This document shows, in pieces, positions 1 through 64,000 of a DNA stretch of 64,000 bases. Position 1 is the first letter of the stretch; every line of letters begins with the position of its first letter. The stretch lies in NCBI GenBank assembly GCA_029975055.1, contig JARKPU010000077.1:124001-188000 (forward strand), given 5' to 3'. This stretch comes from Anaerolinea sp. (GTDB lineage: Bacteria; Chloroflexota; Anaerolineae; Anaerolineales; Anaerolineaceae). The notes beneath the pieces are model-generated. The model searched no databases. It saw nothing but the letters and a program-made list of their open reading frames with translations, and was not told the origin of the DNA. The translations under genes and the position numbers were made by a program.

Positions 1-1291
1 CCAGGTCAAACAGATCCGCCCCAAATTGGATCTCCGGCCGGCTCTCGATCACGATCTCGGGCGTCGGGCCAGCGCTGCTCAACGTCGCCGTCAGCCGACC
101 TGCAAAGACCGCCGGGTTGTTCACATCCTGTTGCCACTCCAGGTCCAGGCTCAGCTTCTGCGGTCTGCGCGCCCCCGTGCTGGCCATCGCCGTCACCTTC
201 ATTGGATTCAACAACCGGCCGCGCAGCTGCAGGAAGTTGACGTATGCCAATTCACCTCCCATGTTCGTCACGGTCACCCTCGCCGTCTCTGCAAACACCT
301 CCGCCGCCACGTTGATCGAACCGGTCAGATCGCTGCCCAGCCCGCCGCTCTGGCTGTATGCCGTATAATCCGTGCTGGCCGCCGGTTCGGCCACGTCGAT
401 CGCCCCACCGCCAAACTCGGCAATGAGCTCTGTGCTCGCACCGGGCGAAAGTACCAATTCTTTTGGATTGGTCCAGACCACGCTTTCAGCCGCCGCGTTG
501 ATCGGATTCGCCGAGACGTAAACCAGGTTTCGCCGGATCTCCCACGGCTGCGGCACGCTCAGCTCCTGGCTCAGCTGCGTCTGGTCCACGCTCATGACTG
601 CCGTCTGCTCGCTGTGCCTGCTGCGGAACACAAACTGCCCCCCGGCCGCCTGAAAAACGTGCCCCAGTTCGCTCCCCGCCACCGCGCGGATCTCCTCCAG
701 CCCGCTCCGTCCCCGTCCCCACCAATACTCCAGCACATCCGCCCCCCGCGCCAGGTTCCTTCCCCACATCGCCGGCCATTCCGCCGCATCCAGGATCGCC
801 CCAATCGCCTGCCCGGCATAGATGTTTTCATACACCGGCGTGCTCGCCGGCATATCCTGCAGCCAGCGCAGCCCGTCCTCCGCCGAAACCACCGCCACGC
901 CCCCGCGTGGGTTCGCCCGGATGTTCTGAATCGTCCCGCTGAACAGGTCATAGGCCGTCGAGCCGCTTCTCACCCTCAGCTTGATGAACCTCCCCGGCGC
1001 AACGTTGGGGTAAAGCGGGCTGCTTGTGTTGAATGCGTCATACCGCCCGTCCCCGTTCTCCAGCACCGCCTCCATCCTCCCCGGGCTGGCCGCCTCCAGG
1101 CTCTCCCCCGCCGCTCCTACCAGGTAATTCCTCCCGCGCTCGATCGTCAGCCCCACCATCCGCCCGGCCTCGATCGCTCCCGAAAGCCCCCCGTCGTCGT
1201 CCCAGTCCACCTCCAGCCCCCAGATGAGATGCTCCGGTGTCGAAGCCCCATATTTCTGCGCCCCATACCCGAAAGTGCTATACCTGGCCAT
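1..1291 (-). CDS. Phage tail protein, partial (runs off the left edge)
   Basis: The minus strand is open from an ATG at 1291 to the window edge without a stop, giving about 430 residues. The start overlaps the tape measure gene by 14 nt, as expected in this compact operon. The N-terminal part (residues about 15 to 100) has the pattern of siphophage distal-tail or baseplate proteins: a short segment around LEVDWDDDGG, then LTIERGRNYLVG and GRYDAFNTSSPLYPNVAPG, followed by a beta-rich region with PGRFIKLRV and YDLFSGTIQNI. Position directly after the tape measure supports a tail-tip or hub role. Which tail-tip protein it is cannot be decided without the C-terminus. Confidence 0.75.
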   Translation of the reverse strand, partial: MARYSTFGYGAQKYGASTPEHLIWGLEVDWDDDGGLSGAIEAGRMVGLTIERGRNYLVGAAGESLEAASPGRMEAVLENGDGRYDAFNTSSPLYPNVAPGRFIKLRVRSGSTAYDLFSGTIQNIRANPRGGVAVVSAEDGLRWLQDMPASTPVYENIYAGQAIGAILDAAEWPAMWGRNLARGADVLEYWWGRGRSGLEEIRAVAGSELGHVFQAAGGQFVFRSRHSEQTAVMSVDQTQLSQELSVPQPWEIRRNLVYVSANPINAAAESVVWTNPKELVLSPGASTELIAEFGGGAIDVAEPAASTDYTAYSQSGGLGSDLTGSINVAAEVFAETARVTVTNMGGELAYVNFLQLRGRLLNPMKVTAMASTGARRPQKLSLDLEWQQDVNNPAVFAGRLTATLSSAGPTPEIVIESRPEIQFGADLFDL

Positions 1292-1961
1292 TTCGCCTCA
1301 GCTCGCGCACCACCGCCTCGATCGCCGGTCTGAGCACATTCGCCGCCTGCTCCGGGCTGGCTGGCGGGAACATCGACGGAAAACTCAGGTTGATCTGCAC
1401 GCTTCTCCCGCCTCCCCCGGCTGGCGGCGTTCCCATCCACCCGTCCGTCTTGGGCGTAAATGGCTCCGGCCCGTTTTCCCCCACCCACCTGGTCACGCCT
1501 GCCCACATCGGCCCGCCGCTTGCCCGCCCCGGCTCGCCGGCGTTATAGGTCCCGCTGTAATAATTCCCATAGCCCGCCCGTTCGCTCAGCATCCCGCGGC
1601 TGGTGCCTTTGAACACGTTATACTTCTCTCCAGCTTCGTTGAGCTTATTCAATTCGTCGGTCGCCGCCTTGGCCTGGATCAGCTTGCTCGATTCTTCCGC
1701 GCTCGCTCCGGTCAAGATCGAGAGCTCCCTCACCTCGCGCGCATAGTCCATCGTCTTGCCAATCGTCTCCCCCATCACCTGTCGCCCCAGGTCGATCACC
1801 TGGTTCACCGCGCTTCCTGCGCTCATCAGATCAGTGAAGCCTCTGGTCAGGTTCTTTGCCCCGTCTGCCGGCCCGCCCACGCCTCGTCGCGCCTGGTCGA
1901 AGACCTGGTTCGCCTGGTTCTGCGCCCGGATCAGGAATTCGAGAACGCTAGTCTCGGCCAT
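1278..1961 (-). CDS. Tail tape measure protein, unusually short (227 aa)
   Basis: Tape measure proteins set tail length and guide tube assembly. The first ~100 residues look like a tape measure N-terminus: helical, with RAQNQANQVFDQARRGVGG, a hydrophobic-Gly segment and YAREVRELSILTGASAEE. The last ~90 residues carry the typical tape measure tail GGPMWAGVTRWVGENGPEPFTP. The long helical middle normally present (most siphophage members exceed 600 residues) is missing: the text passes from TDELNKLNEAGEKYNVFKG straight into the Gly-rich C-terminus. It follows the tail chaperones and precedes the tail-tip gene, the standard place. Either an in-frame internal deletion or a genuinely miniature tail is possible. 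Confidence 0.75.
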   Translation of the reverse strand: MAETSVLEFLIRAQNQANQVFDQARRGVGGPADGAKNLTRGFTDLMSAGSAVNQVIDLGRQVMGETIGKTMDYAREVRELSILTGASAEESSKLIQAKAATDELNKLNEAGEKYNVFKGTSRGMLSERAGYGNYYSGTYNAGEPGRASGGPMWAGVTRWVGENGPEPFTPKTDGWMGTPPAGGGGRSVQINLSFPSMFPPASPEQAANVLRPAIEAVVRELRRNGQV

Positions 1962-2229
1962 TTTGCAGCTCCAAAATCGCCATCACCATCTGCCATTCCT
2001 CCGGGTGCGCCTCCGCCCATTCGCCTTCGTGCCCCGCCTGTCGCGTCCGCCACATCTGCCAGGTTGCGCATACCCGTTCTGCCAGCTCCATCCGCTCCAG
2101 CAGCCCCGCCTCCTGTTCCAGCACGCCCCCGCTCTCCGGCAGCGCCCGGTAGCGTTCGCAGCGCCGCGCCAGCTTCAGCATCGGCGGCGGTGGACCTTTC
2201 CCCTCCACATAATCCACCACCGCCAGCAT
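1948..2229 (-). CDS. Tail assembly chaperone, T-like downstream frame
   Basis: A 93-residue frame lying between the tail tube and tape measure genes, the usual place of the second tail assembly chaperone frame. Its ATG overlaps the stop of the preceding frame (TGATG), and it is in the -1 frame relative to that gene with a slippery heptamer just upstream, so it is probably made mainly as a fusion to the preceding 80-residue protein. It is rich in Glu, Arg and Trp (motif HPEEWQMVMAI near the end) and has no transmembrane segment. The call rests on synteny and the frameshift arrangement, not on recognisable family residues. Confidence 0.6.
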   Translation of the reverse strand: MLAVVDYVEGKGPPPPMLKLARRCERYRALPESGGVLEQEAGLLERMELAERVCATWQMWRTRQAGHEGEWAEAHPEEWQMVMAILELQNGRD

Positions 2230-2471
2230 CAGTTTGGGTCCGGCGCCAGGATCTCTTGTACGCGCTTCTGGATCGCCCGGCTGGTCAGGATCACATCCCT
2301 CGGGTCCGCCTGGTCAACTTCCAGGTCGAACCAGCCCGCCTCCACCGCGCAGCGCACCACGCCCCCGGCGTAGCTCGCCACGTTCATCTTCCCCGGCTCG
2401 ATCCCGCGCTCCTCCAGCAGCCCCAAAAAGCGCTCGAACTGCGCTTGTGTGATCTTCGGCAGCTCGCTCAT
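2229..2471 (-). CDS. Tail assembly chaperone, G-like upstream frame
   Basis: An 80-residue protein starting at an ATG at 2471 that overlaps the tail tube gene by 4 nt (ATGA). It is small and mixed helical, with PKITQAQFERFLGLLEERG at the N-terminus. In siphophages the short chaperone G coats the tape measure and is extended by -1 frameshifting to GT, which recruits tail tube subunits. The last sense codons here are CCA AAC before TGA, which form the heptamer C CCA AAC in the correct phase. Assignment is by position, size and this frameshift signal. Confidence 0.65.
   Translation of the reverse strand: MSELPKITQAQFERFLGLLEERGIEPGKMNVASYAGGVVRCAVEAGWFDLEVDQADPRDVILTSRAIQKRVQEILAPDPN
2232..2238 (-). 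promoter_or_regulatory. Programmed -1 frameshift slippery heptamer C CCA AAC
   Basis: On the minus strand the coding text ends GAC CCA AAC TGA. The heptamer CCCAAAC fits X XXY YYZ in the zero frame and touches the stop codon. A -1 slip gives CTG ATG CTG GCG, which continues in frame through the 93-residue downstream gene. This would make a fusion of about 174 residues, the G/GT arrangement known in many tailed phages. No strong 3' hairpin was identified by eye. Confidence 0.7.
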
Positions 2472-3478
2472 GGCAGGCTCGCAAGCTCGTTCACCCAGGT
2501 AAATTCCGCGAAAAGGTTCGCCGTACTGTTGAACCTCGCCCTGAACACGCCCGCGATCACGTCGTTTCCCTTCTGGCTGCCCAGCTTCTCGAACTTCTCC
2601 CACTTCCCGGCCAGGTCGATCCGCGCCGTCTTCTTGCTGAAGCTCGTCCCAGGCGTTCCCAGGTTGCTCCCTTCCCATTGCAGCCTGATCAACCGCCCCG
2701 TCTCGGCCCGCCAGTTCGCTTTTTCTGCCGTAGCCGTCCCATCGTGCTCGAAGGTCAGGTTCAACACCACCTCCATCTCCTCCCGCACGTGCTTGATCGT
2801 CGTGAAGTACAGCTGCCCGTCGCCTGTTTCCACGATCGTCCAGCCGGTCTTCACCGCCAGCTCCATTCCCAAAAAGGTGCCGCTCTTCTGCGTCGTGCCG
2901 ATCGTCCCGCCGATTGCATCAATGAACAGCTTCCCTTTGCTAAAGAGGATGCTCTCCACGCTCGGCAGGCTCAACCCGTTCGTCCACGTCGTCGGCGTCA
3001 GCTGCCGCCCGGCCCACTCCGCGCTCCACATCAACGCTTCGCCCGGCTTGCCCGTCAGCTTAAAGCTCTCCACGAAGGCATATTCCATCTCTTCGCACTG
3101 GTTGTCGTCGCCGCCTTCCAGCGTATAGGTCTTCAGCACGTTCATATTCGGCGCCGTCGTCGGCATCGGGTAGATATACTTCTTCCCGCTCCCGCCGCCG
3201 TCGGCTGCGCCGGTCACCACATTCTTGATCCCTGCCGCGAAGATGTAGGGTTGTTCGAATGTCGCCGGCGTCGGGTCGAACGTGAAACCCGCCAGCAGCC
3301 TCGGCGTGATCGTCCGATCCACCCCGCTCACATAGCCGATATCTTCCTCGACGAACTGCACAACCCGCTTGTCTTCCGGCAGGCCCTTGCCTCTCCAGAT
3401 CGCCGTCGCCGCCACGGCCGTCCCGGCCACCGATTCCGCTCCCAGTTGTATCTTGCGGCCGCCTTCGATTCCAGCCAT
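2468..3478 (-). CDS. Major tail tube protein
   Basis: A 336-residue protein with the profile of a siphophage tail tube subunit: the N-terminus GGRKIQLGAESVAGTAVAATAIWRG is typical of such proteins, and the rest is predicted mostly beta with many Thr/Gly repeats (ITPRLLAGFTFD, TRIDLAGKWEKFEKLG type strands). It lies between the tail terminator-like gene and the chaperone pair, the standard position. A strong ribosome binding site (AGGAGGTGG) precedes the ATG at 3478. It should polymerise around the tape measure. Confidence comes from synteny plus composition; no catalytic motif is expected. Confidence 0.75.
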   Translation of the reverse strand: MAGIEGGRKIQLGAESVAGTAVAATAIWRGKGLPEDKRVVQFVEEDIGYVSGVDRTITPRLLAGFTFDPTPATFEQPYIFAAGIKNVVTGAADGGGSGKKYIYPMPTTAPNMNVLKTYTLEGGDDNQCEEMEYAFVESFKLTGKPGEALMWSAEWAGRQLTPTTWTNGLSLPSVESILFSKGKLFIDAIGGTIGTTQKSGTFLGMELAVKTGWTIVETGDGQLYFTTIKHVREEMEVVLNLTFEHDGTATAEKANWRAETGRLIRLQWEGSNLGTPGTSFSKKTARIDLAGKWEKFEKLGSQKGNDVIAGVFRARFNSTANLFAEFTWVNELASLP

Positions 3479-3486
3479 ACCACCTC

Positions 3487-3945
3487 CTACTCGATCACGA
3501 CCTGGTTGGTCACGTTTTCCTTGACGCGCCAGTACACGATCAAACCCCAGTGCGGCTCCTCACCGCCGTATTTCAATTCCACAGGTCCTTCGATGCTCTT
3601 GCCATCCTGCTGCAGGAGGAAATAATCCACCTTCCCTCCCAGCGTCATGTGCAGCGCTGCAGCATCCCGGATCCTCGCAAAATAGCGGATCACGAACGGC
3701 AGCAGCGATCTTGCCGTATTGGGCGTCAGGTGGAACTCCGTCTTCCCATCCCACAAATCCACGCTGTTGCCCGCGCCGTATTCGCTCAACACCTGGCGTG
3801 GGTAGCTGATCGCGCACGGGAACTCGCTCAGCGCATCCGGAACCTCACCCACCTCGTACATCTGGTATGAGCGCACCTTCCCACCCTTCCCGTCGTCGAT
3901 CTCTCCCCACACCTTCGCGATTTCATCGATCCAATTCTCAATCAT
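3487..3945 (-). CDS. Tail terminator-like protein
   Basis: A 152-residue protein directly before the tail tube gene and overlapping the end of the tail completion gene by 8 nt. In HK97-type modules this slot holds the tail terminator (lambda gpU-like), which caps the tube and joins it to the head. The sequence has an amphipathic N-terminal helix (MIENWIDEIAKVWGEI) and beta-rich middle and end (WGLIVYWRVKENVTNQVVIE), compatible with that fold. The proposal is positional; the sequence alone would read as hypothetical. Confidence 0.5.
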   Translation of the reverse strand: MIENWIDEIAKVWGEIDDGKGGKVRSYQMYEVGEVPDALSEFPCAISYPRQVLSEYGAGNSVDLWDGKTEFHLTPNTARSLLPFVIRYFARIRDAAALHMTLGGKVDYFLLQQDGKSIEGPVELKYGGEEPHWGLIVYWRVKENVTNQVVIE

Positions 3946-4501
3946 GCATCACCGCCTTGGCAATCCGCGCCTGTGCCGCTTTAAAGAACTCCAGCACTCT
4001 TCCTCTGGCCCGTTGGAATCCTCCGCTCAAGAAATGCCTGCCCTTGATCCCTCGCCGGTAAATAGCCATCGCGATCGCACCCGCCACCGTCGCATCCTCT
4101 ACCAGTTGTGTGAACTGGTTTCCCCTCCGTCTCCCCGATGGCGACCTCGATCCGGCCAGGCCCTTCACGTGCACCCACCGGATCAGGCTCTCCATCCCCT
4201 CCGGGCTGATCCAGTGTCCAGGTTCCCGCCCGAATTCCATCACCTTCGGGTACACCTCATCCTTCATGCTCGAGCCGATCCGCCCAATAATCGTTCCGCC
4301 CAGGCCGGTTGTCACTTCGCTCCCGATCGAATTCCTCAACATTCCAGAGACGCCCACCGGCGCGAGCGGCTTCACCTCGGCTTCCACAGCATAGACGGGT
4401 TGCTCCATTGCCCGCGTTGGCTCGCGTTGGGCAATCTGCGGAAATTTCTCCAGCCCCCGCATCTCCTCGTCGAAGCCCTTCAATTCGATCTGAAAGTCCA
4501 T
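3938..4501 (-). CDS. HK97 gp10-like tail completion protein
   Basis: A 187-residue protein whose ATG at 4501 overlaps the stop of the connector gene. It shows the HK97 gp10 pattern: an N-terminal helix (FDEEMRGLEKFPQIAQREPTRAM), then a segment resembling APVGVSGMLRNSI, a Gly-rich strand region (TTGLGGTIIGRIGSSM) with a tyrosine and PKVMEFG, and a C-terminal helix. In HK97-type phages this protein joins head and tail. An alternative start lies further upstream, but only the ATG at 4501 fits the tight gene coupling. Confidence 0.65.
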   Translation of the reverse strand: MDFQIELKGFDEEMRGLEKFPQIAQREPTRAMEQPVYAVEAEVKPLAPVGVSGMLRNSIGSEVTTGLGGTIIGRIGSSMKDEVYPKVMEFGREPGHWISPEGMESLIRWVHVKGLAGSRSPSGRRRGNQFTQLVEDATVAGAIAMAIYRRGIKGRHFLSGGFQRARGRVLEFFKAAQARIAKAVMHD

Positions 4502-5511
4502 CACAGCTCCCAAATCGTATACGCCTGTCGGATCTTCTCGATCTCTTTCGGGAAGGCGTTGTGCCGCAAGATCACCTGTCGCGTTGTCACCCATTCATCC
4601 GAAAATCCCGTCTGCGCCATCCGCAGCATCAAGGCTGCCATCTGCCGGCACAACCCGTTCACGTCTTCAGGCGGCGCATAGCGCCGCAGGCCGGCATTGC
4701 TATGGGCCGCCGCCGTCGTCCCGTTCGCTCCCCTCCTCACCGAGTAAGTTCGATACACATAAACGTCCGCTCCGGTCTGGTGGCCAGTGCGCCTCGTCCC
4801 GTTGTACCCCCGGCTGACCAGCACCAGGTTATTGGCCTTGTCAAGCACCCGCATCTGCTCGAAGTCGATCCGCAGCACCTCGTTCGGGTTCACCTTGCTG
4901 GCATCGTCCAGCGCGATCTCCTCCTCGTTCCCGTCGATTCCCCCGTTCAGGTTCGCCGTTGAATCGCTCGCTGCGCCGGTAGCCGTCACTACTTCCTGCT
5001 CATCCTCCACCAGCAGCACCATCCCAGGCGAAACCTCTGCCCCGTTGGTCACTACCAGGCTTGTGTCCCCGATCAATTGAGAGCTGTTAGCCGCTAGCTG
5101 AACGCTTCTCTCATACAATCCCCACCGCCCGCTGATCGAGACAATGTCTCTCCTCGCCGGCCATGCGCCGATGTTTGTCGAGTCCCGATCACACGCAATC
5201 CGTGTGTACGGGCCGTTCTCCCAATGCCGCTGCCTCGGGTAGAGCAGGTAATCGTTCCCTTGTAAAGTCAAAGAATCGACCTGAATCGCACTCACGCTCA
5301 ACAATGGGTCCACCCACAAGTCCTCGTCGCCCGTTCCGTCGAAGCGCCTGGTTTCCATCGTGGGGATAAATTGTCCCAGGTTGCGGTCGATCCACTCTGA
5401 AGCCGCGCCGATCTTGTTCATCACCTGGTTTTCCTTCCAGGCCTTGATCCCGCCGGTCTCCAGGTCGTCCAGCAGCTCTGCCAACGTGCAATATAGCCTG
5501 TCTATCATCAT
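4501..5511 (-). CDS. Head-tail connector (adaptor) protein with a large insertion
   Basis: A 336-residue protein. The N-terminal (RLYCTLAELLDDLE, IDRNLGQFIP) and C-terminal helices (LCRQMAALMLRMAQTGFSDEW) match the helical gp6/gp15-type connector that sits under the portal. Between them is a beta-rich insertion of about 200 residues (PGMVLLVEDEQEVV, VSRGYNGTRRTGH), making it about three times longer than minimal adaptors. The segment SVQLAANSSQLIGD resembles the simple repeat-derived peptides seen elsewhere in this prophage. The start codon overlaps the previous stop (ATGATGA), so 5511 or 5508 may be used. Confidence 0.6.
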   Translation of the reverse strand: MMIDRLYCTLAELLDDLETGGIKAWKENQVMNKIGAASEWIDRNLGQFIPTMETRRFDGTGDEDLWVDPLLSVSAIQVDSLTLQGNDYLLYPRQRHWENGPYTRIACDRDSTNIGAWPARRDIVSISGRWGLYERSVQLAANSSQLIGDTSLVVTNGAEVSPGMVLLVEDEQEVVTATGAASDSTANLNGGIDGNEEEIALDDASKVNPNEVLRIDFEQMRVLDKANNLVLVSRGYNGTRRTGHQTGADVYVYRTYSVRRGANGTTAAAHSNAGLRRYAPPEDVNGLCRQMAALMLRMAQTGFSDEWVTTRQVILRHNAFPKEIEKIRQAYTIWEL

Positions 5512-5786
5512 GGCTCGATCTCGAACGAAGCCGAGGCTCCCGTCCCGGTCAACGTGGCGTAGATTCCTGCCGAAAACACCACGCCTTTCCCGTCTCCCGA
5601 GGTCCATGAGTCACCCGCCCCAATGACTGCCCCCAGGGTCAGGGTGTCGCTCCCACCGCCGGCGCTGCTATCCTGAATGCCCAATGTCGCAGCAGCTGAT
5701 CCTGCCACCAGGTGCACCGATTTCAGAATACACGGCCCGGCCTTCACCAATCCCGTCGCAGTCACCTTCACCAACCGCGCGCCCAT
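5508..5786 (-). CDS. Small beta-rich head protein (decoration or fibre-like), hypothetical
   Basis: A 92-residue protein with a good ribosome binding site (AGGAGG, 6 nt before the ATG at 5786). The sequence is almost entirely small residues with alternating hydrophobics (LKSVHLVAGSAAATLGIQD, GVVFSAGIYATLTG), suggesting a beta-sandwich. Proteins like this occur next to capsid genes and may decorate heads. It overlaps both neighbours by a few bases, so it belongs to the late transcript. No specific function is visible. Confidence 0.5.
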   Translation of the reverse strand: MGARLVKVTATGLVKAGPCILKSVHLVAGSAAATLGIQDSSAGGGSDTLTLGAVIGAGDSWTSGDGKGVVFSAGIYATLTGTGASASFEIEP

Positions 5787-6058
5787 CAATCACCTCCTCG
5801 TTTTACAGCCTTGAAATCATCCGCGCTGATCGGTTCTTGCGTTCCCCGGCTTCTGGTCTCCGCCTCGCGTACCATTCGATCTTTACGTATTTCTTCATTC
5901 AACGGCTGTTCCTTCTCCTTCTTCCCGGCTGCCCGGAGCACCCCCGGGCTGTCGCGGTTCACCGCCTCTGCAAGCCGGTCGTCAATATCCACCAGGTCAC
6001 CTTTCAACCACGGCCCCGCCAGGCTGCTCTTATAGTTCCACTGCACGAGGTATTTCAT
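5786..6058 (-). CDS. Small charged late protein, hypothetical
   Basis: A 90-residue protein starting at the ATG at 6058 behind a GAGAGGAAAG ribosome binding site. The first half (YLVQWNYKSSLAGPWLKGDLVDIDDRLAEAVNRDSPGVL) resembles a short beta-helical module; the second half is very rich in Lys, Arg and Glu (KKEKEQPLNEEIRKDRMVREAETRSRG) and is probably disordered or helical. It lies between the head protein genes and the connector, so a structural or assembly role is likely, but nothing more can be read from it. Confidence 0.45.
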   Translation of the reverse strand: MKYLVQWNYKSSLAGPWLKGDLVDIDDRLAEAVNRDSPGVLRAAGKKEKEQPLNEEIRKDRMVREAETRSRGTQEPISADDFKAVKRGGD

Positions 6059-6126
6059 CTTTCCTCTCCTGAGCGCCTGAGAGCCGAAGCTCCCAGGCAC
6101 TCATCATCTGATTCCCATCGTCAGTT

Positions 6127-6573
6127 TCAAATCCCATCCAGGTATACCAGCGCCCAAACCACCACCACGATATCCGCCGTCACCGGTGCCCACGATCCAT
6201 CCGTGGTCACCCGCGCGCCGAGTTTATCTCCCGCCTGGAAGGTGTCATTCCCGCGTGCTTGCCGCGTAGCCGCCGATTGGGTATTGGTGGCGTTCAACAC
6301 GCCGGTCAGCCCCGTCGCAGTGGCGTTGATCATCGCCTCGGCTGTCAGCGTTCCACCCGATCTGGCTGCCGATGCCCTCACCGAGATCCCGATGATCTCA
6401 CCGCCCCACGGCATCACGTATCCGTCTGCCGCATTCTGGTCGTCTGCGCTGGCCGCCGCATCCCTCACCTCGGCCACCGTCAGGCCTGCATTGCTCTGGC
6501 TGGCCGCCACATCACTTTGCATGAACACCAACGGCACCAGCGTCCCCTTTGCGATCGCATTGATCATTTGCAT
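6127..6573 (-). CDS. Capsid-associated beta protein (decoration/head fibre candidate)
   Basis: A 148-residue protein immediately downstream of the major capsid gene. The ATG at 6573 follows AGGAAAGG; an upstream TTG or ATG would add eight residues. It is Ala/Thr/Gly rich with repeated strand-like segments (GGEIIGISVRASAARSGGTLTAEAM, GARVTTDGSWAPVTADIVVVVWALVYL), which is typical of capsid decoration or head-fibre proteins. Position after the capsid gene supports this. The assignment is inferred, not from a recognised domain. Confidence 0.45.
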   Translation of the reverse strand: MQMINAIAKGTLVPLVFMQSDVAASQSNAGLTVAEVRDAAASADDQNAADGYVMPWGGEIIGISVRASAARSGGTLTAEAMINATATGLTGVLNATNTQSAATRQARGNDTFQAGDKLGARVTTDGSWAPVTADIVVVVWALVYLDGI

Positions 6574-6633
6574 AGCCCTTTCCTCCTGCCCAGGCACCCA
6601 TCACCTCATCGACTGATTGACTTATCGACATCC

Positions 6634-8145
6634 CTACAGGGAAATATCGTAGATCACGTCCGCCGCCTCGATCCCGCTCGCCGCGCCGGTTGGCGTGAAC
6701 CGCCCCAGCCCCATCCGCAGGCTCAGCACGATGCGCGTCTGGTCCGTCGCCGGGATGCGCTCGCTCTCCGTCTTCACCCGGCGGCGCCAGCCCACCTTGA
6801 ACCCCCGCCGGTTGAACGTCGTCACCTGGCCCTTCGTGTTATTGCTGGCCGTGGTGCTCACCTTTCCGTCCGCTTCGGTTTTCGGTTGCGCGATCGTCGA
6901 AATCACCGGGTGCCCCAGCACGCGCGTCACCTCGCCGTTGAGCAGCGCCTGGCCGTTGAGCTGTTTGTAGGCGATGATCTCGTCCAGCAGCGCGATCCGG
7001 TCCGCCGTTTCAGGGTCTGCCGCGAAGATCAGGTCGGTCGGGTCGTTCGGGTGCCCCCAATCCACCTTGTTTGTCAGGTCGATCATCCGCCCCTTCACGT
7101 CCCGCAGCGCGGCCAGCGATATCGCTCCTGCCAGGTCCTTGCTGTTCCCGGTGTTATCCACCAGCCCCGCATGCCTGATCCCGTCGAATGCCAGGTAATG
7201 TTTGGTGTCCGCCGGGTCGGCATCGTCCAGGTTGATGTTGCCGGTCGCCGCGTTGGTCGTGTCGCCGTTCAGCACCAGGCTGTCGCCGTAGAAGGCCACC
7301 GAGAGCAGTTGCTGCCGCCGCAGGAAGGGCACGAACGGGATGATCGAATCCTCTTCGATCTCACCGCTCCACATTTGATGGATCACGAACTTCTTCGCGT
7401 CCACCTGCACCCGCTGCGAGCCGGTCTTCACCGTGCTGTAGTTCGAGGAATTGTTCAATGTCGATTCCGCCACGAACAGCATCTCCGGAAAATCCACTTC
7501 CACCGGCAGGTAAGCCGTCGGTTGAGTCATCTCGAAGGTCTCGAGCAGCCCCAGAATGCGGCTCTCGCCCCGCGCGGCATCCCACAACTCGCTCACATAC
7601 TGCGCGCCGATCAGCTGCTGCCCGTAGCCGCTTTCTGCCGTGTCCATTGCGCGCATCGCTCGCTGGTACGCCTCGGTCAGCTCGAAAGCCCCGCGCCCGG
7701 CCAGCTCCCGGTCTCCGCCGCCCAGCCAGGTTACCGGAATCCGCGGGAACAGATCGTCGATCGCCCGGCGGTCCATCGCGCGCACCTGCTCCATCGGCAG
7801 GTAATAGGCCTCCGAGATCGCCTGGAAGGTATTGCGCAGTTCCTCCCCCGGCCCCTCGTACACGCCCGGGTCGTTCACGCGCTTCTGACCGCGCAAGCTC
7901 TCCTGCAGGTCATACAGGAATTCGATGTCCGCCACCGACAGCCCCCAGCGGGCATATTTCGTTCCGACCAGCTTGCCGTCGGTTTTCCCGCCGAAGCGCA
8001 TCTTGCGCACGAAGTCCTGGTCGTTCATCAGCAGGCCAAACTGTTCCGTCACCAGCTGCTTCAGCCGGTTCTCATCCACCGCCTGGCCGATCGCGGTCAG
8101 GCGCTCGTTGATGCTCTGCATCAACTGGTCGAAATTCTCAGGCAT
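6634..8145 (-). CDS. Major capsid protein, HK97 fold
   Basis: A 503-residue protein directly after the protease gene and with its start 8 nt inside that gene. The first ~60 residues are helical and charged (QLMQSINERLTAIGQAVDENRLKQ), like a delta/scaffold segment. The remainder has long phage capsid features: an N-arm-like region, FVPFLRRQQLLSVAFYGDSLVLNGD, a spine-helix segment, DLIFAADPETADRIALLDE and a C-terminal P-domain-like region ending RIVLSLRMGLGRFTPTGAASGIEAADVIYDISL. Order terminase, portal, protease, capsid confirms the call. Confidence 0.85.
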   Translation of the reverse strand: MPENFDQLMQSINERLTAIGQAVDENRLKQLVTEQFGLLMNDQDFVRKMRFGGKTDGKLVGTKYARWGLSVADIEFLYDLQESLRGQKRVNDPGVYEGPGEELRNTFQAISEAYYLPMEQVRAMDRRAIDDLFPRIPVTWLGGGDRELAGRGAFELTEAYQRAMRAMDTAESGYGQQLIGAQYVSELWDAARGESRILGLLETFEMTQPTAYLPVEVDFPEMLFVAESTLNNSSNYSTVKTGSQRVQVDAKKFVIHQMWSGEIEEDSIIPFVPFLRRQQLLSVAFYGDSLVLNGDTTNAATGNINLDDADPADTKHYLAFDGIRHAGLVDNTGNSKDLAGAISLAALRDVKGRMIDLTNKVDWGHPNDPTDLIFAADPETADRIALLDEIIAYKQLNGQALLNGEVTRVLGHPVISTIAQPKTEADGKVSTTASNNTKGQVTTFNRRGFKVGWRRRVKTESERIPATDQTRIVLSLRMGLGRFTPTGAASGIEAADVIYDISL

Positions 8146-9079
8146 TTTGCCCTCCAATAGTTGAAAGTTTGTCGAAAATGGTTTGTAACGCCCGCATAGC
8201 CGCCGCTTCGGCGCCCCCTTGGGGGGTCGCATCAGCGCTCCTCTCAGCCTCGGCAGGGTTTTCGTCGGCTGGCGGTTCCTCTTTGACAGACCGCTCCAGC
8301 ACGCCTTGGATCAATTTCATCGCCTCCGTCAGGTCGTCCCGGTTGCGCTGGCTCAACGCCGCGCCTTTCCGCTCGTGGGTGCCATAAACCGTTTCCCATT
8401 CCCCTTCCAGGAACAATCCTCGCAGAGCCTCCGAATTGAGCCCTTGCAGTTCCTCCCGCTTCAGCCATTCCGGGGCCACTTTGCCCAGCTTGCGGTAGCG
8501 CGGCAGCAGCGCTTTGTAACGTTTCTCGCGTGCCTCGTCCGTGTCATCAGGCTCAGGCAAGAAAATACCGACCATCTCGGCCGCAGTTTTCTCCCATGAA
8601 CCCTCTTCGTCGTCAGGCTCGAATAACTCCTTCAGCGCCTGGTATTGCCGCTGCATCAGAGCGCCCGGGTCGCCCGGCACTGGCACTGCGGCAATCTCGA
8701 GCAGCTCCCAGTCCGTCACATCCCGGCCGTTCATCGATAAACTATCCCAGTTGACCGAAACCGCATGCAGGTAACCTCTGCGATACTTGCTTTCGATCGC
8801 CCTGGCGAACTCGTCCTCCTGGTCGAAGGTGATATCCGCGTCCAGCTGGTTGCCATTCACCATCACCTCCGCGCGCCCTATGGGCAGGTTGCGCCCCCAC
8901 AAATCATGCGCCCAGGTCACGATCGGGTTACGTCGGTAATTATCCAGCCGCGCCCCGCTGATTACCAAATTCAACCCATCCCGTTTGATTCCCTCGGTCG
9001 CTGCCACAAACCGGATCGGGCTGCCCATCTGCCCGCTCTCCGCGGTCGCTCGATCACAATACATTCGCAATGCGCCCAT
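8138..9079 (-). CDS. Prohead protease with scaffold-like C-terminal extension
   Basis: A 313-residue protein. Residues about 20 to 145 match the HK97 gp4-type (S78) prohead protease: a first strand FVAATEGIKRDGLNLVI, the histidine in IVTWAHDLWGRNLPIG and the serine in YLHAVSVNWDSLSM, then WELLEIAAVPVPGDPGA, all in the expected order. The C-terminal half is helical and charged, with a Glu/Ala-rich stretch near the end, as expected if scaffold and protease are joined. It matures the head by cleaving the capsid delta domain. Its ATG directly follows the portal stop. Confidence 0.85.
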   Translation of the reverse strand: MGALRMYCDRATAESGQMGSPIRFVAATEGIKRDGLNLVISGARLDNYRRNPIVTWAHDLWGRNLPIGRAEVMVNGNQLDADITFDQEDEFARAIESKYRRGYLHAVSVNWDSLSMNGRDVTDWELLEIAAVPVPGDPGALMQRQYQALKELFEPDDEEGSWEKTAAEMVGIFLPEPDDTDEAREKRYKALLPRYRKLGKVAPEWLKREELQGLNSEALRGLFLEGEWETVYGTHERKGAALSQRNRDDLTEAMKLIQGVLERSVKEEPPADENPAEAERSADATPQGGAEAAAMRALQTIFDKLSTIGGQNA

Positions 9080-11251
9080 TTACTCCTCCTCTACGATAGG
9101 CTGCATCGTGCACAGGCAGTTAATATCCTCTTCCGGCAGCCCAATCGCTCCCGGGTGCGGTCCCGCGCCTGCGCCCACTTCGAAGTCCTCATCCAGCCCT
9201 ATTGGTTCAGCCTGGTAGCGCATATGTGCTTCCACGTGGCTTTCTCGCGTCCCCTTCGGCTCCAGCGCGCTCAACCAGGTTTTTTTCTGCACCACGCCGC
9301 TTTGCCGGTAAGCCTCCAGGTTTCCTCCATTGGATGCCCCCACTAATTCTGTGCGGGCAATCGTCTCCCCGCTCGAGCGGATCCTTTCCGCCATCACGTT
9401 CTCCACCCGCTCGATGATCTTGCTCAGTCCTTCACCGGCCTCCAGCGCCGCGCTCAGGCTGGCCCTCAGTTCATTCCAGGTGGTTTCATTCACTTCAACG
9501 GCAAAGCGCTGCGCCCGTCCTTCGATGAAGCGCGCCACCCTCGGTTGCCCAACATCGAATGCCAGGCTCAATCCCAGCTCGTCCAACGCATCCTCGCCAA
9601 ATTCCTGCACCAGGTCGCGCAACTTCGGCCGGATCTCAGTGCGGAAACGCTTGATCCATTCCTTCTTATCGAATGGTTTTTCCGGGTCGAAAGCCCTCAT
9701 CCTGCCTTCGTCATTTTCCTTCAACTTCGCCAGAATCGAATCTCTCTGCCGCCTGAAAAGTTCAGCGGTTGCATCGCCAATGGTTTTCTCCCATCGGATC
9801 GCTTTTCGCTCGTACTTCCGCCAGGCGCGTTCATGCTCTGGGCTGCCGTAATCGATCATCCCCCGCCTGGGTTTCCCACCGGCCCGGTTTTCTTCTGCAG
9901 ATTTCGAAGCCGGTTGGGTTTCTTCTCCTGACTTTGCGGATACCACGTCTTCTGTGGGTAAATCTTCTTTCGGCTGATCGCTGACGGCTGACACCTCTGG
10001 TGCACCCATAGGGGTGGGCTGAGAGCTATCTTCCACTGGGGTCCTTCCCACTGGCGCCCACCACACGTCTCCCCATGGCAATGGCTCCATTCCCCTTTCT
10101 TTGCGCCACTGGTTGATCGTGATTGCCCCCTCCTGTATCTGCCCTCGCGCGCGTTCCCAGGCCGCGTTCTCGCTTTCATGCAATGCCTCCACGTCCTCCA
10201 GGTCGAACTCCACCAGGTCCGCTTCTCCCCCAAACATTGGCAGCAATTGCTCCGTCATCTCGTCCGCCAAAAACTCCATCTCTGGTTTAAGCGTTCTCAC
10301 CCAGATTGCCCGCTCCGCCGCTTCCACATTCTGATACGTCCTCTGCCCGCCGACCAGGTCGAGCGGAATCCCATAAGCCCTCGCCACCTCTTCCAGCGAC
10401 CAGTTCAATGTGAACGGGAATTCCGCATCTTTGGCAGTGATCCCAAATTGTTTCATCTCGAACTCGTAGCGGAATACTGCCCAGCGGTGCGCTTTGTCCA
10501 CCCCTGCGTAACGCTTCCCAATCTTATTCTCGATCTCCGCCGCCTGCTCTTTCGTCAGCGTCGCGTCTTTCTTAGGCAGCACGGCCCCGCCCAATTGCAT
10601 CCCCTGTTTGAACAGGTTCATATTACTCTGCGCTGCCGCATTGCCCAGGTCTGCCGCCAGCCTGGCTGCCGCCAAGGGCGAAAGTCCCTCGTATTCGTCG
10701 ATCGGGTTTCCATAGCGGAACCACACCACTTCCCCCGGCTCGAACACGATCGGCTCCCCTCCGGTCAGCGGGAAATAGAAGAATTTCGATATGTAATTCG
10801 AAATATCCGGCACAATCCTCACCCGGTCCGGCCGGCCCCACCAAATCTCCCTGGGTGGCAGCCGCCCGCTGGTTCCACGCTCACAGAACCAGAATGCCTT
10901 CCCCCATAGTCCCAGGCTTTTTTCCGTCATCTCCATCAGCCTGCGCATCGTCCAGAACGGGTTCACCTTTGCCAGCAGCTCTACCAGCTTCCCGCTGGTC
11001 ACCTCCACCTTCTTCCCCTTGCCCGTCCGGAAAGCCCGGAGCGGCCTGCCGCTCAGCATATTGGCTCTCAACGTAATGCAGGAATACACCGCATTGCTGG
11101 TCGCGATGTAATTTCCGTATTCCTCCGGCGAGAAGGTTTCTGTGGGGTGTCCATATACGGTATCCGCCCTCTCCACTACCCCTGGCCCCAGCGCAAAAGC
11201 TCTTGCTGCCATGCGAAGCCGATCCACCAGCTCGGAAATTTGGAATGCCAT
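9080..11251 (-). CDS. Portal protein fused to MuF/SPP1 gp7-like head protein
   Basis: A 723-residue protein. The ATG at 11251 overlaps the terminase stop (TGATG). Residues about 1 to 430 are an HK97-type portal (YIATSNAVYSCITLRANMLSGRPL, NPFWTMRRLMEM, EVVWFRYGNPIDEYEGLSPLAAA, YGIPLDLVGG). A low-complexity linker of about 60 residues follows, and the last ~280 residues are a MuF-like minor head domain, with GETIARTELVGASNGGNLEAY, TRESHVEAHMRYQ and the Cys pair INCLCTM. In many phages these are two adjacent genes; here they are one. The linker contains a repeat-derived peptide (EVSAVSDQP) shared with the small terminase. Confidence 0.85.
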   Translation of the reverse strand: MAFQISELVDRLRMAARAFALGPGVVERADTVYGHPTETFSPEEYGNYIATSNAVYSCITLRANMLSGRPLRAFRTGKGKKVEVTSGKLVELLAKVNPFWTMRRLMEMTEKSLGLWGKAFWFCERGTSGRLPPREIWWGRPDRVRIVPDISNYISKFFYFPLTGGEPIVFEPGEVVWFRYGNPIDEYEGLSPLAAARLAADLGNAAAQSNMNLFKQGMQLGGAVLPKKDATLTKEQAAEIENKIGKRYAGVDKAHRWAVFRYEFEMKQFGITAKDAEFPFTLNWSLEEVARAYGIPLDLVGGQRTYQNVEAAERAIWVRTLKPEMEFLADEMTEQLLPMFGGEADLVEFDLEDVEALHESENAAWERARGQIQEGAITINQWRKERGMEPLPWGDVWWAPVGRTPVEDSSQPTPMGAPEVSAVSDQPKEDLPTEDVVSAKSGEETQPASKSAEENRAGGKPRRGMIDYGSPEHERAWRKYERKAIRWEKTIGDATAELFRRQRDSILAKLKENDEGRMRAFDPEKPFDKKEWIKRFRTEIRPKLRDLVQEFGEDALDELGLSLAFDVGQPRVARFIEGRAQRFAVEVNETTWNELRASLSAALEAGEGLSKIIERVENVMAERIRSSGETIARTELVGASNGGNLEAYRQSGVVQKKTWLSALEPKGTRESHVEAHMRYQAEPIGLDEDFEVGAGAGPHPGAIGLPEEDINCLCTMQPIVEEE

Positions 11252-12780
11252 CAGACGACTACCTCCCCATCCATCACGATCGGCGCGGCAATCATCTGCA
11301 GCCCTCCGCTCGCGCTGTCGATCTGGTCGTCGTGTTGCCCGCTCGGAAAGTCCAATGCCTCTAGGATGAATGTCTGGATCCACGGCCCCCTCACCAGCTT
11401 CACCTTCCCGGCCTTCGCCCGCCCCTGCAATGGTCTTGCCCTCTCCACCTTGTCGCCTCGCGGGGTGATTGAGATGATGTTGATATTGGCCAGCTCGGGG
11501 TCGCGCCAAAACTCCTGCACGGCCAGTGCCTGGAATGCTGTGTCCTCTATTCCCCAGGTCGTGCCTCGTTCCAGGTCTGAGAGCATCGCCGCCTTGGCTC
11601 TCTCCCTGAACTCGATCCACCCCTGCACCCGGATCATATCCCGGTACCAAACGTTCCCCTCTTTGTCCATTGCGGCCGCCAGGCTGGCATTCCAGTCCGC
11701 AGTTTTCTTCTCTGAAATCGCCAGGTCGTTGTACCGGAACCAGCGCAGCCCTTCCGGAGCCCGATCCACAATCTCGAAATCCCCCGCATCGAAGAACCCA
11801 CCCTCTTGCGGTCTCGGCTGCTGTTGATACAGTGCAAACCAGTCTGGCAACCCCCCGTTCAGTTCCAGGTTCTTCCGGATCCGCTCCAGCGCCTCCCGGT
11901 CGTATTTCTGCGGCCAGAGTGCCTCTCCAGGTTTTCTGCCCAGGGCATCCAAACGATCCTTCCAGATTCCTTCCAGCAGCGCCTGCCGTTGTTCATCGTC
12001 GTTCTTCGCCAGCTCCGCCTCCTCGAATGCCAGTGCCGGCAGGCACAGCACCACCCATTGATCCGCTCCCGGATCGGTTGCCATGGCCTTCAACAGCTCG
12101 CCGATCAAATCCTCGCGGTGCCATCGCGTGTGGATAATCACCACCGCTCCGCCTTCTTCCAGCCGCGTGTAAGCCGATGAGGTGTACCAGGTCATCACCC
12201 GTTTTCTGTAAGCCGCCGAATCTGCGTCCTCCCGGTTCTTGAACGGATCGTCGATCACAAGCAAATGCGCTCCTTTGCCCGTGATCCCCCCTCCCACGCC
12301 TGCCGCCACCACCCCTCCCCGGTGCGGCTCGGCCAGGTCCCAGTTCGCCTTCGACCGCGCATCCTCCGAAAGCTCCACCGGTTCGTCCACCGCGCTTTGC
12401 TGTCCAAACACCGCCGCGAAGCGCTCTCCAGTCACCATCTGCCGCACCGCTCGGCTGTTGTCCTGCGCCAGGTCTGCCCCATAACTGGTCAAGATCACCC
12501 GGCTGTTCGGCAGCCTTCCCAGCAGCCATGCCGGGAAGATCTGGCTCACTTCCACCGTCTTGCCCATCCGTGGCGGCATCTCGATCATCAGCCGCCCGAT
12601 GCCCGTCTGCCCCCTGGTGCGGATATACGTTTCCACCAGTTCAAGGTGCTCTGCGATCAACGCATGATGCGCCGCCATCTTCCACCACGGCAGAACATAC
12701 TGGCCAAAATCTCCCAATCGCCTCCGCGCCAGCTCTCTCCTTGAGCGTTCGGCCCTGGCTTGCTCTGTGCTAATCGCCAT
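11251..12780 (-). CDS. terL: Terminase large subunit
   Basis: A 509-residue terminase. The ATPase domain has Walker A in MPPRMGKTVEVSQ (about residue 70) and Walker B LLVIDDPFKN, with the coupling motif region following HLLVIDDP; the nuclease domain includes the acidic motif in GQHDDQIDSASGGLQ near the C-terminus. It packages DNA through the portal encoded next. The start overlaps the small subunit gene by 11 nt. Length is normal for the family, and no frameshift is seen. Confidence 0.9.
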   Translation of the reverse strand: MAISTEQARAERSRRELARRRLGDFGQYVLPWWKMAAHHALIAEHLELVETYIRTRGQTGIGRLMIEMPPRMGKTVEVSQIFPAWLLGRLPNSRVILTSYGADLAQDNSRAVRQMVTGERFAAVFGQQSAVDEPVELSEDARSKANWDLAEPHRGGVVAAGVGGGITGKGAHLLVIDDPFKNREDADSAAYRKRVMTWYTSSAYTRLEEGGAVVIIHTRWHREDLIGELLKAMATDPGADQWVVLCLPALAFEEAELAKNDDEQRQALLEGIWKDRLDALGRKPGEALWPQKYDREALERIRKNLELNGGLPDWFALYQQQPRPQEGGFFDAGDFEIVDRAPEGLRWFRYNDLAISEKKTADWNASLAAAMDKEGNVWYRDMIRVQGWIEFRERAKAAMLSDLERGTTWGIEDTAFQALAVQEFWRDPELANINIISITPRGDKVERARPLQGRAKAGKVKLVRGPWIQTFILEALDFPSGQHDDQIDSASGGLQMIAAPIVMDGEVVV

Positions 12781-13474
12781 CTTCAGCCTCTTCCTCTGCC
12801 TGAGAGCTGATCGCTGACAGCTGATCGCTGATAGCTGCCCCCCCTGATGCGACCGTAGGGTCGAGATGAGAGCCTAATCCCGCCAGCTTTCTCAGCTCTT
12901 CTTCGGGAACCTGGCTCAAGTCGTCCAGGTCATCCGGCCGTTGCAAATCCACCCTTGTCCGCGGCACGTAATCCCCGGTCAATTCCAGGAACAGCTTCCG
13001 ATCTGGGTTGCTCCGGTGGTCCGCATTGCTCGCCGATATTGCCAGCGCCCTGAACACGTCTGCCCGGTGCTCCATCAATGGCGCTGCCTGCAAAATCGCG
13101 ATCACCTCGTCAATCGCTGCATTCTTTTTCCGCCAGGTGCCGATCTGCCGGTCACTGGTCAATCCCAACACCTCTCTCGCCAGATCCTCTTGCGTCTTGG
13201 GCCATCGGTTCATCTTTGGGCTGGCTGCCCAGGCAATGTAGCATGCCACCCGCCACGGCCACCCAGCCGCCAGCAGGCTTTGATACTGTTCGAACCACTG
13301 TGGAGGCTCCTCCTGCCCTGCCATGCCCAGCGCCTGCCGCGCGGTCATGCTCCGCCGCCTGGCCTCGTCCGGAGAAACGAATCCCTCGTTCGATCGCTCG
13401 CCTTCATCCAGGTCCAACCCAAGCGCCAGTTGCTCAATGGTTCCAGTGGCCTGTTGGAACATCTTTCCCTTCAT
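12770..13474 (-). CDS. Terminase small subunit
   Basis: A 234-residue protein directly before terL. The middle contains a helix-turn-helix-like DNA-binding region (TQEDLAREVLGLTSDRQIGTWRKKNAAIDEVIAIL), and the part after it has an oligomerisation-type segment with FLELTGDYVPRTRVDLQRPDDLDDLS, typical of small terminases. The C-terminus, AAISDQLSAISSQAEEEAEDGD, is encoded by a short tandem repeat (see the repeat feature) and is probably an acquired tail. The protein should recognise the packaging site. Confidence 0.75.
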   Translation of the reverse strand: MKGKMFQQATGTIEQLALGLDLDEGERSNEGFVSPDEARRRSMTARQALGMAGQEEPPQWFEQYQSLLAAGWPWRVACYIAWAASPKMNRWPKTQEDLAREVLGLTSDRQIGTWRKKNAAIDEVIAILQAAPLMEHRADVFRALAISASNADHRSNPDRKLFLELTGDYVPRTRVDLQRPDDLDDLSQVPEEELRKLAGLGSHLDPTVASGGAAISDQLSAISSQAEEEAEDGD

Positions 13475-13477
13475 CGC

Positions 13478-13876
13478 CTATCCTCGTTTCCCCGGGCCGC
13501 CCTGTTCCAGGTTCCCTCGCGTCCAGTTATCATGCTCGCGCAATTCCTGCCCAAGGTTTTTCACTTGCCCCACCAGGTCGGCCAGCAAGGCATTCGTTTC
13601 GCGCGTCCGCTCCTGTTGTTCCTTCTGCATCGCCGCGATCAGCTGCTGCCAGGCCTGGTCGCGCTTATCCTGGGCCTCCTCTCGCAGTCGGTTCTGCTCG
13701 CTCGACCAGACCCGTTGTTTTTCCCGTTCGGCCTCCCGCTTCAGATCCTGCGCATCCAGCCAGCCGGTGAATTCCTTCCAAAACTTCCGCACCCCGTATG
13801 CGAGTAAAATGAAAACCAGAACGATAATCGCGATGATCGTGAACTGTGTCCAAATCGAAGCTGGCGGGATCGACAT
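13478..13876 (-). CDS. Membrane-anchored coiled-coil phage protein
   Basis: A 132-residue protein with one N-terminal transmembrane helix (FTIIAIIVLVFILLAYGVRKFW) and a long, strongly charged coiled coil (DLKREAEREKQRVWSSEQNRLREEAQDKRDQAWQ region through QELREHDNW). It sits between the holin-like gene and the small terminase. The layout is compatible with a spanin-like or lysis-accessory protein, but no lipobox or partner gene is seen, so function stays open. The ATG at 13876 follows GAGTGAGAAA. Confidence 0.55.
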   Translation of the reverse strand: MSIPPASIWTQFTIIAIIVLVFILLAYGVRKFWKEFTGWLDAQDLKREAEREKQRVWSSEQNRLREEAQDKRDQAWQQLIAAMQKEQQERTRETNALLADLVGQVKNLGQELREHDNWTRGNLEQGGPGKRG

Positions 13877-13880
13877 TTTC

Positions 13881-14294
13881 TCACTCCCGATGCATCTGTT
13901 CGTATGGATATGCCCGGTCTTTTGCCGCCCGGTCCTTCTCCATCGTGTAGCTCTTGCCAATCACCGCAATCCCTGCCAATGCCATTTGGTGAGTCAACCG
14001 CGCCGAAACGAGCTGCCACACAAAACCAAACACGGTTGTCAAGACGAACGCCAGGTCCCCCGCCAATCGGTCTGCTCCCGTCACATCCGCATCGGGTTTC
14101 AGCACGCCAACGGCAAACAAGAGGATCAGTCCCACCAGGTTGAGCCCCGTTGATACGGTCGGCGCCTGGCCGTCCTTCACCCATCCCACCGTTTTGAGGA
14201 TGTTCACCACCACGGCGATCAACGCCCCCACTCCGCCCAGCGCCCCAAAGGCCTTCAGCAGGTCTTGAAAATTGGAAAAATCGAGTGAAATCAT
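13881..14294 (-). CDS. Holin-like small membrane protein, first gene of the late operon
   Basis: A 137-residue protein starting at the ATG at 14294 behind AAAGGAGGGG. It has three hydrophobic segments (LGGVGALIAVVVNILKTVG, GLNLVGLILLFAVGVL, LAFVLTTVFGFVWQLV) and a charged C-terminal tail. Size and topology fit a class I holin or a phage membrane protein of unknown role; no endolysin gene is seen in the window, so lysis function is inferred. It is the first gene after the terminator at 14312 to 14355. Confidence 0.55.
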   Translation of the reverse strand: MISLDFSNFQDLLKAFGALGGVGALIAVVVNILKTVGWVKDGQAPTVSTGLNLVGLILLFAVGVLKPDADVTGADRLAGDLAFVLTTVFGFVWQLVSARLTHQMALAGIAVIGKSYTMEKDRAAKDRAYPYEQMHRE

Positions 14295-14311
14295 CTCCCC
14301 TCCTTTCTGGG

Positions 14312-14355
14312 TAGAAAAGAAAAACGCCCGGCAGACCTTTTCAGGTCGCCGGGCG
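14312..14355 (-). terminator. Strong hairpin terminator upstream of the late operon
   Basis: On the minus strand a long stem (CGCCCGGC pairing with GCCGGGCG, extended by an inner GACCT/AGGTC stem and a GAAA loop) is followed by TTTTTCTTTTC. It would stop transcripts from the upstream minus-strand genes, or serve as a control point if an antiterminator acts on the late transcript, since the first late ATG is only about 20 nt downstream. Confidence 0.75.
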
Positions 14356-14496
14356 CTCGTCTCCGGTTCTGGTCCGAACTGCATCGGACCTGCATCTTTT
14401 ATTTACCTTCGCCCCTCAAATTCCCTGCAATTGTACGGGGGTCTTCTCCTCAACTGCCCGGGGTTGGCTCCCCTTTCTCTGCTTGCCGGTCGCCTC

Positions 14497-14778
14497 CTAC
14501 CATCTCTCTTTCGCGATCGTCTGCGCTTTCGCCTCTAACAGCATCCTTCTTCGTTCAGGCCCCACTCGTGCGATCAACGCGTCGAATGCGGCAGTCACCT
14601 CGGCAAGGCTTGGCACAGGCAGGTTTTCCAGCGATATGGACTCGTAAGCCATCCCATCCGGTTTAACCTTCATCCGCAATCTTTCCCGTGCTCGTAGGCG
14701 GTTCTCACGATCGTTTCGCATGGCTCCAGAGCTTCTCTTCATCGGTTTATTGTTTCGGCCATCGGCGCTCATAGCCAT
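14497..14778 (-). CDS. Small basic protein, hypothetical
   Basis: A 93-residue protein whose start overlaps the stop of the preceding membrane protein gene by 10 nt, which argues for co-translation. The N-terminal half is very basic (RNDRENRLRARERLRMKVKPDG); the C-terminal half is helical (SLAEVTAAFDALIARVGPERRRMLLEAKAQTIAKERW). Nothing identifies a family. It is the last gene of the cargo segment before the late-operon terminator. Confidence 0.45.
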   Translation of the reverse strand: MAMSADGRNNKPMKRSSGAMRNDRENRLRARERLRMKVKPDGMAYESISLENLPVPSLAEVTAAFDALIARVGPERRRMLLEAKAQTIAKERW

Positions 14779-15512
14779 TCTCCCTTCGCCAGAAGGACAC
14801 GCTCCATCAATCCCTTGATGATTGGAAAGTTCCCATCAATCTCATCGATCAATGTTGTAATTGTACTCCGGATTGGTTTGTTTGCGTGCCATGAGTTTGA
14901 ATCAATGTTAATCACAAAATCGACGTTTTGACTGTCCCCTTCAATTTTGAAAGGTCTCGAGATGATGGTTTTCAGGTTCTTCGTCTTTTCCACCATCTCA
15001 TCGCTCAAATTCCATCGTTCTTTGATTTTAACATGATATCGCTTCATGGTGATATACACAAACTTATTATCCTTCCATGCCGTCCCTGCGCATCCTTGCC
15101 TCTCCTCGAATACCAGGTCCAAATCGCTTGCTGTTTTCATATTATCCGAGAAGAACTTGATTCGCAATTTCTTCTTCCATAACCCTTCCGGCACCATGAT
15201 GTTGGCTCGAAACTCGTGTTGGGTCTTCGTCCTGAGCGTCTCCACGATCTGATTCAAAACATCGACGATAATTTCCTCGTACTTCCTCGCTTCGCGTATG
15301 CTTAATACCCTCGTGACGATCCAGTTGATGATAGCTACGACCACGGCAATGACCAGCAAATAAGCAATGATGGGTCTCGCCTTGCCCGGTTCGTGGAACA
15401 CCCCCAGCTCGAAGAGCCCCAGCATCAACCCCGAAACCTCAGTGATGAGGGTAGATATCACTCGGATATACCGCACGATGATGAAACCGGTTTTCATGCT
15501 CACCTTCACCAC
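14769..15512 (-). CDS. Two-TM membrane protein with GAF-like cytoplasmic domain
   Basis: A 247-residue protein. Two predicted membrane helices lie near the N-terminus (about residues 12 to 38 and 48 to 68). The rest is soluble, and the segment DLVFEERQGCAGTAWKDNKFVYI followed by a stretch ending IISRPFKIEGDSQNVDFVINIDSN resembles the ligand-pocket end of GAF domains. Proteins of this layout occur near mobile-element defence genes, but no effector domain is visible. It is more AT-rich than the late genes, suggesting separate acquisition. The GAF call is a weak pattern match. Confidence 0.45.
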   Translation of the reverse strand: MVKVSMKTGFIIVRYIRVISTLITEVSGLMLGLFELGVFHEPGKARPIIAYLLVIAVVVAIINWIVTRVLSIREARKYEEIIVDVLNQIVETLRTKTQHEFRANIMVPEGLWKKKLRIKFFSDNMKTASDLDLVFEERQGCAGTAWKDNKFVYITMKRYHVKIKERWNLSDEMVEKTKNLKTIISRPFKIEGDSQNVDFVINIDSNSWHANKPIRSTITTLIDEIDGNFPIIKGLMERVLLAKGEWL

Positions 15513-15910
15513 ATTCTCTCGGTTGTCTTCCCCCTCGCATCATTCTCCCTGGGTCGTGGTTCTCCCTCGGCGCACCCCTCGGCTCCCCCTTCGGCCTTTC
15601 CAACCTCATCTCGCTGGCGTTGCTCTGGTTGCTCGTTCCCTCTGCCTGTTTCTTCCCCCATCCAGGCCCGGCACCCCCCTTGGCCTGGCGTTAAATCATT
15701 ATATTCCCTTTCTTTATGAGCATTTTATAAAATTACCACCCTGTTCCTAGTGTTTTTCCCGCCAAGTTCAAACCATTCCCCCTCATCCCCCGGCCCTCTC
15801 CCTCTCGGATGCGCTTCGCGCACCCGTTGCGGTTGGGGCGGGGTCAAGGAAAAATCTAGGCATTCAACCAAAAAACCACGTAGATCTTCCTCTTCTACCG
15901 AAACGCATTC
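15513..15910. other. Gene-free interval between cargo genes
   Basis: No convincing reading frame. The right part is C-rich on the plus strand (tracts such as CCCCCTCATCCCCCGGCCC) and contains a small stem-loop TGCGC TTC GCGCA at 15810 to 15822. It must hold the promoter of the downstream membrane protein gene and the 3' end of the restriction operon, but no clear terminator or promoter box was found. Confidence 0.5.
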
Positions 15911-18900
15911 TCACCCGTCGAGTATCACTCTGATGTAATCGTATGGTTTCTCCCCTAAAATGGGTCGGTTCGGAAAGAGAATGTGTTTTTCCGTAAAACG
16001 ATCCAGGTCCCATTTGCCGTCATCGTACTTGGTTCTTAATTCCTCATACGGGGTGGCCGATACGATAAAAGAGTCAAGGCGAATATCCGTTCGTCCGGTT
16101 CGCTCTGCAATGTCTTTTGCCAATTCCGGCAAACGTTCATGCAGGCTTGCCTTTTCATCGTTTGCATAGGGCTTGGCGTAAATCATCCCATGGGGCTCCA
16201 CGAACACAATCCGTTGTCCTGCCTTGTCCACCACCCACAAGATAAAATCGGGGTAAAAACCGTTTCCCCAGAAGAAGCCGATACCTTTTCCTCGGCTCAA
16301 ATTGCGCAAAAGGTACACTTCCTTCTTTTCCGTCGATTTTTCCCCCTCCGATCGCCAATAATCCCTCAAATCTCGCACAAAGCGGCTTTCACTCTCTTCT
16401 AGGGCAGGCGGCTGGGTGATCACAACGTCATTCTTCTTCAGGAGGAGCGGCAAGTAAATATGTCGGTCGAAGTGCAGCCGTGGCAGGTTTCCGTTTTCAT
16501 CGTTGGTCAGTTTATCCATGTCATTTCGAAGTTTAACAATCGCTTCGATGATCTCTTGCTTCGATCGCGGCACCCTCAGAATGTAAGCCGGTTTACCATC
16601 CTCGCTCACTTGGCGATTGAATGCCAGGTTCGGGTCGTCTTCAACAAGCTTCGCATAAACCAGGTTTTTCCTCTCCCATTCTTCTCGTTTGCGGTTGTAA
16701 TAACGGTCAACGTATGTGCGCATTACATCGCTGATGGTTTGTTGTAGAGCGTTTCGATCCGCAAAGGATCCGGGGTTGAATACACTTGGGTCGGCGATTA
16801 GCTTGTACCCCGCTTTTTCCATGATTCGCCGTAGCATTCCCTGGGTTACGACGAGGTTGGTCAGCCTTCTGTTCTCTTTATAAACCAGCACATCAAGATA
16901 CACCTTTCCCCAATCAACGAAATCCAGGTATTCGTTAGAGATCTTTCCTTCCATGCCCGAACGTAGCCGAGATTCCCATAGTCCCGGTCCGCTGCTCTCC
17001 ATGGATTGAACTTTGGTGGATAAATCAACCTGAACTTTCACTTCCGGGTCGTAATCAAGCAGAATTTGCATTTCGTTGGCAAATTCCCGCCCCCCGTCCG
17101 GGCGCGGCACAACCAACCCCTTTTTGAGAATTTCCTCGTTTGCCCACACAAAAAGCGGCAGGTCAATCACTTCTTCCGTTTCCACGCCCTCTCGTTCCAG
17201 GTAATCCCGGAATTGCGCCATGTAGTTGGCGCGCACGGCAAAGATGTTCAACGTCTCCAGCAGTTTGATGTGCTTTGGGTGTTCGCCTTCCAGCGCCGAG
17301 CTCCGCTTCAGCAATAATTCCTTACCGCGTAAACGTACGCCGCGCCCGAAGAGCTGGATAATCTGTGATCCTTCCTTCCGGCCGATGTTGAGCAGTCCCA
17401 TGTTGGAAACCCGCCACGAGTTCCATCCCTCCATGAATTTCTTTGCCCCCACAAGGATATCGATCTCAGAGTCGTGGCGGTTGATTTTCTCGAACAACGA
17501 ACCGCCAATGGCGTCTTCCTCCAGGATAATTCCCGAAGTGTCTTCCTCGAGTAGTTTCTTGAACTCCCCCACATCCCCGATGTAAATTAATCCGAAGTAC
17601 TTTTCTGCCCCGGCCGCTTTGAGTCCCAGTTCCCCGGCATTGCCCTTGATCTCGAAGATGTGAAGCCCTCCTCCACCAGGCGCATGAAATACCTGCTTTA
17701 AGATGCCTTGGTACAACGCTTGCGCCTTAACGCCTTCTTCACGGAGGTACGCGAAGCGTCCCGCAAAAACATCACTGCCGTCCGTTGTGACCAATCCACT
17801 TTTGCCGTTCAGCAATTTTTCGATGGCTCCCACCACCCAGTTCTGCTTGTTTTCCAGTACGTGGTGGAGGAACCGCGCCACCGTCAGCACATCGCTGCGC
17901 TTTTGATTGTCTTTGCTGTAAACGGCATTGACGGTACTTCCCACAAACACCCACAGGGGTTTTTCCAGGTTGTAAGGCCGTAGTTCTTCGCGTTTTTCTT
18001 CGTAAAGGCAGCGCTGTTCGTAGAAAGAAAGCAAGTTTCCTAAAAGCAGCAACTCGGTTTTTTCATCGTCGGTTTCATCCCGCAGGTTGAGGATGCGAAA
18101 GTCCTTGCCGTAGCCGTCCCCGTAGAAATAGCGGTAAGAGTAGTCGAAGGCGATTGCCTTGCCGTATTCCTTGGTCAGTTCATTGTCTCCCGCAGCCGAA
18201 AGTGCCTGCCCAAAAGTGGCGCTGTACTCAAAGGTGAAGCCGGTCTTCCCCAGCGCGTCACGGTACTTGCGCCAGGCCTCGCCGCCCGTGCCTTTGTGGC
18301 CCTCATCCACAAAAATAAGGTTGCGCCCCTCAAAACCCTCCACCGCCACGCTCACCCCGCTTCCCCTTTTTTCATCAACCAACTTGGTTATTTCGATGAC
18401 GCGCACAAGGTTACTCCGCTCGGCTAATAAAGCGGCGCCTCCCGTGTTGAATTTCTGTGCCGGTATCCCCGATGCTGCCAGTTCGCTCAGGTGTTGTTCG
18501 CTTAAACCATCCTTGGGGGTGATCAGGAGAATGTTGTCCAGCGGCACGTTGTTGTAGTGCAAATATTGGTGATAATTCAGCTGCATAATGAGCGTTTTTC
18601 CGCTGCCGGTGGCCATCCAAAAGGCCAACTTGCTCAAGTCGCCATCAGAAAATTCCTCAAAGGGTTGCTCCGCGGCATTCTTTGCGGCATTCTGCTTCCG
18701 GATGAAGGAATTCAAATCGTACAAGAATTCCTTGCGATGGTTGAACAAATTGTCCAGGTATATCTCTGTGTAAAGGGCAGCCAGGTATTGAAAGTACCGC
18801 AGGGTGATCGCCTCGGTTCTGCCGCGATTGATGCTGGCAAGGTGGCTTCTGATGTTATCGTCGTAGCGTTTCAGTGTGTCGTTGGGGATCTTCACCTTGC

Positions 18901-19126
18901 TTCCCCGCGCGGTCTGGTGGTGATAAAGAAAACTCCGCCCTTCAGGGTCAAACCCCTCCTCAACATCGCGTGTGTCGGCCAGCATTTCCTTGTTGGTCTC
19001 GTACCCCAGAAGATGGTTCAGATAGGCAAGCAAAACCAGACGGTTCTCCAGTTTGGTGTATTGCTGGCTTCCATTGCCTGTTTGGGCCTGGGCTTGCCCT
19101 GTCTGGGTGCGCTGCGGCATGGTCAT
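15911..19126 (-). CDS. Type III-like restriction subunit (Res), SF2 helicase
   Basis: A 1071-residue protein; the ATG at 19126 overlaps the previous stop (ATGA), which fixes the start. Helicase motifs: Walker A MATGSGKTLIM at about residue 171, DEGH box in IFVDEGHKG at about 273, and motif VI-like QLFGRGVRLRG. Near residue 960 the segment YPDFILWVVD then IVFVEPHGM has the D-x16-E spacing of a PD-(D/E)xK nuclease, but the Lys position is His. It should translocate DNA for the Mod protein encoded two genes upstream. The unusual nuclease residue may mean that cleavage is altered or carried by the DUF262 protein. Confidence 0.8.
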   Translation of the reverse strand: MTMPQRTQTGQAQAQTGNGSQQYTKLENRLVLLAYLNHLLGYETNKEMLADTRDVEEGFDPEGRSFLYHHQTARGSKVKIPNDTLKRYDDNIRSHLASINRGRTEAITLRYFQYLAALYTEIYLDNLFNHRKEFLYDLNSFIRKQNAAKNAAEQPFEEFSDGDLSKLAFWMATGSGKTLIMQLNYHQYLHYNNVPLDNILLITPKDGLSEQHLSELAASGIPAQKFNTGGAALLAERSNLVRVIEITKLVDEKRGSGVSVAVEGFEGRNLIFVDEGHKGTGGEAWRKYRDALGKTGFTFEYSATFGQALSAAGDNELTKEYGKAIAFDYSYRYFYGDGYGKDFRILNLRDETDDEKTELLLLGNLLSFYEQRCLYEEKREELRPYNLEKPLWVFVGSTVNAVYSKDNQKRSDVLTVARFLHHVLENKQNWVVGAIEKLLNGKSGLVTTDGSDVFAGRFAYLREEGVKAQALYQGILKQVFHAPGGGGLHIFEIKGNAGELGLKAAGAEKYFGLIYIGDVGEFKKLLEEDTSGIILEEDAIGGSLFEKINRHDSEIDILVGAKKFMEGWNSWRVSNMGLLNIGRKEGSQIIQLFGRGVRLRGKELLLKRSSALEGEHPKHIKLLETLNIFAVRANYMAQFRDYLEREGVETEEVIDLPLFVWANEEILKKGLVVPRPDGGREFANEMQILLDYDPEVKVQVDLSTKVQSMESSGPGLWESRLRSGMEGKISNEYLDFVDWGKVYLDVLVYKENRRLTNLVVTQGMLRRIMEKAGYKLIADPSVFNPGSFADRNALQQTISDVMRTYVDRYYNRKREEWERKNLVYAKLVEDDPNLAFNRQVSEDGKPAYILRVPRSKQEIIEAIVKLRNDMDKLTNDENGNLPRLHFDRHIYLPLLLKKNDVVITQPPALEESESRFVRDLRDYWRSEGEKSTEKKEVYLLRNLSRGKGIGFFWGNGFYPDFILWVVDKAGQRIVFVEPHGMIYAKPYANDEKASLHERLPELAKDIAERTGRTDIRLDSFIVSATPYEELRTKYDDGKWDLDRFTEKHILFPNRPILGEKPYDYIRVILDG

Positions 19127-20883
19127 TCTCCCTTGATCCTCTCGAAGCCTTCTCGGATGATCTGCGCCATTCTCTTTTGTCTTTCTTTCAAGAACGCCGG
19201 ATACTCCATCTCGTGCCACCGTTCCGGCAATGCGTGCAGGCGATACATTTCTCGAAGTTCCTCCGGCGAGAACCTTTTTTCCAACTCGGGGACGTATGCG
19301 GTAGGTGCGCGGTCAGAAACCTCGATATTATCGCTCCACTCCACCAAGGCGTAATTGGCGGTTTGGTTGATGATCCGTTTATCGCCGATCTTGAGCCGTT
19401 GGAGATATCGGCGCGGGAAGAGATGATGACGCTCCAAAGCCGATTTATTCGCCTTGCTGGATGGGTCCAACAGGTCGGCTACTTTCATCTTGGAATAAAG
19501 CACCGGTGCATTCAAAAGGCACAAGGCTGCATAAAAGGAATACTGTCCTGTGCTGCGTGCTGCGGCGGTCTCCAATTCGTTAGGCAGGGTAACTTCCCAA
19601 TAATCACGCGTGAGCACCGCTTCGATCTGCCGGTTCAAAACCCCTTCAAAATCATCTGCTCCCTGCGCTTCTCGCAATAGCGCCAGGTCCTGTTCCATTC
19701 GGCTCTCTGGCGAGCCGGTATAGCGCCCCGTGAGCGATGCCATAAAAAACCAGCGCGCCATGGTCTCGCGCAGGCGGTATGGGCTGACGTGGAAATCTCG
19801 TTTACCGATGAGCCACAACCCATAGGCATACAACAAGGTCATTTGAGATGTGATAAATTGTGAACTGATGAACCCGGCTCGCTTGAGTACTTTGAAGAAC
19901 TCGTGCCAATGCTGAAGGTCCAAGACGTCGGCTTGGCTTTTCTTCAATATGTCAAATTGCTCTTCTCGTTGTTTTTCCGAAAACTGCCCGTTTTGCAGGT
20001 CTTTGCCGCGCAATAACGAATACACATGCTCCAACCGCGCCCGCCTGAAGCCCAGCGCCACGCTGACCCTGAGCAGCTGGTCTGGTGTGGGGAGGAGATA
20101 ATGGTTAAAGGGTGATGCCCCATGCTCTGTCGGCGGTGTCTTGGCTTGCCGGCAAAATCTCTCCAATTCCTTGCGCCCCTCATCCCAGAATACGGACATT
20201 AACGTCAAGATAAAATCGGCCTGGTTCAGCGGCGTTCCCTTGCTGTTGACGCGCACAAATATCTCCGCCACTTGGTCTTCGTTGACCGAGTAAGACACTT
20301 CCAGGGCAGTAAGCGGGTAGCCCTCCAGCTTGACCAGTCGGTCAATGACGGCAGGTATTTTATTCTCTTCTTCCGGAGATAAAGCGCGGCGGGCTCTTAA
20401 TCGGCTCAGAAAGTCATTGATATAGCCAAAAGTGCTGGTAGCCGGCTTCCACAAGTCGCTGATATCGGCAATCCACTCGGCGTCCCTTTCAATCGCTGAA
20501 TTGGTGACTTCGAACTTCTCCTCCAGCGGGTGGAAGGCAATCCGGATGCTCTCGGTGTGGTAATTGTCGTTCACGATAGCCACGCCCTTGATCACTGCGT
20601 AGAGCGAGGTCAGGCGTTGTTGTCCGTCCACAATCAGCAAGCGCGGCACTTTCTGCTTGCTTTCTATGCCAATGGTTCGGTGCGATTCGTTAAACCCGTT
20701 CTCCCAAAAAAGCAGGTAACCGATCGGAAAGCCGCGGTACATAGAATCAAACAAGTCGCGCACTTTTGCGCGCGGCCAAACGAACGGTCTTTGGATATCA
20801 GGCAGGCCAATTTCGCCCACCTGGATGTCCTCCATCAGTTTCTTCAGGGTGTAATCTACTTTCTTGAAAAGAACTTCTACCAT
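19123..20883 (-). CDS. DUF262 / GmrSD-like nuclease with HNH-type C-terminus
   Basis: A 586-residue protein. The N-terminal domain is DUF262: IGLPDIQRPFVWPRAKVRDLFDSMYRGFPIGYLL and the signature LLIVDGQQRLTSLYAVI at about residues 82 to 96, also typical of GmrS and related nucleotide-dependent enzymes. The C-terminal domain carries ERHHLFPRRYLQRL at about residue 481 and NQTANYALVEWSDN, the His-Me/HNH arrangement of DUF1524. GmrSD enzymes cut modified DNA. Here the gene is translationally coupled to Res and follows Mod, so it probably works with that type III-like pair rather than alone. Confidence 0.75.
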   Translation of the reverse strand: MVEVLFKKVDYTLKKLMEDIQVGEIGLPDIQRPFVWPRAKVRDLFDSMYRGFPIGYLLFWENGFNESHRTIGIESKQKVPRLLIVDGQQRLTSLYAVIKGVAIVNDNYHTESIRIAFHPLEEKFEVTNSAIERDAEWIADISDLWKPATSTFGYINDFLSRLRARRALSPEEENKIPAVIDRLVKLEGYPLTALEVSYSVNEDQVAEIFVRVNSKGTPLNQADFILTLMSVFWDEGRKELERFCRQAKTPPTEHGASPFNHYLLPTPDQLLRVSVALGFRRARLEHVYSLLRGKDLQNGQFSEKQREEQFDILKKSQADVLDLQHWHEFFKVLKRAGFISSQFITSQMTLLYAYGLWLIGKRDFHVSPYRLRETMARWFFMASLTGRYTGSPESRMEQDLALLREAQGADDFEGVLNRQIEAVLTRDYWEVTLPNELETAAARSTGQYSFYAALCLLNAPVLYSKMKVADLLDPSSKANKSALERHHLFPRRYLQRLKIGDKRIINQTANYALVEWSDNIEVSDRAPTAYVPELEKRFSPEELREMYRLHALPERWHEMEYPAFLKERQKRMAQIIREGFERIKGE

Positions 20884-20892
20884 GTCATGCCT

Positions 20893-23800
20893 CTACCCCG
20901 CGAACATGCGTTCTTTGAAAACCACATCCAAAGACCGCGCTCCGGGAACGACCGAGTCCCCGTTGATGAAAACTTCCTCTGCGTCCCCGGTCAGTTTTTC
21001 CATGGCGATGTACTCCGCATCGCGTTTGTAGTCGTCCGCCGTCCACCCCGTTGTTTCCCGCCAGATCACGGCCGTTCTGCGTCCCTCGCGGGTTGTGCCG
21101 TGAAAGACCAGATACCCCCGCCCCTCATTCTCCCGCGCCTTTCGTGTCCGCACATCCAGCCCGATCAGGTAGTTGAAGGTTTCGGGCAGGTCCACCGGGC
21201 GCTCGTTGGTTTCGCCGTCGCGGTAGATCCGCAGTTTATACGAGAACGGCGTCTGCAACTTCTCCACGTCCAAAAAGGTCTCGCTTCTGCGCGTCTCCCA
21301 TTTCAACATGTAGTGCAGCAGGTAATCGTCTTTGAAGAGTTCCAGCGTTTTTTGGCCGCCTTCCTCGTCGAAGGTCAGGTTGTTCAGCGCGTCCTCGTAA
21401 GATTCCAGCCGCATAATCTTGACGATGCGCGGGCTTCGTTCGGCTTCCTCCGCCGTTGCCATCCGCTTGGGTTTCCCGTCTTTCCACTCCGGCGTGAAGG
21501 TCACCTTCTTGATGCGCGGCAGAAGCACGCTGTCGAAGTATTCTCCCATCTCAATGAGTGTAAAGCTACGTGTTCCACCATCGCGGCGATTAAGGTTTAT
21601 AATTGCATGCCCTGATGTACCAGAGCCAGCAAAAAAGTCGACGAAGTGTCCATCTTTAGCCATCCCGATTTCGGCGCATCGTTCTACTAATCTAGTAGGC
21701 TTTGGAAAGTCGAAAATCGCCTTGCCGAAGAGACTACCAATTAGCTCCTTCCCATTTTCGTTATTTATGTCTTTATCTATCCATATTGTTTTTGCTTTTG
21801 TGGTTACAAGTGTTCCATTTTCACTATACAGGCGGTCTTTACGGAATACACGCCAAGTACCAGCCCTCGTTTGGCGGGCCACAAGTTCACCAATATGCGC
21901 TTGGGCTTTTCCCTTGCTCCAAGTCCAGCAGCCATCTTGTTCGCGCGAATTACGTGGAAGAATCTCAACAGTGTGGGTTGAGTCTGGCTCTACTCGCACT
22001 GTCCCGCTCAGAGGATCAGCAAACAGAGTATAGAAAAGATTTGGGCGATTCGAGCGATTAAATACTGGGTTCCGATTTCTTAGCTCGAGTAGTCGATAAG
22101 GTCCTTTCTCGTCTTTCTCACAATATTCTGACTGAGCTTCTTTGCTCTTAGTAATTTCGCGAATTGCTCCTGGCGAATTGGAAAGAGCAAACACACCTAC
22201 ATACTCGTGTGTCTTCGCCAAATACTTGTCCAAAGTTCGCCCTCTCGGATTCAACTGAGCAGTCACGAGCGTGACGTATTGGATTGAGAATGAATGATTC
22301 TTGATTAAGCTAACTAAGTTGCCGACCTCGTTGTCATCGATGGAAATGAACAAGGCAGTGTCTTTTTGAGCAAGTGGGAGGAAAGCACCGATCCGGTTAT
22401 CAAGAAACGTGATCCACGAAGAATCACGATAACTGTCTTTGTATATAAATGCATCATTTCCAGTGTTATACGGCGGATCAATGTAGATGCACTTCACCCG
22501 CTCGCGGTACTTCTCCTGCAGCAAATTCAGCGCCTGCCAGTTTTCCGAGTGCACCAGCAGCCCGTCCGTCAGTTCGTCCAGGTTATCAAAGCTCCCCAGC
22601 AGCCGGTCGGTAAAATCTTTGGAGAAGTGCCGCGTGTCCAGCGGCAGGGTCGGGTGGGCTTTCAAAAAGGCCAGCCGCTCTTCGGGCTCCCTCTCCACAA
22701 ACCCCAATGCCCGCCACTCCTCCCACTGCGCCGCTTTGGCGGCAATCTCCCGGTAAAACCCTTCCGGTATGTTGCCCACCGTTATGATGTAGAAGCTCTC
22801 GGTGATGAACTTCCTCTTCTCCCAAAGCATCTTCTGGAAGCCCTCGATCTGCGCCAGGAAGTCAATGATCTTATTCCCCACTCGCTTGATCAACCGCATC
22901 AGCTGGAACCACCCCTCCGCCAGCTCCTCTCCGGCCGTTTCCATCTCCTCCAGGTTGAGCACCTCGTTCTTCAGGTAAAAGTCCAACTCGCGGGTGAGGA
23001 AGCCCCTGAGGTCCTTGTGGATGAAGAAGTCGCTCGTGTTGCGGCGTGCGTATTGTCGCAGGTGGTGTTCTAGGTACGAAACGATCGTGCCGTCTTCTTT
23101 CCTGCGCCGCTCGGCGTTGAGTGCGGCCAGCGCCGCCTCGGTTCTCACGTGCATTGGAATTTCCGCCACCGCCTTGGCGATGATCGCCTCTTGCTGGTTC
23201 TTCTGCCCGTAGGTGATTGTCTCCTGGTCGGTCAGCGGGCGGAACTCGAAGGGCATGGTCAGCGTTCGGGAGGGTTCTTCCCATGTGCTTCCCGAAAGCA
23301 CGGGCAAGAAGAAGCGCTTTTCGCCCTTGATGTTATTCTGCTCCACGTTGGCCTGTTGGAGTTTGAAGCACACGGTCACGCCGTTGGGGGCTTTGAAGGC
23401 GTAATCGGTCAGGTACTCCCCGGTCTTCACGTAGTACTGGTCGTGGTTGGCCCAGTAAAGGTAAACCTCCTCGCCGTTGTAGGGGATGCCGTACCGTTCT
23501 TTCTTGGAGTAGCGGCGCTTGGAGATAAAATCCCCCTCCTGCCAGTAGCGGTTGAAGAAGGTGTAAAGGTGGTTGTAAATCGTGGCTTCCAGCGCCTCGG
23601 TGGAATGGCTGCCTTCGGCGCGCGCCCGCGCTTCCAGGTACGCTTTTCCTGCGGGTGTGTTGCGGTAGGTCTCCGCCAGGTTGCCGTTGGCGTCCAGCGC
23701 CTCATCGCCGAGTGCGTTCCGCACTTTAGCAAGCGCTTCCTCCAAAGCTTTGTGCGCCTGTTGTTGCTCGGCCAGCGCGCTGCTGTTTAGCTCTTTGTTA

Positions 23801-23949
23801 ACCTCATGGGGCAGGTCTTCGCTGATGAAGCGTTCCACAACCTGCCGCTTGTGGTTCATAATCCGGTAGATGCCAAAGTCCAGGTCGGCGCTGTCGAACT
23901 CGAACAATTCACGAAGCAGGCTTTGGAATTTTTGCAACGGTTCGCTCAT
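20893..23949 (-). CDS. Type III-like adenine methyltransferase (Mod)
   Basis: A 1018-residue protein. The catalytic motif DPPYNTG lies at about residue 491 and the SAM-binding FFAGSGTSGHAIINLNRRDGG motif at about 770, the order of beta-class N6-adenine methyltransferases used by type III Mod subunits. The first ~450 residues form a large helical N-terminal region, longer than in classical Mod proteins, and the C-terminal part probably holds target recognition. It is encoded between the GGCT-like protein and the DUF262 nuclease on one transcript. It may protect host DNA and provide sequence specificity for Res. Confidence 0.8.
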   Translation of the reverse strand: MSEPLQKFQSLLRELFEFDSADLDFGIYRIMNHKRQVVERFISEDLPHEVNKELNSSALAEQQQAHKALEEALAKVRNALGDEALDANGNLAETYRNTPAGKAYLEARARAEGSHSTEALEATIYNHLYTFFNRYWQEGDFISKRRYSKKERYGIPYNGEEVYLYWANHDQYYVKTGEYLTDYAFKAPNGVTVCFKLQQANVEQNNIKGEKRFFLPVLSGSTWEEPSRTLTMPFEFRPLTDQETITYGQKNQQEAIIAKAVAEIPMHVRTEAALAALNAERRRKEDGTIVSYLEHHLRQYARRNTSDFFIHKDLRGFLTRELDFYLKNEVLNLEEMETAGEELAEGWFQLMRLIKRVGNKIIDFLAQIEGFQKMLWEKRKFITESFYIITVGNIPEGFYREIAAKAAQWEEWRALGFVEREPEERLAFLKAHPTLPLDTRHFSKDFTDRLLGSFDNLDELTDGLLVHSENWQALNLLQEKYRERVKCIYIDPPYNTGNDAFIYKDSYRDSSWITFLDNRIGAFLPLAQKDTALFISIDDNEVGNLVSLIKNHSFSIQYVTLVTAQLNPRGRTLDKYLAKTHEYVGVFALSNSPGAIREITKSKEAQSEYCEKDEKGPYRLLELRNRNPVFNRSNRPNLFYTLFADPLSGTVRVEPDSTHTVEILPRNSREQDGCWTWSKGKAQAHIGELVARQTRAGTWRVFRKDRLYSENGTLVTTKAKTIWIDKDINNENGKELIGSLFGKAIFDFPKPTRLVERCAEIGMAKDGHFVDFFAGSGTSGHAIINLNRRDGGTRSFTLIEMGEYFDSVLLPRIKKVTFTPEWKDGKPKRMATAEEAERSPRIVKIMRLESYEDALNNLTFDEEGGQKTLELFKDDYLLHYMLKWETRRSETFLDVEKLQTPFSYKLRIYRDGETNERPVDLPETFNYLIGLDVRTRKARENEGRGYLVFHGTTREGRRTAVIWRETTGWTADDYKRDAEYIAMEKLTGDAEEVFINGDSVVPGARSLDVVFKERMFAG

Positions 23950-23972
23950 CGGTTACTCCTGTTCAAGGTTTT

Positions 23973-24617
23973 TCAAGCGCAGCCCCTCTGGCGGGCAAAG
24001 TATTCCCGCGCAGCCGGCAGATCCGCCGCTCCGTCTGCCCGTCTCAAGATCTCGTACTTGTACGCTTCTGTCAACGGCGTGATGATGCCCGATTGGATGT
24101 TCTGGTGCAGGTACCAGATCCCGTCTCTTTCCACCTTATAGGTTTCTGTCGTGATGCTCCCAATAGCTGCCCCTGCCAAAACCTCTGCTTTTTCCTCATT
24201 GGAAAGGCTGGTGTCGAGAATTTCATCAAAATTTGGTCTGAGGGAAGCATAAATTATAACTGGAATTCCACGGAAATCTCTCAATGTCTTGATGACAGGC
24301 CCTTCCTTCTTATTTGTCTGCTTTTCATGCTGGTAGGTTTTATTCGAGCCAACCTCGCCAATCTCGCGCCGGTACAACATGTTCCTGGCTTCTTCCTCGG
24401 TTATTGCTTCTCTCAGAACGAGAATTACCCCGATCACCGGGCTGCCAAGTCCTTCTGCCACAGGAACCAATGTCGGGGCGTTGTGCCGGGTTCCACTTCG
24501 CCTGGCGTACTCAACGTTGAACGGGGTTTCTACTCCCCCTATCCGTCCAGCTAAAGCATTTCTGATTTCCTCGCCCGGATCTGAGACCAGAGAGCCGTAT
24601 GCAAGTATGCCGGTCAT
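23973..24617 (-). CDS. GGCT/AIG2-fold protein in a restriction operon
   Basis: A 214-residue protein starting MTGILAYGSLVSDPGEEI. The YGSL motif next to a buried strand is the substrate-loop signature of gamma-glutamylcyclotransferase-like (AIG2) folds; the following segment with VEYARRSGTRHNAPTLVPV and GVILVLREAITEEEARNMLYRREI is consistent with that fold. The gene overlaps the HEPN-like gene by 4 nt and precedes mod by 24 nt, so it is part of the operon. The role of this fold in a restriction locus is unclear; it could modify or remove a small molecule or a gamma-glutamyl group. Confidence 0.6.
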   Translation of the reverse strand: MTGILAYGSLVSDPGEEIRNALAGRIGGVETPFNVEYARRSGTRHNAPTLVPVAEGLGSPVIGVILVLREAITEEEARNMLYRREIGEVGSNKTYQHEKQTNKKEGPVIKTLRDFRGIPVIIYASLRPNFDEILDTSLSNEEKAEVLAGAAIGSITTETYKVERDGIWYLHQNIQSGIITPLTEAYKYEILRRADGAADLPAAREYFARQRGCA

Positions 24618-25282
24618 CCTTCGTTCTCGATCCTGCAGATGGAATTCATCTTTTTTCTAAAGTTTTTTCTAAGAAGTTTGTCGTTCTCATCTTGGGCTGC
24701 CTTCAATTTACCGGTGTAAACCGCGAACTCTCGTTGTACCAGGTCGTAAAAGGCACGCCAGTAAACAATTAATCCATCTTCGTTTCTCTCAAAAGGCAAA
24801 TCTGGCTTTTCGGGATTTTTATATCGGATAAGCGAACCACAGTCCGTCTCAGCGTGATGGTTAAGCCCGCAGCGAACGGTTTCGTAAAACCTTACGGCGT
24901 CCTGACCATCCCGGAAGGATTCTTTGAGAACGAGCGATCTGCTCGACAAAAAATGAGTATAGATTTTCTTGCTTTTTCTATCGCTGCTGGGCACCCCTTC
25001 ATAAAACTGTGCGAGGGTCTCGATCAAGAGACCGACCAGCGCCATGATTGCAAACCCAAAGCGGCGTGGTTTGCTTTTCTCATCTTCCTTCTTCAAGATT
25101 TCTATGGCATCAAAAAAACGCCCCTGGATCCGATCCTCGAATATTTGGGTGGCTGTTTCCCAATCCTCTTCATTGCCAAAATGGTCATTTCTGCCAAGCT
25201 TGAGTTTCTCCCAATCTTGAACAGTCCAATACCCATCGCCCTTCTTCGGCGCTATTCTCATTTCTCCAGGAGCATTCTTCAT
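24614..25282 (-). CDS. HEPN-like helical protein, first gene of the restriction operon
   Basis: A 222-residue, mostly helical protein. The segment FYETVRCGLNHHAETD contains an Arg followed after four or five residues by His, the R-x4-6-H pattern of HEPN ribonucleases, placed in the usual helix-turn context. It begins the operon that continues with GGCT-like, Mod, DUF262 and Res genes, and overlaps the next gene by 4 nt (ATGA). An RNase or toxin role controlled by the rest of the system is possible. The family was not recognised beyond this motif. Confidence 0.5.
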   Translation of the reverse strand: MKNAPGEMRIAPKKGDGYWTVQDWEKLKLGRNDHFGNEEDWETATQIFEDRIQGRFFDAIEILKKEDEKSKPRRFGFAIMALVGLLIETLAQFYEGVPSSDRKSKKIYTHFLSSRSLVLKESFRDGQDAVRFYETVRCGLNHHAETDCGSLIRYKNPEKPDLPFERNEDGLIVYWRAFYDLVQREFAVYTGKLKAAQDENDKLLRKNFRKKMNSICRIENEG

Positions 25283-25602
25283 AAATAATGCACCTCAACT
25301 CCTGAATAAGCACAACCGCCTGCGCATCGCGGTTCGCTTACGCCGACGGCAAAAGGTTGTTCTGCTCTTTTCCGTCGCCGCGTTGCCGTCTCAGCCCCGC
25401 TGTTTCCAGCTGCAAGGTTGATGGTTCTTTGCAGAGTAGTATAGCAAAAAAATCATTCTTCGGCCGTTTTCCAGTGGCAAGATTTATCCGTCCTCCTATT
25501 GATCGCTTCATCTCGAAAGGTTTACTGTCTTTTGCCCTGCCGTTCTATGGTTAACCGGTTGCTCTCGGTCCTCCCTTCGCAGCCCTTCGAACGCTCTGTG
25601 GT
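25283..25602. other. Gene-free interval between hamB and the restriction operon
   Basis: Noncoding by inspection. It must hold the 3' end of hamB and the promoter of the minus-strand restriction operon. An imperfect inverted repeat (GCCGACGGCAAAAG pairing with CTTTTCCGTCGCC) lies around 25340 to 25375, without a clear T-tract. AT-rich patches around 25440 to 25520 are candidate promoter sequence. No further feature is supported. Confidence 0.4.
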
Positions 25603-28600
25603 TTAGATCAGGTGCGAATACACTTCCGAAAAATAAGAAGGGTTCCGGTTTAGAACTTTAAGTACCTGGTCTTCTCTGAACCTGAGTTCATCACCGATAT
25701 TCTCTTTGGTCAATTCAATCCCATCAAAGATAGCAGCTAGTTCCGTTGCAATCACCCGGTCACAGAATCCACATTCAAAGAGCATAATCGCGTTGGCATT
25801 CGTCAACCCATATTTCAACCTCTTCAACAGCGCCTGCAATCCTGTCATGACCCTGTCTTTTTCATTGCCGTTTTCAATGGTTCTCATCTCGAGTAAGTCT
25901 ATGATGGCTCCAAGGATGAGCGTCCCCTCGTATGCGATTGCTTCTTCACACATATCGATGAGGTCTTCCAATATATACTTCCGTTCTTGTCTAGGGTTCC
26001 TGATAACTGCTCCCGAAGCTGATAATGTCCCGAACAATTGCTCGTAAGTTTTCCCATCCATCCATTCATGGGTGATCTGCAATCTAATCTCAGGTTTGCT
26101 GCACTTTACAAACGGCCTGTTTTCGATCATCTCCGTCATGATCGGCCAGATGCAATCTAGCAGCTTGTGTCCATCCTCGCATCCGATCAGCGCGCTTGTG
26201 TTGTCATCGAGCCACGCAGAGATACGCATATTATCGTAGATGCCGAATAGGGTTTTTCCAAACGCGATCCGTCGCGCAGGTTCTGGCACCAATCGCTCGA
26301 TGTTTTCAGCTAATAACGTAAACAATTCTTCAATTTGTCCTTTTTGATTTTCGTCTCCGATGTGATATGCCAGTGTTCCTCTTGCCAGTTCTCTAACGAA
26401 TGTTGTTTCTAAGCCTGGGTTTTCCTCGTCTATATGGGCAAGGATGAAGTTCTCGATTGCAAATATTATTTTCATTCGATAAGTTACTTGCTCGGTTAAT
26501 CCCTCCTTCGTGAACCCATTCCTCGTTTCTCGATCCGTAAGATGTTGAATGTATCTTTCGATTTCCTCATATCCGCTGATATACCGCCTTACGAGTTCTA
26601 ACGGCTTTGCTTCAATATACCTGGTCTTCTTCTCATTTTGCAGCTTATCGAATAATGTGAATAATGTACTCCCACATGGCTCAGATCTGTCTGGCGATAA
26701 CATTTCCTTTGTCTGGTTCCAAATGTTCTGCTCATCTGGCTCGGATTTTGATTGGTACACTTTAGGATCGGAAAACAGAATCGTGCCTTCTACCTGCATT
26801 CCTGCCCTTCCGGTCCGCCCGATCAAATTTTGAAAATCTCGTACCTTTATGTTCGCTCTTCCTTGCCTTGTTCCGGTCACAATTAAGTACCGAATCGGCA
26901 GGTTCACTCCTTGTGCCAACGTAGATGTACAAACAACATACTTGATCATCCCTTCTTTAAATGCATGTTCCACGGCTAATCGTATGCCTTGCGGGATATG
27001 ATGATGATGTCCAAATATGCCTTTCTCTGCGCTTTTCGCTGCGCTTGCGTCCCGGCCTAGGTTTTGAACGATCTGAGAATGGATCTTATTCACTTCAACT
27101 CCATTTGAGCTCGTCAGAGGTTTGGGCAGTTCAATCCCGCCATCAAAAATCTCGTTTGCCCGGTCACAGATCGCCCTCACGCTGTCTTTTCTGCCACAAA
27201 ATATCACAACGCTTCCGTTATTCACCAGTTTCAAACCCAAATATAAGGCGATATCGTTTCCATTGCCTTGTTGATCGGGTCGTTTCGGGAAGAATCCTTT
27301 CTTTCCCCTATTTTTTTGGGGAGTGTATTCATATTGTTGGATGATTTGGGGGACGTAATATTCTTCTTCATCGGGGTTTTTAGGGTTTACGAACCAAATT
27401 ATGCCTTCTTCATCTTGTTGCCAGCGCGAAAATCCTAAGCTTCGTATCGGTGGGGTTAACTGTCCCCCGGCTACGATCTGTGTGCCATCTCCGCCAAGCC
27501 ATTGGCCAATTTGTTCCGCATTATTGATCACTGCCGATAACAAAACAATTTGGGCATTTCGGTCGATTTTTTCCTTCAACAATGTGATCAGAAGCTCGTA
27601 AGTTATCCCTCTGATTCCGCTGTCAAATTGGTGCCCTTCATCAAGCAGCAAAAGGCCAATTCTCCCCCCAAGTTCTGGCTTGTGATGAAGAACATAATTG
27701 AGTTTCTCCGGTGTTACGACAAGGATCTGTTGGTCCTCGGGTACTTCTCCAATTGTGAAATCGATACGGTTTACGTCGCTAAGTTCGTTGATAGTCACGT
27801 CGTCATCTCGAAACGCTGCTTTTAGGTTTTCTCTGATTTCATGGCATAAAGTTCGGAACGGCGCAACGATAACAACCAGGGTTGTTCGGTTTGATAAGAA
27901 TGCACTGCGAATGATGATTTCAATCGCTTTCGTTTTTCCCGCGCTTGTCGGCATTTGTATGATCGCCGATTTACCTTTATAAACTCCATGCTCTCCGATC
28001 AAATGTTGCGCGGGCCAAAGTTCCTTGATGAAGTTCTCTTTTTGGAAGGTTCTTCTCCATCGCTCAAGAGGTATTTCTGAATAAGCCGGTATGCTCTTCC
28101 ATGTTGAATTCTCATATCGTTTTCTTATGACGGCGCTAACCACATCGGCAAATAAGAGCTGTTTTGCCGTTCCATCTTTATATGCCGCCCGAAGGATTTG
28201 GGCCGTTTGTGCGAACAGCGCTTCTGTTCCTTCACCGGTTTTATTAAACTGTCTCAGGGTTCTAACGATTTCTCGAATGCTTTCTTGATACAAACCTTCA
28301 GGGATTTCAATTTCGTCGGTCAGGTTTCCTTGCAACACCCAATGTAATAAACGCTCTAGCCCAAGCCCATCCAAATCAAGGCTTGTTTTCCTCACTTCCT
28401 CTGCTAATAATTTTGAGCTTCCAGGCAGGTCGCACAGGTAAAAAGCAGCCGAATCTAATAACGACAATATTGGTTGCAAATCGTCATGAAACTGTGCTCG
28501 AAGGTACGCGTAGAAAAATTGGGCTGAGAAGGATAATGTTTGGGTCATTTCCCGTATCGTGCTTTGATTCCGCTCTACTTTATTGATCTCAGCCGCCAGG

Positions 28601-28749
28601 TCTCCAAGCATCCCTATGGATAATGGGAAGAGCTGTGCTGGTTCACCTGGTATGGCGATGTGGCTCTCTTCTGGTAAGCCATATTCATACATTTTGGCTT
28701 TCGACCATGTGATTGTTAAGAGTTTCTGAGAGTTTTTTTCAGGCTTCAT
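25603..28749 (-). CDS. hamB: Hachiman helicase HamB
   Basis: A 1048-residue SF2 helicase; the ATG at 28749 lies 11 nt inside hamA, and the longer frame upstream is a read-through of hamA in another frame. Walker A MPTSAGKTKAI is at about residue 266, the DEGH box in LLLDEGHQFDSG at about 370, the conserved STLAQGVNLPIR segment precedes motif VI QNLIGRTGRAGM. The first ~250 residues are a helical regulatory domain. This layout plus the adjacent DUF1837 nuclease gene is the Hachiman system, in which HamB senses damaged or phage DNA and releases the nuclease HamA. Confidence 0.85.
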   Translation of the reverse strand: MKPEKNSQKLLTITWSKAKMYEYGLPEESHIAIPGEPAQLFPLSIGMLGDLAAEINKVERNQSTIREMTQTLSFSAQFFYAYLRAQFHDDLQPILSLLDSAAFYLCDLPGSSKLLAEEVRKTSLDLDGLGLERLLHWVLQGNLTDEIEIPEGLYQESIREIVRTLRQFNKTGEGTEALFAQTAQILRAAYKDGTAKQLLFADVVSAVIRKRYENSTWKSIPAYSEIPLERWRRTFQKENFIKELWPAQHLIGEHGVYKGKSAIIQMPTSAGKTKAIEIIIRSAFLSNRTTLVVIVAPFRTLCHEIRENLKAAFRDDDVTINELSDVNRIDFTIGEVPEDQQILVVTPEKLNYVLHHKPELGGRIGLLLLDEGHQFDSGIRGITYELLITLLKEKIDRNAQIVLLSAVINNAEQIGQWLGGDGTQIVAGGQLTPPIRSLGFSRWQQDEEGIIWFVNPKNPDEEEYYVPQIIQQYEYTPQKNRGKKGFFPKRPDQQGNGNDIALYLGLKLVNNGSVVIFCGRKDSVRAICDRANEIFDGGIELPKPLTSSNGVEVNKIHSQIVQNLGRDASAAKSAEKGIFGHHHHIPQGIRLAVEHAFKEGMIKYVVCTSTLAQGVNLPIRYLIVTGTRQGRANIKVRDFQNLIGRTGRAGMQVEGTILFSDPKVYQSKSEPDEQNIWNQTKEMLSPDRSEPCGSTLFTLFDKLQNEKKTRYIEAKPLELVRRYISGYEEIERYIQHLTDRETRNGFTKEGLTEQVTYRMKIIFAIENFILAHIDEENPGLETTFVRELARGTLAYHIGDENQKGQIEELFTLLAENIERLVPEPARRIAFGKTLFGIYDNMRISAWLDDNTSALIGCEDGHKLLDCIWPIMTEMIENRPFVKCSKPEIRLQITHEWMDGKTYEQLFGTLSASGAVIRNPRQERKYILEDLIDMCEEAIAYEGTLILGAIIDLLEMRTIENGNEKDRVMTGLQALLKRLKYGLTNANAIMLFECGFCDRVIATELAAIFDGIELTKENIGDELRFREDQVLKVLNRNPSYFSEVYSHLI

Positions 28750-29566
28750 CAGCTGCCCTTTGGTATAAACGGTTGACCAATTCCATAAATCGTTCACCCT
28801 TGATGACCAACAGAACCAGGTCATCCTTAGATGGGTGTTCTTGTACCTGCGTTCCTTTGATCAAAGCAGGGTTGTAAACAGAGCAGGTAAATATGGCTGC
28901 GGCTCCATACTTTCTCTTGTACGGCCTGTCTCCCTGCGATTGGAATCTTGATATACGGTCTGCGTCTCGGAAATTTTGTTTCTCGATGTACCGTCTTTTA
29001 TATGCATTGAGTGTGAATCCCAATCGGGTCGGGTCTTTCCCGGAGTCATCTATTGCATCTTGTAATCTATTCTGCGGATTTCCATCGTGTAGCTGCGTTT
29101 TTACTTCAAATGTGATCAACAGATCGTCTTTCGATTCCCTTCCTTCCTCGATAAACCGAATTCCGACGATATCGCAACCCTTTGTCGATTCATTGGGGAT
29201 ATCTTTATGGTTGTATCGCGTTCGCGGTACCCAAAAAGATAGTTTGAATTCAATAAAATCAGCAACGAGAATTTCCCCAAAATCTCCCGCGCGAATGCTT
29301 GGCCCAGGAGCTTTACGTTCATCAGGAAAAATGAGTTGTCGTAGATATTCGCTTCGAGAAAAACCGGTTCCATCTCGTAGCTTGTCTATATCGTCATCAT
29401 CACAATATTGGTTCCTAAAATGTTTCGCCCAACCACTCAAAATGGCTTCATCATTCCCATAACACAACTCATAGACATCAATTTTCTTACCATCCTGCGA
29501 TTGTAGTCCTTCTGTCTTTATTAGCCATTGGATATGCGTCTGTTTGTTCATTCCATCATCTTTCAT
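28739..29566 (-). CDS. hamA: Hachiman nuclease HamA (DUF1837)
   Basis: A 275-residue protein with the DUF1837 pattern: IRAGDFGEILVADFIEF (Glu98), GCDIVGIRFIEEG (Asp132) and LLITFEVKTQL (Glu154, Lys156), forming a PD-(D/E)xK nuclease centre. All four residues are present, so it should be active. The ATG at 29566 follows AGAGGGGA; an alternative ATG at 29551 lacks a good site. It overlaps hamB, which fits the HamAB complex. Both genes are more AT-rich than the phage genes around them, suggesting import as a cassette. Confidence 0.85.
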   Translation of the reverse strand: MKDDGMNKQTHIQWLIKTEGLQSQDGKKIDVYELCYGNDEAILSGWAKHFRNQYCDDDDIDKLRDGTGFSRSEYLRQLIFPDERKAPGPSIRAGDFGEILVADFIEFKLSFWVPRTRYNHKDIPNESTKGCDIVGIRFIEEGRESKDDLLITFEVKTQLHDGNPQNRLQDAIDDSGKDPTRLGFTLNAYKRRYIEKQNFRDADRISRFQSQGDRPYKRKYGAAAIFTCSVYNPALIKGTQVQEHPSKDDLVLLVIKGERFMELVNRLYQRAADEA

Positions 29567-29929
29567 ATCCCCTCTTTATGGTCCCGCCTGAGAGCTTCTC
29601 CTGCTTTCATCACCATTCCGCCGGAGCCTGTTTCTTTCCTGGGAAAAGTATGGATCAACCCCCAGAAATTAAGCTAAAGATTTGAATCGTCCCATTTTTT
29701 TAGGATTCACGGTGAGGTTTGAACGATGCCCGGTGCATTTGTCTTCTCGCCAGCTGACCGATTGTGTCTTTTACTGTACAAGAAGTACTATCCACCTTCT
29801 TCCGGAATGGGTCGGTTTTCTTTTTCTTCTTGTTATATTATATTGATAAAATTGATGTGATTTCATTGCAATTATTGATTAAATTCATGCGGGTCGCGTT
29901 CATCCTATTTTATTAATCTTCCATTTACG
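29567..29929. other. AT-rich gene-free interval upstream of hamA
   Basis: Noncoding and AT-rich, especially 29820 to 29900. It must hold the hamA promoter. A small inverted repeat GTAC AAGAA GTAC is at 29776 to 29788. No terminator, RNA or frame was recognised. It marks the junction between the defence cargo and the early gene region. Confidence 0.45.
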
Positions 29930-30211
29930 CTACCAAGGTTTCGCCCCTTCCCTCCTCCCTCCTCGCCTTCTCTCGCTCTCCTTCCCGGGCGCCCACGTCC
30001 TCACCCTCTCGCAAATCGAGCATCGCACATTCATCACTTGTCCCTCCACCACGGCCAATATGTCCACCTCCTCCATTCCGTCTTCTTCATTCCAGTCCAG
30101 GTCAATTGCCTGCCGGTATAACAGCAGCTGCCGGATTCCTCTCCCGTTGCGCCGCACCTGACCCATCACATGCCCCGCAGGGCATTTCCACACGGCTATT
30201 GTTTGGCTCAT
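29930..30211 (-). CDS. Small zinc-ribbon-like protein
   Basis: A 93-residue protein overlapping the upstream gene by 4 nt. It has WKCPAGHVMGQVRRNG near the N-terminus and VRCSICERVRTW in the second half; the Cys/His pairs suggest one zinc-ribbon. The C-terminus is Arg/Gly rich. It is probably an early phage protein, maybe a regulator or DNA-binding accessory factor. No family is recognised. Confidence 0.5.
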   Translation of the reverse strand: MSQTIAVWKCPAGHVMGQVRRNGRGIRQLLLYRQAIDLDWNEEDGMEEVDILAVVEGQVMNVRCSICERVRTWAPGKESERRRGGRREGAKPW

Positions 30212-30687
30212 TCGCCCTCCACCACCAGATACCCCATCGGAACCCAGTCTTCCTCTCTCAATCTGAGTTCGATCTCCGTTCCCAACACATTAATCCTGAT
30301 TCTCCCATCGTCCGGCGCGCCGGTCGGAAGCCGTTGTGTCAGGCACATCGTGCCGTCTTTAGCCAAATCAAGGTAATACCTCTCCGCAGCCTCGGCTGCC
30401 GCATCGCGAAATCTCGTTCCCTTTCCGATGAACCACATCACCCCCCATTTCTTCCTATCCGGGTAGCCCAGTTGCACCGTTTCCCGTGCGAGCCAGCATA
30501 ACCAGAGGTGATATATGCCTAACGTCCTTTCTTCATAATGAGCGGCCGTTAGTGTATCCACACTGCACACAGGCAGCCTGGCAATCCAATTCTGCAGGTC
30601 TGGGGGCTGCCCCATCCTTGCCACATGCAGCCGTCGGTACCCCGTCCGCGTCAGCTCATTGAGCAGAATCATCTCTTCGTTGGCCAT
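30208..30687 (-). CDS. Hypothetical early phage protein
   Basis: A 159-residue soluble protein with mixed composition (LLNELTRTGYRRLHVARMGQPPDLQNWIARLP; WVPMGYLVVEGE at the end). It is coupled to the zinc-ribbon-like gene by a 4-nt overlap. Neither motif nor membrane segment helps with function. The coding pattern and coupling make it a credible gene. Confidence 0.5.
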   Translation of the reverse strand: MANEEMILLNELTRTGYRRLHVARMGQPPDLQNWIARLPVCSVDTLTAAHYEERTLGIYHLWLCWLARETVQLGYPDRKKWGVMWFIGKGTRFRDAAAEAAERYYLDLAKDGTMCLTQRLPTGAPDDGRIRINVLGTEIELRLREEDWVPMGYLVVEGE

Positions 30688-30761
30688 CGCACGCCATCCA
30701 TCCCACTCGCCAATAGAACGGTTCCAGATTTATATTCGATCTGTGCCCATCCCCCCTCGCA

Positions 30762-31087
30762 AGGCCTCGTCTTCACCAGTTGCCCTTCGTCGGCTGTTTA
30801 CCCCCTTCCCGTTCTGGGTCATGGGACAGCTATTCCAGCAATGGCGCAATTCCCATATCGCCAATCGGCTGAATGCGCAGGCTCCCCGCCCCTTAAGGGG
30901 CGGGGCCGGGGGTGAGGTGTATTGAGGCCTCGTCTTCACCGGTTGCCCTTCGTCGGCTGTTTACCCCCTTCCCGTTCTGGGTCATGGGGCAGCTATTCCA
31001 GCAATGGCGCAATTCCCATATCGCCAATCGGCTGAATGCGCAGGCTCCCCGCCCCTTAAGGGGCGGGGCCGGGGGTGAGGTGTATTA
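30762..31087. repeat. Two tandem 163-bp repeats with 22-bp palindromes, plus a degenerate third start
   Basis: Copy one is 30762 to 30924 and copy two 30925 to 31087; they differ at only a few positions. A third start (AGGCCTCGTCTTCACC) occurs at 31088 inside the 3' end of the next gene, so the unit probably arose by duplication of that gene end. Each copy contains a perfect 22-bp palindrome with half CCCCGCCCCTT (30884 to 30905 and 31047 to 31068), which could form a strong hairpin. This fills most of the 397-base interval without a gene. Confidence 0.9.
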
Positions 31088-31408
31088 AGGCCTCGTCTTC
31101 ACCAGTTGCCCTTCTTCGGCTGTTCCTATCTGCCGATATACCCGCTTCCCTTCCTGGTTGATTGAAAAGTTATAGACCTTCACGGTCCTGTTCAATACCA
31201 CCACCCCGACGGCCGCCTGTGTAGGCCCGTTTTTTACTGGCTCATGTCTTGAACTCGCCTGGACGGTTTGCATCGTACCGATCGCCCTTTTTCCCTGCAT
31301 CTCCACAATGCCCCGCTGAGTAGCCGCCCATGTCCCCCAATAGAGCAAGGCCACTCCCAGGCTCATGACGATGATCGCGCCGGTAAGATAAATACGTTTA
31401 TTTTGCAT
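31085..31408 (-). CDS. Small single-pass membrane or secreted phage protein
   Basis: A 107-residue protein from the ATG at 31408 (after GAGGAAGAG). It has an N-terminal hydrophobic helix (YLTGAIIVMSLGVALLYWGTWAA) and an exported or periplasmic-like beta-rich remainder (VGVVVLNRTVKVYNFSINQEGKRVYRQIG). The last codons lie in the unit duplicated downstream. Function is unknown; the layout is common among phage early membrane proteins. Confidence 0.5.
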   Translation of the reverse strand: MQNKRIYLTGAIIVMSLGVALLYWGTWAATQRGIVEMQGKRAIGTMQTVQASSRHEPVKNGPTQAAVGVVVLNRTVKVYNFSINQEGKRVYRQIGTAEEGQLVKTRP

Positions 31409-31895
31409 GGCTCTTCCTCCAAATTCGATAGCATGCCGCCGAGTGAAATCTTTGGTTGGGCGTCCGCGGCACAAACTCGATCCCGCAGCCCGGGTTCGCG
31501 CATGATTGGCTGTTTGCCAGCACCAGCGCCCCCGGTCGTACTTTACCGCTTGCCAGCACGCTCACTCGCTCGGCGGTTGCCGGCAGATCGGGTGTGCCAT
31601 CAATCAACGCTCCCAGTCGCATCACCGCATCCGCCAGCTTCTTGCTGGCTTCCATCTTCCCGTTCAAGACGTTTCGTAGATATCTCCAGCCCCAGGCCGG
31701 TTCACGCTTTACCACCGCCGAGAGCCGGTTGGCAATCCTCTGCAGGTCTTCCACGCTGATCAAGGCCGGGTCATACCCCGAGCCTCGGATGACCTCTGAG
31801 AGCGCTTCAGATGGCTTGTAGGGCAAATAGATCGGCCTCACGTGCCTCGCGCTTTCTAACATGCTTCTAACCTCCCTGGAAGGCATTCTGTTCAT
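31398..31895 (-). CDS. Protein with C-terminal zinc finger, hypothetical
   Basis: A 165-residue protein starting at 31895 after GGGGAGG. The middle is helical with an arrangement resembling DNA-binding repressors (SVEDLQRIANRLSAVVKREPAWGWRYLRNVLNGK). The C-terminal ~30 residues contain CANPGCGIEFVP and FHSAACYRIW, a likely Cys2-His-Cys zinc finger. The gene carries two copies of the TTGCCAGCAC motif. It may be a regulator; no family name is justified. Confidence 0.5.
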   Translation of the reverse strand: MNRMPSREVRSMLESARHVRPIYLPYKPSEALSEVIRGSGYDPALISVEDLQRIANRLSAVVKREPAWGWRYLRNVLNGKMEASKKLADAVMRLGALIDGTPDLPATAERVSVLASGKVRPGALVLANSQSCANPGCGIEFVPRTPNQRFHSAACYRIWRKSHAK

Positions 31896-32106
31896 CGATC
31901 CTCCCCAGGAATAGATGGTTCTTAAGCACGTGCCCATCAGGTTTGATGGCAATTCCATCGACAATCTCCGCGGTGCATTGGGTTCGTTCTACGTAGCAGA
32001 TGTTTGGTTTCATTCCATATTTCCGCTCGTAATAAGCCGCTGCCCGTCTCACCCGCTCTTCCAGGCTGCCGGATGGGTCAAACCACAGCATTCCAGTCTT
32101 CATCAT
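31867..32106 (-). CDS. Small hypothetical protein
   Basis: A 79-residue protein (start at 32106 or 32103, behind AGAGGTGA) overlapping both neighbours. The sequence GSLEERVRRAAAYYERKYGMKPNICYVERTQ then IAIKPDGHVLKNHLFLGRI is compact and probably folded. Similar small proteins occur in arrays of early phage genes. No function can be given. Confidence 0.45.
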   Translation of the reverse strand: MMKTGMLWFDPSGSLEERVRRAAAYYERKYGMKPNICYVERTQCTAEIVDGIAIKPDGHVLKNHLFLGRIDEQNAFQGG

Positions 32107-32344
32107 TCACCTCTTCGATAAAAACAAGGTTGCCAGCACGGATCTCCACATTTGCTAGCACAATGACTACCTGAACCGGCTTGCTTTCTTCATAAAACGG
32201 CGCCACCCGCACGCTCAGGCCGGTGTGCTGGCAATGGATTAAAGCCTGCTGTAAGATCTCAAGCGCCTGTTCGCGCGTGAGTTTTTCGGTTTTGCCAGTA
32301 TTCCGCTTTTCTTGCTTCATCGAGACTTCCGAATTTGCCACCAT
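32078..32344 (-). CDS. Small hypothetical protein
   Basis: An 88-residue protein; I use the ATG at 32344, with a second possible start at 32320. The core LTREQALEILQQALIHCQHTGLSVRVAPF then QVVIVLANVEIRAGNLVFIE suggests a helix followed by a beta unit. It overlaps the next gene by 29 nt. It contains two TTGCCAGCAC motifs in its coding sequence. Nothing identifies a family. Confidence 0.45.
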   Translation of the reverse strand: MVANSEVSMKQEKRNTGKTEKLTREQALEILQQALIHCQHTGLSVRVAPFYEESKPVQVVIVLANVEIRAGNLVFIEEVNDEDWNAVV

Positions 32345-32482
32345 ATCGGCTGATCCTTTCGTTTCGCGATCCCTTCCGCCACTGCCAGTACTTCCCCTTC
32401 CGGGTGATCTCGATCCTCCATCCTGTGCTTGCCAGCACAGATTGTTGTATGCTGGCAAGCACGTTCGTGATCGCGGTCGCGT

Positions 32483-33211
32483 CTATCGTTTCTGGCGCCG
32501 CGACCGTAAGGTAGGGTTTGAGCTCTTCGCTCCAATTTCCTCCCCTACATCAGTGCTGGCAACTGCGCCGGTTGTGCTGGCAAATTGGGTCGGTGCCTGT
32601 GCTGGCAGAACCTGGATCGGTTCTTCTTTCACCCGCCCCTTCTTTAAAATGTTCCGGTACTTGGCCGCCGTCGAATCCATCCACTCGGCCGCAATCTGTG
32701 GCGCCATCTGGCTCGCGAGGATCTTGCTGTTCTGCCGCACCAGGTTGAGCGCCAGGTCGTCCACTTCCGCCTTGGCCTCTTCTTCCGCTTGCGCTTTCAA
32801 CTGATCGGGGTCGGTCAGGTGGTGAGCAATCGTGCTGGCAATATTGAGCGCGATTACCGCGCTGAGAACCAGAACGGCCGTTTGGATCTCACTCTCACTC
32901 ATCATCGCCGTCATACCCGATTTACCCGTGTTATAGAGCGTGTCCAGAGTGAACATGGCCACTGCACCGGCAAAATCGACCACCACCATCAACAACGCGA
33001 TCCCCCGCTGCCAGCCGCCCGAGCTGCCATACAGGTATGCCAGAAACCAGGCGATCAATCCACCATCAAGCGCCGCCAGCCCAAAATAGGCTAGGATCTG
33101 CCGACCCGGCGGCAATGTCAGAGAGATAAAATCCAGGCTGCGCGTGGCCGAATAGAACAGCAGCGCAATCCCCAAGATCGTCACCAGTAGTGCTCCAATT
33201 TTCTTGAACAT
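32483..33211 (-). CDS. Multi-pass membrane protein with charged C-terminus
   Basis: A 242-residue protein starting at the ATG at 33211. Four hydrophobic helices cover about residues 5 to 125 (IGALLVTILGIALLFYSA; YFGLAALDGGLIAWFLAYLYG; GIALLMVVVDFAGAVAMFTL; AVLVLSAVIALNIASTIAHHL). The rest is helical and acidic, then a Thr/Ala-rich segment whose codons contain several GCCAGCAC motifs. It is probably an inner-membrane protein expressed early; no family was recognised. Confidence 0.55.
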   Translation of the reverse strand: MFKKIGALLVTILGIALLFYSATRSLDFISLTLPPGRQILAYFGLAALDGGLIAWFLAYLYGSSGGWQRGIALLMVVVDFAGAVAMFTLDTLYNTGKSGMTAMMSESEIQTAVLVLSAVIALNIASTIAHHLTDPDQLKAQAEEEAKAEVDDLALNLVRQNSKILASQMAPQIAAEWMDSTAAKYRNILKKGRVKEEPIQVLPAQAPTQFASTTGAVASTDVGEEIGAKSSNPTLRSRRQKR

Positions 33212-33213
33212 GA

Positions 33214-33396
33214 TTAACTCCTTCGGCCTGCACTTTGTGTCCAGACCATGAACGCCAGGATAAATCCGATCAGCAGTGCATAAGCCCATCCGAACAGCAC
33301 TCCGCTGATCAAAACGATACTGAAGGCCGCCAGGGCAGCCAGGAGCGCGCGCTTCATTGCCTGCTCCAGGTAGTGATACCGGTTGAATCCATACAT
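33214..33396 (-). CDS. Small two-TM membrane protein
   Basis: A 60-residue protein from the ATG at 33396 behind AAGGAAGG. Two hydrophobic segments fill most of it (ALLAALAAFSIVLISGVLFG and YALLIGFILAFMVW). It is followed 2 nt later by the larger membrane protein gene, so the two are co-expressed. The gene starts directly after the repeat-rich region 33397 to 33776. Role unknown. Confidence 0.5.
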   Translation of the reverse strand: MYGFNRYHYLEQAMKRALLAALAAFSIVLISGVLFGWAYALLIGFILAFMVWTQSAGRRS

Positions 33397-33776
33397 CGTC
33401 GTTGCCTTCCTTACTTAATGCGCATATATTATTCGTGAACTTCTAAATGAGAAGTTCACACGAAGTTCACAGCGCCTTCCCTGTTTCTTTTTTTCTACAG
33501 GTCAAGAAAGCGCCTGGCTCTCTATACAGTTCACATATATTCATAAGGTTCACAAGAAATCCACCTCCAAATCGCCAAAATGCCCGTTTATTCCTGTTAT
33601 GCGCCCTAAATTGGCTCAAAATGACCTTAAAAAATCCGTTAACATCGTGAACTTCGTTAACTTCCTGGGCAGATAGCCATTTGTTTTGTCGATTTCTTCC
33701 GTTTTTTCCGCCTTTTTGACAAAACATTTCAGTAGCCGCCAGATCAATTCACAAAGTTAACATCTTCACAGACTTT
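33397..33776. promoter_or_regulatory. Repeat-rich control region or origin candidate
   Basis: No gene is seen here. It contains a perfect inverted repeat with 10-bp arms (GTGAACTTCT / AGAAGTTCAC, loop AAATG) at 33435 to 33459, a further GAAGTTCAC at 33462 to 33470 spaced one helical turn from the previous one, another GTGAACTTC at 33647 to 33655 and related TTCACAAAG near 33748. A 19-bp repeat shared with the far side of the primase gene lies at 33592 to 33610. The AT-rich character and iteron-like layout suggest operators or a replication origin. Confidence 0.6.
33592..33610. repeat. 19-bp direct repeat, copy 1 (flanks primase gene)
   Basis: TCCTGTTATGCGCCCTAAA at this site is identical to 36619 to 36637 on the far side of the primase-helicase gene. 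Both copies lie in noncoding control regions that also hold GTGAACTT motifs. The pair could be operator sites for one regulator, or recombination or origin elements. Confidence 0.8.
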
Positions 33777-36611
33777 TTAAGGTTCGACCAGCGCCCCTTG
33801 CTGGAGCTGCGCCTTGGCAGGCACCGGCTTGAAATTCTCCGGGTTGATCCCGAAGCGCGTCGAAAGCCCCGTGATCCTCGGCTCATTCCAGTACACCCAA
33901 AATCCATCCCGCCGCCTTTCGCTGACGCGCAGCTGCAGTTCCGTCCGGATGATCCTGCCAATCTTCTGCGAACTTAACTCCCGCGATCCAAATCGCTTCT
34001 TGTCCTCTTCTTCCTCTTTTTCACCCGTGTCATTCATCTCGTTGATCAATTCGTTCGCAATCCTTGTGATGTCTCCAATCTTGATGATGTACTCGCCGGT
34101 CGGTTCCTGTTTCACCATCTCCTTGCGCAGGTCTGGGTACTGCCAGATCTTCCACAACGCCTCGATCACCCGTGCCCCAATCGTCATGCTCTGGCTGATG
34201 ATCGATTCCCGGTAATATTCCCGCAGCGTGTGGCGAATCTCCTCTTGCTGCGCCGGGTCGTTCTGCGCCAATGCCAGCATCGGCCCGGCCACCTGGTTCA
34301 GCCTGGCGCTGATCGTCATGTCATACAGCTCCGCATCCACCTCGATCTCCGGCTGCCAGGTCTCCAGGCGCCAGCGCACCAGCAGATTGCGGATCGCCTG
34401 CGCCCGTGTGCGGATCGTGCTGTTCACCGTCAGGTTGATCCCTGCCGCCTTCAATTCCGTCATTTCCGCCGAATTGAGCTTCAACGTGATCGACCTGGTT
34501 CCCACCGCGTCGTCCCGGAACTCTTTGCGCATCGCGATCAACTTCGGGCAGAACGTCTGGAAGCTTACCGCCTCCCAATCTTTTTCCCCGTTTGGCCCTG
34601 TCACCTCAATCGTCCGCCAGATCGGGTTCCCGCGCATCGCCCCCAGGTTATAGAACTTCACCATGTCGTTTTCCGTGTCACTCTGCTGGATGTCCGCCTC
34701 ATCGAGCAGCACCGTGCCCTTATAGCGCTCCAGGCTGCGGAACAGGCTCGAGGTCGAGCCCGCCCCATTGGCCGTCATCGTCCGGTAACAGATCATCCCG
34801 ATGCGCTTGATCAGCTCGCTCTTGCCGCTTCCCGCTCCTCCCATCGCCCGCAGGTAGATTACCGTCTCGAAGCAGTCATATACCCACGTCGTCAGCACCC
34901 AATATGCCGCCAATCCCACCATCTCCTCGCTGGGAAACAGGTAAATCGAGTGCAAGTACATCTTGATGTACGCCACGATCTCGGTCATGCTGCGTTGCTC
35001 GCCCAGCTGCGACGGAAAGATAATCGCACCGCTTTTCAGCGTCTCATTGGGTGGATTTGGCATATACCATCGCCCTTCGATCTTCACGCTGTCGCCGCTG
35101 CCGATCTTTCCCTGAGGATCCCGCCACGCCAGGCTCGCATGGTCATGCTCAATGTCATAGAGATATTCCACCAGCCACCCATCGATCAGCCCGCCCCATG
35201 TATAGACCGGTTCCCCTCTGGCCTGCTCCTCCTTGACGACCTCGTTGAGAGCCTTCAGCATGTGCTCCAGCTCGCGCACCGTCACGCCCAGCGCCTTGGC
35301 CAGGGACGAGCGATACAGCGACCGACCCATTGTGTCCAGCCTGGCCACCACTTTCAGCGCCTGCACCTGGCCGTCGTTTTTCGCGGCTCCCTCCAGGCTG
35401 CCCGCCCACGCGCAGATCGCCTCCACGTAGGTCCCTGCCTGGACCATCATCCCCCGCAGCGTGGCTTCCTGCGCCTCCGGCTCCAGCCCTGCCCCGATCA
35501 TCGCCCTCAGCAGATCGTTCGCATCCTTCACCTCTCTGACCTGATCGCCCGCCTGATAGCTCCGGAATTCGTGTACCCCGTTCCACGTCAAGATCCTGGT
35601 CATCGGCCCCAGCGCGTCGGCCACCCGCCAGCGGTTTGCCTCGCCGGCCGCATCCGCGTCAAGCCCCACATAGAGCGTCTTATGCCTCGCCAGTTGCTCC
35701 CCCAGGTCATCATCGGGCGCCACGCCCGCCAGCGCTACCGCCGCGATCCCCAGCTGTCCCAGGCTGATTGCATCCGCCTGCCCCTCCACCACGATCACTT
35801 CCTCGGCTGCCGGGCTGTACGCGTGGTTGAAGTATGCCTGGCGCTTGCCGGCCAGTGCCTCCGGCAGGTTGTAATGGAACTTGCCCTCGATCGACCTGGC
35901 CGAAAGGTAGCGCACCCGTCCGCCGCGCACGTGTGGATACACCAGCCGCTTGCGCCCCAGCATCGCCGGGATGTATCCGCTCGCGATCCACTCATCGCTC
36001 AGCTGCAGCTCGTGCTGCCTGGCCCAGCCTGCCACGTCCCCGCGCATCCCCAGGATGGCCACCGCCGCCGGGCTGCTCAAATCGACGCCCGCCGCTTGCA
36101 GCTCGCGCCGCATCTCCGCCCGCTCTTCCTCCGTCCCTTCCCCGCTATAACCGAGCATGGCCAGCTGGATCGTGCCCGGCTCCTCCCCGTCTGGACCCGT
36201 CCACCCGCGCCCTTTGGCATACGCTTGCGCTTCCGTCGAGCGCCACATCCAGCGCACAAAGACCCGCTGCGCCACCTCCAGCGCCTCTTCACGCGCCCGG
36301 GCTGCCATCCTCAGGCCCTGGTCATCTCCTTTCCAGGTCGGCTCAGGCAGGCCCGCCAGCCGCGCCAGGTGCTCCACCGCTTCTTTGAAGTCCAACCCCT
36401 TCCTGTTCCGCACCCATGAGATCACATCTCCGGTCTCATTCCTGGCATTCCAGTAGTACATTTGCATATCGACGTTCACCACCAACCCGCCCACGTGTGG
36501 CGTTGTGCACTTGCGGTGCCGCCCGCGTTTAGGCAGCGGGTATCCATCGGCTTCGATCACGTCTTCGATCCGTAGCTTGCCCTTGATTTGCTCTACGATG
36601 TCGTCGGTCAT
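33777..36611 (-). CDS. Phage primase-helicase (TOPRIM plus P-loop ATPase)
   Basis: A 944-residue replication protein. The N-terminus (about 1 to 100) resembles a primase zinc domain but is degenerate: only a single Cys-x3-His pattern (KCTTPH) stands in place of the usual CHC2 set. The TOPRIM domain has VIVVEGQADAISLG at about residue 276 and VGLDADAAGEAN at about 314. The C-terminal ATPase has Walker A GGAGSGKSELI at about 592 and Walker B TVLLDEADI soon after, in a D5/helicase-like context. It should prime and unwind phage DNA. It is the only replicase-type gene seen; a polymerase is absent from the window. Confidence 0.8.
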   Translation of the reverse strand: MTDDIVEQIKGKLRIEDVIEADGYPLPKRGRHRKCTTPHVGGLVVNVDMQMYYWNARNETGDVISWVRNRKGLDFKEAVEHLARLAGLPEPTWKGDDQGLRMAARAREEALEVAQRVFVRWMWRSTEAQAYAKGRGWTGPDGEEPGTIQLAMLGYSGEGTEEERAEMRRELQAAGVDLSSPAAVAILGMRGDVAGWARQHELQLSDEWIASGYIPAMLGRKRLVYPHVRGGRVRYLSARSIEGKFHYNLPEALAGKRQAYFNHAYSPAAEEVIVVEGQADAISLGQLGIAAVALAGVAPDDDLGEQLARHKTLYVGLDADAAGEANRWRVADALGPMTRILTWNGVHEFRSYQAGDQVREVKDANDLLRAMIGAGLEPEAQEATLRGMMVQAGTYVEAICAWAGSLEGAAKNDGQVQALKVVARLDTMGRSLYRSSLAKALGVTVRELEHMLKALNEVVKEEQARGEPVYTWGGLIDGWLVEYLYDIEHDHASLAWRDPQGKIGSGDSVKIEGRWYMPNPPNETLKSGAIIFPSQLGEQRSMTEIVAYIKMYLHSIYLFPSEEMVGLAAYWVLTTWVYDCFETVIYLRAMGGAGSGKSELIKRIGMICYRTMTANGAGSTSSLFRSLERYKGTVLLDEADIQQSDTENDMVKFYNLGAMRGNPIWRTIEVTGPNGEKDWEAVSFQTFCPKLIAMRKEFRDDAVGTRSITLKLNSAEMTELKAAGINLTVNSTIRTRAQAIRNLLVRWRLETWQPEIEVDAELYDMTISARLNQVAGPMLALAQNDPAQQEEIRHTLREYYRESIISQSMTIGARVIEALWKIWQYPDLRKEMVKQEPTGEYIIKIGDITRIANELINEMNDTGEKEEEEDKKRFGSRELSSQKIGRIIRTELQLRVSERRRDGFWVYWNEPRITGLSTRFGINPENFKPVPAKAQLQQGALVEP

Positions 36612-36618
36612 TGCACCG

Positions 36619-36637
36619 TCCTGTTATGCGCCCTAAA
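36619..36637. repeat. 19-bp direct repeat, copy 2 (upstream of primase gene)
   Basis: Identical to 33592 to 33610. It lies 8 nt upstream of the primase ATG on the minus strand, overlapping the translation start region. The surrounding 36612 to 36864 interval also holds an inverted repeat with arms CGGTTCGCA / TGCGAACCG (about 36699 to 36729) and a GTGAACTT at 36785, but no gene I can support. Confidence 0.8.
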
Positions 36638-36864
36638 AACTGCGCTCTAAACTGCTAAATTCCGCCCAAAAACCGCTTTTTTCGAGCCTTCCGGTTCGCA
36701 TAATGCGTAATTCTGCGAACCGCACGCCCCCCGCCCCTTGAATCCTGGCACCTGCCCGCCCGAGGCCCCCCGGGCTGCATATTCGTGAACTTTGTGATTC
36801 TTCATGCTGCTGAATTTACTAATCCAGACGCGCGCGGCGGTGGGACAAGGCATGTAGGCAATCA

Positions 36865-37098
36865 TCATTGATCCTTGAATTTGTCTATGATCGAGCATTG
36901 CACCTCACGGATCAGGCGCTCGATCTGCCGGCAGTCTTCCACCGCCGGTTCGAGCAGCACATCCTGCCCGTCTACAATCGAAGCCGCCCTTACCCGGTCG
37001 AGCACCAGGTGCAGAAAGACCAGCGCGTGCCCCAGACGCCCAAGATCCGCTTCCAGCAGTTCCCGTTTTGTTTCATCAACGTCCTTCCACCTGGCCAC
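36865..37098 (-). CDS. Small helical protein, GTG start
   Basis: A 77-residue protein. I choose the GTG at 37098 because AGGAGGTGG lies just upstream and it overlaps the previous gene by 23 nt; the longer upstream frame lacks such a site. Helical content is high (DETKRELLEADLGRLGHALVFLHLVLDRVRAA; PAVEDCRQIERLIREVQCSIIDKF). It is likely an early phage accessory protein; unknown function. Confidence 0.45.
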   Translation of the reverse strand: MARWKDVDETKRELLEADLGRLGHALVFLHLVLDRVRAASIVDGQDVLLEPAVEDCRQIERLIREVQCSIIDKFKDQ

Positions 37099-37417
37099 GC
37101 CCCACCTCCTGCCGCAGAGCCTCCGCTTCGCGTTCCGAGATGGCCAGCCGCGCGCGCACCTGACGCCATAGATCAACCAGGTAGCTGGCCGTCACAGTCA
37201 ATCCACCCATCCCTGTAATCACCCACAAGGCAATCAGCGCATGCCAGCTCTTCCAGGCGATCAAGAGCGCCGTCATGGGCAGGTGCAGCGCCAGAATGCC
37301 CATCACGTAACGCGCCATTGGATGCAGGCGCTGATGCGGCAGCCAGTAATGCTCCAGCAGCAAGATCAAGCTCGCTGCCGCTGCCGCCAGGGCTGTTTCC
37401 TTCCAGAGTTCGCCCAT
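37076..37417 (-). CDS. Membrane protein with three TM segments
   Basis: A 113-residue protein starting at 37417 behind GGGAGAGG. Hydrophobic helices cover ALAAAAASLILLLEHYWL, YVMGILALHLPMTALLIAW and HALIALWVITGMGGLTVTAS, followed by a charged helical tail (RQVRARLAISEREAEALRQEVG). Size and topology are holin-like, but it lies far from the late operon; a small early membrane protein is as likely. It overlaps the next gene. Confidence 0.5.
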   Translation of the reverse strand: MGELWKETALAAAAASLILLLEHYWLPHQRLHPMARYVMGILALHLPMTALLIAWKSWHALIALWVITGMGGLTVTASYLVDLWRQVRARLAISEREAEALRQEVGRGQVEGR

Positions 37418-37541
37418 GTTGCCTCTCCCATTCTTCAATCATTTCGAATAAGATCCGAACGGCCTCGTTCCAGGCGTAGAGTTTTCCCTTCGGTAGCGCC
37501 ACCGTCTCTACCTCCAGCTGAACTTCGTATGCTTTCTTCAT
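37173..37541 (-). CDS. Overlapping reading frame, hypothetical (low support)
   Basis: A 122-codon frame from an ATG at 37541. Its first ~48 codons (MKKAYEVQLEVETVALPKGK and onwards to EEWERQHGRTLEGN) look like a genuine small protein and lie outside other genes, but the remainder overlaps the membrane protein gene in another frame and reads like its shadow. Either the true gene is short and decayed, or the two frames really overlap. I list it because the N-terminal part is plausible. Confidence 0.3.
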   Translation of the reverse strand: MKKAYEVQLEVETVALPKGKLYAWNEAVRILFEMIEEWERQHGRTLEGNSPGGSGSELDLAAGALLAAASAPASNGALRDGHSGAAPAHDGALDRLEELACADCLVGDYRDGWIDCDGQLPG

Positions 37542-37616
37542 CGCCTGGTGATTGGAAAAAAATGGGGACCGGCCTCTCTTGCGAGATCAGGGGTTGGCCG
37601 GCCCCCTCGGTATTGG

Positions 37617-38321
37617 CTACAGCCCGCGCGCTTCCAGTTCTTCGCTCACCACGCCGCGGATGAAACGCACCAGCTCGGGCTTATTGATCAGCTCATCCGC
37701 CTGGTCGTTTTCCACCGGTTCATAGACCGGCTCCTGAGTCTTTTCACCCGCTGCTTCGAAATTCCGCGTTGCCTCGGAATGCGCTTGTTGCTGCTCAGAA
37801 ATATACGCTTGCTGCTGCTCGTAATAACGCTGGCGCTCCTCGGCCAGGGCAAGCGCCAGCTCGAGATCGCCGGTCATCTCTACGCCCATGTGCTCGTCGG
37901 TCCCATCATAGCGGCCGGTGTGGAAGATATATTCCACCTCTCCGTTCAAATAACCGTATTCCAGGTCGAAGTACGGCAGTCTGGAGCGCACGCCCGGCAC
38001 CGTGTATGGATTGTCGCCCTGCAGGTATGGGATTCCAGTCTCCGTCACCCATAGTTCAATAGAGATCGGCGCGCAGCCCGGCACAGCCAGGCGGAGCGTC
38101 CGATTACCCCATGCGGGGGTTCGATAATCCGACGCATCAATGTAATCCGCCATGCCAGCCGGGAGCAGCTCCTCCAGGCCCTCATGCAGCTTCTCCAGGA
38201 AGTTCGTCAAGCGCAGTTCATCTTCCATCGCTTTCTTGAGCGCATCAGCGCGCCGCTTCTCTTCGCGTTCGGCCAGCTTGAGCCGGCCGCTTTCCAATAA
38301 GCTCATGATGCTCGTCTCCAT
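37617..38321 (-). CDS. Hypothetical early protein with coiled-coil segments
   Basis: A 234-residue protein starting at the ATG at 38321 behind AGGAGGAG. N-terminal and C-terminal portions are charged helices (LLESGRLKLAEREEKRRADALKKAMEDE; LAEERQRYYEQQQAYISEQQQ with Gln-rich repeats), and the middle is beta-like (RTLRLAVPGCAPISIELWV; LPYFDLEYGYLNGEVEYIFH). It is the largest unknown early protein. No family or catalytic motif was recognised. Confidence 0.5.
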   Translation of the reverse strand: METSIMSLLESGRLKLAEREEKRRADALKKAMEDELRLTNFLEKLHEGLEELLPAGMADYIDASDYRTPAWGNRTLRLAVPGCAPISIELWVTETGIPYLQGDNPYTVPGVRSRLPYFDLEYGYLNGEVEYIFHTGRYDGTDEHMGVEMTGDLELALALAEERQRYYEQQQAYISEQQQAHSEATRNFEAAGEKTQEPVYEPVENDQADELINKPELVRFIRGVVSEELEARGL

Positions 38322-38329
38322 TGCTCCTC

Positions 38330-38521
38330 CTAACGCACCGTCACGTAAACGCGCGCCATGCATGGGTCTTGACGGTGCGGGTATGACGCGCTCTGATCGA
38401 TCACTTCATATCCATTCTGTTCGAGCAGTTCGCCGATCTTGCTGGCCACCTCCTCGACAATGGTTGGGTCGGCTTCGACCCGGATGCGCACAATCTTTTT
38501 GGTTTTCCGTTCGTCGTCCAT
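38330..38521 (-). CDS. Small hypothetical protein
   Basis: A 63-residue protein with a compact alpha/beta pattern (KIVRIRVEADPTIVEEVASKIGELLEQNGYEVIDQ; CMARVYVTVR at the end). The layout of strand, helix, strand is reminiscent of small RNA- or DNA-associated folds, but this is only a pattern. It is spaced 8 nt from its downstream neighbour, so it is part of the early operon. Confidence 0.4.
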   Translation of the reverse strand: MDDERKTKKIVRIRVEADPTIVEEVASKIGELLEQNGYEVIDQSASYPHRQDPCMARVYVTVR

Positions 38522-38537
38522 AACACCTCTTTAGAAT

Positions 38538-38861
38538 TCAATCAGCCAGCCATCTTTCCGGGTTTTCGATGACCAATGTGGTGCCCTCGGCCAGGATCGG
38601 GCAGCCGAATTGCTCAAGCTCTCGCTCGACCTCACCCAGCGGCAGGCTAAACCGGCCCGCAATGTGGGCCGTCAACCGCGCGCGCTGCTCGGCATTGATT
38701 TCCTGCATGTCGAGCTCATACACCATGCCCTCGCCGATCCCCGGCAGCTGCGCCGGCAGCGGGATGAATGACCGGACGCAGACAACGTTGGTTCCGAAAA
38801 GATCGACAAACAGCTTGCGCCGCTCGGGATCATGAATGATGACCTTAAAGTCTTTAGCCAT
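38538..38861 (-). CDS. Small hypothetical protein
   Basis: A 107-residue protein from the ATG at 38861. It contains strand-helix segments (DFKVIIHDPERRKLFVDLFGTNVVCVRSFIPL; LPGIGEGMVYELDMQEINAEQRARLTAHIAGRFSLP). The sequence is well formed and free of repeats, so it is likely real, but the function is unknown. It is one of several short genes in the segment between the primase and the integrase. Confidence 0.4.
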   Translation of the reverse strand: MAKDFKVIIHDPERRKLFVDLFGTNVVCVRSFIPLPAQLPGIGEGMVYELDMQEINAEQRARLTAHIAGRFSLPLGEVERELEQFGCPILAEGTTLVIENPERWLAD

Positions 38862-38872
38862 GTTCTTTTTCC

Positions 38873-39100
38873 TCATTCGCCTATCATGCGATGGTAGCCA
38901 TCAGGTGATTGGCAGCAATAACCACCGTCATTTTCCAAACCACAGTAGACACAGTAAATGGAAACGTCATCATCTCCATAATTCCATTCCTCATCGTCTG
39001 GATCGTCGCAAATATGCAGACAATCATCTGGCACCGGCAGCCCGCCGGTATCATCCATGTCGCAGTCGCACTCCTCTCCGCAGAATGGGCACGTGTGCAT
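38873..39100 (-). CDS. Cys-rich zinc-ribbon protein
   Basis: A 75-residue protein beginning MHTCPFCGEECDCDMDDTGG. CPFC and a later CVYCG pair form a likely zinc ribbon, with an acidic middle (DDPDDEEWNYGDDDV). Such proteins are frequent in phage early regions and may modulate host or phage DNA processing. The role is not specified by sequence. Confidence 0.5.
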   Translation of the reverse strand: MHTCPFCGEECDCDMDDTGGLPVPDDCLHICDDPDDEEWNYGDDDVSIYCVYCGLENDGGYCCQSPDGYHRMIGE

Positions 39101-39104
39101 CAAT

Positions 39105-40118
39105 TCACTTACCTTTCCCCATCCGCCCCAGCTCACCCGCCTCGACGGCTTCCTGCAAGTCTTCACGCCCCGGCTGGACGTAGCGCGCCGTTGTCTCGAG
39201 CTTCTCGTGCCCGAGGATCTTTTGCACCTCGCTCAATGGCCGCCCGGCATCCAGCATGGATTTCGCGCAGGTGTGGCGCAGCGCATGGCAGGTCAGGTCG
39301 GCGATGCCTGTTTGCCGCGCCAGCTCTGCAATGCGTTTCTGGATCGCCCGCGTGCTCAGCCCGCCGCCATCCTCGGCAGTGAAAAAACTGGTTGTGAACT
39401 TTGCGCTCCCGGAGGGGAGAGTAATCAGGCTTTGCCTTACTTCGAGCCACTCCCCCAACGCCTCTCGCGCCGAAGAAGAAAGCGGCACCGTGCGTGTCTT
39501 GTCGCGCTTGCCGCGCCGCACCGTCACGCTCCCTTTTCGTTCTGCCAGCTGCACGTCGCCCAGCTCCAGCATGGCGGCCTCTTCCACCCGCAGCCCGGCA
39601 TAGCGCATCACCGCCACCAACGCCCGATCGCGGATCGCCCGCCAGCGCCGCAGCTTCGTCGCGGCGGCAGTGATGTTGATCTCCAGCCGGCGCATCACGG
39701 CGCGCTCCTCGGCCTGCGTCAGCCAGCGCGGGGCCTGCTCCTGCTCGGGTGCCCGCTTGATGCGCTTCTCGAACGGGAAAAGGCGGAGATCCAGCCGCTC
39801 TTCGATCCACCTGCACAGCATTTTGAGGCTGTTGTGGCGGCGGTTCCATGTGGCCGGCGCCAGGTGCTCGACCTCGAGCGTGTACTCACGCCAGGCGCGC
39901 GCATCGGCCGAGTTCATCTGGTCGGGCGTGAAAGCCTGGCCGTTGATACGCTCGAACCAGTCACAGAAGGCTTTCAGGTCCTGGCGATAAGCCGAAACGG
40001 TCTTTGGGCTGCGCTCCTCCTCCAACCAGTCCGCGAACTCATTCTTCCAGCCCTGTTCGTCTCTTAAGCTGAAAGCGGATCGCTGATCGCTGATAGCGTT
40101 TTGCGTCTTCTCCTTCAT
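39105..40118 (-). CDS. Tyrosine recombinase (integrase family)
   Basis: A 337-residue tyrosine recombinase; the ATG at 40118 overlaps the ParB-like stop (ATGA). An N-terminal SAM-like core-binding domain (RSPKTVSAYRQDLKAFCDWFERI) is followed by the catalytic domain with Arg177 (AVMRYAGLRVEEA), His278 and Arg281 (CHALRHTC), and Tyr313 (KLETTARYVQPG). The second His lies in ILGHEK. All catalytic residues are present. It could be the integrase, or a resolvase or dimer-breaking enzyme; it is distant from the tRNA att region. The first residues contain the repeat-derived NAISDQRSAF. Confidence 0.85.
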   Translation of the reverse strand: MKEKTQNAISDQRSAFSLRDEQGWKNEFADWLEEERSPKTVSAYRQDLKAFCDWFERINGQAFTPDQMNSADARAWREYTLEVEHLAPATWNRRHNSLKMLCRWIEERLDLRLFPFEKRIKRAPEQEQAPRWLTQAEERAVMRRLEINITAAATKLRRWRAIRDRALVAVMRYAGLRVEEAAMLELGDVQLAERKGSVTVRRGKRDKTRTVPLSSSAREALGEWLEVRQSLITLPSGSAKFTTSFFTAEDGGGLSTRAIQKRIAELARQTGIADLTCHALRHTCAKSMLDAGRPLSEVQKILGHEKLETTARYVQPGREDLQEAVEAGELGRMGKGK

Positions 40119-40927
40119 CCAAACCTCCTCAGCAGATCTACCAGCGGGCACGCGCGGCAGGTTCGTTCATCGGCTTCATCGTAGAGCGGGCAATCGCGGC
40201 AAACGGCGTCGGCTGCCTGCGCCAGCCTCGCATCCTCTGGTCGGCGGCCCACCTGCGCGATCGCGTTCCAATGCCCGCCGGCCGCAGCCGCGCGTTCGTA
40301 AGCCTGTGGAAGTCTATGGGAGCCGGTTTTTTGCCTCTCACCGCCCATGCGTTTCGACCAGGCGCGCACCCAGGCTGCGCCTTGCTTCTTCTCGGCGGCA
40401 ATCGTCGCCAGCCGCACGCGCTGCTCTGCATCCGGGATGTCGCGCAGCGCGTAGAGCATCTTTGGGTCGCTCGAGATCCGTCCGTCGGCCACCAGTTGCT
40501 GGATCGGCGCGTCCATCTCGAGCAGCAAAAAGCCGGCGGCGATTGTCGCCATCGAGACGCCCAGCTGCGCGGCCATTCGTTCCATCGTCAGGCCTTCCTC
40601 GCGCAGCTGTTGAAAGGCGCGCGCCCGTTCGAGGGCGTTGAGGTCGCGCCGTTGAAGGTTGCCGATCAACGCCAGCACCAGCCGGTCGGCATGATCCGGC
40701 TCGCGCACCGAGGCCTCGATCTCCTCCAGGCCCAGCATCTTGTGCGCGCGCCAGCGCCGCTCGCCGTCGATCAGGTAGTACCGGCCATCCACCGGCCCCT
40801 CCACCGCAATCGGGTTGAGCAGCCCGTGTTCGCGGATCGATTCGGCCAGGCCGCGCAGATCGTCCGTGTCGAAGACCTGGCGCGGCTGCTGAGGGTTGGG
40901 TGCTATCAGATCCACCGAGATTTTCAT
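40115..40927 (-). CDS. ParB-like partition protein
   Basis: A 270-residue protein. The ATG at 40927 is fixed by the 4-nt overlap with the upstream gene. The N-terminal ParB/Srx domain is clear: MKISVDLIAPNPQQPRQVFD, LRGLAESIREHGLLNPIAV, and YYLIDGERRWRAHKMLGL. Residues about 100 to 170 form the HTH domain (LTMERMAAQLGVSMATIAAGFLLLE). The C-terminus has Cys clusters (CRDCPLYDEADERTCRACPLV), likely zinc-binding. It may partition the phage genome, silence or regulate its genes, or process DNA. A candidate binding-site set is the TTGCCAGCAC cluster, though this is not shown. Confidence 0.8.
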   Translation of the reverse strand: MKISVDLIAPNPQQPRQVFDTDDLRGLAESIREHGLLNPIAVEGPVDGRYYLIDGERRWRAHKMLGLEEIEASVREPDHADRLVLALIGNLQRRDLNALERARAFQQLREEGLTMERMAAQLGVSMATIAAGFLLLEMDAPIQQLVADGRISSDPKMLYALRDIPDAEQRVRLATIAAEKKQGAAWVRAWSKRMGGERQKTGSHRLPQAYERAAAAGGHWNAIAQVGRRPEDARLAQAADAVCRDCPLYDEADERTCRACPLVDLLRRFG

Positions 40928-41259
40928 TTCACCGCCTCCTGGAGGATTTCCAGCTGCGCGCGGTTCCAGAAGAAGTGGAAGCCGTCGCGCATGCGCATCG
41001 AGCGCAGACCCAGTTTGCGGATCATCCGGCCGGCCTGCGTCGGGCTGATCCCGTTGCCCAGCAAGGCGGCCAGGTCTTTGACGTGCATCTCCCACATCTC
41101 CGCGTTGCCGTGTCCGCTCGCATAGAGGGGTTGTTCCATCTCGCGCCGCAAAGCCTCAATGACATCGCGCGAGAGGATTTCCGGCGCGAATGGCAGCCGC
41201 GGCTCGGCGGCCAGCACCCGCGCCAACGTCTCACGATCGATCACTCCTGTCGTAAACAT
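40924..41259 (-). CDS. HTH-like DNA-binding protein coupled to parB
   Basis: A 111-residue protein overlapping the ParB-like gene by 4 nt. The C-terminal half (EMHVKDLAALLGNGISPTQAGRMIRKLGLRSMRMRDG) looks like a helix-turn-helix domain; the N-terminal part is acidic and helical. It probably binds DNA and may act with the partition protein. Family not recognised. Confidence 0.5.
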   Translation of the reverse strand: MFTTGVIDRETLARVLAAEPRLPFAPEILSRDVIEALRREMEQPLYASGHGNAEMWEMHVKDLAALLGNGISPTQAGRMIRKLGLRSMRMRDGFHFFWNRAQLEILQEAVK

Positions 41260-41322
41260 CGCTATTCCTTTTCTTGTTACTCGTTGATTGATAGAAGAAT
41301 CGCCAAAAAAAGCCCCGGCGTG

Positions 41323-41412
41323 CTATTGTTGACGCAGATTGAAGTACCAATCCGCAGCCAGCGCCGCCAGGGCCACAATTGCCACGACCAGCATGAACCA
41401 GCCCGTGCTCAT
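41323..41412 (-). CDS. 29-residue single-TM small protein
   Basis: A short gene not expected from length alone: the ATG at 41412 overlaps the RHH gene stop (ATGA), and the 29-residue product MSTGWFMLVVAIVALAALAA then DWYFNLRQQ is one hydrophobic helix with a charged end. The tight coupling supports translation. It could be a small regulator or part of an anti-repressor or membrane signalling pair. Confidence 0.55.
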   Translation of the reverse strand: MSTGWFMLVVAIVALAALAADWYFNLRQQ

Positions 41413-41618
41413 TCCTCACCCCCTTTCTCGGCTGGCGAATCGGCCAGAACGTCCGTCAGGCCCTTCCCCGCCAGTAATTGCCCGGAGCGCAAGCGCTCAT
41501 AAGCCTCCGCCACCAGCCAATCGATCGTGTCGCCTTTTCCGCGATATGTAGCGGCAGCGATCTCATCGATCTTCCGGCTGGTCTCTTCCTCGATTGAAAA
41601 ATTCACTTTCACTTTCAT
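41409..41618 (-). CDS. Ribbon-helix-helix (CopG-like) regulator
   Basis: A 69-residue protein (from the ATG at 41618; an ATG at 41630 is possible). KVKVNFSIEEETSRKIDEIAAATYRGKGDTIDWLVAEAYERL is the beta-alpha-alpha pattern of RHH/CopG-type DNA-binding proteins. It is transcribed away from the HTH gene at 41725, across an operator-rich gap. This is a typical regulator pair for early-gene control or a toxin-antitoxin-like switch. Confidence 0.65.
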   Translation of the reverse strand: MKVKVNFSIEEETSRKIDEIAAATYRGKGDTIDWLVAEAYERLRSGQLLAGKGLTDVLADSPAEKGGEE

Positions 41619-41647
41619 CAGCCCTCCCAATTACCTGGTTCTTAATT

Positions 41648-41661
41648 ATTACTATAGTAAT
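41648..41661. promoter_or_regulatory. Perfect 14-bp palindrome in the divergent regulatory gap
   Basis: ATTACTATAGTAAT is a perfect palindrome between the divergent RHH and HTH genes. A second inverted repeat, CTTGA TTG TCAAG, lies at 41679 to 41691. Both are good operator candidates for control of the lysogeny decision or of the early promoters; the AT-rich sequence here could also hold both promoters. Confidence 0.55.
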
Positions 41662-41724
41662 AGATTAGCACAGCAGTCCTTGATTGTCAAGATAGTTCTT
41701 TCTTATTCTTGCTTTTTGTCTATA

Positions 41725-42141
41725 ATGAAAACAATGGATTTTTCGGACTGGATCACAAGGAAATATGTCAAGTGGCGAGGGAGTGCTATCGGAAACGATC
41801 GCTCGATCTCGGAATTTGCGACAATGATAGGTGTTTCCCAGTCCTTAATGTCGCAATGGATGAAGAAAGGAGGGAAAGTTCCACGCAGCCAGAAATATAT
41901 CTCTGCTCTTGTGAAGTGTTTTGGCGATGAAGTTTATGAAGTTTTAGGGCTGCCGGCGCCCGAATCGGTGCCCATCGAGGCACTCCCTCCCGCAGTGCGG
42001 GAGGCTCTCCTGGCAGCCACGCGCGAACTGGCCGATACGCTGGCCGAAAGAAGGATCGACCCGGATTCCGATGAAGCCGAAGCGCTGACCGTATCCATCA
42101 TGGAAAAGCACGGCTTCAAATGGACCAGAACCGTTAAATGA
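41725..42141 (+). CDS. HTH repressor-like protein (lysogeny regulator candidate)
   Basis: A 138-residue protein; I use the ATG at 41725 (MKTMDFSDW) rather than the GTG upstream, which reads antisense through the RHH gene. The middle contains an HTH: NDRSISEFATMIGVSQSLMSQWMKKGGKVPRSQKYISALVKCFGDEVYEVLGL, similar to XRE-type domains. The C-terminal ~60 residues are acidic and helical. It is the first plus-strand gene after the long minus-strand region, so it marks the transcriptional switch point of the prophage. Likely represses or activates the divergent early operon. Confidence 0.65.
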   Translation: MKTMDFSDWITRKYVKWRGSAIGNDRSISEFATMIGVSQSLMSQWMKKGGKVPRSQKYISALVKCFGDEVYEVLGLPAPESVPIEALPPAVREALLAATRELADTLAERRIDPDSDEAEALTVSIMEKHGFKWTRTVK

Positions 42142-42312
42142 GGTTCCGAAGGAACAACGAAATACAATTTACGATCTGCCATTCCCACCTCGTCGGTTTA
42201 TTGGAACAGGCGATAGAACAAATATTCTGATTAGATTCTAGCGCGATTCACAGCCGGAGGACAGTGGGAATTTTGGGGGATCAACCGGAAGGGGATGAGG
42301 GAGGAGGCGAAT

Positions 42313-42510
42313 ATGACTGAACAAGTTGACAACTCTAAACAAGCTGCACCTGAACCGATCACGATCGATCCCGGGACGAAGCTACTGGTCGAATGGCAAA
42401 AGAGCATTCACCACGAGTTGAAAGCCATCAACGGGAAGTTGTCCTGGTTCGTATTTCTTTCGATCCTGGCACTCATTGTGTCGTTCTTCGCGAGTCTTTT
42501 ACGGTTCTGA
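42313..42510 (+). CDS. Small tail-anchored membrane protein
   Basis: A 65-residue protein starting at the ATG at 42313 behind GAGGAGG. The N-terminal half is polar (EPITIDPGTKLLVEWQKSIHHELKAINGK) and the C-terminus is a single hydrophobic helix (LSWFVFLSILALIVSFFASLL). Orientation places the polar part in the cytoplasm. Unknown; position near the repressor and defence genes suggests a lysogenic conversion or exclusion role, but that is only context. Confidence 0.5.
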   Translation: MTEQVDNSKQAAPEPITIDPGTKLLVEWQKSIHHELKAINGKLSWFVFLSILALIVSFFASLLRF

Positions 42511-42561
42511 TAATGTCAATGGTTTTTTAGTTTATTTGGGTGATTTATTTAAGGAGCTAAT

Positions 42562-42735
42562 ATGCCCGAATGCGTAGCGATTTTCATCGACGGAGCTAAT
42601 CTGCTCCACTCGCTCAGCAAAGATTTTGGGCGGATCAACATAGATTTCGAATTAATCGCCCAGGAGCGGGCAATCATTCCATCTTCGCCAAATATGTGAC
42701 GTTACTACGGTGCTGGATGCGGTCTATCTGGTTGA
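42562..42735 (+). pseudogene. Decayed NYN-domain (LabA-like) gene
   Basis: The sequence begins ATGCCCGAATGCGTAGCG and encodes MPECVAIFIDGANLLHSLSK, the NYN PIN-like nuclease start with IDGAN. The frame ends in TGA at 42697 to 42699 after about 45 codons. In the same frame right after this stop it reads RYYGAGCGLSG, matching the next conserved NYN segment (YYGA), then stops again. So the gene is a remnant. A ribosome binding site (AAGGAGC) is still present. Confidence 0.7.
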
Positions 42736-42767
42736 TTGCTGGAGAAATTGAATCTCAGAGGTAACAC

Positions 42768-43706
42768 ATGCCCATTATCGATATCTTCTCTAAGCGAGGT
42801 AAAAATAGGTCCAATCCAGAGGTATTTATTTATGATTCAATTCCTAATAGATTAAGAGTTCAACTGGTACATATTTTTCGTGATACTATCGGTGATTACA
42901 ATCCTTATGATCTTTCCGCACTGTCAACTCTATGTTGGGATCGGGTGGCTCAAATCCTAAAGAAAGAATATGGCGTATTTTCATTATATGAACTGATTGG
43001 GTTAGAAAAACCACCGCATGATGATCCTCAAAAAGAAAGTTTAGTTTTTTTACTGAACGTTCCCGAGCACGAAAAGGCTCTCGATGTGATTGAGCTGATA
43101 CTCAATTTTATCGATGCAGTTTATTCGTCATCAGAAAGGGGGCGCGTAGGCCAAGTTAAACGGCAAAATGCTAACGATGCAATTCAAGAAGTAAATGCCA
43201 GATTTTTGGAACATGGCGTCGGATATGAGTATTCGGATGGCCGAATCATCCGTAAAGATTCCCAATTCATCCACAACGAGGTCGTTAAAGAAGCATTATT
43301 GCTTCTCAACCAGACAGATTTCGAAGGTCCTCAAAAGGAATTCCTGGAGGCATATAGATTTTATAGGCAAGGCGAATACACTCAAGCAATTTCTGAAGCA
43401 TCCAAAGCATTTGAGAGCATAATGAAAATCGTCTGCAAGAAAAAGAAATGGGAAGTTCCCCAAAATGCGACTGCTAATAAATTGATCGAAATAATGATAC
43501 AAAAAGGTCTTATACCCGGGTTACTTTCTGCGCAACTGACCAATCTCCAAACGTTGATGGTGAGCGGGTTGCCCGCCGTGGCAAACAACCTGACCCGGCA
43601 TGGTGCCGGTGATGAAGAAAAATCGGTGTACTCCCATACGGTTGCTTATGCGCTTCACCTATGTGCGACGAATATCGTGTTCATTGTGCATTCGTCTTAT
43701 CTGTAG
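42768..43706 (+). CDS. Abi/HEPN-like defence protein (STM4504/AbiJ type)
   Basis: A 312-residue protein. The start MPIIDIFSKRGKN and the segment IPNRLRVQLVHIFRDTIGDYNPYD are the N-terminal hallmarks of STM4504/CBY_0614-type proteins, which carry an AbiJ-like N-terminal domain. The C-terminal ~130 residues are helical and end in PAVANNLTRHGAGDE, resembling the Abi/HEPN end where an Arg-His pair is catalytic. The gene is AT-rich and lies 2 nt before the MmeI-like gene. Such proteins commonly sit beside restriction enzymes and phage exclusion genes. RNase activity is a possibility, not shown. Confidence 0.6.
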   Translation: MPIIDIFSKRGKNRSNPEVFIYDSIPNRLRVQLVHIFRDTIGDYNPYDLSALSTLCWDRVAQILKKEYGVFSLYELIGLEKPPHDDPQKESLVFLLNVPEHEKALDVIELILNFIDAVYSSSERGRVGQVKRQNANDAIQEVNARFLEHGVGYEYSDGRIIRKDSQFIHNEVVKEALLLLNQTDFEGPQKEFLEAYRFYRQGEYTQAISEASKAFESIMKIVCKKKKWEVPQNATANKLIEIMIQKGLIPGLLSAQLTNLQTLMVSGLPAVANNLTRHGAGDEEKSVYSHTVAYALHLCATNIVFIVHSSYL

Positions 43707-43708
43707 TA

Positions 43709-46531
43709 ATGCCCACACTCACTCCCCTCCAGTTCATCGCAAAATGGCGCCAGGCCGAAGTCAAAGAGCGCAGTGCCTACCAATCCCATTTCCTCGATCT
43801 CTGCATGCTAGTCGGCCATCGCACGCCCATCGAGCTCGATCCCAAAGGCACTTTCTTCACCTTCGAGGCCGGTGCCAGCAAGGTCACTGGCGGCGAGGGC
43901 TTTGCCGATGTCTGGTTCCGTGAGCATTTCGCTTGGGAGTATAAGGGCAAACACGCCAACCTGGAGAAGGCCTACCAACAGCTCCTGCAGTACCGCGAAG
44001 CGCTCCAGAACCCGCCTCTCCTGGTCGTCTCCGATATTGAAACCATCCAAATCCACACCAACTTCACCAACACCATCAAACGCGTCTACACCCTCACGCT
44101 CGATGATCTAGGCACCGCCGCCGGCCTGCAAAAGATTCACGACCTTTTCCACAACCCGCAGGCCTTCCAACCCTCGCAGACACCCCAGCACGTCACCGAA
44201 GAGGCCGCCCGCCACTTCGCGCAACTCGCTGAACGTCTCCGATCCCGCGGCGCCCCGGCCGAGCAGATCGCCCACTTCCTCATCCAGCTCCTCTTCACCC
44301 TCTTTGCCGAGGATGTGGACCTGCTCCCCAATCGCCTGCTGACCCGCATGGTCACTCAGCAGCGCCTGCGGCCCGATCTTTTCAACCGCCAATTGAGCAT
44401 GCTATTTTCCGAAATGGCCACCGGCGGCTTCTTCGGCCCCGATGAAATCCTTCACTTCGATGGTCGCCTCTTCGAGAATGGCACCATCATCCCCCTCGAC
44501 TCCGGCGATCTGGCCATCCTGGCCGAGGTAGGTACCCTCGACTGGGCCAATATCCAGCCTTCCATCTTCGGAACCCTCTTCGAACGCAGCCTCGATCCCT
44601 CCAAACGCTCCCAACTCGGAGCGCACTATACCAGCGAGGAAGATATTCTCCTTATCGTCGAGCCGGTCCTTATGGCTCCGTTGCGACGTGAATGGGAATC
44701 CATCAAAACCCAGGCGCACGATCTCATTAAGCAACAAGCGGAAATCTCTGGCACAAAGGGCGAAGCTGCTTATGTCAACCGGCGCCGTAAACTTTCCGAG
44801 CAGATCGGCTCGCTCTTTATGTCCTTCGCCGGGCGCCTGGCGTCTATGCAGGTATTGGATCCTGCTTGTGGTTCTGGCAACTTCCTTTATCTGGCCTTGC
44901 GCCGACTGCTCGACCTTTGGAAGGAAGTCTCTCTATTCGCCGGTGAGCTGGGCGTCACCCTTCTCAGCCCGCAACCCGGCCTGGCTCCCTCGCCCGAGCA
45001 GCTGCACGGCATTGAGATCAATGAGTATGCCCATCAGCTCGCTCAAGCAACCATCTGGATCGGCTACATCCAGTGGCTGCGCGAGAATGGCTTCGACTTC
45101 CGCAAAGAACCCGTCCTGCACCCGCTCGATAATATTCTTCACATGGATGCCATCCTCGCCCTGGATGAAAACGGCCGACCCTACGAGCCCGAATGGCCTC
45201 AGGCCGATGTGATCATCGGCAACCCGCCGTTCTTGGGCGATAAGAAAATGCGCGGTGAATTGGGGGATGAGTACGTCACCCAATTGAGAGAGCTTTATAG
45301 GAATCGGGTGCCGGGTGGATCTGATCTAGTTACTTACTGGTTCGAAAAATCACGTGCGTTAATTGCACAGAATCGCCTGCAACGTGCCGGCTTGATCGCC
45401 ACCAACTCAATCCGTCAGCAGGGCAATCGTCAGGTGCTTCAACGAATTAAAGATACAGGAGATATTTTCTTCGCATGGAGTGACCGGCCCTGGATCCTCG
45501 ATGGTGCTGCAGTTCGCGTTTCAATTATCGGCTTTGACAATCGGAAAGAAACCCAGAAAATCCTTGATGGGAAAACTGTCTTGAAGATAAACGCCGATCT
45601 TTCATCAGGTTCTGATGTAATACAAGCCAAGCAGCTTGAGGAAAACCGTGGTTTGTGCTTTCTCGGCATGATGAAAGCCGGTCCCTTTGATATCGATGAA
45701 AAAACTGCCAGTATTTTAAATTCTCTACCGGCCAACATAAATGGCCGTTTGAACACCGATGTGGTTAAACCAAGAATCACGGGTAAAGATATTACCGGAA
45801 GATGTTCGATGGGCTACGTCATTGACTTTGGTGAAATGCCAGAGGAGCAAGCATCTTTATTTGAAGCACCTTTTGAACATGTAAAGAGAGTGGTTAAGCC
45901 AGTTCGCGATGAGAATAGAAGAGAACGAACAAAACGTAGATGGTGGTTGTTTGGGGAAACTCGACCAGGTCTCCGCCAGGCAATGGGCAAGTTGACCCGC
46001 TGCATTGTGACCCCTGAAGTTGCAAAGCATCGGATCTTTGTCTGGATGCCCACCAATACTATTCCGGATCATAAATTGCATGTAATTGCCAGGGATGATG
46101 ATCTTTTTTTTGGCATACTCCATTCATCCATACATGAAAAATGGAGCCTGGCTCAAGGATCTTGGATGGGCGTAGGGAACGATCCGGTGTATTCATCATC
46201 CCGCACCTTCGAAACCTTCCCCTTCCCCTGGCCACCCGGCAAGGAGCCCCAGGGAGATCCCCTTGTCGAAGCCATCGCTCAGGCTGCCCGCGAGCTGGTC
46301 CAGTTGCGCGACAACTGGCTCAATCCTCCCGGCGCGTCCGAAGCCGAGCTCAAAAAGCGCACCCTTACCAACCTTTACAACCAGCGTCCCACCTGGCTGC
46401 AAAACGCCCACCGCAAGCTCGACCAGGCCGTTTTCGCCGCTTACGGCTGGCCACATACCCTTAGCGATGATGAAATCCTCGAGCGGCTGCTGGCGCTTAA
46501 CCTCAAGCGTGCTGCACAAAACAGTCCTTGA
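43709..46531 (+). CDS. MmeI-like restriction-methylation enzyme (type IIL/IIG-like)
   Basis: A 940-residue enzyme starting MPTLTPLQFIAKW (the longer frame has only a poor start inside the upstream gene). The N-terminal PD-ExK nuclease has Asp67, then nine residues, then Glu77-x-Lys79 in FADVWFREHFAWEYKG, the exact D-x9-ExK spacing of MmeI. A helical connector leads to an adenine methyltransferase: VLDPACGSGNFLYLALRRLL at about residue 381 and IIGNPPFLGDKKMRG at about 504. The C-terminal ~250 residues form the target-recognition domain. It should cut and modify DNA with one polypeptide, with no separate partner. Confidence 0.85.
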   Translation: MPTLTPLQFIAKWRQAEVKERSAYQSHFLDLCMLVGHRTPIELDPKGTFFTFEAGASKVTGGEGFADVWFREHFAWEYKGKHANLEKAYQQLLQYREALQNPPLLVVSDIETIQIHTNFTNTIKRVYTLTLDDLGTAAGLQKIHDLFHNPQAFQPSQTPQHVTEEAARHFAQLAERLRSRGAPAEQIAHFLIQLLFTLFAEDVDLLPNRLLTRMVTQQRLRPDLFNRQLSMLFSEMATGGFFGPDEILHFDGRLFENGTIIPLDSGDLAILAEVGTLDWANIQPSIFGTLFERSLDPSKRSQLGAHYTSEEDILLIVEPVLMAPLRREWESIKTQAHDLIKQQAEISGTKGEAAYVNRRRKLSEQIGSLFMSFAGRLASMQVLDPACGSGNFLYLALRRLLDLWKEVSLFAGELGVTLLSPQPGLAPSPEQLHGIEINEYAHQLAQATIWIGYIQWLRENGFDFRKEPVLHPLDNILHMDAILALDENGRPYEPEWPQADVIIGNPPFLGDKKMRGELGDEYVTQLRELYRNRVPGGSDLVTYWFEKSRALIAQNRLQRAGLIATNSIRQQGNRQVLQRIKDTGDIFFAWSDRPWILDGAAVRVSIIGFDNRKETQKILDGKTVLKINADLSSGSDVIQAKQLEENRGLCFLGMMKAGPFDIDEKTASILNSLPANINGRLNTDVVKPRITGKDITGRCSMGYVIDFGEMPEEQASLFEAPFEHVKRVVKPVRDENRRERTKRRWWLFGETRPGLRQAMGKLTRCIVTPEVAKHRIFVWMPTNTIPDHKLHVIARDDDLFFGILHSSIHEKWSLAQGSWMGVGNDPVYSSSRTFETFPFPWPPGKEPQGDPLVEAIAQAARELVQLRDNWLNPPGASEAELKKRTLTNLYNQRPTWLQNAHRKLDQAVFAAYGWPHTLSDDEILERLLALNLKRAAQNSP

Positions 46532-46587
46532 TCATAACGGTTTTTCCTTCTTTGGGAATCAGGATGACCCGGAAACAGGAGGATAAA

Positions 46588-46842
46588 ATGCCGTTTCCTG
46601 AAAATGTCGTCAAAGAAGCCTGGACTCGATCGGGTGGTAAATGCGAATGTAAGCGCACCAATCACGGGCATTCAGGCCGTTGTAATCGAACCCTCCTTTA
46701 TGGAAGTCGAGGTAGTGAAACGTCTTATGGTTGGGAAGCCCACCATATCGTCGCTGAAGATTCAGGCGGTCTAAATACATTATCAAACTGCGAGATTTTG
46801 TGCATGGATTGCCACAAGAAAACTCGCACTTATGGCCGCTAA
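46588..46842 (+). CDS. Small HNH endonuclease
   Basis: An 84-residue HNH protein. The N-terminal Cys-rich segment (GGKCECKRTNHGHSGRCNRTL) and the core WEAHHIVAEDSGGLNTLSNCEILCMDCHKKT show the HNH motif with zinc-binding Cys pairs. It is encoded 56 nt after the MmeI-like gene and likely belongs to the same transcript. Phage HNH proteins can assist packaging; in this position a restriction-linked or intron-like nuclease is equally possible. Confidence 0.7.
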   Translation: MPFPENVVKEAWTRSGGKCECKRTNHGHSGRCNRTLLYGSRGSETSYGWEAHHIVAEDSGGLNTLSNCEILCMDCHKKTRTYGR

Positions 46843-46898
46843 AATAAAATAAACCACTTCCGGGTCATCCTGTTCTAGAGATAATATCATCCTACTAC

Positions 46899-48503
46899 AT
46901 GCCGAACCCTTTCCCGGCCCAATCTTCAGTCGTCGCCTATTTGCGTGATTCCGGTCACGAGGATCAAGAGCTCTCCGTCGAGCAGCAAGAAGCCCAGATA
47001 CGCGCCTGGTGCCTGGAAAACAACCTCCTCCTCACCGAGATCTTCACCGATGCTGCCGCGCCTGGCTCGTCCACCATCGGCCGCGCGGCTTTCCTTGAGA
47101 TGATCCGACGTTTCCGCACCCCTGGCTGCCAGGAAGCCGGCGTGGTCGTCTGGAAGTTCAACCGCTTCGCCCGCGATCTGGATGACGCCGCCTTCTATAA
47201 GGCCGATCTGCGCCGCCGCGGCTACATCATCCATTCCATCAACGATTCCGTTCCCGAAGGCCTTGATGGTCGCTTCTTCGAAGCTGCCATTGATTGGATG
47301 AACGCCCGCTACCTCGAGGATCTGCGCACCGATATCAAACGCGGCCAGCGCCACCTGGTCGATCAATACGGCGCCCTCGGCGGCACCCCTCCGCGCGGCT
47401 TCAAACGTCAGCCGGTTGAGATCGGCACTCGCCGCGACGGCCGGCCGCACATCGTCAACCGCTGGGTGCCCGACCCGAACCAGGTCGAGACGGTCCGCCG
47501 TGCCTGGCAGATGCGCGCATCCGGCGCCACATACGACCAGATCAACCGGATCACCCATCTCTACAAAACCACCAACGGCTACGAGCGCTTCTTCTCAAAC
47601 CGCCTTTATATCGGCCAGCTCGACATTGCCGGTCGGCGCATCGAGAACTATTGTGAGCCGATCATCGACCAACCTCTTTGGGACGCTGTGCAACTCATCC
47701 AGCAACAGCACGCCGAAGCCGTCCGCCGCAGCGACGACCATCCCCGCCGTAAGGCGTCCACATTCCTCCTTTCCGGCCTGATCTACTGTGCCCAATGCGG
47801 CTCTATGATGAACGCCGATATCGTCCAGTTCCGCAAGACCTCCCAGCATCGCTACGAATACTACGCCTGCTCCGGGCAGAACCGTCACAACGGCTGCACC
47901 GCGCGCAAGATCCCGCGTGCAGTACTCGAGAACACCATCCTGGAAATGTTTGCTGAAATCGTCTTGGATCCGCGCGTCATTCAAGCCCGCCACCATCAGC
48001 TGCAAGAGGCCGCCGACCAGGTCGAAGCCACCTACAAGCGCGAGCATACCCGCCTCAACCGCGAGCTGCGTGCAATCCGCCGGCGCATCGAAAACCTCAC
48101 TGAGTTGCTGGCCGAGAAGGGCAAATCCGTTCGCTCCCTGCTTGAGAAACTTGCCGATCTCGAGCGCGAAGAGACTGGAATAAAAACGCAGCTGGCCAAC
48201 CTCAAGAAGGTCAACCAGCCGGTTCCATCGTTGGATAAGCTACTCGAACAAAGCCATCAATTCCGCGAAATTCTGGCAAACCCCGCCGACCTGGCGAAAT
48301 TAAGCTTTCTACTGCATGCCATGATCCATCGCATTACTGTCGAGCTCGATCCCGAAACCGACGTGGTGCGTGGCCTTCTCCAATATTACGATCCCCCCTC
48401 CAAAATCGAATCTGGGTCATCGTACGATGACCCAGATCAGCCTCATCTTTATGATTTAACTACATGCCCCAGGAGGGACTCGAACTCTCAACCTAAGCGT
48501 TAG
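46899..48503 (+). CDS. Large serine recombinase (integrase candidate)
   Basis: A 534-residue large serine recombinase. The catalytic domain has YLRDSG (Arg16, Ser18) and VVVWKFNRFARDLDDAAFYK; the DUF4368-like/recombinase domain includes GGTPPRGFKRQPV; the zinc ribbon is LIYCAQCGSMMNADIV then YYACSGQNRHNGCTARK; a long coiled coil follows. The 3' end overlaps the tRNA-Arg gene antisense, and the last residues (CPRRDSNSQPKR) are tRNA-derived. So the stop codon lies in the attachment region, as expected for an integrase next to its target. A tyrosine recombinase is also present; one of the two integrates the element. Confidence 0.8.
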   Translation: MPNPFPAQSSVVAYLRDSGHEDQELSVEQQEAQIRAWCLENNLLLTEIFTDAAAPGSSTIGRAAFLEMIRRFRTPGCQEAGVVVWKFNRFARDLDDAAFYKADLRRRGYIIHSINDSVPEGLDGRFFEAAIDWMNARYLEDLRTDIKRGQRHLVDQYGALGGTPPRGFKRQPVEIGTRRDGRPHIVNRWVPDPNQVETVRRAWQMRASGATYDQINRITHLYKTTNGYERFFSNRLYIGQLDIAGRRIENYCEPIIDQPLWDAVQLIQQQHAEAVRRSDDHPRRKASTFLLSGLIYCAQCGSMMNADIVQFRKTSQHRYEYYACSGQNRHNGCTARKIPRAVLENTILEMFAEIVLDPRVIQARHHQLQEAADQVEATYKREHTRLNRELRAIRRRIENLTELLAEKGKSVRSLLEKLADLEREETGIKTQLANLKKVNQPVPSLDKLLEQSHQFREILANPADLAKLSFLLHAMIHRITVELDPETDVVRGLLQYYDPPSKIESGSSYDDPDQPHLYDLTTCPRRDSNSQPKR

Positions 48504-48538
48504 GAGTGCTTTGCTCTATCCTATTGAGCTACTGGGGC
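48465..48538 (-). tRNA. tRNA-Arg(CCT), putative prophage attachment target
   Basis: On the minus strand, acceptor GCCCCAG/CTGGGGC plus discriminator A, D-arm GCTC..GAGC, anticodon loop CTCCTAA (anticodon CCT, reading AGG), and T loop TTCGAGT. One mismatch each in the anticodon and T stems is seen. The gene points toward the prophage, so its 3' end (48465) faces the recombinase gene and likely the integration crossover. CCA is not encoded. Confidence 0.9.
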
Positions 48539-48595
48539 GCACCCTGATTATACTATAATACTCCTCAAACCCTCAATTCCATCAGGAGGCCCCGT

Positions 48596-49909
48596 ATGGA
48601 CGAGAAACAACACAAACGCGCAATTTGGGCCTGGACCTTCTACGACTGGGCCAATTCCGCATTCGCCACCACCATCATGGCGGCCGTCCTGCCGGTCTAT
48701 TACGCCTCCGTCGCCGCGGCCAACCTGCCCGGGAACATGGCGACTGTCGCCTGGGCTTACACCACCTCGATCAGCCTGCTCATCGCGGCCCTGCTCAGCC
48801 CCATCCTCGGCGCCGTGGCCGATTTCGCCGGCGCGAAGAAACGCTTCCTCACCATCTTCATGCTCATCGGTGTGACGGGCACCGCCTTGCTCTTCTTCAT
48901 CCGCACCGGCGACTGGCTGATGGCCTCCATCTTCTTCGTCATCGGCGACCTGGGTTTCGCCGGTTCGCTGGTCTTCTACGACGCGCTCCTGCCCCACGTG
49001 GCCCGGCCGGAAGAGATGGACGAGGTCTCTTCGCGCGGGTACGCCATTGGCTACCTGGGCGGCGGGCTGCTGCTGGCCATCAACCTGGCGATGATCATGC
49101 TCGCGCCCAAAGAACTCACCGGCATGATGACGCGCCTCTCCTTCCTCACCGTGGCCGTCTGGTGGTTCGTGTTCACCATCCCGCTGCTGCGCCTCGTCGG
49201 CGAACCGCCCCGGCGCATCCTGGCCAAAGAGCAGGGCCGCAACCCGATCGCCGTTTCTTTCAGCCGCCTGGGCAAGACCTTCCGCGAGATCACTCACTAC
49301 CGCGACCTGTTCATCTTCCTGGTGGCGTTCTGGTTTTATAACGACGGCATCGGCACCATCATCAAAATGGCCACCATCTACGGCACCGAAATCGGCATCG
49401 GGCAAACCACGCTGATCGGCACCCTCTTGATGGTGCAGTTTGTTGGCATCCCATTCGCCATCCTCTTCGGCTGGCTGGCAAAACGCCTGGGCACCAAGCA
49501 GTCCATCTACCTGAGCCTGCTGGTTTACACCGCCATTGCCATCGGGGGTTACTTCATGTCGAAGGAATGGCATTTTTGGGCGCTGGGCGTGGCCGTGGCC
49601 ACCGTGCAGGGCGGCAGCCAGGCCCTCAGCCGCTCGCTCTTCGGGCGCATGCTCCCCAAGAGCAAATCGGCCGAATTCTTCGGCTTCTTCAGCGTCAGCG
49701 AGAAGTTCGCCGGCATCGCCGGGCCGTTTGTTTTCGGCGTGGTGGGCCAGCTGGTCGGTAACAGCCGCCTCAGTATCGTCTCGTTGATCATCTTCTTCAT
49801 CGTCGGGGCGGTTCTGCTCACCCGGGTGAACGTGGATGAGGGCGTGCGCGTGGCCGCTGCGGAAGAGAACGCGCTTCAGGCAGCATCCGTGCCTGCAGCC
49901 GGAGATTGA
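48596..49909 (+). CDS. UMF1-family MFS transporter
   Basis: A 437-residue transporter with about twelve predicted membrane helices. The N-terminus [27 protein letters not shown] and the later [27 protein letters not shown] segment are hallmarks of the UMF1/Atg22-like MFS group. The start follows AGGAGG. Substrate is not known; UMF1 members are often linked to amino-acid or small-solute efflux. It is the first host gene outside the prophage. Its stop is just before a palindromic repeat. Confidence 0.8.
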
Positions 49910-49923
49910 ACATCGAGCGGGCG

Positions 49924-49971
49924 TATCTTTTTCCATAAATTGTGGGGCAAACCCCACAATTTATAGAGAAT
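49924..49971. repeat. Palindromic repeat element, copy 1 (intergenic)
   Basis: Core inverted repeat with 13-bp arms, ATAAATTGTGGGG and CCCCACAATTTAT (49935 to 49964, loop CAAA), preceded by TATCTTTTTCC and followed by AGAGAA. It is almost identical to copies at 60657 to 60704 and 61880 to 61929. The pair TTGAACAT at 49906 to 49913 and 49987 to 49994 could be a target duplication, though the sequence between it and the core is not conserved. Confidence 0.85.
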
Positions 49972-49992
49972 AAATGGAAGGACTGTTTGAAC

Positions 49993-51144
49993 ATGGCTCA
50001 AGAACCCTTGCGAGTGGCCATCATCGGCACGGGCAGGCGCTCCAGCTACCTCTACGGCCCGTTGATCAATGCGCTGCCCCACGAAACCCAGCTGGTTTCG
50101 GTGTGGGGCCGCAGCGAAGAAAAGGCCCGCGCCCTGGGCGAAGAACTCGGTGTGCCGCACTACACCAGCCTGGAGCGTTTGGTGCGCGAGACCGCGCCGC
50201 AGATTGGAATCGTCTCGGTCAATTACGGCGCGAACGGCTCGGTCGGGCTGATGGCCGTGGAAGCCGGGCTGAACGTTCTGCTCGAGACGCCCATCGCCCA
50301 CCGCCTTGCCGAGGCAGATGCCATCATCCAGGCGGCCCAGGCGCGCGGACTGAAGATCGAAATCGCCGAGCAGTTCCACCGCCGCCCGCTGGAGCAGATC
50401 AAGCTCAAGTTGATCGAAAGCGGGCTTTTCGGGCGCGTGCACACTTCCTTCAGCGATTTCGCCGGGCACGGCTACCACGGCGTGAGCGTGATGCGCTCTT
50501 ACCTGGGCTTCGACGCGAAACCCTTGCGCGTGACCGGCGCGGTGCACGATTACCCGTTAGGGGCGCACTGGTCGCGCCTGGCCGGCACAACGGGGCCGCG
50601 CACCGAGACGCAAGAGCACGCCATCGTCGAATTCGAGGGCGGGCGGCTGGGCATCTTCCACTGGACCAGCGTGGGCTATGATTCTGCGCTGCGCTGGTGG
50701 CGCAGCAGCCGCTTTCTCGCAGAGAAGGGCATGGGCATCACCACCGGCGTGGGGCTGGATGTGGATGAACGCCTCTCGCTGCTGGCCCCCGGCGGAGAAG
50801 CGCCGCTCTTCATCACCCTCGAGCGGCGCTGGGAGCGCGTGGACGGCGGCGCGCTGGTGGCGATGGTGGCCCACACCGGCGATTCGCAGCAGCCCATCGT
50901 CACCTGGGAGAATCCCTTCCGCCCGGCCCGCCCCGGGGCAGGCCCGCAGTGGCACGATGACGAGATCGGCGTGGCGGGCTGCCTGCTGAGCCTGGTGAAC
51001 GCCGTGCGCAGCGGCGGCGAGCCCACCTACGGGCCCCACCAGGGCAGGCTCGACCAGGAAATCGTCCTGGCGATGCGCCTCTCGGCCATGCAGGGCGGGC
51101 AGCCGGTGGAGCTCCCGCTCGACCCGCAGGCACAGTCCATCTGA
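49993..51144 (+). CDS. Gfo/Idh/MocA-family oxidoreductase
   Basis: A 383-residue protein from the ATG at 49993 (MAQEPLRVAIIGTG), which contains the Rossmann GTG motif for NAD(P). The EKARALGEELGVPHY segment and NVLLETPIAHRLAEADAI with the E-x-P-like loop match the N-terminal dehydrogenase domain; the C-terminal domain (AEQFHRRPLEQIKLKLIESG, LRVTGAVHDYP) follows. Substrate is unknown, but sugars or inositol-type polyols are usual. The first codons overlap the repeat element flank. Confidence 0.8.
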   Translation: MAQEPLRVAIIGTGRRSSYLYGPLINALPHETQLVSVWGRSEEKARALGEELGVPHYTSLERLVRETAPQIGIVSVNYGANGSVGLMAVEAGLNVLLETPIAHRLAEADAIIQAAQARGLKIEIAEQFHRRPLEQIKLKLIESGLFGRVHTSFSDFAGHGYHGVSVMRSYLGFDAKPLRVTGAVHDYPLGAHWSRLAGTTGPRTETQEHAIVEFEGGRLGIFHWTSVGYDSALRWWRSSRFLAEKGMGITTGVGLDVDERLSLLAPGGEAPLFITLERRWERVDGGALVAMVAHTGDSQQPIVTWENPFRPARPGAGPQWHDDEIGVAGCLLSLVNAVRSGGEPTYGPHQGRLDQEIVLAMRLSAMQGGQPVELPLDPQAQSI

Positions 51145-51276
51145 CCCACCCGGCTGGTCAGTCAGACGTGTCCTAATATCTAATAGCGTGAGGCATCGAG
51201 AGTTGTAACCTGGTGCAAACACCAGCGTGTGATACCTAATCGATCGATGCGGCATCATTCATGCAAGTGAAGATTG

Positions 51277-51282
51277 TATAAT
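51277..51282 (+). promoter_or_regulatory. Candidate -10 box upstream of the orphan gene
   Basis: TATAAT lies 22 nt before the ATG at 51304 in an AT-rich stretch. No good -35 box at the usual spacing is visible, so this is a weak promoter call. A small stem CTGGTG/CACCAG lies just upstream, around 51212 to 51227. Confidence 0.4.
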
Positions 51283-51303
51283 AAAATCCAGGGAGATATT
51301 AAA

Positions 51304-51921
51304 ATGGCCAAGAAGAACTACGTGTTGACACTGCAAACTCTCAAAATCGGCATCTGGAATTGGAAGTATAAATATCATTGGCCCAGTGACTTTCACAACC
51401 AAGATTATCTGGAGCTACAAAGGCAGCTAGAGAATGGGATCACCCCCTCGATTTGGAACAAATTGGTAGATCGCTTATCTGCATGGCGTGCCAATCGGCC
51501 ATTATCAAAAAGCGTCATAAGAGAACGAGGCCTTTCCGTTCTCGATACTCTGAACGCTGAAGTGGAGAAAGTTAATCGACTTTACAACAAACGACCTACG
51601 TTATCTGACGTAGAATGGCACGCGATAGAAGGGTTATATCTTATCACCCACCGTATCAAAAATGTTACAAGCCCAGTATTCGCCAGTAAATTATGCCATT
51701 TCATCTTCCCTGATGTGTTTCCTGTGATAGATAACGAATACATAGGAGTCCTGGGCGATTATAAGGAGTACTGGCGACTTTGCCAAAAGTTGTGGGTAAA
51801 CGCAACCCCGGGCTTGAAAAATGAGTTGATTAATGAATTACAAAGCCAATCCTCGTCGCAGATGTATCCAATATTCCCTTGGTCAACAAAGATTGTAGAA
51901 ATGTGCCTTTCGGCTCAGTAA
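51304..51921 (+). CDS. AT-rich orphan protein, hypothetical
   Basis: A 205-residue protein from the ATG at 51304 behind AGGGAGA. It is markedly AT-rich compared with neighbouring host genes, suggesting recent transfer. Features: an aromatic N-terminal part (LKIGIWNWKYKYHWPSDFHNQDYLELQRQLENG), helical centre (YLITHRIKNVTSPVFASKLCHFIFPDVFPVIDNEYIGV), no membrane segment. The SKLCHFIFPDVFPVID part looks like a conserved core. No known family can be named. Confidence 0.55.
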   Translation: MAKKNYVLTLQTLKIGIWNWKYKYHWPSDFHNQDYLELQRQLENGITPSIWNKLVDRLSAWRANRPLSKSVIRERGLSVLDTLNAEVEKVNRLYNKRPTLSDVEWHAIEGLYLITHRIKNVTSPVFASKLCHFIFPDVFPVIDNEYIGVLGDYKEYWRLCQKLWVNATPGLKNELINELQSQSSSQMYPIFPWSTKIVEMCLSAQ

Positions 51922-51991
51922 GTTTTTACCTGAAGACGGATTATCGGCATCTGTATTCGACCTTATCAAGCTTGTTAATTTCTTATTCAAA

Positions 51992-52012
51992 TTGTATAAG
52001 AGTTGTATAAGA
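51992..52012. repeat. Two tandem TTGTATAAGA repeats
   Basis: TTGTATAAGA occurs at 51992 to 52001 and 52003 to 52012, an 11-bp period equal to about one helical turn. This lies just upstream of the promoter at 52028 to 52057, so it could be an activator or repressor site for the protease gene. Confidence 0.55.
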
Positions 52013-52027
52013 TCGGCCCGTTTCCAC

Positions 52028-52057
52028 TTGACATCCTTCTCTGCATAAAGGTATATT
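52028..52057 (+). promoter_or_regulatory. Sigma70-like promoter for the site-2 protease gene
   Basis: TTGACA at 52028 to 52033 and TATATT at 52052 to 52057 with an 18-bp spacer. The start codon of the protease gene follows 58 nt later, leaving a short leader with an excellent AGGAAGGAGG site. Confidence 0.7.
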
Positions 52058-52115
52058 TTATTTGAAATTTATCATAAATATTGGTGCCGTGAAGAACACA
52101 GAGGAAGGAGGTCTT

Positions 52116-53231
52116 ATGGGTAGCGGAATTTCGTTAGGGCGGGTCTGGAACGTCCCGATCAAACTGCACGCGAGCTGGTTCTTGATCGTGGGGCTCATCA
52201 CCTGGTCGCTCGCATCAGGGTACTTCCCCGCGGCTTACCCGAACATCAACCCCCTGCTGTATTGGGCTTTAGGCGCGGTGACGGCGCTGCTCTTCGCCGC
52301 TTCGGTGCTGCTGCACGAGCTGGGGCATGTGGCGCTGGCCTTGCGTGAGCGCATTCCCGTGCGCGGGGTGACGCTCTTCATCTTCGGCGGCGTCGCGCAG
52401 ATCACCGAGGAGCCAAAGTCGGCGGGTGCCGAGTTCCGCGTGGCCATTGCCGGGCCGCTGGTGAGCCTTGCCCTGGCCGGTCTCTTTGGCCTGCTCTACA
52501 TGCTCGACCGGGCAGTGCCGTTCCTCGCCGCACCGAGCGAATACCTCATGCGCATCAATTTCATGCTGGCGGCCTTCAACATGATCCCGGGCTTCCCGCT
52601 GGATGGCGGCCGGGTGCTGCGCGCCGCGATCTGGAAGTTCACCGGCAGCCTGCCCAAGGCCACCCGCGTGGCTTCCATCTCAGGGCAGATCGTCGCCTTC
52701 GGCTTCATCGCCTTTGGCGTGCTGACGATCATGAACGGCAACCTCTTCAACGGCCTGTGGCTGGCCTTCATCGGTTGGTTCCTGCAAAACGCCGCCATTT
52801 CGGCTTACCATCACAGCGCTCTCGAGCATTCGCTGGCCGGCGTGACCGTTTCGCAGGTGATGAAGCGCGACTTCGGCCAGGTGACCCCCCTCACCCCGCT
52901 GAAGCAAATTGTGGATGAAGGCGTGCTCGCCGGCGGCCAGCGCAGCTTCCTGGTGGTCGAAGACGGGCAGCCGCGCGGCCTTGTCACCCTCGAAAACATC
53001 GCTTCGGTGCCGCAGCGCCTGTGGCCTTTCACCACAGCGCGCCAGGTGATGACCCCGCTCGAGCGCGTCGAGGGCCTCACGCCGTACATGGAGCTGATGG
53101 CCGCCCTGCAAAAGCTGGAACTCGCCAACCAGGCCGCTATGCCGGTGTTATATGGCAGCCAGCTGGTGGGGATGCTCTCCAGAGATGATGTGCTGCGCTA
53201 CCTGCGCATCCGCACGCAGCTCGGGGTATAA
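52116..53231 (+). CDS. Site-2 protease (M50) with CBS domain pair
   Basis: A 371-residue membrane metalloprotease. The start at 52116 ([23 protein letters not shown]) follows AGGAAGGAGG, so the upstream in-frame codons are not used. The zinc motif [12 protein letters not shown] and the later [21 protein letters not shown] (NPDG-type motif) give the M50 core with several membrane helices. Two CBS domains follow ([49 protein letters not shown]), which bind adenosine nucleotides and may regulate it. It is probably a regulatory intramembrane protease, or a peptide-scavenging one. Confidence 0.85.
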
Positions 53232-53292
53232 GCTCCTTACCGGCACGGGCTTCACCCACCCCCGCCGCCGTGACGCCTCGAAAATCAATCAA

Positions 53293-53323
53293 CAACCCCC
53301 TCCGCTCGCCTGGGAGGGGGTTG
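53293..53323. terminator. Bidirectional terminator between convergent genes
   Basis: An 11-bp stem, CAACCCCCTCC paired with GGAGGGGGTTG, loop GCTCGCCTG. On the minus strand it is followed by TTGATTGATTTT and on the plus strand by TGCTTTA. It serves the plus-strand protease gene and the minus-strand methyltransferase gene. Confidence 0.75.
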
Positions 53324-53344
53324 TGCTTTACCGAGTGGTTCGCT

Positions 53345-54199
53345 TCACTCCAGGCAGGATTTGCACGCCAGGATGGGGAAGAAATTGCCGCGCGGCAGGC
53401 TCAAATCCGGGCTCATTGCCGGGAGGATCTTCACCTGCTGGAAGCCGTTCCGCTCGAACAAGGCCACATAAGCCTCGTCGCGATACGCCTGGGCGCTCTG
53501 AGCGTAGAACGCCACCTCGCCGGAGGCGCAATCTACCACGTAATAACGGCCCGTGCGCGCCTGGGCAGTCTCATCCCAAAAGTTTTCTTGAAGCGCCAGG
53601 TAGGGCTGGTCTGAGAACAGCCCCGCCGCAGATGTGTACCAGCCCGGCCCGGCCAGGCCTTCGCGTCTGACGTCTTCGTAATCCTGCACCTCGAACATCA
53701 CCACTCCTTTTTCATTTAACGCCGCATAAGCTTTCCGCAGGATCAGGTTGGCATCGGCGGGCTTGAAGACGTTGAGTTCGCCATAGATTTGCATCACCAG
53801 GTCGTAACCCGAGCCAAAATCGGCCTCGCGCAGGTCGGCGAGCTGGTAGGTGATCTCCAACCCTTCGCGCACAGCTTCGCGCCGGGCGTACTCGATCGAT
53901 GCCGGGCTGTAATCGATGCCTGTGCAGGTGTGCCCGAGCTTCGCCAGCCGCTGCAGGTACAGCCCGGGGCCGCAGCCCAAATCGAGGATGCGCGCGGGCT
54001 TCGCGCCCAGCAAGTCGTTGTGGATCCAGCTCACGTGAGCGTCGATCGTCTCGCTGCGGCGGCTGGCGGCGTCGTGCTCCTGGGTGAGGTGCTGCTCGAG
54101 CATGCGCCGGCTGAAATCGGGGTCGTTCCAAGGGATATTATCGCCTTCGCTCCACGGCGCAGGCCGGGCGGGGCGGGAGACCAGGTCGGTAAGCTTCAT
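53345..54199 (-). CDS. SAM-dependent class I methyltransferase
   Basis: A 284-residue protein. The SAM-binding motif is ARILDLGCGPGLYLQRLAKLGHTCTGIDYSP, followed by IEYARREAVREG and the motif II/post I region YDLVMQIYGELNVF. The substrate is unknown; the N-terminal SWIHNDLLGAKP part and C-terminal beta sheet suggest a small-molecule enzyme. It is divergent from the his operon and separated by about 85 nt that include the his promoter. Confidence 0.8.
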   Translation of the reverse strand: MKLTDLVSRPARPAPWSEGDNIPWNDPDFSRRMLEQHLTQEHDAASRRSETIDAHVSWIHNDLLGAKPARILDLGCGPGLYLQRLAKLGHTCTGIDYSPASIEYARREAVREGLEITYQLADLREADFGSGYDLVMQIYGELNVFKPADANLILRKAYAALNEKGVVMFEVQDYEDVRREGLAGPGWYTSAAGLFSDQPYLALQENFWDETAQARTGRYYVVDCASGEVAFYAQSAQAYRDEAYVALFERNGFQQVKILPAMSPDLSLPRGNFFPILACKSCLE

Positions 54200-54247
54200 G
54201 CTTTGCCTTTTCGGAGTGATTGGATGAAATTATATATCAAATGAGTA

Positions 54248-54276
54248 TTGACAAGCCCGTTTGCGGCTGGTAAACT
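54248..54276 (+). promoter_or_regulatory. his operon promoter
   Basis: TTGACA at 54248 to 54253 and TAAACT at 54271 to 54276 with an exact 17-bp spacer. The predicted transcription start, about 7 nt downstream, falls at 54283 to 54284, that is at the first base of the leader peptide ATG. So the leader peptide mRNA is probably leaderless. Confidence 0.7.
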
Positions 54277-54283
54277 ACCACTT

Positions 54284-54337
54284 ATGCAGCCGCGCATTTC
54301 CATGCACCATCATCATCTGCACCTCCCGCCCAATTGA
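54284..54337 (+). CDS. hisL: Histidine operon leader peptide
   Basis: A 17-residue open frame, MQPRISMHHHHLHLPPN, with four successive His codons (CAC CAT CAT CAT), Leu and a fifth His, then stop TGA at 54335 to 54337. It lies between the promoter and the attenuator terminator. Ribosome stalling at these codons under His-tRNA shortage would control the downstream operon, as in the his leader of enteric bacteria. No ribosome binding site is possible upstream if transcription starts at 54283, so it would be translated as a leaderless peptide. Confidence 0.85.
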   Translation: MQPRISMHHHHLHLPPN

Positions 54338-54404
54338 CCGGAGGCCGGCTGCGTTTAACTGCATACCGAACCTAGAAGCTCCCCCGGTCGCCGGGGGTTT
54401 TTTT
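54336..54404 (+). terminator. his attenuator: antiterminator and terminator
   Basis: The terminator is a perfect 7-bp stem CCCCCGG/CCGGGGG with loop TCG (54381 to 54397), then seven T (54398 to 54404), only about 17 nt before hisG. GACCGG at 54336 to 54341, which overlaps the leader stop codon, can pair with CCGGTC at 54384 to 54389 to disrupt it. GCAGCCG (54286 to 54292) also pairs with CGGCTGC (54346 to 54352), and TATGCAG (54283 to 54289) with CTGCATA (54359 to 54365). These give the alternative structures of a ribosome-mediated attenuator. Confidence 0.85.
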
Positions 54405-54421
54405 ATTTCTGAAGGAGGATG

Positions 54422-55432
54422 ATGAACACTCCGCAACCCGAGCCTGCTGTGCGCATTTCGCTGCCTTCCAAGGGCCGCCTGGCCGAAGACAGCCTGGATT
54501 TCCTGAACGCCTGCGGCCTGCGCATCTACAAGCCCAACCCGCGCCAATACGAGGCCACCATCCCGGCCTTGCCGGGGCTGGCAGTGCTCTTCCAGCGCCC
54601 TGCCGATATCGTCGTTTCGGTGCGCGATGGCAGCGTGGAGTTTGGCATCACAGGCATTGACGTGATCGAGGAGCGCCGTGGAGCCAACGGCGACTTGCTC
54701 ATCCTCCATGAGGCGCTGGGGTTCGGCAGCTGCGCCTTGCGGCTGGCGGTGCCCGAGCACTGGTCCGGCGTGGATGACATGGCCTCGCTGGGCCGCTACG
54801 CCGCCGCACTCGGCCGCCCGCTGCGCGTGGCCACCAAGTACCCCCTGCTCACCGAGCGCTTCCTCGCGCAGGCCGGCATCGCTCACAACCTCATCTCGGC
54901 CGAGGGCACCCTCGAAACGGCCCCGGCCATCGGTTATGCCGATATCATCTCCGACCTGGTCTCCTCCGGCCAGACCCTGCGCGACAACCGCCTGAAGCCG
55001 CTCGCCGACGGGTTGATTCAAACCTCTCAGGCGGCTCTCATCGCCAACCGGCGCGCGCTCAAGTCGCGCCCGCTTGCGCTGCAGATGGCCCGCCACCTGC
55101 TGGAATTTTTCGAAGCCCACCTGCGCGCCAGCGATGAACTGGCCATCTTCGCCAACATGCGCGGTTCCTCGCCGGAAGAAATTGCCCGGCGCGTCTTCAC
55201 CCAGCCCACCATCGCCGGGTTGCAGGGCCCGACCATCTCGCGCGTGGTCACCCGCGACGGCGACCCGAACTGGTACGCCGTCAACGTCATCGTGCCGCGC
55301 TCGCGCCTGTTCACTGCCGTGGGCGAGCTGCGCGCCATCGGCGGGAGCGGCGTGGTGGTCATGCCGGTGAGTTATATCTTTGAAGAAGAACCCCCGCGCT
55401 ACGCCGCCATGCTGCGCGCGCTGGAACAATAA
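54422..55432 (+). CDS. hisG: ATP phosphoribosyltransferase, long form
   Basis: A 336-residue long-form HisG, the first enzyme of histidine synthesis (ATP plus PRPP). The catalytic part has [15 protein letters not shown] and [28 protein letters not shown] and the C-terminal beta-alpha domain ([43 protein letters not shown]) is the HisG_C regulatory domain for histidine feedback. The start is at 54422 or 54419 (ATGATG). The AGGAGG site is very close, so its exact use is unclear. No hisZ is needed with the long form. Confidence 0.9.
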
Positions 55433-55448
55433 CCAAAGGACTTTGCTC

Positions 55449-56771
55449 ATGCTCCGCTGTCTTGACGTATCGACCGCGCAACATACCGTCTTAAAGCGCA
55501 CGCCGTTAGACGACATCGAAGTGCCTGCTTCGATGCTCGAAAGCATCCGCGCCCTCTTCGGCGAGCCGCTCACCCCCGGCCAGGCTGTGGAGCGCATCCT
55601 GCGCGATGTGCGCTCGCGCGGCGACGAAGCCCTGGCCGAATGGAGCGCCCGTCTGGATGGCAGCGCCCCGGGCAGCTTGCGCGTCGCGCCGGATGAGCTT
55701 GCCTCGGCGCTCGGAAGCCTCCCCCCCAACCAGCGGGCAGCCCTGGAATTGGCCGCCGGGCGCATCCGCCGCTTTCACCAGGCCCAGCCGGTCACCTCCT
55801 GGCTGACCAATACGCTCGGCGGGACGCTTGGGCAGCTCGTGCGGCCCATCCGCCGCGTTGGGCTGTACATCCCAGGCGGGAGCGCGCCGCTGCCTTCATC
55901 GGTGCTCATGTCGGCCATCCCGGCGCAGGTGGCCGGGGTGCAGAGCATCGCGGTGGCCGCTCCGCCGCAGCGCTCAACGGGCAAGATCGCCCCGGTGATC
56001 CTGGCGGTGTGCGCGTTGATCGGCCTCGACGAAGTCTATGCCCTGGGCGGGGCGCAGGCGGTCGCCGCGCTGGCCTTTGGGACGGCCTCCGTCGCGCCGG
56101 TTGATAAGATCTTCGGCCCGGGGAATCTCTTCGTCACCCTGGCCAAGCGGCAGGTGTTCGGCGTGGTCGGCATCGACGGGCTGGCCGGGCCGACCGAGAC
56201 GGTCGTCATCGCCGATGACTCGGCCAACCCGGCCTGGGTGGCCGCCGACCTTCTGGCGCAGGCCGAGCACGATGTGCTGGCCTCGGCCATCCTGCTCACG
56301 CCATCGCAGGCCCTCATCGAGCAGGTGCAGGCCGCCGTTGCGGAGCAGATTGAGCAGCGCGGGCGGGCCGAGATCATCGCCGCCTCGCTGGCCAACCGCA
56401 GCGCCGCCGTGTTGACGGGAAGCCTGCAAGAAGCCGCGCGCCTGGCCAACGCCTACGCCCCCGAGCACCTCTGCCTGGCCGTGCGCGAGCCCTGGCGCCT
56501 GGCGGAGCAGATCGATGCCGCGGGCGGGGTGTTCCTCGGCGAGCACTCCTTCGAGGTGCTGGGCGATTACGTCGCCGGGCCGAGCCACGTCATGCCCACC
56601 GGCGGATCGGCGCGCTTTGCCTCGCCGCTCAATGTGCTGGATTTCGTCCATTGGGTCAGCCTGGTGGCGCTGGATGAAGCCACCACCCGCCAGGTGGCCC
56701 CCGCCGCCGCGCAGATCGCATCCGCCGAGGGCCTGGATGCGCACGCGCACTCGGCCGAGGTGCGCTTATGA
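55449..56771 (+). CDS. hisD: Histidinol dehydrogenase
   Basis: A 440-residue HisD, which oxidises histidinol to histidine in two NAD steps. The ATG at 55449 follows AAAGGA; the upstream frame is spurious. Conserved segments: [93 protein letters not shown] and the C-terminal [19 protein letters not shown]. All standard motifs are present. Confidence 0.95.
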
Positions 56772-57886
56772 AAGCCGCGGCGCGCTTCGAGAACCTGCCC
56801 CCCTACACCCCCATCGAGCCGTTCGAGGTGCTTTCGGCCCGTTTGGGGTTGAGTGCGGGGCAGATCACCAAGCTGGATGCCAACGAGAACCCTTACGGGC
56901 CTTCGGAAAAAGCCCGCCAGGCCCTGGCAAACCTCGCCTATGCGCATATCTACCCCGACCCCGAAAGCCGCGCCCTTCGCGCCGGGCTGGCCAGGTTCAC
57001 CGGCGTGCCGCAGGAATTCCTCCTGGCGGGCGCCGGGGCCGACGAGTTGATCGACCTGCTTTTGCGCGTGATGCTCGAGCCGGGAGACTGCGTGCTCAAT
57101 TGCCCGCCCACCTTTGGCATGTACCCCTTCGACACGTTGATCAACGCCGGGCAGCTCGTTGAGGTGCCGCGCCGCGCCGATTTCTCGCTCGACCTGCCGG
57201 GCATCGCCGCCGCGCTGCGCGGCCGCCGCCCCAAGGTGGCTTTTTTAACCGCACCGAATAACCCAGACGGGCGCTTCCCTTCGGAGGAAGAAGTGAACCT
57301 GCTGCTCGGCAGCGACTGCCTGGTGGTGCTCGACGAAGCCTACATCGAGTTCACCGCGCAGGGCGGCCGCCTGGGCGGCGCGCTCAGCCGCATCGGGCAG
57401 GTGCCCGCGCGAGAAAACCTGGTGGTGCTGCGCACCTTTTCCAAGTGGGCCGGGCTGGCCGGGCTGCGCGTGGGCTACGGGGCCTTCCCCGGCTGGCTGA
57501 TGCCCATCCTTTGGAAGGCCAAGCAGCCTTATAACGTCAACGTGGCCGCCGGCGCCGCCGCCCTGGCCTCGCTGGATGACCTGGAGGCCCTCTCTAAAAA
57601 TGTAGGGCGCATCCAGACCGAACGGGCGCGCCTGCTGGAACGGCTGCGGGGCATCCCCTTCCTCCACCCTTACCCTTCAGAGGCCAATTTCATCCTCTGC
57701 CGCGTAGAAGGCCGCTCTGCAGCCGCCCTCAAGCAAGAACTGGCCTTGCGCGGCGTGCTTGTGCGCCATTACAACACCCCCTTGCTGCGCGACTACATCC
57801 GCGTATCCGTCGGCCGCCCGCAAGACACCGACACGCTCATGAACTGCCTCGAAGACATCCGCCTCCAGGTGAAAGCTGAGGGATAA
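56768..57886 (+). CDS. hisC: Histidinol-phosphate aminotransferase
   Basis: A 372-residue fold-type I aminotransferase. The start overlaps hisD by 4 nt. Motifs: [48 protein letters not shown] and the PLP-Lys segment [16 protein letters not shown]. It converts imidazole-acetol phosphate to histidinol phosphate. Length and motifs are normal. Confidence 0.95.
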
Positions 57887-57889
57887 AGT

Positions 57890-58492
57890 ATGCTCGAAAA
57901 TTCGCGCATCGGGTTTTACGAACGCAAGACCGCCGAAACTTCGGTGACCGTCAGGCTCAACCTCGATGGCAGCGGCAGGCACCAGGTCTCCACCGGTCTG
58001 CCCTTCCTCGACCATATGCTGGCGCAGGTCGCGGTTCACGGCCTGTTCGACCTGGAGATCCAGGCAGAAGGCGACCTGCAGGTGGACCCGCATCACACGC
58101 TGGAAGATACCGCCCTGACCCTTGGCGCGGCCTTCCAGCAGGCGCTTGGCGAGCGCGCCGGGATTACCCGCATGGCCTCCGCCGAGGTGCCCATGGATGA
58201 CAGCCTGGCCGCCGTCGCGCTGGATTTTTCCGGCCGCCCATACGCGGTCTTCCTCGGAGAGTGGACTCTGCCCACCGTCGGCGGCCTGCCCAACACGCTG
58301 CTGGCGCATTTCTTCGAGAGCTTTGCCCAGGCGGCGCGCTGCAACCTCCACGCCCGCATCCTCTACGGGCGCGACGACCACCACAAGGCCGAGGCACTCT
58401 TTAAAGCCTTCGGGCGGGCCGCCTGCGCCGCCACCCGCCTCGACCCGCGCCGCGGCGGCGCGATCCCATCGAGCAAAGGGAGGTTGGTGTAG
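57890..58492 (+). CDS. hisB: Imidazoleglycerol-phosphate dehydratase
   Basis: A 200-residue monofunctional HisB. Motifs: STGLPFLDHMLAQVAVH, VDPHHTLEDTA, VPMDDSLAAVALDFSGR, FESFAQAARCNLHARILYGRDDHHKAEALFKAFGRA. The histidine-rich segments bind the two Mn ions. It has no histidinol-phosphatase domain, so another phosphatase must act in this organism. Two nt separate it from hisC. Confidence 0.95.
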   Translation: MLENSRIGFYERKTAETSVTVRLNLDGSGRHQVSTGLPFLDHMLAQVAVHGLFDLEIQAEGDLQVDPHHTLEDTALTLGAAFQQALGERAGITRMASAEVPMDDSLAAVALDFSGRPYAVFLGEWTLPTVGGLPNTLLAHFFESFAQAARCNLHARILYGRDDHHKAEALFKAFGRAACAATRLDPRRGGAIPSSKGRLV

Positions 58493-58493
58493 G

Positions 58494-59111
58494 ATGAGCA
58501 CGGGCGATGTGCTGCTGGTGGATGCGGGCACAGGCAACCTGCACTCGGTGGAGAACGCGCTGCGCAGCCTTGGGTGCCGCCCGCTCGTAACCTCCGACCC
58601 GCACGACCTGCTCCGCCCGGCCAGGGTGATCCTCCCCGGCGTGGGCGCCTTCGGTGCCTTTATGCAGGGGCTCATCCAGGCCGGCCTCGATGAAGCCGTG
58701 CGCGAGGTTTTCCGGCGCGGTGACCCGCTGCTGGGGATCTGCGTCGGCATGCAGGCGCTGTTTGAGTCCAGCGCGGAGTTCGGCAGCCGGGCCGGGCTGG
58801 GGCTGCTGGCCGGGCGCGTGGTGCGCTTCGAAGCCGCCGGGGGCCTCAAGGTGCCGCACACCGGCTGGAACCAGCTAACCTTCGTTCGCCCTTCGCCGCT
58901 CTTCGCCGGGCTGGAACAGGGCTGTTATGCCTACTTCAACCACGCCTATTATTGCACCGCCGCCGACCCCCTGGACGTGCTGGCCGCCACCGATTACGGC
59001 CCCGGGTTCGCCAGCGCCGTTCAACGCGCCAACCTCTACGCGGTGCAGTTCCACCCCGAGAAGAGCCAGCAGGTTGGCCGCCGCATCCTGGCCAATTTCC
59101 TCACGCTCTAG
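58494..59111 (+). CDS. hisH: Imidazole glycerol phosphate synthase glutaminase subunit
   Basis: A 205-residue class I glutaminase. The start (MSTGDVLLVDAGTGNLHSV) lies 2 nt after hisB. Nucleophile Cys in LLGICVGMQALFE; catalytic His-Glu in YAVQFHPEKSQQVGRRILANFL. It supplies ammonia to HisF. Length is typical. Confidence 0.95.
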   Translation: MSTGDVLLVDAGTGNLHSVENALRSLGCRPLVTSDPHDLLRPARVILPGVGAFGAFMQGLIQAGLDEAVREVFRRGDPLLGICVGMQALFESSAEFGSRAGLGLLAGRVVRFEAAGGLKVPHTGWNQLTFVRPSPLFAGLEQGCYAYFNHAYYCTAADPLDVLAATDYGPGFASAVQRANLYAVQFHPEKSQQVGRRILANFLTL

Positions 59112-59119
59112 GAGCATCC

Positions 59120-59869
59120 ATGGACACCTCGCCCAACCCGCCCGACCGGTTCACCGTCTTCCCCGCCATCGACCTGCGCGGCGGGCAGGTGGTGCGCCTG
59201 CAGGAGGGCGACCCCCTGCGCCAGACGGCTTACTCCGCCGACCCGGCGGCCACCGCCGCGCGCTGGATCGCCGAAGGCGCGCGCTGGCTGCACGTGGTGA
59301 ACCTCGACGGCGCATTCGACAGCCCCGATGCAGCCAGCCGGGCGGCGCTGCAAGCCATTCTGAGCGTTTCTGCGCAGGCCAATGTGAAAGTACAGTTTGG
59401 GGGCGGTTTGCGCTCGCTGGAGGCCGTCCAGCGCGCCCTGGAGCTGGGTGTGGAACGAGTCGTCCTCGGCACGCTGGCCATCGAGCACCCCGAGGCCCTG
59501 GCCGAAGCCCTCTCGCGCTGGGGCGCAGAGCGCATCGCCGCCGGGTTGGATGCCCGCGGAGGCCTGGCGGCTCTGCGCGGCTGGCAGCAGGCCACCGAAA
59601 CGCCCGCGGCGCAGGCCGCCGCCCGCCTGCGCGATGCCGGGCTGCGCTGGCTCGTCTTCACCGATATTGCCCGCGACGGGCTGCAAACCGGGCTCAACCT
59701 GCCCGCCACGCTCGAACTGGCCCGCCATACCGGCCTTTGGGTGGTCGCCTCCGGCGGGGTGAAAGAGGCGAGTGAAATCCAGGCTGCGCGGGAGGCCGGG
59801 CTGGCCGGGGTCATCATTGGCCGAGCGTTGTATGAAGGCAGTATTCGATTGGCGGAGGTGCTATGCTAG
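59120..59869 (+). CDS. hisA: ProFAR isomerase
   Basis: A 249-residue (beta/alpha)8 enzyme. Motifs: [70 protein letters not shown] and [30 protein letters not shown]. Converts ProFAR to PRFAR. Its end overlaps hisF by 7 nt. The start has a GGAGCATCC site. Confidence 0.95.
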
Positions 59870-60630
59870 CCAGGCGCATCATCCCATGTATGGATATCGC
59901 CGGGGGGCGCATCGTCAAGGGGGTGCAGTTCGCCAACCTGCGCGACGCGGGCGACCCCGTGGAACAGGCCCGCGCCTATGACGCAGCCGGTGCCGACGAG
60001 CTGGCCTTCCTGGATATTTCGGCCACGCCCGAGGGCCGCGCCACGGTGGTTGACCTGGTGAGGCGCGTGGCCGGGCAGGTTTTCCTGCCGTTCACGGTGG
60101 GCGGGGGCATACGCAGCGTGGAAGATATGCGCCGCCTGCTGCTGGCCGGGGCCGATAAAGTCTCGGTCAACTCGGCCGCGGTGCGCCGCCCCGAACTGCT
60201 CAGCCAGGGCGCCGAACGCTTCGGCAGCCAGTGCATCCTGCTGGCCATCGACGCGCGCCGCGCCCCGGGTGCCGTACCGCGCTGGGAGGTGTTCATCGAC
60301 GGCGGCCGGACCCCCACCGGCCTGGACGCGGTGGAATGGGCCGCGCGCGGCGTGGAGCTGGGGGCCGGGGAGATTCTGCTCACCAGCATGGATGCCGATG
60401 GCACGCTGGCGGGCTTCGACCTGGCGCTCACCCGCGCCGTCACCACGGCAGTGAGCGTGCCGGTCATCGCCTCCGGTGGGGCGGGCGCTCCGCAGCACTT
60501 TGCCGATGTGCTCACCCTGGCTCATGCCGATGCCGCCCTGGCCGCCTCGCTCTTCCACGACGGCCGCCTGCGCATCCCCGAACTGAAAGACTACCTGGCC
60601 GCCCAGGGCGTGCCGGTGAGAAGGAGTTGA
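59863..60630 (+). CDS. hisF: Imidazole glycerol phosphate synthase cyclase subunit
   Basis: A 255-residue (beta/alpha)8 cyclase. Motifs: [76 protein letters not shown] and [17 protein letters not shown]. Together with HisH it makes imidazole glycerol phosphate and AICAR. All key residues are present (Asp in the first and the fifth barrel segments). Confidence 0.95.
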
Positions 60631-60631
60631 A

Positions 60632-61045
60632 ATGGCTCTCCAACCGAAAGTGCTCCAGTTTTTTTATAAATTGTGGGGCAAACCCCACAATTTACAGGAA
60701 AAGAACCACACGACCCTCCAACCGCGCTTCGACGCGGGTGGCCTGCTCCCGGCGGTGGTGCAAGACGCTTCCACCGGCCAGGTGCTCATGCTGGCTTATA
60801 TGAACCGCGAGGCCCTCGAACTGACCCTCCAGAGCGGTGAAACTCATTTTTGGTCGCGCAGCCGGAAGGAATTGTGGCACAAGGGCGGCACTTCGGGCAA
60901 CACGCAGCAGGTGGTGGAACTGGCGCTGGATTGCGACGGCGACGCATTGCTGGTGCGAGTCTTGCCGGCCGGGCCCGCGTGCCACACCGGCGCGGTGAGC
61001 TGCTTTTTCAACCCATTGACCCCTCCTAAGGACCCCACCTCATGA
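60632..61045 (+). CDS. hisI: PRA-CH cyclohydrolase with an in-frame palindromic insert
   Basis: A 137-residue HisI. The catalytic core is conserved: [80 protein letters not shown] with the metal-binding Cys residues. The N-terminus has about 26 extra residues (from ALQPKVLQ to NHTT) coming from the palindromic repeat, with its sequence read as [16 protein letters not shown]. The nine-base stretch CTCCAACCG is present on both sides (60638 to 60646 and 60716 to 60724), 78 bp apart, so the frame is kept. The gene overlaps hisE by 4 nt. Confidence 0.9.
60657..60704. repeat. Palindromic repeat element, copy 2 (inside hisI)
   Basis: Inverted-repeat arms of 12 bp, TAAATTGTGGGG and CCCCACAATTTA (60667 to 60694, loop CAAA), flanked by T- and A-rich tracts and in inverted orientation relative to the copy at 61880. 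Flanking CTCCAACCG repeats suggest insertion with a 9-bp duplication. The element is read in frame and adds residues to HisI. Confidence 0.85.
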
Positions 61046-61323
61046 CCCTCGATGAACTGTTTGACATCATTTGCACGCGGCGAGAAGCGCCCCCCTCCGC
61101 CTCTTACACGGCCCGCCTGCTGGCCGCCGGCGAGGATGAGATCCTCAAGAAGGTCGGTGAAGAGTCGGTGGAGGTAATCCTCGCGGCCAAGGCGCAGGGC
61201 GATGCGCGCCTGGTGGAAGAGATCGCCGACCTGGCTTATCACACCCTGGTGCTGTTGGCCGCCCGCGGCCTCACCCCGGATGATATCCGGGCCGAGCTTG
61301 CGCGCCGCCACCGCCCGGCCTGA
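61042..61323 (+). CDS. hisE: PRA-PH pyrophosphohydrolase
   Basis: A 93-residue HisE. Helical with the motif [26 protein letters not shown] and [19 protein letters not shown], typical of the all-alpha MazG-like pyrophosphohydrolase. It hydrolyses phosphoribosyl-ATP. It is separate from hisI here (often fused as hisIE). It ends the operon. Confidence 0.95.
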
Positions 61324-61332
61324 GCAACAAAA

Positions 61333-61352
61333 AACCGCCCGAGGGGGCGGTT
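61333..61352. terminator. Bidirectional terminator after the his operon
   Basis: An 8-bp stem, AACCGCCC and GGGCGGTT, loop GAGG. On the minus strand it is followed by TTTTTTG, so it also terminates the minus-strand transcript of the 6S RNA candidate and ytxH-like gene. On the plus strand the T-tract is weaker (TTCTGTG). Confidence 0.8.
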
Positions 61353-61379
61353 CTGTGTTGCGGGTAAAAATGTACCCCA

Positions 61380-61530
61380 CCATGCCGTGTGCTGCAGAGT
61401 TCTGAACCTGCTTTCGCAGGTGGGCACCTACCCGGCAGCGCTGCCTTGGCCGCAGCCTATCGCATTGCTCCCGAAAGATTGGCTCCCTTTTTTAAAGTGT
61501 TGGCTCAGAACTGGTTATGCGGCATCACGA
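61380..61530 (-). ncRNA. ssrS: 6S RNA candidate (ssrS)
   Basis: On the minus strand this interval closes with AGTTCTGA/TCAGAACT (61505 to 61512 with 61398 to 61405), an outer CGGCAT/ATGCCG pair, and a terminal-side hairpin ACCTGC GAAA GCAGGT (61407 to 61422). The text begins CTGAGCCAACACTTT then GGGAGCC, and ends GGTGCCCACCTGCGAAAGC then AGGTTCAGAACT; both ends resemble 6S RNA (E. coli CTGAGCCGATATTT and CCACCTT..AAGG-TTCA). This fills the 306-base gap between hisE and ytxH. No promoter was secured. Confidence 0.55.
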
Positions 61531-61629
61531 GCACAGCAGGGCTGAAGCAAAGATACCACAAATCCGCAGGATTGGGTAGAGAATTTTAAGTTGCCAGCCG
61601 GTTGTAAGGTGAGCGGCGGGCGTTTGGGT

Positions 61630-61851
61630 TCACTCCGAAAGGATTTCTCCGCGCAGGCGGGCAAGCTGTTCTTCCATCTGCTGGCGGCGCTCAGAGGCTG
61701 CCAGTTCAATCTCTTTGCGCATCTGGTCGCCAAAATTCTGCACATCGGCGCGCAGCTGCCGCCCCGAAGACGGCGCCAGCAGCAGTGCGATGGCCGACCC
61801 AACCATGGCCCCGGCGACAAGGCCCAACAGCATATTCAAGGCTTTGCTCAT
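61630..61851 (-). CDS. YtxH-like small membrane protein
   Basis: A 73-residue protein with one N-terminal hydrophobic helix (ALNMLLGLVAGAMVGSAIALLLAPSSGRQLRADV) and a charged coiled coil. The GLVAGAMVGSAIALLLAPSSG pattern is that of YtxH proteins, often stress-linked and membrane-associated. No function is established for the family member here. Confidence 0.7.
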   Translation of the reverse strand: MSKALNMLLGLVAGAMVGSAIALLLAPSSGRQLRADVQNFGDQMRKEIELAASERRQQMEEQLARLRGEILSE

Positions 61852-61879
61852 ATGCCCTCCTTTACCCTCGGATCATGTG

Positions 61880-61929
61880 TATCTTTTTCTGTAAATTGTG
61901 GGGCAAGCCCCACGATTTATAGAAAAATA
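61880..61929. repeat. Palindromic repeat element, copy 3 (intergenic)
   Basis: An imperfect palindrome of about 50 bp: TATCTTTTTCTGTAAATTG then GGG, CAAG loop, then CCCCACGATTTATAGAAAA. Core arms TAAATTGTGGGG at 61892 to 61903 and CCCCACGATTTA at 61908 to 61919. It lies between the ytxH-like and PAP2 genes. It shows the extended arms best of the three copies. Confidence 0.85.
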
Positions 61930-61951
61930 GAAACACTATCTTTCCTCACCT

Positions 61952-62932
61952 TTATTGTACCAGACCCAGGCGCTTGAAGAGCCAGGGCGCCCCCGCCGAG
62001 ACCCACGCCCCCACCAGGAAGTAGCGCCCCAGCCTTAGCAGCAGGCCGAGGGTGTCTTCTCCGCGCGGTAAGACCCGGCCAAGCACAAACCAGAAGAGCA
62101 TCACGCCAACCAGGCCGATGCCATAGCACGCCGCTCGCTGCCAGAAGCCCGGCAGCGGCCTGAAGCCGCCTGCGCGCCGGAACATCCAGGCCGCCCCGGC
62201 CGTCAGCCCGAGGAAGGTGCCCCCCAGCGTGTAGGCTGCCTCGCTGCCGAGCGGGTGAATCGGCTCTCCCCCGGCGGCGAGCGCGTTGGCCGCCCACTCG
62301 GGCGGAACCTGCACTGCGGCTGCCGTCGCGGCGGAGGCAGCCAGAACGACCAGGAAGAGCGCCCCCGCAGCCGCCACGCAGGCCAGCAGCAGCTGCTTGA
62401 AGCTCAACCGGCCAACCCAGGCGCTGACGGGGCCGTCGAGCTTCAGAAAGGCCGCGAGCAGCAACCCGCCGGCCAGCCACCCGGCGACCACATCCGAGAG
62501 GAAATGCACGCCCAGGTAGATGCGCGAGAGGCCGATGAGCAGAACCAGCACCCAGGCCGCCGCATTCACCCAGCGGAGGCGGGCCAACCGCCCCATTAAC
62601 CCCCACATCGAGGCGCTGTTCTGGGCATGGCCGGAGGGCAGGCCGAAAGCCGGTTCACTCGCCAGTGCTTTCACGCCCGGGTCCGTCCAGTAAGGCCGCG
62701 GCGAATGGAAGCCCAGCTTGAGCGCGGCGTTCACCCCGTTGCTCAGGGCCAGCATCAGCCCGAGGCGCAGCCCAAGCGCGGCATCCACGCACCAGTAGAA
62801 CACCGGCATGACCAGGAAGTAGAATTCCTCGCTTCCCAGGAAGGTGAAGAACTGCGCGGGCAGGTAGAGCCACCGCCCCAGCGCCTGGAATGCATAATTG
62901 ATGACGATTTCGAGGTTGTGAAGATCGCTCAC
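61952..62932 (-). CDS. PAP2-family membrane phosphatase
   Basis: A 326-residue protein with several membrane helices. The three PAP2 motifs are present: KLGFHSPRPYW (K-x6-RP), PSGHAQNSASMWG (PSGH) and SRIYLGVHFLSDVVAGW (SR-x5-H-x3-D). It probably dephosphorylates lipid phosphates (undecaprenyl pyrophosphate or phosphatidate). The C-terminal half adds about four more helices of unknown role. A divergent gene starts 74 nt away. Confidence 0.85.
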   Translation of the reverse strand: MSDLHNLEIVINYAFQALGRWLYLPAQFFTFLGSEEFYFLVMPVFYWCVDAALGLRLGLMLALSNGVNAALKLGFHSPRPYWTDPGVKALASEPAFGLPSGHAQNSASMWGLMGRLARLRWVNAAAWVLVLLIGLSRIYLGVHFLSDVVAGWLAGGLLLAAFLKLDGPVSAWVGRLSFKQLLLACVAAAGALFLVVLAASAATAAAVQVPPEWAANALAAGGEPIHPLGSEAAYTLGGTFLGLTAGAAWMFRRAGGFRPLPGFWQRAACYGIGLVGVMLFWFVLGRVLPRGEDTLGLLLRLGRYFLVGAWVSAGAPWLFKRLGLVQ

Positions 62933-63006
62933 GTTGAAGCTAAATGTCGGCTTAGAGTAATTTGTAAACGTTGACGATTTACGTGGTTCTATTGTACACT
63001 CAATTT

Positions 63007-64000
63007 ATGCGCACCAAACCCGTCCGCTGGTGGGATCTACCCGCCGCGATCTTCCTGACGATCGCTCTGTTCGCAGCCGTTCTCCGCCTGCAAACCACCA
63101 ACTGGACGCCCCATCTATCGCTCGTGCAGTGGCTGGTACTCATCGGTTTAGTCCTCGGGCTGGCCTTAGGGAAAAGCCGCTTCGGCCCCCGTGTGAGCTT
63201 TCTGTTTGGGTTCATTTTTACCATCACCCTCGTCCCCTGGGCGCTCTGCACGCTGATTAGATCCGAGCTGTGGCTGGAGCGCCTGCAGAGCCTTTGGGGG
63301 CGGCTCGTCGCCGCCGGCGGGCAGCTCGTTGCCAACAAGCCGGTGGATGACGCCATCCTCATCCTCGGCTTCCTGTGCCTTCTGTTCTGGCTGGCGGCGT
63401 TGATCGCAGGCTACCAGCTCACGCGCCACGCCCGTCCCTGGTTTGGCATCCTCGTGGCGGGGGTGATCGTCTTGATCGTCGATTACTCTTTTGAGATGTT
63501 CGCTGCCGTCGATACCGGCACGGCTCTCAGCCTGGTGTTCTTCCTCTTTTCGGTCATTCTCGTGGCCCGCGTCTATTACCTGCGCTCGCAATCGGATTGG
63601 AACGAGCGCGGGCAGATGGTGGAGAACGAGGTCGGGTTCGATATCAGCCGCGGAGCGGCCATCGCGGCGTTGGGGCTGGTGCTGGTCTCCTGGCTCTCGC
63701 CGCGCGTGATCAAAAGCTTCACGCCCGGCACGCTCGAGTCGCGCAGGCTGTCCGAACAGTTCCAGGCCTTTCGCGACCGCATCTCGAATGCCGTTTCATC
63801 GCTCAACAGCCAGGCACCGCTGTTTGTCGAAACCCTGGGCAGCTCGCTGGCGTTGGGCAGCAGCACGAACCTCAGCCAGGAAACGGTCTTCTCCGTCAAA
63901 CCCGAGGAAGGGCGCCTGACCGGCGGGCGCTATTATTGGACCGGGCGCGTGTACGATGCCTACGTGAACGGCCAGTGGGTTTCTACCGAAACTCAGCCCG
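63007..64000 (+). CDS. Transglutaminase-like membrane protein, N-terminal part (right edge)
   Basis: The plus strand is open from the ATG at 63007 to the window edge (331 codons). About five hydrophobic segments cover the first ~190 residues (AAIFLTIALFAAVL; LSLVQWLVLIGLVLGLALG; FLFGFIFTITLVPW; FGILVAGVIVLIVDYSF; LSLVFFLFSVILVARVYYL), then a soluble part with YWTGRVYDAYVNGQW near the end. This is the N-terminal part of DUF3488/TgpA-type transglutaminase proteins. The catalytic domain lies outside the window. Confidence 0.7.
   Translation, partial: MRTKPVRWWDLPAAIFLTIALFAAVLRLQTTNWTPHLSLVQWLVLIGLVLGLALGKSRFGPRVSFLFGFIFTITLVPWALCTLIRSELWLERLQSLWGRLVAAGGQLVANKPVDDAILILGFLCLLFWLAALIAGYQLTRHARPWFGILVAGVIVLIVDYSFEMFAAVDTGTALSLVFFLFSVILVARVYYLRSQSDWNERGQMVENEVGFDISRGAAIAALGLVLVSWLSPRVIKSFTPGTLESRRLSEQFQAFRDRISNAVSSLNSQAPLFVETLGSSLALGSSTNLSQETVFSVKPEEGRLTGGRYYWTGRVYDAYVNGQWVSTETQP

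Follow-up and report, generated by a model that had tools for sequence, protein, structure and literature searches.

Introduction

In Escherichia coli and Salmonella, the his operon is preceded by hisL, a leader peptide with a run of His codons followed by antiterminator and terminator structures, so that the ribosome acts as the sensor. Enteric hisL has its own ribosome-binding site. Leader peptides that are leaderless or carry no such site are known from Actinobacteria, where some have intrinsic terminators and where they precede amino-acid or tRNA-synthetase genes. In Streptomyces lividans, leaderless transcription is documented for leuL1, leuL2, trpL1, trpL2, ilvL, metL and thrL (PMC8079986); the ilvBNC leader of Corynebacterium glutamicum is described as having no ribosome-binding site in the papers that cite Morbach 2000 (PMC4046766, PMC10272879). 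These leaders belong to another phylum than the one studied here and to other amino acids; the S. lividans list includes no His leader, and hisD of C. glutamicum has a leader devoid of a His-rich ORF (PMC3896937). Outside Proteobacteria, leader peptides with a His run do occur ahead of his genes or hisS: His leader attenuators are known in the Bacillus cereus group, Peptostreptococcaceae and Erysipelotrichales (PMC9413887), and a His leader lies ahead of hisS/hisZ paralogues in bacilli (PMC2965389). These cases are from Firmicutes and not from Chloroflexota, and the two papers mention no leaderless layout.

Here we analyze the region ahead of hisG in a 64,000-nt stretch of DNA (the window) from an Anaerolinea genome of 4.59 Mb (Anaerolineae), whose closest named HisG proteins are those of Anaerolinea thermolimosa (83%) and A. 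thermophila (78%). The sequence-only reading of the window had proposed that its his operon is controlled by a leaderless leader-peptide attenuator and had called such a leader unusual; given the actinobacterial examples (PMC8079986, PMC4046766), it is less unprecedented than that reading implied. The mechanism class is known, both from enteric hisL and from the leaderless trp, leu and ilv leaders of Actinobacteria. The combination of histidine, a leaderless leader, Chloroflexota and use at hisG plus hisS appears unreported, as no earlier report of his attenuation in Chloroflexota was found in the open-access literature (the attenuator survey of Lopatovskaya et al. 2010 and a 2015 conference paper on Actinobacteria His leaders, cited in PMC4833913, lay outside this search). 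Unlike hisL, which has its own Rfam family, the Anaerolineae leader has no Rfam match and no Shine-Dalgarno sequence, and it begins at the predicted transcription start. In comparison with the actinobacterial leaders, antiterminator conservation and ribosome spacing are measured here across many genomes.

Results and Discussion

Layout of the hisG leader

The his operon hisGDCBHAFIE is complete, and the elements ahead of it are collected in Table 1. All those named in the sequence-only reading were found: a sigma70-type promoter with a 17-nt spacer (54248-54276; one site seen against 0.3 expected in shuffles), a 17-residue leader with five His codons, the complementary pairs GCAGCCG/CGGCTGC and GACCGG/CCGGTC, and a terminator with seven T before hisG. 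The leader ATG stands at 54284, which leaves a gap of 7 nt from the -10 box. Only some 97 nt of transcript precede the terminator, and the leader ORF accounts for more than half of them. Since the nearest upstream gene is on the opposite strand, the terminator cannot end any upstream transcript. The features of a classical attenuator are present, i.e., a short leader ORF with a run of codons for histidine, the product of the operon, an intrinsic terminator between this ORF and the first gene and, as judged from sequence and folding, an antiterminator that would be exposed by a stalled ribosome.

Table 1. Features of the his leader region and operon (window coordinates)
Feature	Position	Strand	Basis or remark
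Nearest upstream gene, methyltransferase-like ORF	53345-54199	opposite	by eye
-35 box, TTGACA	54248-54253	+	kept in relatives
-10 box, TAAACT, with TG just 5′ of the box	54271-54276	+	promoter scan
Predicted transcription start, at or 1 base 5′ of the A of the leader ATG	54283-54284	+	promoter spacing
Leader peptide ORF, MQPRISMHHHHLHLPPN*, 17 codons	54284-54337	+	equivalent His-rich ORF in relatives
Segment A, RNA 5′ end with the AUG, partner of D	54284-54292	+	Z -6.3
Five His codons (codons 8-11 and 13)	54305-54322	+	leader ORF read
Segment B, CACCTCC; CCTCC pairs with GGAGG of C	54320-54326	+	Z -4.7
Segment C, GACCGGAGG, overlaps the stop codon, antiterminator 5′ half	54336-54344	+	Z -14.1
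Segment D, CGGCTGCGT, partner of A	54346-54354	+	folding and duplex statistics
Intrinsic terminator, CCCCCGG-TCG-CCGGGGG-T7	54381-54404	+	5′ arm and loop include CCGGTC
Segment E, terminator 5′ arm and loop; CCGGTC pairs with C	54384-54389 (CCGGTC)	+	antiterminator
Shine-Dalgarno sequence of hisG, AAGGAGG	54412-54418	+	sequence
hisG, first operon gene, TIGR00070	54419-55432	+	start at 54419 or 54422
hisD, hisC, hisB, hisH, hisA, hisF, hisI, hisE, in this order	55443-61323	+	remaining operon genes

Taken alone, the leader of the window has an ordinary RNA fold (z -0.5 to -1.2 in single-sequence folding), and 0.8 terminator-like sites are expected by chance in a single sequence, as estimated from shuffles. 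The evidence beyond chance therefore comes from the comparison with relatives. Two RNA genes lie on the minus strand of the window, a 6S RNA gene just 3′ of hisE (61370-61545) and a tRNA gene at 48465-48538.

Conservation of the leader in relatives

The hisG homologues of relatives were gathered by HisG homology, so that the leader pattern was not a search key, and their upstream regions were read. A leader was accepted when it had a short ORF with at least three consecutive His codons, or HHMH. By this rule 44 non-redundant hisG leaders with a His-run ORF were obtained, and the same leader that the sequence-only reading wished to see sought in other Anaerolineae is thus conserved. Looser rules (HH, HNHAH or HHAH) added three leaders with the same promoter placement (L044, L025, L030). 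The arrangement recurs in dozens of related species: nearly every hisG examined in Anaerolineales has the leader, including that of Anaerolinea thermolimosa IMO-1, and some in neighbouring families have it too; in several other families of the class the hisG upstream regions examined carried none. Operons that begin with hisD also bear a His leader (L091, L095). The His runs comprise 3-6 codons and keep a near-constant position in diverged genomes.

When 400 Chloroflexota genomes were searched with a strict leaderless-His pattern, 17 matched; this pattern misses many true leaders, so that a non-match elsewhere is no firm absence. The matches outside the order that were opened (L098, L105) were rejected as his leaders, as they do not lie ahead of his genes.

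The leader set was selected for His runs, and the promoter, pairing and spacing tests below are conditional on that selection. Kinship among the leaders also means that they are not independent data points, an effect that the swapped-partner and shuffle tests lessen without removing.

Promoter placement and the predicted leaderless start

For each leader, the single best promoter by consensus score was taken from the 200 nt upstream of the ATG. The -10 box ended 6-10 nt 5′ of the leader ATG in 39 of the 44 leaders, versus 10 of 880 dinucleotide shuffles (1%). A 7-nt spacing, as in the window, puts the predicted start at or beside the A of the ATG; with the 10-nt spacing seen in about one third of the leaders, some 3 nt of 5′ UTR may precede it. 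A Shine-Dalgarno-like 5-mer ahead of the leader ATG was found in none of 43 leaders, and one was present in 32 of the 44 hisG upstream regions. With a promoter aimed at the start codon and no Shine-Dalgarno sequence, we infer that the leader peptide is leaderless or near-leaderless, with a 5′ UTR of about 0-3 nt. The leaderless start of the sequence-only reading thus holds as a prediction based on promoter spacing.

The attenuator could be real and its leader translated from a longer transcript that starts at an unrecognised upstream promoter, in which case it would not be leaderless. Led leaders do exist in this genome, as its ilvD leader begins about 35 nt after its -10 box. We consider this reading unlikely, given the placement of the best promoter in 39 of 44 cases; furthermore, as the leader ATGs have no Shine-Dalgarno sequence, a longer transcript would give no normal start signal. 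Leaderless starts look to be in general use in the host genome: a promoter-then-ATG pattern occurs 40 times versus 6 for the reversed control, and several of the matches lie at the start of long genes of ordinary kind (by eye, uvrC-, xseA- and dnaJ-like). A published prediction (PMC3160421) covers 12 Chloroflexi genomes and assigns leaderless genes to 4 of them, with about 5% of genes being leaderless.

Alternative RNA pairings

An intrinsic terminator was present in 47 of 47 leaders (44 hisG and 3 hisS). The duplex between segment C and the terminator arm E had a mean energy of -16.2 kcal/mol, versus -11.0 with C shuffled (Z -14.1, 45 leaders), and when E was swapped between genomes the true pairs were equalled in 0 of 5000 trials. 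By eye, C and E vary by lineage yet remain complementary (GACCGG/CCGGTC, GGTCGGG/CCCGACC, TCGAAGG/CCTTCGA, ATTGACC/GGTCAAT and CCGATTGG/CCAATCGG). The pairing between A and D was also stronger than in shuffles (-14.1 versus -11.8, Z -6.3, 45 leaders; swapped partners 0 of 5000); it is significant for the set and weak in many single leaders, with 11 of 45 at p<=0.05, and the duplex takes in one of the first three bases (AUG) in 21 of 45. The B:C pairing gave a Z of -4.7 across the leaders, and the control pairings were near zero (A:E, Z 1.3; D:E, Z -0.4). Enrichment of an RNA polymerase pause site 3′ of the B:C hairpin was weak, and no such site is claimed.

Ribosome spacing

The sequence-only reading had remarked that stalling would start at the very first codons. 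This is wrong and the remark does not apply, since the His run begins at codon 8 in the window and at codons 8-10 in most leaders. A ribosome with a His codon in its A site covers about 10-11 nt past that codon. The distance from the last His codon to C was at least 11 nt in 47 of 47 leaders versus 59% in shuffles, and 11-23 nt in 44 of 47 versus 33%; a gap of at least 11 nt is what a stalled ribosome would require in order to leave C free. The minimum-energy fold was then computed with the ribosome footprint masked, and the antiterminator was scored as formed when at least half of its pairs were present. With the stalled footprint masked it formed in 41 of 47 leaders; it still formed in 21 of 47 ribosome-free RNAs, and in 1 of 47 with the ribosome at the stop codon, a value that is partly given by construction. 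The TGA stop codon and C overlap in many of the leaders, and hence a terminating ribosome would sit on the antiterminator.

These results, together with the layout in 44 hisG leaders and its hisS copy, support the attenuator reading, and they weigh on two further alternatives. The terminator could be constitutive and partial, with a His-rich ORF that is unused or due to chance and his genes regulated in another way; this is very improbable, because runs of 3-6 His codons hold their position across diverged genomes, the antiterminator complementarity is kept while the sequence changes, and the layout recurs before hisS. Control of hisG by a T-box or another tRNA- or metabolite-sensing riboswitch, with the short ORF incidental, would have parallels in the T-box-controlled his genes known from other Gram-positive groups (PMC9413887) and in a T-box-like leader seen by eye ahead of trpE in the host genome, but it is hardly credible for so short a transcript, mostly ORF, where conservation is focused on the His run and on the spacing between that run and the antiterminator. 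In the leader, Rfam covariance models matched neither a T-box nor His_leader up to a permissive E = 5, and an Rfam scan of the whole window likewise gave no match to a riboswitch, a T-box or His_leader.

A second copy before hisS, and other leaders

A second His leader lies before hisS in the same genome (L089:1501-1690; G000:C4:336194 on). It encodes MKRVPGLLHHHAHLHRS*, the same GACCGGAGG stands at its stop codon, a terminator follows, and it too is predicted to be leaderless. Of 30 genomes examined, 3 have such a hisS leader, the host genome among them, so that control of hisS appears sporadic.

Leaders of other kinds were also observed. In a relative, a leaderless Thr/Met-rich leader, MKSVHFATTMTMNTSGPRREAFVHGMK, precedes a terminator and an aspartate-kinase-like gene (L094; G060:C7:50036), which points to leaderless attenuation in the Thr/Met branch as well. 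In the host genome, the promoter-adjacent ORF MKLVGFRTVKLISCMCPRRGQVTLPRR, followed by CCAGCAGAA/TTCTGCTGG and a T run before a cysteine-synthase-like gene (L129; G000:C35:21427), is a possible leaderless Cys leader. Another promoter-adjacent ORF, MNQRSCLFVLADKRVKRIAPHTFRVRGLSAVKQA, with a strong terminator, lies before a homocitrate/isopropylmalate-synthase-like gene and has no clear regulatory codon (L119; G000:C7:6909). The ilvD leader (L184:440-680; G000:C70) is Ile/Leu/Val-rich, MLFVHSVAIILVLIAALVIESLLPIRAARRCEVKIK, with a terminator, and is not leaderless; the trpE leader (L183:14110-14490; G000:C70) is T-box-like (GGGTGGCACCACGGG and a terminator) and falls below the Rfam T-box threshold. 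As trpE is T-box-like and ilvD is led, leaderless attenuation is not a general rule of this genome.

Proposed mechanism and its meaning

The his operon is very probably under ribosome-mediated transcription attenuation through a leader peptide that is leaderless or preceded by 0-3 nt. The RNA 5′ end, the translation of the leader and the response to histidine are predictions of the following model. Transcription would begin at or beside the AUG at 54284, and a ribosome would load on this 5′-terminal AUG without a Shine-Dalgarno sequence. When charged His-tRNA is scarce, the ribosome would stall on codons 8-13 and cover B, so that C would be free to pair with the terminator 5′ arm (CCGGTC) and the operon would be transcribed. 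When His-tRNA is plentiful, the ribosome would reach the stop codon and cover C, and the terminator would form. If no ribosome is loaded, A would pair with D around the B:C hairpin, C would tend to stay away from the terminator arm and termination would be favoured. A more tentative extension, which we regard as possible and rather doubtful, is that the A:D helix holds the AUG in the ribosome-free RNA, so that two inputs would gate the operon, 70S initiation at a free 5′ end and charged His-tRNA, and that the Anaerolineales share this device by descent and have put it to use again at hisS.

Leaderless leader-peptide attenuation, for which there are documented cases in Actinobacteria, would thereby be extended to histidine and to Chloroflexota. 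The 47 leaders form a compact comparative set for asking how a ribosome loaded on a 5′-terminal AUG keeps pace with RNA polymerase, and A. thermolimosa IMO-1 offers a testable host. For a large and mostly uncultured group they also provide a ready prediction of how his and hisS are regulated: the leader probably acts as a sensor of histidine scarcity, so that the his genes would be read only when histidine is scarce.
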